Positions 1-33,665 of a stretch of 33,665 bases of DNA are shown one piece after another. Under the pieces are notes generated by a model. The model saw only the letters and a program-made list of their open reading frames with translations. It searched no databases and was not told the origin of the DNA. Numbering within the stretch: the first letter of the stretch is position 1; each line of letters opens with the position of its first letter. Both the position numbers and the translations under genes were made by a program. This stretch comes from Gemmatimonadota bacterium (GTDB lineage: Bacteria; JAAXHH01), in assembly GCA_026706345.1 (NCBI GenBank), contig JAPOYX010000129.1, positions 1-33,665 of the forward strand, in the 5' to 3' direction.

Positions 1-1716
1 CAGATACTTGGGATCAACCGCATCAATCGTATTAAGGATTTTAATCCCGTCAGCCCCTTGAGCAAAGGGAGTTTCAATAAGTTTAACTGTACATGTATGA
101 TCCCCAAATATCACCAATGGTTTATCAGGCATTATCACTGTTGAGTCATCGTCTGTCCAGCCCGCGATTTCGTTCTGCGATTGATCGATAATCGGAAATC
201 GGCCTGTTTCAGCGTAAGCGTTTCTTGGTATTTTGGCAGGAGGGGTAACTGTATTTACGAGGGTATTGATCTTAACCCTTGCGAATTTCGTGTATTGAAA
301 ACTACTCTCCTGATATCTCTCCATGCCAAGATTGTACTCTACATCCGCTGCAATCTTCTTTCTCTCTACTACCAAACCGAGTGAGGACTGACGAGGTTGC
401 GATTCATACACCACGCCCTGTTCCGCTACGTTAGCGGTTGATTCGGGCTCAGGATCAGGGGCGTTTGCCGTTTTCCCCGCACGCGACATATCCAGATACC
501 TACATAGCTCCTCCCGGACCATCGGCAGATCATTCTTCTCTATCGCCCTTCTCTGCGCCCCCAGATCAAAACCGTCATTCTCCACTTTGTAGAACGCGAT
601 GTGGTCTGTCTGCTTCGCCAGCTTCCTATCCAGAATCAAAACAGAGGTTTTAACGCCGGAATACGGATTAAACACGCCCGCCGGCAGGGAGATAACCGCG
701 ACCAGGTAGTCCTCTACCAGCTTCCTGCGCAGTTGCCTGTGGGCGTTCTGACTTTGAAAGATGATACCTTCAGGAATAACTACCCCTGCTCGCCCATTGG
801 GCGTTAGGTGCTCTGCGATATAGTCCACAAATAGTACTTCACTCCGTTTAGATTTCACCGAAAACCTGCTGTGTGGACGTATGCCTCCTTTGGGCGACAT
901 GAAAGGCGGGTTCGCCAGGATCACGTCTGCAAACTCGTTCCACCTGTCCTCGCTGGTCAACGTGTCGTATTCATGGATTCGGGGTTGTTTGAAGTCATGA
1001 AGGTACATGTTTACGAGCGATAGGCGCACCATGTCGGGTGAGATGTCATAGCCATTGAAGTTCTGTGTGAGTTTTAACTTTTCATCGGACGATAACGTAC
1101 TGTTGCCATTCGCGTCGGTATTCGCCTTGTCAATATGTTTCCAGGACGATATCAAGAACCCAGCGGTACCGCAGGCCGGATCAAGTACCGTTTCGTGCTT
1201 CCTCGGATCAATGATCTCGACGATAAAGTCGATGATATGGCGGGGGGTGCGGAACTGCCCGGCATCTCCCTGAGAGCCGAGTACAGAAAGCAGGTATTCA
1301 AAGGCGTCCCCGAGCCGCTCGCTGTGGTCGTAGGTGAACTCGTCGATGACCTTGAGAAAAGCGCGCAGGGTCTCCGGGTCACGGTAGGGCAAATATGCGT
1401 TGTTGAAGATATTCCGGAACAGCGAGGGGATTCCGGGGTTCTCGGGCATCCGGGCTATGGCGGTTGCGTACAGGTCTAGAACTTCATGTCCACTCTGGCC
1501 ACTGTGCATCAGGCCAGCCCAGCCGTATTGAGCAAACTCGCCTTCGAAAAACTGGCGCTCGCCCCCTAGCTCCTCGGCCTTGGCGTCCATGTCATCCATG
1601 AACTTGTAGATGAGGGCGATGGTAATCTGCTCGACCTGGCTCTTGGGGTCGGGTACTTTACCCACCAGGATATCGCGGGCCGAATCTATGCGGCGTCTGG
1701 TCTCGGTATCGAGCAC
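1..1716 (-). CDS. hsdM: HsdM-HsdS fusion: type I N6-adenine methyltransferase joined to a target-recognition domain (3' end outside window)
   Basis: The frame is open for all 572 codons from GTG at 1716 to the window edge; I checked every triplet for stops. The GTG follows AGAGGA by about 6 bases and lies 8 bases after the hsdR stop. The N-terminal helical part is followed by the AdoMet-binding motif DPACGTAGF (D179) and the catalytic NPPF motif (N269-F272), both typical of HsdM. After about residue 430 comes a charged linker. From about residue 506 the sequence reads as the start of an HsdS target-recognition domain (FPIIDQSQN, then VIFGDHT and GADGIKIL). The enzyme would methylate adenine in a sequence chosen by the fused domain, protecting the host from HsdR. 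Seen: continuity of the frame. Known: M and S are normally separate genes. Inferred: a single-chain modification enzyme. How many recognition domains follow is not visible. The last 400 bases are AT-rich. Confidence 0.88.
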   Translation of the reverse strand, partial: MLDTETRRRIDSARDILVGKVPDPKSQVEQITIALIYKFMDDMDAKAEELGGERQFFEGEFAQYGWAGLMHSGQSGHEVLDLYATAIARMPENPGIPSLFRNIFNNAYLPYRDPETLRAFLKVIDEFTYDHSERLGDAFEYLLSVLGSQGDAGQFRTPRHIIDFIVEIIDPRKHETVLDPACGTAGFLISSWKHIDKANTDANGNSTLSSDEKLKLTQNFNGYDISPDMVRLSLVNMYLHDFKQPRIHEYDTLTSEDRWNEFADVILANPPFMSPKGGIRPHSRFSVKSKRSEVLFVDYIAEHLTPNGRAGVVIPEGIIFQSQNAHRQLRRKLVEDYLVAVISLPAGVFNPYSGVKTSVLILDRKLAKQTDHIAFYKVENDGFDLGAQRRAIEKNDLPMVREELCRYLDMSRAGKTANAPDPEPESTANVAEQGVVYESQPRQSSLGLVVERKKIAADVEYNLGMERYQESSFQYTKFARVKINTLVNTVTPPAKIPRNAYAETGRFPIIDQSQNEIAGWTDDDSTVIMPDKPLVIFGDHTCTVKLIETPFAQGADGIKILNTIDAVDPKYL

Positions 1717-1724
1717 GGCGTCCT

Positions 1725-4253
1725 CTAGCTGGCAAACTGATTGAGCGACACGTAATCCTTGACGTATTCGGGTATCAACGTGCGGTAATTAACAGGGACG
1801 TTTTCATAATCGCCCATGGATAACACCGGATTGGTCGCGAGGTCCACGAACTGCTTGCGGTCGATGATGCCACGAACCCGGTCGTCATTTACGTACGCTT
1901 TGAAAAAGGTCTTCAGTGCCGGTACCGAACTGCTCTGATCAGGAGTCAGCTCCGCCACGAATTTAGCGAATTCCTCGTCCAGCAGTTCGTTCCTGGTTTT
2001 GAACCTAGGGATGATGTCGTAGGCTTTCTCCAGTATCTCGCGAAGGGTGATCCGGCGGTCCGCGGTCACGGCTTTGCGCAGCTTCTCAAGAGTATAATAC
2101 TCCTCGGGCTTGTTCAGGACCTCTCGCCTTACGTGATCGGTGGCCCGTTCCCAGTCGCCAGCTTCAATCGCGTCCGCAACGACCTCGTCCTCCTTCACCA
2201 CGTCCACGAACTGGTCGAAGAACATCCTGTCGATTTTCATCCCCTCGATGCCGATTTCCTCTACTTTTATTCCGGCGAGGATGTCCCGGCCGAGGTGTTC
2301 GTACGTATCAGCAAGAACAACCGGATCGATCTCTCCTTCACCAGGTTCCTTCCAGCGGGCCGGCAGTTTCAGAATCTCGTCGTAGTTGTATTCTTCCTCG
2401 AAGTACTCGCAGTTTCCAAAGAAATCGAAGAGTTTGAAGGCGGTCTTATCTGGAGCTGTAACCATGCCTTTGCGCTCCTCGTCGAACAACAGATCGAGGA
2501 AGTTGTGTTTGCGTGTACCACGGCCCTTTATCTGGATGAAGTCCGTCGGCGAGAAGATCGGACGAAAGAGGCCCAGGTTCAGGATGTCCGGGCAGTCATA
2601 CCCGGTAGTCATCATGCCGACGGTCACGCATACTCGGGCCTTACTGGTCCGATAGGTGGATATCACGTTTCCAAAACCGTGGAGATTGTTGTTTGTAAAT
2701 CGTATTGTGAACTGCTGGGCATCCTGAACTTGGGAAGTTACCTGTACGGCAAAATTGGACTGGTACCTGCCCAGGTACATTTTGTCGGCAATCTCGTTGA
2801 GTATCTGCGTGAGACGGGCAGCGTGTGTCTGGCTGACGGTGAAAATGATGGATTTGCCGATCTCACCACTTACGGGGTCACGCAGGGCATTCTTCAGAAA
2901 CGTTTCGCAGAACAGGTAATTGGTACTTTGGGAGTAGAATTTCTTCTCGAAATCTCTCTGCTTGTACACCTCTTCGTGATCTTCACCTTCGACGTCGATA
3001 AAGGTTGCTACGAATCCATCGTCAGAAAGAAGCTGCGTCGTCACTTCCGTGCGCGCGTCCACCACGGTGGGATTGATGAGCACACCGTCCTTCACCCCAT
3101 CAAGCAGGGTATAACGGAAAGTCGGCTGACCGCTTTCGCAACCGAATGTGCGGTAGGTGTCCATCAGCATCCGTCGCTCGGTTTCACGGGGATCCCGAAC
3201 GTTAGTAGCCGAGGTATCCACTCCTCTCAGGTAATCGCGTGGCGTGGCCGTCAGTCCAAGTTTGTACCCGACGAAGTACTCGAAAACCGCTCGTGCGTTG
3301 CCGCCGATGGACCGGTGGGCTTCATCCGATATCACCAGGTCGAAATCGGTGGGCGAGAAGCGTTCCTGATACTTGTTGTTGAACAGCAGGGACTGCACGG
3401 TGGTTACGACGATCTCGGCGTGGCGCCAGTCGTCCCTTCGTTCCTTGTAGACGACGGTCTGAAAGTCGGATGACAGCAGCTCGGTGAAAACCTTCCTGGC
3501 CTGCTCTTCCAGTTCAAGTCGGTCCACGAGGAAAAGGACACGCCGGGCATTCAGGGTATGCAGGAACAGTTTGATGATCGCAGCGGCCGTGAGGGTCTTG
3601 CCTGTGCCGGTCGCCATCTCGAAGAGAAAACGATCGCCGCCCTCGCTGACAGCCTTCTGCAGGGCGTGTACGGCCTTGAGCTGGTATGTCCGGAGAAAGC
3701 GCAGCTTGTGGTGTCGGATGAATCCGTTTCGCTCGTTCTTGTTCTGGTATGCCGCTTCCGACTGGTAGTTCGGTCGCTGGGAGAGTACGATGAAGTCGTC
3801 GTCAACCGGTTTGTCGGCCAGACGCTTCGGATCGGGTTCGAACTTGCTGTAGTGCCCTACCGAGTCTTGCGTGGGAAATGACGTGATCTGGTTGGGATTA
3901 CCCCGGCGGAGGTCCCAGAAGTAATGAAGATTTCCGTTTGAAAGGATGACGAAGCGACATCTCAGCGACTTCGCGTACTTTCTCGCTTGCTCCTTGCCGA
4001 CCAGCGGGTCCTTGTCTTCAGACTTGGCCTCGAGTACGACAAGCGGAAAACCTTTCTCATCAAGCAGCAGGAAATCGACAAATCCAGTTGTCGTTTTTTC
4101 GAAATCGTCACCCAGGTCGTCAAGTTTGGATTTCTTGATGGTGACACTTGGTTCAAGTTGGATATTGGTGGGCTTGTCACCTTCCGCGAAGAATCGCCAT
4201 CCAGCCTTCTCGAGGAGTTTATTGATTTTGATGCGCGCGGTAGCTTCGGACAT
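1725..4253 (-). CDS. hsdR: Type I restriction endonuclease R subunit (HsdR, EcoEI-like)
   Basis: This 842-residue protein has the layout of the motor-nuclease subunit of type I restriction enzymes. Near the N-terminus is a PD-(D/E)xK nuclease core: D60, then E75-A-K77, followed by the QxxxY motif Q89-Y93. The SF2 translocase follows, with Walker A ATGTGKT (K219), DEAH box at 310-313, TATP motif, and a motif VI-like segment IKGRGTR. The C-terminal third resembles the EcoEI-type HsdR C-terminal domain that contacts the methylase. Length fits the EcoEI (type IB) group. It would translocate and cut DNA unmethylated at the target while bound to the M-S protein encoded 8 bases downstream. The ATG is immediately preceded by an in-frame stop, so the start cannot lie further upstream; no strong Shine-Dalgarno is seen. 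Codon and base composition are more AT-rich than genes right of 4.8 kb, which suggests acquisition as a unit (inference). Confidence 0.95.
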   Translation of the reverse strand: MSEATARIKINKLLEKAGWRFFAEGDKPTNIQLEPSVTIKKSKLDDLGDDFEKTTTGFVDFLLLDEKGFPLVVLEAKSEDKDPLVGKEQARKYAKSLRCRFVILSNGNLHYFWDLRRGNPNQITSFPTQDSVGHYSKFEPDPKRLADKPVDDDFIVLSQRPNYQSEAAYQNKNERNGFIRHHKLRFLRTYQLKAVHALQKAVSEGGDRFLFEMATGTGKTLTAAAIIKLFLHTLNARRVLFLVDRLELEEQARKVFTELLSSDFQTVVYKERRDDWRHAEIVVTTVQSLLFNNKYQERFSPTDFDLVISDEAHRSIGGNARAVFEYFVGYKLGLTATPRDYLRGVDTSATNVRDPRETERRMLMDTYRTFGCESGQPTFRYTLLDGVKDGVLINPTVVDARTEVTTQLLSDDGFVATFIDVEGEDHEEVYKQRDFEKKFYSQSTNYLFCETFLKNALRDPVSGEIGKSIIFTVSQTHAARLTQILNEIADKMYLGRYQSNFAVQVTSQVQDAQQFTIRFTNNNLHGFGNVISTYRTSKARVCVTVGMMTTGYDCPDILNLGLFRPIFSPTDFIQIKGRGTRKHNFLDLLFDEERKGMVTAPDKTAFKLFDFFGNCEYFEEEYNYDEILKLPARWKEPGEGEIDPVVLADTYEHLGRDILAGIKVEEIGIEGMKIDRMFFDQFVDVVKEDEVVADAIEAGDWERATDHVRREVLNKPEEYYTLEKLRKAVTADRRITLREILEKAYDIIPRFKTRNELLDEEFAKFVAELTPDQSSSVPALKTFFKAYVNDDRVRGIIDRKQFVDLATNPVLSMGDYENVPVNYRTLIPEYVKDYVSLNQFAS

Positions 4254-4621
4254 TTAGGCAGATTGGAGCTGAACGATGTTGTTGATTGCATGATAAAGTC
4301 GATGAAGTTGCACAAAGGCAATCATTCATCAGACATAATAAATGCAAGTTAGAAACACCGCCACTAAATCCGCACCGAAGAATGTCGTTGTAACACCCAG
4401 ACCAAGATTCAAAATCTGTATTGCAAGAGCAGTTTATGCTTATCGGCCTTGCTTGTATCACTTGTAAGATCATCAAAATCCTAAGTTTAATTCGAATGTG
4501 GTCCTTTTCAATAACGAAAATCCCGGCAGACAAGCTCTGTCTACCGGAATCACTTCTCGGGTTTATCTATATGCGATTACCGACTGAATTGACCGGGATG
4601 GTACTACACAACCGGCATGAT
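4254..4621. other. AT-rich intergenic region between hsdR and the hicB-like gene
   Basis: This 368-base stretch lacks a convincing gene on either strand: the short open frames have no recognisable domain and poor initiation context. It holds a hairpin terminator (4515-4547) and must hold the hsdR promoter, but I could not assign clear -35/-10 elements; TATTAT at about 4334-4339 on the minus strand has no good -35 partner. I looked for a HicA toxin here and found none. Confidence 0.6.
4515..4547 (-). terminator. Probable Rho-independent terminator of the minus-strand operon
   Basis: On the minus strand a 10-bp stem (CCGGTAGACA pairing with TGTCTGCCGG, one G-U/A-C type mismatch) with a 5-base loop is followed by GATTTTCG. 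It lies about 75 bases after the stop of the HicB-like gene and would end transcripts coming from 9256. The T-tract is only four T, so efficiency is uncertain. Confidence 0.55.
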
Positions 4622-4807
4622 TCAGTCTTCTCGTACTTCTGCATTTAGCAGCAAATCGTCTACGACGCTTAAGTACGCTCGTATCGCGGTTTCTATGTTT
4701 TCGAGAGCTTCCGCTTCAGTTCTACCCTCGGACCAGCATCCAGGTAAGTCGGGTACCGATACGCTGTATCCTTCGGCAGACTGATGAAGGGCGATTTTGT
4801 ACTTCAT
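4622..4807 (-). CDS. HicB-like (UPF0150) small protein, no HicA partner
   Basis: This 61-residue protein matches the HicB N-terminal fold: MKYKIALHQSAEGYSVSVPD, then LPGCWSEG and a helix beginning TEAEALENIETAI. HicB proteins usually neutralise the mRNA-cleaving toxin HicA. Here the frame starts 12 bases after the alcohol dehydrogenase stop on the same strand, so it probably rides on that operon. The usual C-terminal DNA-binding extension (ribbon-helix-helix or HTH) is absent; the protein ends at LLLNAEVRED. No HicA-like gene lies on either side. It could be a solitary HicB-fold protein with another role, or a remnant of a toxin-antitoxin pair next to the restriction locus. Confidence 0.85.
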   Translation of the reverse strand: MKYKIALHQSAEGYSVSVPDLPGCWSEGRTEAEALENIETAIRAYLSVVDDLLLNAEVRED

Positions 4808-4819
4808 GCCAGGCTCTTT

Positions 4820-5923
4820 CTATGAGTCGAACTCCAGCCCAACCCGAATCGCTGAACCCGCGCCCGCATAGGTGAAAGCCTCGTTGATATCAGTGAATGA
4901 GAAGGTATCGGAGATGATCTTGTGGAAGGGGTACTTGTCCCGTGTGCGGCTCAGGAATTCGAGGGCGCGCGGGATCACCCAGGGCTCGTACACGATCACG
5001 CCGCGTATCGCCTTGCTGCACCGGACGATGTTACCCGGATCGATCTCCGTCGGGAACCCGAGGTTTATGTTGCCGATCCAAAGATAACGACCGCCCCATC
5101 GGAGCATGTCTATGCCTTCGGCGAGCACGCGGGGCGATCCCACGAATTCGGCGACCAGGTCGGCGCCGACCCCATCCGTGTGATCCAGAACGAACTCAAC
5201 GCGTGATTTTAATTCGATTTCATCGACATTGAGTGTCTCGTCGGCTCCGAATTCCCGGGCGAGCGAAAGACGCGCCGGAAACCTGTCGAGCACGATAATC
5301 CTGCCCGCCCCCATCTCCCGCGCTACGGCGGTCGCATAGAGACCGAGGCCGCCCGCCCCCTGAATGACCACCGTGTCGCCCAGGGTGACGCCAATCTGGT
5401 TCAGACCGTAGATGACTTCCGACAGGGCGCAGTTGATCGGGGATACGATCGCGTCCGAGAGATCATCGGGCACCTTGAAGACCCAGTGGCCGCGTTTCAT
5501 ATAGTAGTAATCCCCGTAGGCGCCGTGAAAGTGCGGTGGCTGCTCACTTGAGACACCGATCCAGTCTCTGTAACGGTCGGGGCATCCCGGCTTGCCGTTC
5601 AGACACGTCCAGCACTGTTGACACGGCTTGAAATAGGAGTAGACGATGCGATCCCCTTCGGACAGCGGCTGGCCGGCACTGTCCGTGGTGACGTTGCGCC
5701 CCATGGCTTCGATCGTACCGATCATTTCATGCCCGAGTACCTGGGGGATGCCGGTCTCGATTCTGGGACCATGTCCACGCCAGATGTGCAGATCGGATCC
5801 GCAGATATTCGCCATGCGGATCCGGACGAGCATGTCGTCCGCCATAACCGTTGGTACGGGATATTCACGAATCTCCATCGGTGCCTGCGGCTGGGTATAT
5901 ACAGCGACTTTTCCGGTTTTCAT
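4820..5923 (-). CDS. Zinc-dependent medium-chain alcohol dehydrogenase
   Basis: This 367-residue protein is a member of the zinc alcohol dehydrogenase (MDR) superfamily. The catalytic zinc ligands are visible as C41 in NICGSD and H65-E66 in the GHE motif. Residues 101-114 hold four cysteines (Cx2Cx2Cx6C), the structural zinc lobe. The Rossmann domain has GAGGLGLYA for NAD(P) binding. It should oxidise a secondary alcohol or polyol to a ketone; the substrate cannot be read from sequence. The ATG at 5923 has a good Shine-Dalgarno (AGAGGGACAGG). It is fourth in a minus-strand gene row behind PhyH dioxygenase, hydroxyacid dehydrogenase and sulfatase (68-base gap), so it probably acts on a product of that pathway. 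Threonine-dehydrogenase-like or sugar-alcohol dehydrogenase are alternative names. Confidence 0.92.
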   Translation of the reverse strand: MKTGKVAVYTQPQAPMEIREYPVPTVMADDMLVRIRMANICGSDLHIWRGHGPRIETGIPQVLGHEMIGTIEAMGRNVTTDSAGQPLSEGDRIVYSYFKPCQQCWTCLNGKPGCPDRYRDWIGVSSEQPPHFHGAYGDYYYMKRGHWVFKVPDDLSDAIVSPINCALSEVIYGLNQIGVTLGDTVVIQGAGGLGLYATAVAREMGAGRIIVLDRFPARLSLAREFGADETLNVDEIELKSRVEFVLDHTDGVGADLVAEFVGSPRVLAEGIDMLRWGGRYLWIGNINLGFPTEIDPGNIVRCSKAIRGVIVYEPWVIPRALEFLSRTRDKYPFHKIISDTFSFTDINEAFTYAGAGSAIRVGLEFDS

Positions 5924-5991
5924 GACCTGTCCCTCTTGGTTTGACCTTCAGGCATTTCCCTGGGTATCGTGAACGTTTCGCTCACAGCCCT

Positions 5992-7434
5992 TCATTCCCC
6001 ATCTTCCGTCGCCCTGTCCCCCGTCTCCTCCTGCCAGGCCCGGATTCGCTCCGACAGATTCGAAACCCGTCCGGCCTGATCGCCCCGGTGATACAGATTC
6101 TCCAACTCATGGGGATCGCTGTTCAGATCGTACAACTCCCCCTGACCCTTCCCATACAGGTTGAGCTTCCAACCGTCCGCAGACACGATCGTCCGGTACT
6201 GGTGCACCATGCTCTGGTTCGGCTCCGCTTCGCCGAATCCGGCGGGCGCGTGGCCGTCGTCGCCGCTCCACTCGACGAACACGTCGTCGCCGTCCAGGTT
6301 CTCGTGCCCTTGCAATACCGGTACCCGGCTCCGCCCCTGCAACCGGTCCGGCCGCCCGAGGCCGAGCAACTCCATCAGCGTGGGCACCAGGTCGATGTGG
6401 CTGAACCGGCCGCCGACGTGGCGCGGCGGATGATCCACCATGGGCGCGCGCAGCACCATGGGCACCTTGATGGATTCTTCGTACATGAGCGTCTTGCCCA
6501 GGATGCCGTGATCGCCCATCAACTCGCCGTGGTCGGATGTGAAGACGACGATGGTGTCATCGGCCTTGCCACTCTCCTCCAGGGCCTTGAGGATCCTACC
6601 CACCGAACGGTCCACCAGGGTGATGTTGCCCCAGTAGCGGGCCAATAACGCCCGCCATCCCGGCTCGGTACGAAGATCCAGCCCGTAGTTCTCGGACTGC
6701 ATGTAGTAGGCCGCCATCAGGCGGACGAGGAGCGGCGCGTCGTCGGGCGGCTGCCGCATGAACGCCGGTCCGGTGGGCAGGCTGTCCGGATCGTAGTAGT
6801 CGTTCAGGGGACCGGTGTGCGGGGGATGTGGCTCGAGGTAGCTGACGCAGAGGGCAAAGGGGTCGTCGCCCTGCTGGCGGATATAGTCCGACGCGCGCTC
6901 GCCCAGGTACCACGCCTTGGTGCATTCCTCGGGCAGGGAGGCCGCGTAATGTCGGGAAAAAACCTTTTGTCCCAATAGCTCGATATCCGGCTTGTATCCC
7001 TTATCCACCAGGAAGTGGTGATAGTCGCTGACTTCGGAAAGCCGGTCCGCTTCTGAGAAGTGGCGGCGGTACTGGTCCTCAGTGCCCACCCAGGTCTCGA
7101 AGCCGTGCTGCGGGAAGATCTCGTCTCCCAGGTGCCATTTCCCCATGAAGGCCGTGTCGTATCCCTCGGGCAGCATCTCTGCGATGGTCGGTATGTCGGC
7201 GCCCAGGGGCACGTTGCAGGAGGGCACGCCCGCCGTATGCGGCCAGAGCCCCGTGAGCATGGTGGCCCGGGCCGGGCTGCATACGGGCTGGCTCACGTAG
7301 GCGTTTTCGAACACGAAGCTTTCCGACGCCAGCGCGTTGAGCGCGGGGGTTTCGATCTGGTGGTTTCCGTAGCATTCCAGCGTATCCGCGCGCTGCTGGT
7401 CGGTGAAAATGTAGAGCAGGTTGGGGCTATTCAT
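5992..7434 (-). CDS. Sulfatase (arylsulfatase/choline-sulfatase type, Cys-type)
   Basis: This 480-residue protein is a type I sulfatase that would hydrolyse a sulfate ester. The active-site motif CSPAR (C52, R56) in PVCSPARATML should be converted to formylglycine by an FGE enzyme encoded elsewhere. The N-terminus has the metal-binding motif IFTDQQRADT (D12), and the C-terminal half has SDHGELMGDHG with the second set of metal ligands. No signal peptide is seen, so it appears cytoplasmic. The start at 7434 is chosen because its ATG overlaps the upstream dehydrogenase stop as ATGA; the frame is open further upstream, but that part only antiparallels the dehydrogenase coding in another frame and has no domain. 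Overlap implies translational coupling. The substrate is unknown; a small imported sulfated compound fits the neighbours. Confidence 0.93.
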   Translation of the reverse strand: MNSPNLLYIFTDQQRADTLECYGNHQIETPALNALASESFVFENAYVSQPVCSPARATMLTGLWPHTAGVPSCNVPLGADIPTIAEMLPEGYDTAFMGKWHLGDEIFPQHGFETWVGTEDQYRRHFSEADRLSEVSDYHHFLVDKGYKPDIELLGQKVFSRHYAASLPEECTKAWYLGERASDYIRQQGDDPFALCVSYLEPHPPHTGPLNDYYDPDSLPTGPAFMRQPPDDAPLLVRLMAAYYMQSENYGLDLRTEPGWRALLARYWGNITLVDRSVGRILKALEESGKADDTIVVFTSDHGELMGDHGILGKTLMYEESIKVPMVLRAPMVDHPPRHVGGRFSHIDLVPTLMELLGLGRPDRLQGRSRVPVLQGHENLDGDDVFVEWSGDDGHAPAGFGEAEPNQSMVHQYRTIVSADGWKLNLYGKGQGELYDLNSDPHELENLYHRGDQAGRVSNLSERIRAWQEETGDRATEDGE

Positions 7435-8486
7435 CGGTTCCCTTCGCGGTTGGACTTCGAGCGCGGGGTCAGGTTGAACCAGGTCTGATGGCCGGAGAAG
7501 AACCGCTCCAGCTCGTCGACCATGTAGTGGAAGAAGTGGGGAAAGTCTTCTCCCGTGCGGCCGGAGAAGTGGGGCGTGAGAAAAACGTTCGGCAGTCCGA
7601 TGATCTCGCTGTCTTCGGGGATGGGCTCCGGGTCGAAAACGTCCAGTCCTGCTGCGATGTCCCCGCGCTTGAGGCGCTCGATCAGGGCCGCGGAATCCAC
7701 GATGGCCCCGCGCGAAACGTTCACGAACACCGCACCCGATGGAATGAGTTCCAGCTCGCGCCGTCCGATCATGCCCCGGGTATGGGGGGTGAGGGGCGCT
7801 ACGCATATGATCGCGTCACACTGTGAAAGCACGTTTTCCAGCGACGTCTGCAGGAAGTCCAACGCCTCGGGCAACTCCTGCGGCAGGTAGGGATCGTGCA
7901 CCCAGAGCTCGACCTCGAAGGGGCGCAGCAGCTTCATCAGCCGCCGTCCCATGTGTCCGCCACCGATGAGTCCCACTCGCTTGCCGGTGAGGATGCCCGC
8001 CATGGGCTGAATGAGACCTCGATCCTGCGTATTGCCCGCCACGATGCGGCGGAAAAGCGCGCCGGCATTGCGCATGGAGATCAGCGTCAGGGCCAAAGCC
8101 CATTCCGCTACCGGATAGGTGGAACCGTTGGTCGTATCCACGGTGCGGATGTCGCGCGCCCACAATGTCTCCAGGTCCAGGCGCGCGGCAAACCGGTCGC
8201 CTTCCAGTTCGCCGACGAATCGCAACTGGGGTGCGGCATCCAGGATCGCGGCGTCGATCCTCGGCGCGCCGTGGCAGACGACGAGGGCATCCACGCCGGA
8301 CATTTCCTTCGCCAACCGCGCCGTTGTCTCGGGGTCCGTGCTGGTATCGTAGATTCCGCCGCCCTCACTGTGGAACCACGCCCAGTCGGCAAACGCCTCG
8401 AGGCGGGCCAGTTCCGCCGGCGGCAGGTAGCCGTAGCGCACCCGCTCGTCGCAGGCGATGAGTACTTGGGGGCGGTTGTTCGACAT
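7431..8486 (-). CDS. D-isomer-specific 2-hydroxyacid dehydrogenase
   Basis: This 351-residue protein belongs to the D-2-hydroxyacid dehydrogenase family (phosphoglycerate/glyoxylate-hydroxypyruvate reductase group). The NAD-binding loop reads GLIGGGHMGRR. The catalytic triad is visible as R in VNVSRGAIVD, E in FDPEPIP and H in LTPHFSG. It interconverts a 2-oxoacid and a D-2-hydroxyacid with NAD(P)H. The ATG has a strong Shine-Dalgarno (AAGGAGAGTAA). The stop overlaps the sulfatase start (ATGA) and the gene begins 32 bases after the dioxygenase stop, so the three are almost certainly one transcript. The N-terminal region is less conserved, so the substrate cannot be named. Confidence 0.93.
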   Translation of the reverse strand: MSNNRPQVLIACDERVRYGYLPPAELARLEAFADWAWFHSEGGGIYDTSTDPETTARLAKEMSGVDALVVCHGAPRIDAAILDAAPQLRFVGELEGDRFAARLDLETLWARDIRTVDTTNGSTYPVAEWALALTLISMRNAGALFRRIVAGNTQDRGLIQPMAGILTGKRVGLIGGGHMGRRLMKLLRPFEVELWVHDPYLPQELPEALDFLQTSLENVLSQCDAIICVAPLTPHTRGMIGRRELELIPSGAVFVNVSRGAIVDSAALIERLKRGDIAAGLDVFDPEPIPEDSEIIGLPNVFLTPHFSGRTGEDFPHFFHYMVDELERFFSGHQTWFNLTPRSKSNREGNR

Positions 8487-8518
8487 TTACTCTCCTTATC
8501 TTCCTTAGTAGTCCAGCC

Positions 8519-9256
8519 TCAGCCGAAGGCCTCGGCATACTGCTGCGTACGACTGGTCATCATGCCGTAGAAACCCCGTACCTCCGGATCCGGATGGTCC
8601 CGCCACAGCCGGGCGGGAATCATGGTACAGTCGCTGAGCACGGGGCCGCCGCGATGGCCGTAGTAAACCTGAACGGTCTTGCGTTCGTGCGGTGTGATCC
8701 GTACCGTCGCGGCGTGCAGCACGGACAGGTTGAACAGTACAACCGTGCCTGCCGGACCGTGCAGGTGGACCTTGCCGCGCTGGACGAGCTGTTCCTCGGT
8801 TTCGAGTATGGGACCGTCGCAGGGTTCCGGCGATATGGAGAAGCAGTGCGTACCCTCGTGCACGTCGGTCAGGTAGAGCATCATTTGCAAATAGCCGCAC
8901 CGGTAGGGCCGGTCCGTCGCATGCGGGCGGTCCCGGTGCCAGATCTCCTCCGGATTGCCGTCGCGCGGGTCCATGTGCCTCAGGCACACTTCCCCGAGCC
9001 AGCTGGGCCCTTCGAGGATGGTCTCGATGGGGTCGATCAGGGCGGGATGGCGGATCAGGCCGTCGATCTGCGGCGAGGAGATCAGCGGATCGCAGTTCAG
9101 GGTCTGATGTCCGTGATTGGAAATGGGATGCCAGAAACAGCCCCGTTCCGATCGGTCCGCATCGTACAGTTTGTTGAATCGATTCAGTTCCTCGCCGGTA
9201 AAAACCTGGCCGAGGTTGACGTAACCATTCTGTTTGAAAAAGCCCAGATCCAGCAT
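8519..9256 (-). CDS. Phytanoyl-CoA dioxygenase (PhyH) family Fe(II)/2-oxoglutarate hydroxylase
   Basis: This 245-residue protein has the facial triad of the PhyH family: H107-x-D109 in WHRDRP and the distal H181 in LSVLHAATVR, where R186 probably binds 2-oxoglutarate. Such enzymes hydroxylate or demethylate small molecules using O2 and 2-oxoglutarate. I start it at the ATG at 9256 (MLDLGFFKQNGY), the usual PhyH beginning; the frame is open further upstream but that part has no family resemblance and overlaps the opposite promoter region. The Shine-Dalgarno is weak (GGTGAT). It is the first gene of a minus-strand row with 2-hydroxyacid dehydrogenase, sulfatase and alcohol dehydrogenase and is divergent from a Gfo/Idh/MocA oxidoreductase. 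Confidence 0.9.
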   Translation of the reverse strand: MLDLGFFKQNGYVNLGQVFTGEELNRFNKLYDADRSERGCFWHPISNHGHQTLNCDPLISSPQIDGLIRHPALIDPIETILEGPSWLGEVCLRHMDPRDGNPEEIWHRDRPHATDRPYRCGYLQMMLYLTDVHEGTHCFSISPEPCDGPILETEEQLVQRGKVHLHGPAGTVVLFNLSVLHAATVRITPHERKTVQVYYGHRGGPVLSDCTMIPARLWRDHPDPEVRGFYGMMTSRTQQYAEAFG

Positions 9257-9356
9257 GCAGGAATCACCGATCGCTAATGGTGTGTTTACTTGCAAAAGAA
9301 ATGACCATACATTGCCAGCGTCAAGAAGTTCACCGCGCGCGTCAATACAGTACTCC

Positions 9357-9404
9357 GCGATCGTCGCAGCGATCGGCGCAGTGATTGCCGTAGCGACGGT
9401 CGCC
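9357..9404. repeat. Degenerate 12-bp tandem repeat (four copies) in the divergent spacer
   Basis: Within the 205-base spacer between the PhyH and Gfo/Idh/MocA genes, four consecutive 12-mers align: GCGATCGTCGCA, GCGATCGGCGCA, GTGATTGCCGTA and GCGACGGTCGCC. Copies 1 and 2 differ at one position. They could be an operator array for a shared regulator or just slippage. The plus-strand Gfo gene has a Shine-Dalgarno at 9449-9453. A TTGACG on the minus strand near 9329-9334 is a possible -35 for the PhyH operon, but no good -10 follows. Confidence 0.6.
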
Positions 9405-9461
9405 GCGTCAAGATCCCTGCACGACGTTACTGACCCTCGCAGTCCACCAGGAGCACCGGAA

Positions 9462-10418
9462 ATGTCCGAAACCATCCTTAATGCCGCCCTGATCGGGTGC
9501 GGCGGCAGAGGTCGGGGCCACCTCGAGACCATGAAGGCCTTCGACGACTTGCGGTTCGTGGCCGTGTGCGATCCCGTGGAGGAATTGCGCGACCGGGTGG
9601 CCGCCGAAAACAACGTCCCGCGAAAGTACGAAGAAATCGGGGACATGCTGGCGAAAGAGGAGCTTGACCTGGCCGTCATCGCGACGCCGGCCCACCTGAA
9701 CGGCCGGTGCGCGCTGCCGGTGATCCAGGCCGGGGTCCACACGCTGCTCGAGAAGCCGCCCGGACTCTCCGGCGCGGAAACGGAAGGGCTCCGCGCCGCC
9801 GCCAACACGTCCAGCGCGAAGGTGCTGGTCGGCTGGAACCGGCGGTTCCATTCGTTGATCTGCAAGGCTCGCGGCCTGATCGAGGAGCGGGGTCCCATCA
9901 CCCAGATCGTGGCGGAGTTCCACAAGAGCATGACAGGCTTGCGCGATCGGGGCTTCCCGGACCACCTTCTGGACAACTTCATTTACGAGACGCCGATCCA
10001 TGCCATCGACCTGACCCGTTCCCTGGCCGGCAGTTCCCCCATCGCCGAATTCCATGCCGTCGCCCGCAGGACCAATTCGCCTTTCGTCGACGTTTACGCC
10101 GCGCTCATCCGCTTCGAGAACGGGTGCGTGGCACAGCTCACGGCCAATTTCACGACGGATGCCCGGCTGGAGCGCTACGAAATCCACGGCAGGGACTGTT
10201 CGGCCTATCTGGAAGGCGTAAGGAATGCCGTGGTGCAACGCGACGGGCAGGAAACGGTTTTCGACGAGGTGGAGTCCGGCGGCACCGCCGAACAGGCCCG
10301 CTTCCTGGTCGACTGCATCAAGGAAGACCGGCCGGTTGGACTGCCCGCGGCGGGCCTGGACGAGGCCGTCGAGACGATGAAGCTGGCCGACCGCATCCGG
10401 GCGGAGTTGCGTGACTGA
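9462..10418 (+). CDS. Gfo/Idh/MocA family oxidoreductase
   Basis: This 318-residue protein has the N-terminal Rossmann fold of the glucose-fructose oxidoreductase/inositol dehydrogenase/MocA family: GCGGRGRGH at about residues 12-20, acidic residue after the second strand (CDP), and the family EKP motif in LLEKPPG. The C-terminal alpha/beta domain follows, with FIYETPIHAIDL probably lining the active site. It would oxidise or reduce a cyclic polyol, sugar or similar hydroxylated compound with NAD(P). The ATG at 9462 has AGGAG 8 bases upstream; the frame is open to 9234, but that extension overlaps the divergent gene's start region and is not supported. It is transcribed divergently from the dioxygenase-sulfatase operon and may share its regulation and substrate. 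Confidence 0.92.
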   Translation: MSETILNAALIGCGGRGRGHLETMKAFDDLRFVAVCDPVEELRDRVAAENNVPRKYEEIGDMLAKEELDLAVIATPAHLNGRCALPVIQAGVHTLLEKPPGLSGAETEGLRAAANTSSAKVLVGWNRRFHSLICKARGLIEERGPITQIVAEFHKSMTGLRDRGFPDHLLDNFIYETPIHAIDLTRSLAGSSPIAEFHAVARRTNSPFVDVYAALIRFENGCVAQLTANFTTDARLERYEIHGRDCSAYLEGVRNAVVQRDGQETVFDEVESGGTAEQARFLVDCIKEDRPVGLPAAGLDEAVETMKLADRIRAELRD

Positions 10419-10487
10419 TCGGTGCGGAGTGGCCGACCGCATCCGGGCGGAACTGCGGGACTGAGCCGAACCGGGTCGCGCGACTGA
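10384..10487 (+). repeat. Duplicated 3' end of the Gfo/Idh/MocA gene, 23/46-bp spacing
   Basis: The last 35 bases of the gene (10384-10418, coding LADRIRAELRD and the stop) recur at 10430-10464 with three mismatches. All three are synonymous in the original frame (GAG/GAA, TTG/CTG, CGT/CGG), and the second copy also ends in TGA. A third GACTGA with following GCC lies at 10482-10487. The GACTGA starts are at 10413, 10459 and 10482, spaced 46 and 23 bases. Confidence 0.85.
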
Positions 10488-10503
10488 GCCTGCTTTCGGT
10501 TTC

Positions 10504-10532
10504 TTGACATCCGGGCGACCGCATGATAGGAT
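10504..10532 (+). promoter_or_regulatory. Sigma-70-type promoter of the penicillin-acylase-family gene
   Basis: TTGACA (10504-10509), 17-base spacer and TAGGAT (10527-10532) form a near-consensus promoter. Transcription would begin near 10539, giving a leader of about 140 bases before the ATG at 10679. Confidence 0.7.
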
Positions 10533-10678
10533 GCTAAGGGAAGGCCGGCGACGGATTCCAGGTTCATGATAGGTCGTCGGCAACTTCTCAGTTTTTAGAA
10601 ACCTCGTGACTTTCTGATCCAGTCCTGGATAGATACGCACTAAGCAACTCGGCGACGGGTAGCGGGGAGGAGCCATCC

Positions 10679-13018
10679 ATGTCGTTTCCTGAATATAAGC
10701 ACTTTATTGCCGTGCTCGTTGTAATTCCCATGTTGGCCATAGGCTGCGGCGAGGAGGTGGACACCGTGGACTCAGACGAGCGTTTGCTTTCCCTTGCCCG
10801 CGCGTCCCTCTCCCAGATCGAAGGAGAACTGGTTCTGGAAGGGCTGCAAGAGCCCGTCGAAGTAATCCGCGACCGGCACGGCATACCCCACATCTACGCG
10901 CACAATACGGATGACCTCTTCTTTGCGCAGGGCTACGTCATGGCCCAGGACCGCCTGTGGCAGATGGAGCTTTGGCGGCGGTGGCGGGAGGGCCGTCTCG
11001 CGGAGATCTTCGGACCGGAGGCCTTCGACTACGACGCCCGGACGCGGCTCATGATGTACCGGGGTCCCTTCGACGAGCGGGAGTGGACCAGCTACCACGC
11101 CGAGGGCGAGCGCATCTTCACGGCCTACGCGAACGGCGTCAACGCCTACATCGACACGCACGTGGACAATCTGCCGGTGGAGTTCAAGCTGACGGGCATC
11201 CGGCCCGGCCGGTGGACGAAGGAGACGGTGGTGCGGCGCTGGACCGGACTCTTCTTCCCGAGCGCGGGCAACGACGCCGGAGACGAGATCCGGCTGGCCC
11301 GGTCCGTGGCCGAGTTGGGGGTCGAGGAGGCGAATCGCCGCGCGGCGCCCCTGCCCTGGGATGATCTCGTGGTACCGGAGGGACTGGACGTGACCATCGT
11401 CCACGAAGATATCGTTGCCGCGATGCGGAAAGGGGAAGGTGACCCCCTGGTACCCGGCCGCCTGCCGCAACTCGAGCTCGTGGAACCGTATACGGGCCTG
11501 GTACCCCCGGACCGCCAAGCCGAGGCGCCCACGGAAGAGCAGCTGCTCGAGATCGGAAGCAACAACTGGGCCGTGAGCGGCGCCCTGTCCATCACGGGCC
11601 AGGTCATGGTCGTCAACGACCCCCACCGCCGCCTCGAGAACCCCTCGCTGCGGTACTATTCCCATCTGAACGCCCCGGGCTGGAACGTAATCGGGGCCAG
11701 CGAGCCGCCCTTCGTGGGCGTGACCGCCGGACACAACGACCGGGTCGCGTGGGGATACACCTTCGCGGGGGTCGACGTGAACGACGTGTACGTGGAGGAG
11801 CTTCACCCCGAGCAGCCCGACATGGTTCGGTGGCAGGGCGGATGGGAGCCCCTGCGGGTCATCACCGAGGAGATCCCGGTAAAGGGCGAAGAGCCCCGGG
11901 AAGTCGTGCTGAAGTACAGCCGCCACGGTCCCGTGTTTTATGAAGATCCGGAGAACGGGGTGGTCTATGCCGTGCGTTCCATCACCCACGAGCCGGGCAC
12001 CGCGCCATACCTGGGGTGCTTCCGCATGGCCCAGGCCGAGAGCGCCGAGGACTTTTTCGAGCGGGCCATGTTCTGGAAGGTGCCGACGCACAACCTGGTT
12101 TTCGGCGACGTGGAGGGCAACATCGCCTTCCAGGTATCGGCCCTTACGCCGGACCGCGAAAGCTGGAACGGCCGGCTGCCGGTCCCTGGCGACGGGCGGT
12201 ATGAATGGCAGGGTTTCAGAGAAGACCTGCCCCGGGAGTACAATCCCCAGCGCGGCTGGGTCGGTACGGCCAATAACGACTCGCACCCTCCGGACTACAC
12301 GGGACGCCCGGTCATGTTCCTCTCCTCGAGAGGCGTCGAGTACTCCCGCATCGAGCGCATGAAGCAGCTGTTGCGGGCCAACCGGAAATACTCCATCGAC
12401 GACCACAAGCGCATCCAGTTGGATGCCTATTCGTTGCGGGCCGAGGCCGATATTCCCTCGTTTCAGGGCTGGACGTCGGACGATGCGGAAGTCGAACGGG
12501 CCCGTGCGCTCGTAGCCGACTGGAACGGCGTCTTGAACCGCGACAGCGCCGGCGCGGCGGTCTGGTACCGCTGGCGGGGCGAGGCCGAATCCGCCGCCTA
12601 CGACCCTGAGACACCCGAAGACGAACGCCAGTCCCTCGTGGAAGCCGGACTGCGCAGGACCGTGGACCGGCTGAAATCGGAACTGGGCGGGGACTGGGGT
12701 GAGTGGCGGTACGGTCGGCTGCAGAAAAGCCCCTTCACCCACCTCCTGTCCGATGCCTTCTCCCTGCCGGCCGTGGAGCGTTCAGGCGGCTTCGGCACCA
12801 TCGCCGCCACGTCGGTGAGCTTCCGGCACATCCTGGATACGGAAGACTGGGACCGGTCGGTCTTCATCATCACGCCGGGCCAGTCGGGCCAACCGGAAAG
12901 CCCCTACTACGGCAGCCTGCTGGAGACCTGGGGGAACGACGAATACCTCCAGCTGGCGTTCAGCCGGGAGGCGGTGGAGGAACTCGCGGGGCACCGGCTC
13001 ACCCTGTCTCCACGTTGA
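10679..13018 (+). CDS. Penicillin acylase family (S45) lipoprotein
   Basis: This 779-residue protein is an N-terminal-nucleophile hydrolase of the penicillin/acyl-homoserine-lactone acylase family. The precursor has an N-terminal hydrophobic segment ending in LAIGC, a lipobox, so it is probably anchored in the outer or inner membrane facing the periplasm. Residues about 60-120 show the alpha-chain pattern VIRDRHGIPHIYA and GYVMAQDRLWQMEL. The predicted autocleavage site is G293/S294 in IGSNNWAVSG, where S294 becomes the free N-terminal nucleophile of the beta chain. Known family members cleave amide bonds of acylated amines or lactones; the substrate here is unknown. Start and Shine-Dalgarno (GGGGAGGA at 10664-10671) are clear. 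It is monocistronic or co-transcribed with the downstream aldo/keto reductase (56-base gap). Confidence 0.93.
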   Translation: MSFPEYKHFIAVLVVIPMLAIGCGEEVDTVDSDERLLSLARASLSQIEGELVLEGLQEPVEVIRDRHGIPHIYAHNTDDLFFAQGYVMAQDRLWQMELWRRWREGRLAEIFGPEAFDYDARTRLMMYRGPFDEREWTSYHAEGERIFTAYANGVNAYIDTHVDNLPVEFKLTGIRPGRWTKETVVRRWTGLFFPSAGNDAGDEIRLARSVAELGVEEANRRAAPLPWDDLVVPEGLDVTIVHEDIVAAMRKGEGDPLVPGRLPQLELVEPYTGLVPPDRQAEAPTEEQLLEIGSNNWAVSGALSITGQVMVVNDPHRRLENPSLRYYSHLNAPGWNVIGASEPPFVGVTAGHNDRVAWGYTFAGVDVNDVYVEELHPEQPDMVRWQGGWEPLRVITEEIPVKGEEPREVVLKYSRHGPVFYEDPENGVVYAVRSITHEPGTAPYLGCFRMAQAESAEDFFERAMFWKVPTHNLVFGDVEGNIAFQVSALTPDRESWNGRLPVPGDGRYEWQGFREDLPREYNPQRGWVGTANNDSHPPDYTGRPVMFLSSRGVEYSRIERMKQLLRANRKYSIDDHKRIQLDAYSLRAEADIPSFQGWTSDDAEVERARALVADWNGVLNRDSAGAAVWYRWRGEAESAAYDPETPEDERQSLVEAGLRRTVDRLKSELGGDWGEWRYGRLQKSPFTHLLSDAFSLPAVERSGGFGTIAATSVSFRHILDTEDWDRSVFIITPGQSGQPESPYYGSLLETWGNDEYLQLAFSREAVEELAGHRLTLSPR

Positions 13019-13074
13019 GCGGCGAGGACGATCGGCCGATATTGAAACTTTGTTGCCGAAGGGACGTTAGCTGA

Positions 13075-14048
13075 GTGGAGTACCGCGTACTGGGGAATAC
13101 CGGGATCGAGGTCTCGTCTGTCGGTCTCGGCTGCTGGCCCATGGCGGGAATGGCCGGGGGAGCGAACTGGTCGGGTATCGACGACGAGGAGTCCATCGCC
13201 ACCATTCAGCACGCGGAGTCCCTCGGCATCAATCTGCTCGACACGGCCAACGGGTACGGCGCCGGCCACAGCGAACGGATCATCGGCCGGGCGCTCCGCG
13301 GCAGGCGGGACCGTTACGTACTTGCGACCAAGGTCGCGCCCCGATCCGACGATCCTGACGAGCCTGTTAAGCAGTACATCGCCCGGAACTGCGAGGGCAG
13401 CCTGGAACGGCTGCAGACCGACTGTATCGACATCTACCAGTTGCACGGCGAACCGGACGAGGCCGACATGCCGGCGATCGTGGAGGCGTTGACCCGGCTG
13501 GTGGAAGAAGGCAAGATACGCTGTTTCGGCATCTCGACCTATGAAACGGAGGTCATGGAGGCCCTGATGGCGCTGGGGAACCTCGCGATGGCCCAGATCG
13601 GCTACAGCATCGTAAACCCGGTGGGCAAGCAGGGACTGCAGTTCGCGGAAGCGCATAACCTGGGTACGCTTATACGCGTGCCCCTGGCCCAGGGCGCCCT
13701 CACGGGGAAGTACTTCGATTCGCTGTCCCGGCTTCCCGGCTCGACACGAAAGACCGTCGCCACGAACGGTTCGACAATCCCGGGATACGGTCCGCGCTGA
13801 AGAAGTTGTCCGAATTGTCCTTCCTGGCCGAGGGCGGGAAACGTACCATGGTGCAGGCGGCGCTCCGGTTCGTGCTGGACACGCCGGGAGTGACTTCCGT
13901 GATACCCGGCGCGAAGGACCGCGCGCAGCTGGAAGAGAACGCGGGTGCCGACCGCGTGCCCCCGTTGACCGGCGACGAACGGTCGCGGGCCCTGACCATC
14001 GGTGGGGAGGCGAACTGGCCGATTCCGCCCTATACGAAGTGGACGTAA
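13075..14048 (+). pseudogene. Aldo/keto reductase interrupted by a frameshift near 13740
   Basis: Two adjacent frames make one aldo/keto reductase. From a GTG at 13075 (AAGGGA about 10 bases upstream) the frame encodes the N-terminal barrel: strand GNTGIEVSSVGLGCW, the catalytic pair D56 and Y61 in DTANGYG, K in LATKVAPR and H in YQLHGEPDE. It then runs into a stop at 13798-13800. The missing C-terminal part continues in the -1 frame from about 13743 (HERFDNPGIRSALKK, then AALRFVLDTPGVTSVIPGAK) to 14048. Joined, the protein would be about 324 residues, normal for the family. One base appears lost around 13735-13743, in GGCTCGACACG. Either the gene is broken or this is an assembly error; conservation after the break suggests the damage is recent or artefactual. 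It would be an NADPH-dependent carbonyl reductase. Confidence 0.88.
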
Positions 14049-14109
14049 TCAGCGCAACTATTTTGCTGTAATGGTGTATTCTTGAACTTGAAGTAATCGG
14101 AGGAAATTA

Positions 14110-14577
14110 ATGCAGCGTTTGATGTTATGCCTTGTTTTAGTATACAGCGCCGGATGCGGCCGGGTGTTCCTGGGAGAAACGCAGAACGTGGAGATCAACG
14201 TGACGCCCGCCGACGCCCGGATCAAGATTCCGGATCGCATCGACCGGGAAACGAATCCCTTCACGATCGAATTGCCGCGCAACGAATCCCACCTGGTGGA
14301 GATCTCCAAGCCGGGCTACGAGACGAAGTGGATCGTCCTGCAAAAAACCAAGCTGCCCTCGGTGATCATCGCCGATATTCTGCTCACCCTAGGCATAGGT
14401 CTGTTCATCGACATTTACTGGGGAACCTGGGAAGGTCTCAAACCGTCGAGGTTGGACGTGACGCTGGAACCGGCCAGCGCGGACGGCGGTCCCGTCAAGG
14501 TCCCGCTCTTCCTTGCGGATTCCACCCTGGAAGTGCGTGACGGAACCGTCCGGATAAGGGTGCATGCCCTTAAGTGA
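14110..14577 (+). CDS. Small PEGA-like lipoprotein
   Basis: This 155-residue protein begins with a short hydrophobic signal ending YSAGC, a plausible lipobox with C16 lipidated. Residues about 27-70 resemble a PEGA repeat: VEINVTPADARIKIPD, then VEISKPGYETK. A hydrophobic stretch (IIADILLTLGIGLFIDIYWG) around residues 82-102 may be a membrane hairpin, as in other PEGA lipoproteins of this kind. The Shine-Dalgarno GGAGG at 14099-14103 supports the ATG at 14110. It lies 61 bases after the aldo/keto reductase and converges on the RibD-C gene. Function is unknown; PEGA domains are thought to bind cell-surface or envelope components. Confidence 0.72.
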   Translation: MQRLMLCLVLVYSAGCGRVFLGETQNVEINVTPADARIKIPDRIDRETNPFTIELPRNESHLVEISKPGYETKWIVLQKTKLPSVIIADILLTLGIGLFIDIYWGTWEGLKPSRLDVTLEPASADGGPVKVPLFLADSTLEVRDGTVRIRVHALK

Positions 14578-14631
14578 AGCTGAGCCCGTCCGACACGGTC
14601 ACATCCGGGCATGGACATGGAGCCCTGACCG

Positions 14632-15327
14632 CTACGATCTCGAGCGGACCACCCGGTATCTCAGAAAGAGCTCCTGTCCGACCCGCCGGGATTCCACCTG
14701 CCTGAGTCTACGGAAACGGTCGGCCGTGAAACCCGTACCATCCGCCGCCGTCGGCGCCTTTCGTCCGCCAATCACGACCGGGCAAAGCGTCAGGTAGACC
14801 TCGTCCACCAGCCCGGCTTCCCAGAAGGCCATGTTGACCTCGCCCCCGCCTTCCACGAGCAGGCGCGATATGCCCCGGTCGGACAGCAACCGGCAGAGTT
14901 CGACGAGATCCACGGAGATCCGGCCTGCCCGGACGACCTCCGCCTTCTCCTGAAAGGGCAGGATCCGTTCATCGGGTGTTTGATCCGTGGTCGCGATGAT
15001 CCGTTCGACCTGGTCGTCCTTCCAGTACCTGCCTTCAGAGGGCAGCCGCATGGAACGGGACAGGACGATCGAGAGGGGATGGGGGGATTTGCCCGCGCGT
15101 ATGCGTTCATCCCGCCGTTTTGCCGTCTGGACCCTGACGGGCGGATCTTCCGCACGGAGCGTACCGGCGCCGATGAGCACGGCATCGACGTCCGCCCTGA
15201 TCTCGTCCATCAGCCTGCGGTCTATTCTACTCGTGAATCCGACAGGATCGCGGTTCTCCGTGGAGATCTTGCCATCCAGGCTCAGGGCGTAATTCAGCAG
15301 GATATATGGGCGTCGATCCGGGTTCAT
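14632..15327 (-). CDS. RibD C-terminal domain (dihydrofolate-reductase-like) reductase
   Basis: This 231-residue protein is a stand-alone RibD-C fold. It has the N-terminal signature YILLNYALSLDGKIS, DAVLIGAGTLRAEDP, and the C-terminal LLVEGGGEVNMAFWEAGLVDE. In the riboflavin pathway such enzymes reduce the ribosylamino-pyrimidine phosphate with NADPH; the fused deaminase half of bacterial RibD is missing. It therefore resembles fungal or archaeal RIB7-type reductases or a general RibD-C oxidoreductase. The ATG has GCGGAAG about 9 bases upstream. It is alone on the minus strand and divergent from the STAS gene across a 295-base spacer, where I see only the STAS promoter and a long leader. Confidence 0.87.
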   Translation of the reverse strand: MNPDRRPYILLNYALSLDGKISTENRDPVGFTSRIDRRLMDEIRADVDAVLIGAGTLRAEDPPVRVQTAKRRDERIRAGKSPHPLSIVLSRSMRLPSEGRYWKDDQVERIIATTDQTPDERILPFQEKAEVVRAGRISVDLVELCRLLSDRGISRLLVEGGGEVNMAFWEAGLVDEVYLTLCPVVIGGRKAPTAADGTGFTADRFRRLRQVESRRVGQELFLRYRVVRSRS

Positions 15328-15379
15328 CAGCAGTACTTCCGCTCTCGTTCGGTTTCGGGGCTCAGCCCTTAAAATCGTC

Positions 15380-15408
15380 TTGACATGTAATCTGAACCAG
15401 TATATTAT
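15380..15408 (+). promoter_or_regulatory. Sigma-70-type promoter of the first STAS gene
   Basis: TTGACA (15380-15385), 17-base spacer and TATTAT (15403-15408), one base off the -10 consensus. The predicted leader is about 208 bases (15415-15622), long for a 113-residue protein; no obvious gene or strong terminator lies in it. Confidence 0.75.
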
Positions 15409-15622
15409 GCAAAGCGAAATTCATCAAGAGACAAAGACCGGATTCATCCCTTGAGATGGCATCCGGCAGAAGAAAGCGTCGCCGCAGCCGGTTTAAGTGT
15501 TCATTCCAGACTTGCGAGACGGCCATTCAACGTCAGTATCCCGCCACGTCAAGGTATACCGTTCCTGATCCGGTGGACTCGGCCGATATCCGGTCCAGCC
15601 CACTTGAGAGAGGCAGGATTTA

Positions 15623-15964
15623 GTGAAAGTAAGAGAAATCAAGCACGGGGACGTCACGGTGCTGGAATTGAGCGGCCGCATGGCCGAAGGACGGGATACC
15701 GACGCCCTGAGCGAACGCATCAACAGGCTGGCCGACAACGGTTCCAGGAAGATCATCTTCGATCTGAGCAAGGTATACTGGATCGACAGTTCAGGCCTGG
15801 GCCTACTCATTCGTGCGTATACCCGCATGCAGAAGGTCGGCGGCGATCTGAAACTCGCGCGCGTGAACCGCAGCGTCAGCAGCCTCCTGCAGATGACCAA
15901 GCTGACCACCGTGTTCGCCGTCCACGATTCACTGGAAGGCGCCATCGAAGCCTTCGGAACCTGA
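15623..15964 (+). CDS. STAS-domain anti-sigma factor antagonist (SpoIIAA/RsbV-like)
   Basis: This 113-residue single-domain protein has the STAS fold: VTVLELSGRM, then IIFDLSKVYWIDSSGLGLL and a C-terminal helix. In the conserved DSSG motif (D55-S56-S57-G58), S57 corresponds to the serine phosphorylated in SpoIIAA. Family members bind and release anti-sigma kinases according to phosphorylation. The GTG start at 15623 follows AGGCAGGA. The predicted kinase partner is not in this window, and the downstream methyltransferase starts 22 bases later. A second STAS gene of exactly the same length lies at 24375-24716. Confidence 0.9.
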   Translation: MKVREIKHGDVTVLELSGRMAEGRDTDALSERINRLADNGSRKIIFDLSKVYWIDSSGLGLLIRAYTRMQKVGGDLKLARVNRSVSSLLQMTKLTTVFAVHDSLEGAIEAFGT

Positions 15965-15986
15965 ACCGGGCAAACTGATACCTGTC

Positions 15987-16880
15987 ATGGCTGATCAGCA
16001 CCCCGGCCGGGTCCAGGTCCATGGAAGCCGAACCGCCGAACTCGTGGCGGTAAGCCGCGCCCGGCACCTCCTCCGGCACGAACCTCCCTACATCTTCCAC
16101 GATCCCTACGCGTTCCGTTTCCTGAGCAGGCGGTGGCAACGGATCCTCGGATCCAGGTTGCGCGACGCTTTCGTCTCCAGGATCGTGCTGCGAAGGCTCA
16201 TGCCGATCACCACCCAACCACTGACACGGGCCCGTTTTACCGAAGACTGCCTGCTGGCGGCGATCGAAAACGGCGTGGACCAGTACGTCATACTCGGTTC
16301 CGGCTACGATACGTTCGCCCTGCGCCATCCGCAACTCGACGTGACCATCTACGAAATCGATCTCGCGTCCACAATCGCCCTGAAACGGGACCGGGCCGGG
16401 ACGGCCGGACTGGCGTTGCCCGACAGCCTGCGATTAATCCCCATCGACTTTGAAAAAGACGACCTCGCAGAAAGACTGACCGCACATGGATTCGACCCTG
16501 GGAAACGGTCCTTCTTCAACTGGCTGGGCGTGACGTACTACCTGTCCCGGGATGCGATTCAAGACACGCTGAATCAAGTGGCCGGGATAACCAGTCCCGG
16601 TTCGGAGATCGTCTTCGACTACCTCGCCGAAACGAACAGCATTCCGGAGGAAGAACGCCCCCTGGCCATACGCATGAAGAACTATGTAGGCAAGTTGGGG
16701 GAACCCATGATCACGTCTTTCGACCCGGCCAGGGTGGAAACCGATTTCAACGCCCGTGGAAACTGGGACATCGTCCGCAACGATTCGCCGGCCGACCAGC
16801 AGAGACGGTACGTAGACGGACGCAGCGACGTGTACGCTCTGCCGCCCCTGTTCTGGTGCCTGCACCTGAGCAGGAAATGA
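15987..16880 (+). CDS. Class I SAM-dependent methyltransferase (LCM/PPM family)
   Basis: This 297-residue protein belongs to the leucine-carboxyl-methyltransferase-like family (PF04072 type). Visible marks are RARFTEDCLLAAIENG, the AdoMet motif I VILGSGYDTFALR, the acidic ribose-binding residue in IYEIDL, and FFNWLGVTYYLS after the fourth strand. Family members methylate carboxyl or hydroxyl groups of small molecules or polyketides; the target here is unknown. No clear Shine-Dalgarno precedes the ATG at 15987, only 22 bases behind the STAS stop, so translation may be coupled. An AATGAT/ATCATT hairpin at 16876-16900 overlaps the stop and could be a weak terminator. Confidence 0.87.
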   Translation: MADQHPGRVQVHGSRTAELVAVSRARHLLRHEPPYIFHDPYAFRFLSRRWQRILGSRLRDAFVSRIVLRRLMPITTQPLTRARFTEDCLLAAIENGVDQYVILGSGYDTFALRHPQLDVTIYEIDLASTIALKRDRAGTAGLALPDSLRLIPIDFEKDDLAERLTAHGFDPGKRSFFNWLGVTYYLSRDAIQDTLNQVAGITSPGSEIVFDYLAETNSIPEEERPLAIRMKNYVGKLGEPMITSFDPARVETDFNARGNWDIVRNDSPADQQRRYVDGRSDVYALPPLFWCLHLSRK

Positions 16881-16938
16881 TGACCTGATCCGGGATCATT
16901 ATGAACTTTTGTAACGCAAGCATAAATCCTTAAATTCC

Positions 16939-16967
16939 TTGACATAATGGGAATTCTTACATATACT
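16939..16967 (+). promoter_or_regulatory. Sigma-70-type promoter of the TonB-dependent receptor
   Basis: TTGACA (16939-16944), 17-base spacer and TATACT (16962-16967). The spacer between the methyltransferase and receptor is AT-rich. The predicted leader is about 65 bases with AGGGGGA just before the ATG at 17039. No Fur-box-like palindrome was recognised. Confidence 0.75.
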
Positions 16968-17038
16968 TTTAATCCAATTTCTTGCACCGTGAAATACGTA
17001 AGAAATCATAAAAATCTCACACATACAGGGGGACTATC

Positions 17039-20005
17039 ATGCCCAGAATGAGCACGTGCTCGTATGCTTTCATGGTATTCGGCTGGCTCTGCCTAGCCGG
17101 GATGCCCTGCTCCACCGCGTTCGCCGATCAACAGGAAGACGCGGAGCTGGATTCCCTCTACATGCTGCCCGTGATCGAAGCGGAGGCGGTCGTCGTCACC
17201 GGTACGGCGGTCCGGGGAACCCCGATCGAACTCCCCTATGCCGTCGCCCGCATCGACCGCGAAGCGCTGACCGAACAGGGGTCGCCGTCCATGGTCGACC
17301 TGTTCAAGAACCTGAGTGCGAGCAACGGAGTCATCGGAGAGGCCAACAGCTGGTACAACGCGCAGTCGGGAGACATCCCGGAAACCGTGGCGAACGTCAA
17401 CCTCCGCGGCCTTGGCGCTTCGCGCACCCTGGTGCTGCTCAACGGCCGCCGACAGACCTACGTTCCCGGCCGGCTCGTGGGGGGGCGGTTCGTCGACGTG
17501 AATGCCTTTCCCTCCGTCGCCATCGAACGGTTGGATATCCTGAAGGAAGGCGCGGGCGCCGTGTACGGATCGGATGCGATAGCGGGCGTCGCCAACTTTA
17601 TCACGCGAAGCAGTTTCGAAGGGTTCGAGCTGGACGTATCCTATGACTATTTCGACTCCGCCGGAGACGCCCTGCTGGGCGGCATCTGGGGCGGTAGAGT
17701 CGGTGAGTCCAACCTGGTCGTATCCCTGGAACACAAGCGCCGCGGCAACCTGCGCGCCGAAGAGCGGGACTGGGCGCTGCGCCCCTTTCCAAACTACGGA
17801 TGGGGCTGGTCCTGGTACGGCAATCCGGGGGCGTTCATCATACCGGACGGATTGCAGACGGATGAGAGCGTCCTGGCCGGGGAGCCTCGATTCGTGGATC
17901 CGGGCTGTTCAGGCCTGGGCGGGTACCAGGAAGACGCCAGTACCTGCCGCTTCCGCTACCAGCCTTGGGACAGCATCATCGAGAAACTTCAGCATACCAG
18001 GGGATTCGCCGAGTTGAACGGCTCATTCGGCGAGACGAACTATCACCTGGAAGCCCTCTACCACGACGCCCGGGTACCCGAATGGGAGACCACGCCGTCC
18101 TTTCCCCCTATCGCTTTCTATGACGGCGTACAGCAGGTGCGCGCCGACCACCCCGGACGCGTCGCCTTTGTAGCGGAAAACCCGACCTACACGAACGCCA
18201 AGGGGGTTACGCTGGACCTTACGGGAGACCAGCCCTGGTATTTCTTCGGCCGGCTGGTCGGCAATGCCGGTCCCGGACGCGTCCAGAGCCGGGAGTCCCG
18301 CACCCGCCGCCTCGCAGGCTCGCTCACGGGTCCGATCGGCGAGTCCAGCTTGAGCTATGACCTGGGTATTTCATACTCGGATACGAAGGGCACGGTACGC
18401 CAGCCCGCGGAGTACGCATACCGGAAATTCTTGGCTTTCCGCGGGTACGGCGGACCGAACTGCGGCGTCGCGGCCGTACTGGACCCGAACGCGCCTTCCG
18501 GTCTCGCACTCGGGACCATCCCCAGCGGCGTCTCTCCCGGAACCGGGAATTGCTCCTACTTCAACCCATTCAGCAACGGTATTCAGTTTTCGGCACAACC
18601 GGACGCTCCTTACACGGACAGCGCCAATCCGAGTTATCGGGCCGACTTGGCGCACAGCGCCGAGCTGATCGACTGGATCAACGAGAAAGTCGCCACAACC
18701 AGCGAGGCCAGCCTGCTGTCGATGGAAGCCATACTGAACGGCGTGATCAAAGAAGGCGTCGCCAGCTACGCCACGGGGTATCAGCTGCGCCGGGTCGATG
18801 TCTCCGCCGTGCCCAATGCGCCCGGCGACCTCTCCCGGAATCCCTGCCGCATACCGGGAGACACCAGCTGCGCGATCCAGACCGGGTCCTTTACCTTTAC
18901 ATCCGGGATCCATCCCTATGAAGCCAACCAGACGGTCCACACGGTATTCGCGGAACTGGCGCTCAAGCCCAACGCCTGGCTGGACAGCCAGGCGGCGCTT
19001 CATTTCGAGGATTACGGCTTCGCGAACAGCCTGGATCCCAAGATTTCGCTCAGGGCGCAGGTCAACGATTACCTGGCCCTGAGGGGCACGCTGCAGACCA
19101 CGTTCCGAACGCCCTCGGTTGACGATCTGAACACGGACGTCGTCATCTACACGGATTACGTGGGACCGACGGACGCCTGGAAAGCCATCGAAAACCGCGG
19201 CGTCGAAGATCTCGAACCGGAAGAAGCGCTCACTTATAACCTGGGCGTCATCATCGAAAACGACACCGGTTTCGAAGTGACGGTGGACTACTGGAATTTC
19301 GATTTCAACAATCCCATCGGCGTCATCCCCCACTCCGCGCTGGCCGCGGCCTACGTGGACCCGTCGACCCGCGCCGCGGTGCAGGACCGGATCTACTGTC
19401 CCGGCAATCGAAACGACGGGAGCTGCGCCCCGGGCGACATGGAACGGATCCGAATCAATCACATCAACTGGCCCGGACTCAAGACCTCCGGAATCGACTG
19501 GCACATCGGTGGACGCCACGTGGTGGGCAGTGGCGCGATCGACGCCCACCTGGACGGGAGCTACACCCTGGACTATACCATCGAACCGCTCATGCACAAC
19601 GGCGTGGAGATTGTCGCGGAAAACGAGGCCGTGGGATTCCTCAACGCGACCACTCCCCTCGCGCCGCCATTGCCTCCCCTGCGGCTGAACGCGTCCGTCG
19701 CATACCACTGGAGCGACTACAGCGCGATCGCCAGGGGACATTACATCTCGTCGTACGAGAACGGGGACTACTGGTTTGATACGGGGCCTTCGGGCGAAGA
19801 CTGGACCCAGATCGACCCGTTCCTGACCTTCGACATGAACTTCCAGTGGCGGATACCCGATACCGGCGTGGTCGCCACCCTGTCCCTGTTCAACCTGGCC
19901 GACGCGGCGCCGCCGTATGTGAACCGGGAACTGGCCTTCGACGCGCTGACCCATGATCCGAAGGGACGCCGGATCAAGCTGGGGCTGACGTACCGGTTCA
20001 GGTAG
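17039..20005 (+). CDS. TonB-dependent outer-membrane receptor
   Basis: This 988-residue protein begins with a signal peptide, probably cleaved after STAFA (about residue 29). A TonB-box-like stretch EAVVVTGT follows at about residues 48-57. The plug domain shows SMVDLFKNLSASNGV, VNLRGLGASRTLVLLNGRR and IERLDILKEGAGAVYGSDAIAGVANFI, the standard plug motifs. The remainder has alternating aromatic and polar residues of a 22-strand barrel, and the chain ends LGLTYRFR. It would import a large or scarce compound across the outer membrane with energy from TonB-ExbBD. There is no N-terminal carboxypeptidase-like or FecR-interacting signalling domain. Substrate is unknown; it shows no adjacent SusD. 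The ATG has AGGGGGA upstream and its own promoter. Confidence 0.95.
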   Translation: MPRMSTCSYAFMVFGWLCLAGMPCSTAFADQQEDAELDSLYMLPVIEAEAVVVTGTAVRGTPIELPYAVARIDREALTEQGSPSMVDLFKNLSASNGVIGEANSWYNAQSGDIPETVANVNLRGLGASRTLVLLNGRRQTYVPGRLVGGRFVDVNAFPSVAIERLDILKEGAGAVYGSDAIAGVANFITRSSFEGFELDVSYDYFDSAGDALLGGIWGGRVGESNLVVSLEHKRRGNLRAEERDWALRPFPNYGWGWSWYGNPGAFIIPDGLQTDESVLAGEPRFVDPGCSGLGGYQEDASTCRFRYQPWDSIIEKLQHTRGFAELNGSFGETNYHLEALYHDARVPEWETTPSFPPIAFYDGVQQVRADHPGRVAFVAENPTYTNAKGVTLDLTGDQPWYFFGRLVGNAGPGRVQSRESRTRRLAGSLTGPIGESSLSYDLGISYSDTKGTVRQPAEYAYRKFLAFRGYGGPNCGVAAVLDPNAPSGLALGTIPSGVSPGTGNCSYFNPFSNGIQFSAQPDAPYTDSANPSYRADLAHSAELIDWINEKVATTSEASLLSMEAILNGVIKEGVASYATGYQLRRVDVSAVPNAPGDLSRNPCRIPGDTSCAIQTGSFTFTSGIHPYEANQTVHTVFAELALKPNAWLDSQAALHFEDYGFANSLDPKISLRAQVNDYLALRGTLQTTFRTPSVDDLNTDVVIYTDYVGPTDAWKAIENRGVEDLEPEEALTYNLGVIIENDTGFEVTVDYWNFDFNNPIGVIPHSALAAAYVDPSTRAAVQDRIYCPGNRNDGSCAPGDMERIRINHINWPGLKTSGIDWHIGGRHVVGSGAIDAHLDGSYTLDYTIEPLMHNGVEIVAENEAVGFLNATTPLAPPLPPLRLNASVAYHWSDYSAIARGHYISSYENGDYWFDTGPSGEDWTQIDPFLTFDMNFQWRIPDTGVVATLSLFNLADAAPPYVNRELAFDALTHDPKGRRIKLGLTYRFR

Positions 20006-20059
20006 GATGGATACGCGGAGCGTGTAAGACCGCTATACTTGCAGGAAGAAAACCGTTAC

Positions 20060-20108
20060 TGAACAACAGGTGGGCGGGCCTTCGCGGGCTCGCCCATTGC
20101 TTGTTCAG
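20060..20108. terminator. Large bidirectional hairpin between convergent receptor and transporter genes
   Basis: An inner 11-bp stem (20071-20096, TGGGCG pairing with CGCCCA, four-base loop) is enclosed by an outer 8-bp perfect stem CTGAACAA (20060-20067) and TTGTTCAG (20101-20108), with a 4x4 internal loop. The transporter's stop codon (20105-20107) lies inside the outer stem. T-tracts are weak in both directions, so termination on both strands is probable rather than sure. Confidence 0.6.
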
Positions 20109-21688
20109 GACCCGTGGTCCTGCTTCAGCCACCTGATGAAGGAAAGGGTCATCAGGACCAGCACGGCAATCAGGGGAATCGCCACGATCAGCGAGGCCGA
20201 CTGTACCGCCCTCAGGCTCTCCGTCCCTCCGACGAACATCAGCGACAGCGACACGAAGCTGAGCATGACCGCCCAGAAGCACCGGTGCCACCGCGCCGGC
20301 TCCCGCACTTCGGCCTGTTCCCGGGTCGCCACCGACGCCAGGATATAGGACGCCGAATCCAGCGTGGTGGCGGCGAAGATGATGGCGAGGGTCACGAAAA
20401 CCAGCAGGAGCGGCACGGCGAAGGGAAGTACCCGGTCTCCCACGGCGACGACTGTGGCGATGATCGCCTCCGGAGTCAGGTTGCGCGCGACCAGGCCGGT
20501 GAGGTCCTGCGATCCTTCCAGCTGCAGGAACAGGCTGGTGTTGCCGAGCACCGCGAAGAACATCCAGCAGCCCAGCGAGCCGCCGATGATCTCCGCGCCG
20601 ATCAGTTCACGGATCGTCCGGCCCCTGGAGATCCGCGCCACGAACAGCCCCATGAACGGTGCGAAGGCGATCCACCACGCCCAGTAGAAAATGGTCCACT
20701 GTTCCGAGAACGTCCCGGCGGACGCCGGACCGGACTCTCCCGCAGCCGCCGAGATCATGGATTCCGCCTTGGCGACGGGTTCCAGGTAGAAGCTCATCTT
20801 GATGAAGTTCTGCACCAGCAGCCCGATGCTGTTGGTGAACGTGTCGATGATGAACAGCGTGGGACCGGCGAGGAAGACGAAGGCCAGCAGCGCGATGGTG
20901 AGCCAGAGGTTGAACCGGCTCAGCATGCGGATGCCCCGTTGCAGCCCGGTATAGACGCTGACGCCGAAGATGACGCCCAGGGTGCTCACCACCGCCGCGT
21001 CCAGCCAGAACCCCCTTTCCACGCCCAGCAGTTCCGACAGGCCCGCCGAAATCATGGGCGTGCTCAGGCCGATGGACGTCCCGACCCCTCCGAGCAGGCC
21101 GAACATGAACATCATGTCGATGAACTTGCCCGGCAGGCTCCGCGCGGCCCGCTCGCCGATCACGCCTTCGCAGGCCGCCGACATGCGCAGGATGGGCCGC
21201 CCGCGGTTCCAGAAGAGGTAGGCCAGGGGCAGCGTCGGGATGCAGTAAATGGCCCAGGCGGTGAATCCCCAGTGAAACAGTCCGTAGGTCGCCGCCCACT
21301 CCGTGGCCGCCCTGGATCGCGGTTCGAGCCCGAAGGGCGGGTTCGTGTAGTAGTATACCCACTCGATGGTGCCCCAGTAGAGGACGCTGGCGCCGATGCC
21401 GGCGCAGAAGATCATGGCGATCCAGCTGACCAGGGAGAATTCGGGCCTGGCGTCGGGTCCGCCGAACCGCACGTTGCCGTATTTGCCGAGGGCGTAGTAG
21501 ACGAGGAGCGCGAAGGCGGCGATCGTGAACCAGAGATAGGCCCACCCCAGGACCCGGGTCAGCCAGCCGAAGGCCGCGCTCAACAGGGCTTCCCCCTCGA
21601 CGGGAAACAATACCAGGGGTACCGATACGCCTGTGATGAGCGGCAACGCGACCCAGAAGATCACCCGGTCGACTCTGGGTCCGTGCAT
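20105..21688 (-). CDS. BCCT family transporter (betaine/choline/carnitine type)
   Basis: This 527-residue protein has about 12 membrane segments and the BCCT signature WTIFYWAWWIAFAPFMG in the region of transmembrane helix 8. The third helix carries a glycine-rich turn (FCAGIGASVLYWG), where the BetP group reads GMGIG, so cation coupling may differ. The aromatic residues needed for quaternary-ammonium binding are plentiful there. It would import betaine, choline, carnitine or a related zwitterion such as DMSP. The ATG at 21688 has GGAGAGGAC upstream. It follows the CehA-type hydrolase by 97 bases on the same strand and ends within a shared hairpin. Confidence 0.95.
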   Translation of the reverse strand: MHGPRVDRVIFWVALPLITGVSVPLVLFPVEGEALLSAAFGWLTRVLGWAYLWFTIAAFALLVYYALGKYGNVRFGGPDARPEFSLVSWIAMIFCAGIGASVLYWGTIEWVYYYTNPPFGLEPRSRAATEWAATYGLFHWGFTAWAIYCIPTLPLAYLFWNRGRPILRMSAACEGVIGERAARSLPGKFIDMMFMFGLLGGVGTSIGLSTPMISAGLSELLGVERGFWLDAAVVSTLGVIFGVSVYTGLQRGIRMLSRFNLWLTIALLAFVFLAGPTLFIIDTFTNSIGLLVQNFIKMSFYLEPVAKAESMISAAAGESGPASAGTFSEQWTIFYWAWWIAFAPFMGLFVARISRGRTIRELIGAEIIGGSLGCWMFFAVLGNTSLFLQLEGSQDLTGLVARNLTPEAIIATVVAVGDRVLPFAVPLLLVFVTLAIIFAATTLDSASYILASVATREQAEVREPARWHRCFWAVMLSFVSLSLMFVGGTESLRAVQSASLIVAIPLIAVLVLMTLSFIRWLKQDHGS

Positions 21689-21714
21689 GTTGTCCTCTCC
21701 GATCGGGATATGCG

Positions 21715-21729
21715 GGCGGGATGCCCGCC
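21715..21729 (-). promoter_or_regulatory. GC-rich hairpin just before the transporter ribosome binding site
   Basis: GGCGGG (21715-21720) and CCCGCC (21724-21729) flank a three-base loop. It lies 20-25 bases before the transporter Shine-Dalgarno on the minus strand and could affect transcript stability or translation. The T-tract needed for a terminator is absent. Confidence 0.4.
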
Positions 21730-21730
21730 T

Positions 21731-21801
21731 CGACGCTCAATACGGGATGTTCGTCCCGACGCTCAATGCGGGCCCGCGCCGACGCTCAATGCGGGATGTT
21801 C
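21731..21801 (-). repeat. Three degenerate copies of the 3' end of the CehA-type gene
   Basis: CGACGCTCAATRCGGG recurs at 21731, 21757 and 21780 (spacing 26 and 23). The copy at 21780-21801 is the actual gene end on the minus strand (Asn-Ile-Pro-His-stop). The copy at 21731-21752 matches it over 22 bases with one difference and again includes the TGA. Confidence 0.85.
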
Positions 21802-24290
21802 AATTCGTGCATGCGCCTGTGGATGGCTTCGCGCGCCTGCCGGTACGGCGCTTCGAGGAACGCTTCGTGATCGTCCCCTCCGTGATGGTGGGTGGTCGTA
21901 CCCGGCTTATGCTGCCAGCTGCGGCGCTTGATGTAGGACAGGCCGCCTTCGATCAAGCTCAGCATGTACTGGGCGTTTTCCAGGTCGAACAGCCAGTAGG
22001 GCCCGCCGCAGGCCACGTATACCGGCGAAGTGTGGGCCATGATGCCCCGGCGCCAGCCGTCGTGATGCGGTATGCTCGTGTAGTTCGGCCCGGCGCACCG
22101 CGCCGCCAGCCATGTATGGCCTTCGATCTTGAGGGAAGTCTTCAGCGACAGGCTGCGGGTGCCCTTGTGTTCCTCGGTCGAGGCGACCACCCGGCCCTGC
22201 TGCACGATCTCCAGCGTATGAATGGGGAGCGTCGAATCCGCCGACGCCTCGATCTCGACCGCCCCGCCGTTCCCGGGCAGATTCGCCGTGTCGCCGACCG
22301 GCTGGCCGTTCACCGTGAACCGGATGATGGGCCCCGCGCTCAGGAAGGTATTGCCGCCGCGCAGCGCCTTGCACCAGTTGTCGTAGGTAAAGGGCTCGTC
22401 CGGCGGGATGTAGGCATAGGTCCGGTAGATCCCCACCGGTACGTCGCTGGACATCTTGTCCGTCCCGCCCGCAAGGGGCAGCCTGTAGCCGCAGTTCAGG
22501 TACCGGTAGTACTCCAGATGGTTGTACTCGCTGTGGACCAGCATCTCCACGGCGTCGGCGCGGTCCGTGGCGATGAGCACCGCCGGTTCGCAGTTGGGAT
22601 TGGGGATATGGGGGATCACGACTGTTCCGCCCTGCGCATGGCACGCGTCGGCCCAGTACGACAGGGTGGTTTCCAGGTTGCCGCCCAGTTCGGCTTCACC
22701 CGGACCGTCCGAGCACCACGGCATGACCGGTTCCTTCAGGCCCAGGAGCGACAGGTGGCCCAGGATGTGCTGCCGGTTCTCCTGCGTGGCGTATACAATC
22801 GTATCGCCATCCGGCGCCACGTTCGCCGATCCGGTGAACTCCTCCGTGTTCGTGAAAAGGCCGCCCCATTGGGAGAGCAGAAGATTGACCACGTTCAGGT
22901 CTTCTCCGCGGGCCTCGAGCTGGGCGCCCTGGGTGGAGAGGAAATGCACGTGGGTGTCGCCGCTGAAGTACCGCTGAGCGTTCAGATCGGCCCACCGCTT
23001 CAGCCGAAGGGTCAGCTCGCGCTGCCCGGGTTCGATCGTGACGCGCTGGCGAATCGGCTCGTACTCGAAGCCGCGGGCCACGTCCACGTGCACCTCGCCC
23101 CGGGGCAGCCAGCCCTGGCACTTTCCGTCGATGTAGGCGTAGGACATCTGTCCCAGCCGGACATCGCCGCCCACGTCCACGTGCCACGTGTCCAGGTTCG
23201 AATTCACGTGGGCGTGGTGGCCGTGAGGCGCGTAGGGAACGCCCTTCGCCGAGCGGAAGTGGACGCGGCACGGGACGGGAAGGCCCGTATCGTCGTCCAG
23301 CACCGTGGTATGCACCCAGTTCCGGCCCGTATCGACGACCTCGAATCGCACCCGGGGCGTCTCCACGGCCTCGTTCGCTTCCAGCTCGCCCCAGTTGGCC
23401 GACCCGACCTCCTCGCCGTCCTGTTTCACGGTCACCGTGGCCGACGGCGTACCGGCCACGGCCACGTGGGCGGGACTCGAGCGTGTGTTGTCCGCCTGCC
23501 CCCAGCCCCGGTGGGAGTCGTTCATGAACGCTTCGTCCACCTGCCCGGGCAACGGATAGGCGTAGGTCGCGTAACCCCGGTCCACCTCCACGTCCAGGCT
23601 GAAGGGCTTCCCGGCGTCTTCCGGGTCCTTTAACTCGATCTGGACGTCCCGGGCGGCCCACCGGCAGATCGGATCCTCGTCGACATGCCCCAGGGTGATG
23701 GCGGCCACGACGAAAGGCGGGCCTTCCGGTATGATTTCGATGGATTGGATTTTACGGTCGGGGCGGGGATTGCGCCAGGCCCAGAGGTAGTACCCCAGAG
23801 GCCATCCCTGCTCGGCTTCCGTCTGCCGGCGGCCAGCGTCGTTCCAATCGCCGCCCGACCGGTCGTAGGTCGTCGGCTTCTGGTCGGGAACGCACAGGAA
23901 GGGATACTGTCCCCAGGGCAGCGGCATGTAGCCGATCTCGAACCGCTCGCGTATCGTCACCGATTCGTCCTGCCCGTCGTCCCAGGTGAAGCGGTACGCG
24001 GCCACGGGAATAGCGATCGGTCCGCCGGCCATGATCTCCGACCGGATCACCGCGTGGGCGAAGATCACGTTGACCGCGGAACTGCCGATTGGTATCTCGA
24101 CGGGATCGACCGGACAGCCCACCTGTGAACCGAAGCCGATGAAGCAGTCGGAATCCGCGGCTCCGTCGCCGATCTGAAACGGCAGGCCGTAAAAGGTCTG
24201 CGATCCGAGCGACGGGTCCGCTATGGAATCGTAGACTTGCCGATTCGTGTTGTAGCTGGAAGTGAGATCCAGCGGTTGATAGTCCGGCAT
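21786..24290 (-). CDS. CehA/McbA-type metallohydrolase with PHP-like domain
   Basis: This 834-residue protein has no signal peptide. Residues about 1-250 form a beta-rich domain with a D-rich opening (MPDYQPLDLTSSYN). A carboxypeptidase-regulatory-like region follows around 310-380. From about residue 440 there is a PHP-like metallohydrolase core: FSGDTHVHF with H447 and H449 as probable metal ligands, VVIPHIPNPNCEP, and the later GGTDKMSS, resembling CehA/McbA (1-naphthyl-N-methylcarbamate hydrolase) relatives. It may hydrolyse esters, phosphoesters or carbamates. The ATG at 24290 has GCGAGG 5-6 bases upstream. It is followed by a BCCT transporter gene at 97 bases, which may supply or export its substrate. 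Function not established. Confidence 0.75.
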   Translation of the reverse strand: MPDYQPLDLTSSYNTNRQVYDSIADPSLGSQTFYGLPFQIGDGAADSDCFIGFGSQVGCPVDPVEIPIGSSAVNVIFAHAVIRSEIMAGGPIAIPVAAYRFTWDDGQDESVTIRERFEIGYMPLPWGQYPFLCVPDQKPTTYDRSGGDWNDAGRRQTEAEQGWPLGYYLWAWRNPRPDRKIQSIEIIPEGPPFVVAAITLGHVDEDPICRWAARDVQIELKDPEDAGKPFSLDVEVDRGYATYAYPLPGQVDEAFMNDSHRGWGQADNTRSSPAHVAVAGTPSATVTVKQDGEEVGSANWGELEANEAVETPRVRFEVVDTGRNWVHTTVLDDDTGLPVPCRVHFRSAKGVPYAPHGHHAHVNSNLDTWHVDVGGDVRLGQMSYAYIDGKCQGWLPRGEVHVDVARGFEYEPIRQRVTIEPGQRELTLRLKRWADLNAQRYFSGDTHVHFLSTQGAQLEARGEDLNVVNLLLSQWGGLFTNTEEFTGSANVAPDGDTIVYATQENRQHILGHLSLLGLKEPVMPWCSDGPGEAELGGNLETTLSYWADACHAQGGTVVIPHIPNPNCEPAVLIATDRADAVEMLVHSEYNHLEYYRYLNCGYRLPLAGGTDKMSSDVPVGIYRTYAYIPPDEPFTYDNWCKALRGGNTFLSAGPIIRFTVNGQPVGDTANLPGNGGAVEIEASADSTLPIHTLEIVQQGRVVASTEEHKGTRSLSLKTSLKIEGHTWLAARCAGPNYTSIPHHDGWRRGIMAHTSPVYVACGGPYWLFDLENAQYMLSLIEGGLSYIKRRSWQHKPGTTTHHHGGDDHEAFLEAPYRQAREAIHRRMHELNIPH

Positions 24291-24325
24291 GGGGCCTCGC
24301 GCACCGGTTACGCAACCGGCTACAT

Positions 24326-24389
24326 CGTCAGGCGTGCAAGGTTACAGTACGTCTTCGTGCAGGCTACCGAAACGTCAGGCGTGCAGGCT
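24326..24389 (-). repeat. Three degenerate copies of the 3' end of the second STAS gene
   Basis: CGTCAGGCGTGCA is at 24326 and again at 24373; between them 24350 starts a weaker copy (CGTCTTCGTGCAGGCT). Spacing is 24 and 23 bases. The copy at 24373 contains the actual stop codon of the STAS gene on the minus strand. Confidence 0.75.
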
Positions 24390-24716
24390 TTCCACAGCGG
24401 CATCTACATCATCGTAGGTCTTGAAGACGGTGTGAAGCCTGGTAATCCGGAACAGATGATCCAGGCGGTCGTTCACGCCCGTAAGCGCCATCTCTCCTGA
24501 TCTGGATCTGATCTTCTTCATGGCGGCGATCAGCGAACCCAGTCCCGAACTGTTCATGATGGGCACGCCAGCCAGATCGGTAACGAAGCGCGTGCAGCCG
24601 CGGGTCAGGGCCTCGTCGATCATGCGGTCCAGTTCGATGCTGTCGTCCTCTTCCCACAACCTGCCCTCGATACGCAGTACGGCGATCTCGTTTTCCAGTG
24701 AAACGTCAATATTCAT
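24375..24716 (-). CDS. Second STAS-domain protein (anti-sigma antagonist type)
   Basis: This 113-residue protein (start ATG 24716, MNIDVSLENEIAVLRIEG) has the STAS fold and the phospho-loop IMNSSGLGSL. S57 aligns with the regulatory serine of SpoIIAA; the preceding Asp of the usual DSSG is Asn (N55). GAGGTGGG just before the ATG supports this start rather than one 48 bases upstream. Length and loop position are identical to the STAS protein at 15623-15964, though the sequences differ. It sits between a selenoprotein gene (95 bases upstream) and a hydrolase gene (84 bases downstream) on the same strand. No kinase or phosphatase partner is adjacent, so its target sigma system is unknown. Confidence 0.88.
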   Translation of the reverse strand: MNIDVSLENEIAVLRIEGRLWEEDDSIELDRMIDEALTRGCTRFVTDLAGVPIMNSSGLGSLIAAMKKIRSRSGEMALTGVNDRLDHLFRITRLHTVFKTYDDVDAAVESLHA

Positions 24717-24811
24717 ACCCACCTCTATGCTCCGGCCACACCGCCGCGGCAGCACGCGGCCCACACCGGAAGGACTGACTCTCGGATCCAGTTCGGGTGT
24801 CTAGCGCTGTT

Positions 24812-25051
24812 TCAGCCGGCGATCAGCGCCTCGATGGCGCCCTTGATCTCCTCGTACTCGGGAAACCGGTCCGTTTCCAGCTTGGAAAAGACCTGCTCGT
24901 CATCGACAGTTACCTCGAACTTGCCCCCACCGGAGGGCACGAGCTGCAACTGCCCTATGTCGTGTTTGTAGTACTCCAGCAGCTTCACCGCCAGCCCGGC
25001 GGCGTCTTTTTCATAGCTTCAGTCGGCGCAGTAGACGATACGTACAATCAC
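24812..25051 (-). CDS. SelW-like (Rdx family) selenoprotein, UGA read as selenocysteine
   Basis: A GTG at 25051 is preceded by a perfect Shine-Dalgarno, AAGGAGG with a 5-base gap. Decoding gives [10 protein letters not shown], then an in-frame TGA (25019-25021), then [17 protein letters not shown] and later [19 protein letters not shown], ending at a second TGA (24812-24814). Total is 79 residues with Sec at position 11. The first 20 residues and the FEVTVD..VFSK segment are characteristic of the SelW/SelT/SelH (Rdx) thioredoxin-like family, whose redox motif is CxxU or CxxC; here it is C8-A-D-U11. If TGA were a true stop, the remaining 68 codons of conserved protein would be unexplained. Rdx proteins are small cytosolic thiol-selenol redox proteins. 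Sec insertion needs SelA, SelB, SelD and tRNA-Sec encoded elsewhere. A sequencing error replacing a Cys codon is the alternative. Confidence 0.88.
24986..25018 (-). promoter_or_regulatory. SECIS-like hairpin downstream of the Sec UGA
   Basis: On the minus strand, 14 bases after the UGA, seven bases at 25004-24998 (CGCCGCC) pair with seven at 24992-24986 (GGCGGTG), one G-U pair, enclosing a five-base loop that begins with G (24997-24993, GGGCT). Bacterial SECIS elements lie within the coding region close behind the UGA and have G among the first loop bases for SelB. The apical loop begins 22 bases after the UGA, within the usual range. Confidence 0.65.
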
Positions 25052-25102
25052 CGTTTCCTCCTTGAACGAATGAGCCGCCTTCAAGTCGTCATTACGTTAC
25101 TA

Positions 25103-25130
25103 AGAATAAATAAACGCTCAACGTGCGCAA
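25103..25130 (-). promoter_or_regulatory. Possible promoter of the selenoprotein-STAS-hydrolase-transporter row
   Basis: On the minus strand TTGCGC (25130-25125), a 16-base spacer and TATTCT (25108-25103) lie 52 bases upstream of the GTG at 25051. The -35 is weak; the surrounding sequence is AT-rich (TTTATTTATTC). Confidence 0.4.
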
Positions 25131-25219
25131 TGGCAAGGAATCTAAAACCGCACTTCCGGGAGATCGGTCCGTCCACCATTCAAGCCGTGCGACGGGACCG
25201 GAAAACTATACATTGCCGC

Positions 25220-25248
25220 TTGACAAGACCTGCCGATAACGGTATTCT
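25220..25248 (+). promoter_or_regulatory. Sigma-70-type promoter of tatA
   Basis: TTGACA (25220-25225), 17-base spacer and TATTCT (25243-25248). Transcription would begin near 25255, right at the Shine-Dalgarno (GAGGAGGTGAT), giving a leader of only about 15 bases. Confidence 0.75.
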
Positions 25249-25270
25249 CAAGAACGAGGAGGTGATTTAC

Positions 25271-25465
25271 ATGCTCGGAAGTTTCGGCACGACAGAACTG
25301 ATTATCATTCTCGTGATCGTCATGGTTCTCTTCGGTGCGAAGAAGCTCCCTGAGTTGGCTAAGGGCCTGGGCCAGGGAATCAACGAGTTCAAGAAAGCAC
25401 AGAAGAAAGAACCTGCCGAAGAGAATCAGAATACCTCGGGTACGTCCGCCTCCAAGGACGCCTGA
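25271..25465 (+). CDS. tatA: TatA/E-family twin-arginine translocase subunit
   Basis: This 64-residue protein has the TatA layout: a short N-terminal membrane helix ([16 protein letters not shown], residues 7-22), the hinge [16 protein letters not shown], an amphipathic helix to about residue 45 and a polar, charged tail. TatA oligomers form the pore for folded proteins with twin-arginine signals. The ATG follows an unusually strong Shine-Dalgarno (GAGGAGGTGAT). The frame is open upstream across the antisense of the selenoprotein gene, but that part is not coding. No tatB or tatC is adjacent, so it is a solitary tatA. Confidence 0.93.
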
Positions 25466-25917
25466 CGCTTGTGGTAACGAGTTGCAGGCAATCGGAAGAG
25501 TTCGCGCTGTCGCAGGATTCGTGGTACGGGATCCCCACCGCCGGGTGGTTGCGCCAGCCAATCATGCGTGGCCGCGGACACCTCGCCAGACCCTTCCGAT
25601 CCCACCTGCGGATACGGGAAACGACAAACCCCGAGACCCCTTGCCTGGACCAATCGCTCGTTTGCCCGGTCTGAAGAACTCCCGGGCGGCAATCCGCGCG
25701 GCCTTCTCCGGGAAACTGCGCCAGACACCGCGCAATTTCTCTTCTGACTTTGCCTCCCTTTTTTTAAAAAAAGCGCAGTATCCCCCAACCAAGTCGATAC
25801 ATGCGCGGTCTCATTAACAGCAGGCGACCTGTTCATGTACCGCGCTACCAGGTGACCGTCGTGGAAACCGCCCGGAAACTCGACAGCCGAATCGAACCGG
25901 CCCACCAGGAAGGCGAC
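25466..25917. other. Intergenic region before the ECF sigma gene
   Basis: About 450 bases without a convincing gene; short open frames show no recognisable domain. The only structure seen is a CCACC/GGTGG hairpin near 25540-25555, without a T-tract, and a perfect T7A7 run at 25759-25772. If the sigma gene instead starts at 25801, the spacer is 335 bases. An autoregulatory ECF-type promoter is expected here but I could not fix its elements. Confidence 0.5.
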
Positions 25918-26520
25918 ATGGAATTTGATGCGGCAAGAGGTCGTACGGACCTGGACGACCGCGCGTTGATTCTCCAGGCCAGGGGCGGCGACATGAGGGC
26001 CCTGGAAAAACTCGTCTACCGGTATGACGAGAAGGTGCTGTCCATGGCCGTGTCCTTCGTGGGGAACATGGACGACGCGAAGGATGTTTACCAGGAAGTG
26101 TTCATACGGGTATTCAAGGCGCTGCCCAAATTCGAATTCAGAAGCCGGTTCTCCACCTACCTGTACCGGATCGTTACCAATGTCTGCCTCACGCACAGAA
26201 CCAAGCACGGGAAGAACCGCTTCGTGTCCATCGAAGAAAACGCCGCGGAAGACACCGGGCATGGCCGAAACGGCGTTTTACCGATTGCTCCCGACCAGAC
26301 GGACGCCGCGGCCATCAACAACGAGCTCTCGGCGCGTATCCGGGCGGCCGTCGGCGCCCTTTCTCCCCGGCAGCGCACCGTGTTCGTCCTGCGGCACCAC
26401 GAAGGATTCAAATTGAGAGAAATCGCCGGGATCATCGAATGCACCGAAGGCGCAGTGAAGAAGTACCTGTTCGATGCCACCCGAAGGCTGCGCGAACAAC
26501 TAAAGGATATAGCGTCATGA
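25918..26520 (+). CDS. ECF-family RNA polymerase sigma factor
   Basis: From the ATG at 25918 (AGGAAGG about 6 bases upstream) this is 200 residues, the usual ECF size; the frame continues to an ATG at 25801 without a ribosome binding site. Sigma region 2 is DAKDVYQEVFIRVFKALPKF (about residues 53-72), followed by RSRFSTYLYRIVTNVCLTHR; it binds core polymerase and the -10. Region 4 is ALSPRQRTVFVLRHHEGFKL then EIAGIIECTEGAVKKYLFDA, the -35-binding HTH. The stop overlaps the next gene's ATG (ATGA), and that gene encodes a zinc-binding membrane anti-sigma factor, so the pair is translationally coupled. The signal sensed is unknown. Target promoters probably include this operon. Confidence 0.93.
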   Translation: MEFDAARGRTDLDDRALILQARGGDMRALEKLVYRYDEKVLSMAVSFVGNMDDAKDVYQEVFIRVFKALPKFEFRSRFSTYLYRIVTNVCLTHRTKHGKNRFVSIEENAAEDTGHGRNGVLPIAPDQTDAAAINNELSARIRAAVGALSPRQRTVFVLRHHEGFKLREIAGIIECTEGAVKKYLFDATRRLREQLKDIAS

Positions 26521-27512
26521 AAGAGGATAAGAGCCAGTCTCACGAGAAATGGGAGGAATGGCTGGAACTCTCCCAGTACGGTGAATTGTCCGCCACGGAT
26601 CAGCGGCAGCTGGACGATCATCTCGCATCCTGTGACCGGTGCCGGGCGTTTCGGGCCCGCCTGGAAGATTTCAGGCTCATGATAGAAGACGCCACTCCTC
26701 CCCGGCCTGGAGCAGCCGACCTTCGGGAGGCCCGCGGTAACCTGTGGTCCGCGGTGACGCTGAGCCGCCCGGAATCCAGTTCCACTAAGGAGTGGATAGA
26801 TCGCTTTCTCGATGGCCTGCAACGGCTTACGTTCACCGCATATCCTTCCTGGCGCTCCGTGCTCGGCGGCGCAATGCTGTTGTTCGTCGGCTTGGTGGCA
26901 GGCTACTATCTGGCCATTCAAGGAGACCGTACCATCGGATTCGCGGGGCCGGGCATAGACCAGACGGACCTGTTGAACAACGACGACGTGGCCATATCCA
27001 ATGTCCGGTTCGTGGATTCGGACGTTTCCGACGGCACGCTGGGACTCCGGTTCGAAGCCGTCCGTCCCGTACAGATCATGGGACCGGTCGACGATCCGGA
27101 TATACAACGCGTACTCACCTTTGCCGTGCTCAATGAGCAGAACCCCGGCGTCAGGCTTCGGGCGGTGAACGCCGTGAGTGCTTCCGAACGCCTTCATTCG
27201 GATCACGAGATCAGAGACGCCCTCGTCACCGCCCTGAAAACCGATTCGAACGCCGGGGTCCGCGGCGAGGCGTTCAACGCGCTCTCCCGGTATCCCTTCG
27301 ACGGGGAAATCAGGGACGCCATGATCCATACGCTGGTCTTCGACGAAAACCCGGCCCTCAGAATTAACGCGATCAACCGGCTGCAGGAGCAGGTGCCGGC
27401 CCCATTCGACGAGAACCTGGAAAGGGTTCTCAGGACCAGGATGGTTCTCGACGAGAACGCATATATCCGTACGAAAGCAAGGACCGTACTGGGCAACCTG
27501 TCCGCACCGTAA
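26517..27512 (+). CDS. Membrane anti-sigma factor with zinc motif and HEAT repeats
   Basis: This 331-residue protein starts at the ATG overlapping the sigma stop. The N-terminal anti-sigma (ZAS) domain has HxxxCxxC: H35, C39, C42 in HLASCDRCRAF, which binds zinc and holds the sigma factor. One membrane helix spans about residues 114-134 (SVLGGAMLLFVGLVAGYY). Beyond it, residues about 185-331 are HEAT-like repeats (DPDIQRVLTFAVLNEQNPGV, SDHEIRDALVTALKTDSNAG, and two more of about 32 residues). The HEAT part should lie outside the cytoplasm and could bind a protein or peptide signal, perhaps the DUF4097 protein encoded 30 bases downstream. Anti-sigma release is probably by this contact or by proteolysis; neither can be read here. 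Confidence 0.88.
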   Translation: MKEDKSQSHEKWEEWLELSQYGELSATDQRQLDDHLASCDRCRAFRARLEDFRLMIEDATPPRPGAADLREARGNLWSAVTLSRPESSSTKEWIDRFLDGLQRLTFTAYPSWRSVLGGAMLLFVGLVAGYYLAIQGDRTIGFAGPGIDQTDLLNNDDVAISNVRFVDSDVSDGTLGLRFEAVRPVQIMGPVDDPDIQRVLTFAVLNEQNPGVRLRAVNAVSASERLHSDHEIRDALVTALKTDSNAGVRGEAFNALSRYPFDGEIRDAMIHTLVFDENPALRINAINRLQEQVPAPFDENLERVLRTRMVLDENAYIRTKARTVLGNLSAP

Positions 27513-27542
27513 CGGGAAGCGGCCTACAGAGGAGTATCAATC

Positions 27543-29051
27543 ATGAGACTGCTGATCTGTACTTTCGGCGTCTTGCTGTTTGCGCAGCAAGCCCTGGCGT
27601 TCACGGAGGATCAGAACCGAGCTACGGGGAACCGGTCGGAGACCTTCCAGGTGGAAAGGGACGGACGGCTCGACCTGAACACCCGGGCGGGCGATATCAC
27701 GATCTCCACGTGGAATAAAAGCGAAGCGGTCGTTACCGTACAGGGAATCCCTTCACGCAGCGCTCATGATCTCAGGATACGTTACGAAGGAGGCATTCTG
27801 CGCGTAGATTACGACCCGAGATCTTCTAGATACACGATAAACCGAAGAAACGGGCTGCGTTTCAAGATCGACCTGCCCGCGGCGTTCGACCTGGACCTGC
27901 GTACCGGCGGTGGCGATATCGAAGTGGTGGGCGACCTGACCGGCGACGTGAGGAGTCATACTTCCGGCGGCGACGTTACGCTCCGGGATATCGGCGGTGA
28001 AGTGGAGTTGTCCACCTCCGGCGGAGACATCCGGGTGGGCACGGTTGGCGGCGACGTTCACCTGCAGACGTCGGGCGGCGACATCCGGGTCAAGAAGGCG
28101 TCGGCCGATTTGGACGTCCAGACTTCGGGCGGCGATATCCGGATCGGCCAGGTCGGCAATACGCTGGAAGCCCAGACTTCCGGTGGGGACATCACCATTG
28201 AGTACGTAGGCGGCAAAGCCCGGATCACGACCTCCGGCGGCGATATCGAGATCGGCGAACTTTCCGGAAACGCCCGAATCACCACGGCCGGCGGCGACAT
28301 CGAGCTGCGCAACGCGAAGGGTGAATTGCAGGTGAAAACCGCCGGGGGCGAGTTGGAGCTTCTGAACGTAACGGGGTCGATCGACGCCCGTACCGCGGGC
28401 GGCGATGTCCTGGCCGAAATCATCCCGGAAGGTACCAAGGACAGCTCGCTCATCTCGGCAGGCGGCGACATCGTACTCTACGTGGACCCGAAGGCCAAGG
28501 CGACCATCGAAGCCCGGATCCACGTCGAGACGTGGTTTGGCTTTGGCCGAGGGGCTGAGGTCATTGGTCCCGGTGGAGACCCCCAGGCTGTCTTTTCACC
28601 GAGGTTCGAAACCATCGAACTCGATCAACCGGTCACGGAGATCGACGAGGAAAAGTTGAAGGAGATTATTGAAAAGATCACAAAGAACATAGAAGTAGCG
28701 GTTTCGCGTAGCATGGACCGGGCAGAGATGTCAGCTGAAGAACTGCAACGGATGTTGAAAGAGGCCCAACGGGAATTGCAGGCTGCCCAAAGGGAGTTGC
28801 AGGCTGCCCAGCGGGAATCCTTAAATAAACGAATAAAGTCGTTTATAGAAACCCCGGATATCCCTGCTCCTAACACCGCCGATGATAGTTCGCTGCGGTA
28901 CAAGATCAGGTCCGATTTCGAAGCGGAGCGCAAACATGTAAACGGGAAAAAGGGGGAGATCAGTGCAACGTATAGGCTCAACGGCGGGGGAAACAGGATC
29001 TGGCTGGAAACCAGCGAAGGCAACATAGAGATCCGCGAACTGAATAACTGA
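27543..29051 (+). CDS. Exported DUF4097 beta-solenoid protein with 18-residue repeats
   Basis: This 502-residue protein begins with a signal peptide, probably cleaved after QQALA (residue 19). Residues about 105-300 are a DUF4097-type beta-solenoid. The motif T-[SAG]-G-G-[DE] recurs at T121, T140, T158, T176, T194, T212, T230, T248, T266 and T284; from 140 onward the period is exactly 18 residues. After a linker, a coiled coil of about residues 370-435 includes two tandem heptads QRELQAA, repeated at DNA level in a 21-bp direct repeat near 28766-28810. The C-terminal 60 residues return to a beta-rich segment. It follows the anti-sigma gene by 30 bases with Shine-Dalgarno AGAGGAG. A periplasmic or surface adhesin-like or sensor role is possible; DUF4097 has no settled function. 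Confidence 0.88.
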   Translation: MRLLICTFGVLLFAQQALAFTEDQNRATGNRSETFQVERDGRLDLNTRAGDITISTWNKSEAVVTVQGIPSRSAHDLRIRYEGGILRVDYDPRSSRYTINRRNGLRFKIDLPAAFDLDLRTGGGDIEVVGDLTGDVRSHTSGGDVTLRDIGGEVELSTSGGDIRVGTVGGDVHLQTSGGDIRVKKASADLDVQTSGGDIRIGQVGNTLEAQTSGGDITIEYVGGKARITTSGGDIEIGELSGNARITTAGGDIELRNAKGELQVKTAGGELELLNVTGSIDARTAGGDVLAEIIPEGTKDSSLISAGGDIVLYVDPKAKATIEARIHVETWFGFGRGAEVIGPGGDPQAVFSPRFETIELDQPVTEIDEEKLKEIIEKITKNIEVAVSRSMDRAEMSAEELQRMLKEAQRELQAAQRELQAAQRESLNKRIKSFIETPDIPAPNTADDSSLRYKIRSDFEAERKHVNGKKGEISATYRLNGGGNRIWLETSEGNIEIRELNN

Positions 29052-29086
29052 ATATCAAGTGAAACCACTCGCGGGTCGTCAGTCCT

Positions 29087-30226
29087 TTATACAGTCTCCC
29101 GAATAACCCGCTCCGCCGCGGCGACGCCCGCACCGGAATCGAATTCGTACCCGAGTTGGCTTAGGCCGTGCTCGAGGGCTGTAAGGGCGACGATCATGTC
29201 CGACGGAGCCACGTTGTAGCCCAGATGGGCGATGCGAATGTACTTGCCCCTGTAGTGATCCATCCCGTTGGCGATGGTCACGCCGCACTCCTGCCTGATC
29301 GTCTTCAGCAAATCTGAACCGTCGATTCCCGTCGGCATGACAACCGAGGTCAGCACGTTGGACGGCCTGCGCGCGAAGAGATCCAGGCCGAGGGCCGCGA
29401 CGCCCGCGCGGGTCACCAGGGCGTTTCGCTCGTGAATCCGGTAGATTTCCTCCAGGCCGAGTTCCGTCATCATCCTCAGCGACTCGGCCAGTCCCATAAG
29501 CAGCGATACGGCCGGCGTATAGGGCGTCAGTCCCTTCGCGAACGAATCGCGGGCCCGTTTCAGGTTCAGATAGTAGGAAGGTTGTCGATTGCCTTCGATA
29601 CGCTGCCACGCCCGCTTGCTGACGCTGATGAACGAAAGCCCGGGCGGGATCATGAGCGCCTTCTGCGATCCGGTGAGGGCTATGTCGACGTGCCAGTCGT
29701 CCGTCCTGAGCTCGTTGGCGCCCAGGCCGCTGATCGCGTCGACGATAAAGTAGCAGCCGTGGTTGCGGGCGACGTGGCCCAGCGCTTCGATATCGTGGAG
29801 CACCCCCGTGGACGTTTCGCTGTGGGTGGCCAGCACGGCCTCGAAAGGTCCCTCTTCCCCCAGGACACGGTCGATTTCATCCGGATCCGCCGCCCTGCCC
29901 CACTCCACCTCGAATGGCAGCGCGTCCAGACCGAAGGTCTCGCACAGTTCAACCCATCTTCCGCCGAACTTCCCTCCGCTCACCGCAAGCACCCGGTCTC
30001 CCGGGGACAGCAGGTTGACGACCGCGGCCTCCATGGCGCCGCTGCCGGATGCCGTGAGCACGAGCACGTCGTTCTCCGTTTGAAAGACATGCTGAAGGTC
30101 CGCCGTGACCCGCCTGAGCAGATCGCTGAATTCGCTGGAACGGTGGGTGAGGATCGGTTCCGACATCTTCTGGACGACACGATCGGGAACCGGCGTGGGT
30201 CCGGGAGCGAAGTTGGTTGCCTTCAC
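29087..30226 (-). CDS. Class V PLP-dependent aminotransferase (serine-glyoxylate/alanine-glyoxylate type)
   Basis: This 379-residue protein starts at GTG 30226 (GGAG 6 bases upstream); the frame is open to 30397, but that part overlaps the upstream TPR gene. It begins NFAPGPTPVPDRV, the class V signature, followed by EPILTHRSSEF, ASGSGAMEAAV, VDAISGLGANEL (PLP-binding Asp), and the PLP lysine in LTGSQKALMIPPGL. The C-terminal part ends with VIRETV. Such enzymes transfer an amino group between serine or alanine and glyoxylate, or belong to the phosphonate/sulfonate-degradation relatives. Soluble cytosolic enzyme. It is co-directional with the upstream TPR gene (53-base gap). Exact substrate is uncertain. 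Confidence 0.92.
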   Translation of the reverse strand: MKATNFAPGPTPVPDRVVQKMSEPILTHRSSEFSDLLRRVTADLQHVFQTENDVLVLTASGSGAMEAAVVNLLSPGDRVLAVSGGKFGGRWVELCETFGLDALPFEVEWGRAADPDEIDRVLGEEGPFEAVLATHSETSTGVLHDIEALGHVARNHGCYFIVDAISGLGANELRTDDWHVDIALTGSQKALMIPPGLSFISVSKRAWQRIEGNRQPSYYLNLKRARDSFAKGLTPYTPAVSLLMGLAESLRMMTELGLEEIYRIHERNALVTRAGVAALGLDLFARRPSNVLTSVVMPTGIDGSDLLKTIRQECGVTIANGMDHYRGKYIRIAHLGYNVAPSDMIVALTALEHGLSQLGYEFDSGAGVAAAERVIRETV

Positions 30227-30236
30227 GCGATCTCCA

Positions 30237-30290
30237 TTAGAGTGCGGTATATGTGGGGCTGGAGCGCGGCCAGGGGAGGTTAGAGCGCAG
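30237..30290 (-). repeat. Degenerate copies of the 3' end of the TPR gene
   Basis: On the minus strand CTGCGCTCTAACC, the end of the TPR gene, is followed by CCGCGCTCCAGCC and CCGCACTCTAATG. The equivalent bases are at about 30280, 30259 and 30237, spacing 21 and 22. Two of the three retain TAA after CT. Confidence 0.6.
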
Positions 30291-30951
30291 TCAACGCGAT
30301 CCGGGCATCCCGGGCATAAGGCGTGGATTCGTAGGTTTCGACGACGCGGTCGTAAAGGGCCCTGGCCTGGTCCTTCTGTTCCGCGGCCGTGTAACACCTC
30401 GCGGCGTCGAGCAGAAAACCCGGGGCAAGGTAGCTGTCCGGGGCTTCCTCCGCCAGGTCGAGGTACTGACGGGCCGCCTCCCCGTACTTCTCCTCCTCTT
30501 CGTCGCAGGCGGCAAGGCCCGAACGGGCGGTCACCTCGTACATGGCGTCCTCGCCTCCGTATTCGTCCAGGTACGCTTGATAGTTCATACGCGCCTTTTC
30601 GAAGTCGCCCGTCTGGAAACAGGCATTGGCCAGTTCAATCGTCGCCTCGGGCGCAAGGGCGGTCCCGCCGAACTCGTTCACGACCCGCTCGAATATGGGA
30701 ATGGCGTCTTCATAGCGGTTGTCGTCCATGGCCGTCTGGCCCGGCGCGAACACCCTGCCCGCCTCGACCAGGTCGCCGACCTGCTTGTTTGACCAGTAAT
30801 ACCAGCCTGCCACCAGGGCAACCACCAGAACGACGGCCGCGGCAAGCGATTTCCAATGTTTATCGATCTCGTTGCTTAATTCATACAGCCACAGTATGAA
30901 TCGGTCTTCCTTCATCTCACGACGGCTGATGCGCCGTCTCGTTCTTGCCAT
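30280..30951 (-). CDS. Membrane-anchored TPR protein (YfgM-like)
   Basis: This 223-residue protein has a short basic N-terminus (MARTRRRISRREMKEDRF), one membrane helix at about residues 35-53 (SLAAAVVLVVALVAGWYYW) and a periplasmic domain of TPR-like repeats: FAPGQTAMDDNRYEDAIPIF, ATIELANACFQTGDFEKARM, and YLAPGFLLDAARCYTAAEQK. The layout resembles YfgM, which works with SecYEG and periplasmic chaperones, or other TPR_21-type proteins. The ATG at 30951 has GGAGG 9 bases upstream; an alternative ATG 36 bases further in (MKEDRF) is possible. It has a divergent promoter facing ilvB and precedes the aminotransferase gene. Confidence 0.8.
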   Translation of the reverse strand: MARTRRRISRREMKEDRFILWLYELSNEIDKHWKSLAAAVVLVVALVAGWYYWSNKQVGDLVEAGRVFAPGQTAMDDNRYEDAIPIFERVVNEFGGTALAPEATIELANACFQTGDFEKARMNYQAYLDEYGGEDAMYEVTARSGLAACDEEEEKYGEAARQYLDLAEEAPDSYLAPGFLLDAARCYTAAEQKDQARALYDRVVETYESTPYARDARIALTAL

Positions 30952-30979
30952 CGAACCGTTCCTCCAAGATGTTCGTTGC

Positions 30980-31073
30980 GTAAAGCCGCAGGTTGAAATC
31001 CGGTGCAACCCGCACTGGTCAAACTTCGTAACCCGCGCTGGTCAAACGTCGAGAATCACGCTGCTTAAACGTC
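30980..31073. repeat. 23-bp tandem repeat, three clear copies and one degenerate, in the TPR gene leader
   Basis: Copies at 31005-31027, 31028-31050 and 31051-31073 are each 23 bases and align end to end; copies 1 and 2 share about 20 of 23 bases (core CTGGTCAAAC), copy 3 is weaker. A fourth degenerate one seems to occupy 30980-31002. They lie in the transcribed leader predicted from the minus-strand promoter at 31112-31140. Confidence 0.85.
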
Positions 31074-31111
31074 GAAACGACAGGGTTCCGACCTTGTTGC
31101 AAAGCCTAGAA

Positions 31112-31140
31112 CATATAAGAGAATCAGGGCTTTTCGTCAA
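31112..31140 (-). promoter_or_regulatory. Sigma-70-type promoter of the TPR-aminotransferase operon
   Basis: On the minus strand TTGACG (31140-31135), 17-base spacer and TATATG (31117-31112). The leader is about 150 bases and includes the 23-bp repeats. It is back to back with the ilvB promoter; the two -35 boxes are 22 bases apart. Confidence 0.65.
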
Positions 31141-31162
31141 GGGGTTTCTAAGGAGTTTTAAC

Positions 31163-31190
31163 TTGACAACAGGTGCCTTTGGCTTATTTT
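31163..31190 (+). promoter_or_regulatory. Sigma-70-type promoter of ilvBN
   Basis: TTGACA (31163-31168), 16-base spacer and TATTTT (31185-31190). The predicted leader of about 98 bases ends with AAGGAG before the ATG at 31295. Confidence 0.65.
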
Positions 31191-31259
31191 ACGAGGCACA
31201 AGTTGGGTTTTTGAACACGACGAAATCCAGCCGGTTTCGTGAAGGGTATATCACGTCCT

Positions 31260-31276
31260 GCGCGGGATGTCCGCGT
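31260..31276 (+). promoter_or_regulatory. GC hairpin in the ilvB leader
   Basis: CGCGG (31261-31265) and CCGCG (31271-31275), extended by one G-T pair, enclose a five-base loop just upstream of the Shine-Dalgarno (31282-31287). It is followed by TTT then AATAAGG, too few T for a sure terminator. No leader peptide rich in Ile, Leu or Val was found, so classic attenuation is not supported. Confidence 0.35.
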
Positions 31277-31294
31277 TTAATAAGGAGACGGTCG

Positions 31295-33034
31295 ATGAAA
31301 CTGTCGGGTGCTGAAATTGTCATAGAGTGTCTTAAGAAAGAAGGGGTCGATGTCGTTTTCGGATATCCCGGCGGCGTGGTGATCCCGACTTATGACGTAA
31401 TTCAGCGCACCACCGGCCTGAAGCATATCCTCGTGCGCCACGAGCAGGGCGCGACCCACATGGCGGACGGCTATGCGCGGGCGACCGGCAAGCCCGGCGT
31501 GGTCCTCGTCTCCTCCGGCCCGGGTGCCACCAACACGGTAACCGGCATCGCGACCGCGTACATGGATTCGATCCCGATGATCGTGATCACGGGACAGGTA
31601 CCGGTACACCTGATCGGCAACGACGCCTTCCAGGAGTCGGACACTGTGGGCATCACCCGGCCGATCACGAAACACAACTTCCTGATCAAGGAAACCGAAG
31701 ACATCGCGCAGGTGTTCGCCGAAGCGTTCCATATTGCGACCACGGGGAGGCCCGGCCCCGTCCTGATCGACGTGCCCAAGGACGTCCAGATCGGGGAAGC
31801 CGAGTTCGCCTACCCGGAACGGCCGGACATCCGCGGATACAAGCCCCGGACCGAAGGACATCCGAAGCAGATCCGCAAGGCGGCGGAGATGCTCACCTCG
31901 GCCAGGAAACCGGTGATCTACGTCGGCGGCGGCGCGATCATCTCCGAGGCGTCGGAGGAAATCCGTACGCTGGCCCGCAAGCTCAACGCGCCGGTGACCA
32001 CGACGCTGATGGGACTCGGCGCCTACCCGGAAAGCGATCCGCTTTCGCTCAAGATGCTCGGCATGCACGGCACCTGGTATGCGAATACCGCCGTGATGAT
32101 GTGCGACCTGCTGGTCTGCATCGGCGCCCGCTTCGACGACCGGGTGACCGGCAAGCTGGAGGAGTTTTCGCCCAATTCGAAGAAGATCCACATCGACATC
32201 GATCCGTCGTCCCTCAACAAGAACGTGCGGGTGGACCTCCCCATAGTGGGCGACGTTAAGCGGGTGCTGCAGCAGTTGGTTCCCCTGGTGGAACGGGCCG
32301 ATACGGCCGAGTGGCTCCAGCAGATCGAGGAATGGAAGCGCGACCACCCGCTGACCTACGCGAACACGATCGGGCTCCACGAAGAAGGCCTGGAGGGCGT
32401 CGACCGGGAGACCGTCGAGAAGGAGACGGATCACCTGCCGCTTTGCGCCCAGTACGCCATCGAGCGGATCGGGCAGCTCACGAAGGGTGAGGCTTACGTG
32501 GTCACCGACGTCGGCCAGCACCAGATGTGGGCGGCCCAGTGGTACGGCTTTTCCAACCCAAGATCGATGATCACCTCCGGCGGGCTCGGTACCATGGGCT
32601 TCGGACTGCCCGCGGCGATCGGCGCCCAGTTCGCCTTTCCCGACCGTGAGGTCATCGTGTTTTCCGGCGACGGCAGCATCCAGATGAACATCCAGGAAAT
32701 GGCCACGGCCGTGGCCTGCGGACTGCCCATCAAGATCGTGCTGCTGAACAACGGCTACCTCGGCATGGTGCGCCAGTGGCAGGAGCTGTTTTACGCACAG
32801 CGTTACTCGGAGGTGGACCTGCGTGATTCCAACCCGGATTTCGTGAAACTGGCGGAGGCCTACGGCGCCGTGGGAATCAGGGTCTTTAAGGATGAGGACG
32901 TGGAAGGCGCCTGGCTCGAGGCCAGTAAGGTCAAGGACCGGCCCGTGATGCTCGACATGGTAATCGCCGAAGAAGGCAACGTGTATCCCATGATCCCCGC
33001 TGGGGCGGCGTCCCACGAGATGATCGAGGAATAG
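31295..33034 (+). CDS. ilvB: Acetolactate synthase large (catalytic) subunit
   Basis: This 579-residue protein condenses two pyruvate, or pyruvate and 2-oxobutyrate, to acetohydroxyacids, the first common step of valine, leucine and isoleucine synthesis. It carries the catalytic E50 in VRHEQGATHMADGYAR, the central FAD-binding domain (KLEEFSPNSKKIHIDIDPSS), and the ThDP motif GDGS at about residue 458 continuing to LLNNGYLGMVRQW. The length is standard. The ATG at 31295 follows AAGGAG by 7 bases; the frame is open upstream but that part is not conserved. The small subunit gene ilvN follows at 68 bases. It has its own promoter, divergent from the TPR gene. Confidence 0.97.
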   Translation: MKLSGAEIVIECLKKEGVDVVFGYPGGVVIPTYDVIQRTTGLKHILVRHEQGATHMADGYARATGKPGVVLVSSGPGATNTVTGIATAYMDSIPMIVITGQVPVHLIGNDAFQESDTVGITRPITKHNFLIKETEDIAQVFAEAFHIATTGRPGPVLIDVPKDVQIGEAEFAYPERPDIRGYKPRTEGHPKQIRKAAEMLTSARKPVIYVGGGAIISEASEEIRTLARKLNAPVTTTLMGLGAYPESDPLSLKMLGMHGTWYANTAVMMCDLLVCIGARFDDRVTGKLEEFSPNSKKIHIDIDPSSLNKNVRVDLPIVGDVKRVLQQLVPLVERADTAEWLQQIEEWKRDHPLTYANTIGLHEEGLEGVDRETVEKETDHLPLCAQYAIERIGQLTKGEAYVVTDVGQHQMWAAQWYGFSNPRSMITSGGLGTMGFGLPAAIGAQFAFPDREVIVFSGDGSIQMNIQEMATAVACGLPIKIVLLNNGYLGMVRQWQELFYAQRYSEVDLRDSNPDFVKLAEAYGAVGIRVFKDEDVEGAWLEASKVKDRPVMLDMVIAEEGNVYPMIPAGAASHEMIEE

Positions 33035-33084
33035 CAGAAGCATAACCGAGGAATAAGAGGCCGGGAGGATGAGAACGATCCCGG
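33025..33084 (+). repeat. Duplicated ilvB stop region and hairpin between ilvB and ilvN
   Basis: CGAGGAATA at 33025-33033, which includes most of the ilvB stop TAG, recurs at 33047-33055 followed by A (TAA), spacing 22. Just after it CCGGGA (33061-33066) and TCCCGG (33079-33084) form a 6-bp stem with a 12-base loop, possibly separating or protecting the two cistrons. Confidence 0.5.
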
Positions 33085-33102
33085 CAAGGAGCGGATTGTA
33101 CC

Positions 33103-33663
33103 ATGGCACGCCATACCATATCCATGGTGGTTGAAAACCGGTTCGGGGTCCTGGCCCGCATCTCCGGGCTGTTCAGCGGACGGGGTTTCAACATCGACAG
33201 CATCGCCGTCGGCGAAGCCGCCGAACCCGGCACGGCGCGTATGACCATCGTCTCGCAGGGCGACGAGATGATCATCGAACAGATCATCAAGCAGTTGAAC
33301 CGGCTGGTGGACGTGATCCGGGTGGTGGACCTGACCGGCGAGAACTACATCAACCGCGAACTCGCCCTGATCAAGGTCAACGCCAACCAGTCCACGCGGC
33401 AGGAACTCGTGCAGATCGCGGACATCTTCAAGGCGAAAATCGTCGACATCAACCAGAAGACGATCATGCTGGAAGCCACGGGCAACGAGGACAAGATCGA
33501 CGCCATCATCAGCATGGTGCGGCCCTTCGGCGTGCGGGAAATCGCACGGACCGGCCGGGTGGCGCTGGCCCGTGAATCGGCAAGCAAGGATACGCCGTCA
33601 CCGGAAGCCCCTCTTCCCGTCTGGGAGAAGGAACGCAAGAAGATCACCGCCGACCTGGCCTGA
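33103..33663 (+). CDS. ilvN: Acetolactate synthase small (regulatory) subunit
   Basis: This 186-residue protein is the ACT-domain subunit that stimulates IlvB and gives valine feedback control. The N-terminal ACT domain is clear: HTISMVVENRFGVLARISGL, then SGRGFNIDSIAVGEA. The second half, INRELALIKVNANQSTRQEL to about residue 165, is the ALS small-subunit C-terminal domain. The tail of about 20 residues (ASKDTPSPEAPLPVWEKERK) is a short charged extension. AAGGAG lies 11 bases before the ATG, a long but workable gap. It ends 2 bases before the window edge; ilvC would be expected to follow. Confidence 0.97.
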   Translation: MARHTISMVVENRFGVLARISGLFSGRGFNIDSIAVGEAAEPGTARMTIVSQGDEMIIEQIIKQLNRLVDVIRVVDLTGENYINRELALIKVNANQSTRQELVQIADIFKAKIVDINQKTIMLEATGNEDKIDAIISMVRPFGVREIARTGRVALARESASKDTPSPEAPLPVWEKERKKITADLA

Positions 33664-33665
33664 AC

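Follow-up and report, generated by a model that had tools for sequence, protein, structure and literature searches.

Does the TGA at codon 11 of a short reading frame end a truncated gene, or is it decoded as selenocysteine (Sec)? The window, by which we mean the whole 33,665-nucleotide stretch of DNA analysed here, comes from a MAG, and a sequence-only reading had placed a hidden SelW-like selenoprotein gene at positions 24812-25051. That location is right; the strand, which the earlier reading had not given, is the minus strand. Translated from 25051 to 24812 with TGA kept as a residue, the frame yields a 79-residue protein of the Rdx family with a GTG start, a TGA at codon 11 (25019-25021, minus strand) and a terminal TGA at codon 80, and the forward-strand reading of the same positions was rejected because its translation yields no Rdx protein. 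The codon for Cys8, the predicted resolving cysteine of the CxxU motif, lies at 25028-25030 on the minus strand. The perfect Shine-Dalgarno sequence and GTG start reported earlier are both present, the former as AAGGAGG at 25057-25063 (minus strand) and kept in relatives, and AAGGAGGA is retained in nearly all genus members. Standard gene calling would stop at codon 10, so that an ordinary gene caller misses the gene, as had been foreseen, and automated annotation drops or shortens UGA-containing genes of this kind.

Past the TGA the frame continues as an Rdx protein. The Pfam Rdx profile (PF10262) matches residues 2-73/74 with E=1.7e-21 and runs across the TGA, TIGR02174 scores 66.9 bits against a cut-off of 34.2 and likewise extends beyond the UGA, and the Rdx/SelWTH domain defined by the two profiles covers the whole length of the protein. 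An AlphaFold model built from a 15-sequence alignment (pLDDT 93.7) displays a strand at residues 2-8, a helix at 14-27, three further strands and a last helix, with the CxxU pair placed where the first strand gives way to the first helix. Foldseek aligned this predicted model to 2OBK and 2FA8 with a TM score of 0.92, bearing out a thioredoxin-like Rdx fold. In the same alignment Cys8 is invariant and position 11 is always Sec or Cys. Profiles, alignment and model agree with the Rdx-type first strand and C8-x-x-Sec11 motif that had been proposed from the sequence.

We additionally searched 115 genomes for counterparts and found a SelW/T/H gene in 30, of which 27 carry one TGA and three carry none. 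The TGA stands at the same codon in 12 of 12 genus genomes, in G012 from the neighbouring genus and in 14 genomes of 14 other families, amounting to 15 genera beyond that of the window. The three TGA-less genes (G064, G086 and G113), which are distant homologues from other families, have Cys at exactly the UGA column, the replacement that the sequence-only reading had suggested looking for. Genus-wide pN/pS is 0.05 before the UGA and 0.17 after it, indicating that the downstream part is translated and confirming the claim of conserved sequence beyond the UGA. A decayed Rdx pseudogene, with the UGA acting as a genuine stop, would fit the early end of standard gene calling. It is refuted by the purifying selection acting downstream of a universally kept TGA, the frame shows no other damage, and the Shine-Dalgarno sequence and start are conserved; on the basis of the TGA conservation and the downstream selection we rejected this explanation as extremely improbable. 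Since the window is derived from a MAG, the TGA might also reflect a sequencing or assembly error, a TGC or TGT misread as TGA. Independent MAGs from different assemblies nevertheless share the same TGA amid diverged flanking codons, a recurrence that stands in for a read-level check and leaves such an error, which we likewise rejected, with a vanishingly small probability. Among named sequence records, those nearest to the gene belong to MAGs labelled Candidatus Latescibacterota.

The gene had been taken to imply that its host makes selenoproteins, and selA, selB, selC and selD were all found in the window's MAG (4.49 Mb, 97.9% complete, 4.6% contamination), upholding this claim with the qualification that SelA is atypical. 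selB lies on contig 242 (334 bits, over cut-off), directly followed by a tRNA-Sec gene with a TCA anticodon (L072), an arrangement repeated in genome G001 (L098), and selA is on contig 23 (489 bits, over cut-off). The selD domain (257 bits, over cut-off) is of the Cys type and is fused to an N-terminal pyridine-nucleotide oxidoreductase (L073, 1-2223; contig 171); its motif AGCGAK retains the Cys and the Lys that we take to be the catalytic positions of E. coli SelD. The NCBIfam model TIGR04369, 'fusion_not_SelD', also scores on the fusion, but below its cut-off; this model classes some oxidoreductase-SelD fusions as 'not SelD'. Outside the family, selB was over cut-off in 13 of 14 genomes with a UGA-containing SelW gene versus 31 of the remaining 87 (Fisher p=6e-5). 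The exception, G076 (L046), has both the UGA-containing gene and a tRNA-Sec of 77.8 bits and gave no selB match at E<=1e-50, so its SelB is possibly divergent or missing. In G010, which is 87% complete, no selB or tRNA-Sec that could be ascribed to Sec scored convincingly over cut-off.

This machinery also bears on whether the UGA might be read as Cys or Trp, through a code change or near-cognate read-through, a reading with which the Cys of the non-Sec homologues would be compatible. Against it, a specific tRNA-Sec and SelB are encoded in the genome, and the UGAs of other genes also fall at redox positions; a global reassignment was rejected because TGA is the ordinary stop for most window genes, selW included. 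We consider insertion of an ordinary amino acid very unlikely. The other genes in question comprise two AhpD-like genes (TIGR01926) with an in-frame UGA in CxxU, reading CEYU and CVYU (L079 and L080; contigs 235 and 13), each with its UGA seen in 11 of 12 genus genomes, and a Prx/SelL-like gene with the motif GYWUPLC (L077; contig 109), whose UGA occurs in 12 of 12. In a PrxQ-like gene, Prx217 (L078; contig 217), the UGA falls on the peroxidatic position (TPGU). Genus members yielded no counterpart with UGA; since this MAG is the only one in which the UGA form was observed, and its contig measures 3.3 kb in an assembly with 4.6% contamination, the gene was set aside as a fifth UGA gene and may be a contaminant. 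FdhA was rejected as a further selenoprotein, as there are no stops inside its molybdopterin-domain matches. This Latescibacterota lineage thus has the Sec trait; selW, the two AhpD-like genes and the Prx-like gene make a minimum of four UGA redox genes conserved across the genus. A genome study of sponge-symbiont Latescibacterota does not mention selenium (PMC12993501).

The selenocysteine synthase of this genome was a surprising by-product of the analysis, and of higher interest than the selW gene itself. Sec-using organisms are said to keep the N-terminal tRNA-binding domain of SelA (PMC4607533), and the only SelA over cut-off, SelA1 (L075, 4243-5511; contig 23), is an apparent exception to that rule. 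It keeps the PLP-lysine motif SGDKLLGGPQ, and its alignment to E. coli SelA begins only at residue 77, leaving it without the N-terminal domain; upstream lies an amidase gene, and no such domain was found there in another frame. A second protein, SelA2 (L074, 3401-4804; contig 59), aligns to E. coli SelA from residue 5 and reads AGGGLIGGPP, with Gly replacing the catalytic lysine. Its N-terminal part alone gave a weak match (E=0.28), though the best in the PDB. SelA2 thus retains a candidate N-terminal domain and has lost the catalytic lysine. SelA2 and a HypE/SelD-like neighbour are kept in G001, an N-terminally short SelA1 is also present in G001 and G006, and for both proteins selection is purifying, with dN/dS of about 0.17 and 0.37. 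In a lineage that has UGA genes the two proteins seem to complement each other, and a Sec synthase split between SelA1 and SelA2 is a tentative reading to which we give somewhat less than an even chance; alternatively, SelA1 acts alone, or a third SelA is absent from the assemblies. If the split enzyme were real, several selenoproteins, the SelW of the window among them, would rely on a two-part enzyme.

As a SECIS-like element, the sequence-only reading had described a 7-bp stem with a G-first loop at the right distance. All three features are present in a hairpin at 24986-25004 (minus strand), in which the stem CGCCGCC/GGCGGUG (25004-24998 paired with 24992-24986) encloses the loop GGGCU (24997-24993), the hairpin starting 14 nt and the loop 21-22 nt after the UGA. 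The bSECIS model allows a loop of 3-9 nt, a stem of 4-16 bp and a spacing of 16-37 nt, with a G within the first two loop positions and an MFE of at most -7.5 (PMC13188914), and the window hairpin lies within every one of these limits (5-nt loop, 7 bp, 21-nt spacing, -14.0 kcal/mol). That energy, computed for the 42-nt piece at 24980-25021 whose folding had been suggested as a check, was matched by 6 of 200 shuffles, and windows of 52 and 65 nt were no more stable than shuffles. A G-loop hairpin at SECIS distance places the site in the top 2.4% relative to 2649 other TGA triplets of the same genome, and with one sequence per genus the hairpin score is distinguished from those genomic TGAs at p=5e-9. 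In most homologues a hairpin recurs whose loop carries a G close to its start and lies roughly 21-22 nt beyond the UGA, and in-register pairing across homologues reaches 75% of cells versus 26-52% in slid controls; covariation was not above column shuffles. Because the hairpin overlaps codons of a conserved peptide, its conservation across families is partly protein-driven. Within the genus, codons 16-22 are nearly without synonymous change. This invariance is unusual only at roughly 0.6% if independence is assumed, and at 10% when set against comparable windows in neighbouring genes, with 7-36% of 7-codon amino-acid-invariant windows, depending on the gene, being equally quiet; this quietness may be regarded as supportive of a SECIS and not as proof. 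Taken by themselves, folding energy and covariation give weak evidence and did not establish the SECIS role. The hairpin is a plausible candidate SECIS.

Directly downstream of selW on the minus strand is a STAS/anti-sigma factor antagonist gene (24375-24764; Pfam STAS E=3.6e-15, TIGR00377), followed by genes for a CehA/McbA family metallohydrolase (21786-24290; NF038032, 150 bits versus a cut-off of 80) and a BCCT family betaine/carnitine/choline-type transporter (20105-21688; Pfam BCCT E=1.9e-148). This order recurs in every genus member with a contig long enough to show it, and on the other side a divergent tatA-like gene (25271-25465, plus strand; TatA_B_E E=2.4e-20, TIGR01411), followed by an ECF sigma factor, bounds the cluster throughout the genus. 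A second STAS-type anti-sigma antagonist-like gene, with the motif DSSGLG, lies at 15623-15964 of the window. The grouping had been thought undescribed, and we found no description of a selW-STAS-CehA/McbA hydrolase-BCCT cluster in the open literature. The selenoprotein could be real and its neighbours an accident of the transcription unit without a functional link, to which we assign even odds: the functions are unrelated, SelW as a small protein might assist redox reactions in general, and genome G012 of the next genus keeps selW, STAS and hydrolase with no BCCT detected within a 14-kb stretch. Set against this are the constant order wherever genus contigs reach and its partial retention in another genus. 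A functional link of SelW to the STAS, hydrolase and transporter genes is a conjecture.

Each check suggested by the sequence-only reading gave a favourable outcome. Taken together, our results indicate that the locus is almost certainly a genuine SelW-like selenoprotein gene whose UGA is very probably decoded as Sec. In the mechanism we propose, ribosomes would start at the GTG, and at codon 11 the hairpin 21-22 nt beyond the UGA would recruit SelB loaded with Sec-tRNA-Sec, which decodes that UGA as Sec, with the second UGA, at codon 80, terminating the protein. The product would be a one-domain thioredoxin-like (Rdx) protein in which Cys8-x-x-Sec11 ends the first strand and the Cys8-Sec11 pair is placed where a selenenylsulfide could form; SelW is therefore most likely a small thiol/selenol oxidoreductase.

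Among known systems, the closest are the bacterial SelW-like or SELENOW-like selenoproteins (PF10262, TIGR02174), a listed prokaryotic family (PMC1794560, PMC2398784, PMC13188914) that, as the sequence-only reading had stated, already includes CxxU members. The window protein resembles them in its domain, in the position of CxxU and in a SECIS-like element directly after the UGA, and it differs in its STAS, hydrolase and BCCT neighbourhood; its host lineage is not named in the selenoprotein reviews consulted. The best NCBIfam match, NF041051 (SelT/SelW/SelH (seleno)protein, Campylobacter type), spans nearly the whole protein at 77.7 bits, just under the curated cut-off of 88, and the protein is accordingly not an equivalog member. 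With the bacterial Rdx structures 2OBK, 2FA8, 2OKA, 3DEX and 2P0G, which we take to carry Cys instead of Sec, it shares the fold (TM about 0.9) and 28-40% identity. Mammalian SELENOW (2NPB, mouse) has the same Rdx fold (TM 0.73), but its sequence similarity to the window protein is remote (E=0.09), and the eukaryotic SECIS sits in the 3' UTR. The SelW-like CxxU family is thus already established, and the window gene adds to it a member from an undescribed lineage.
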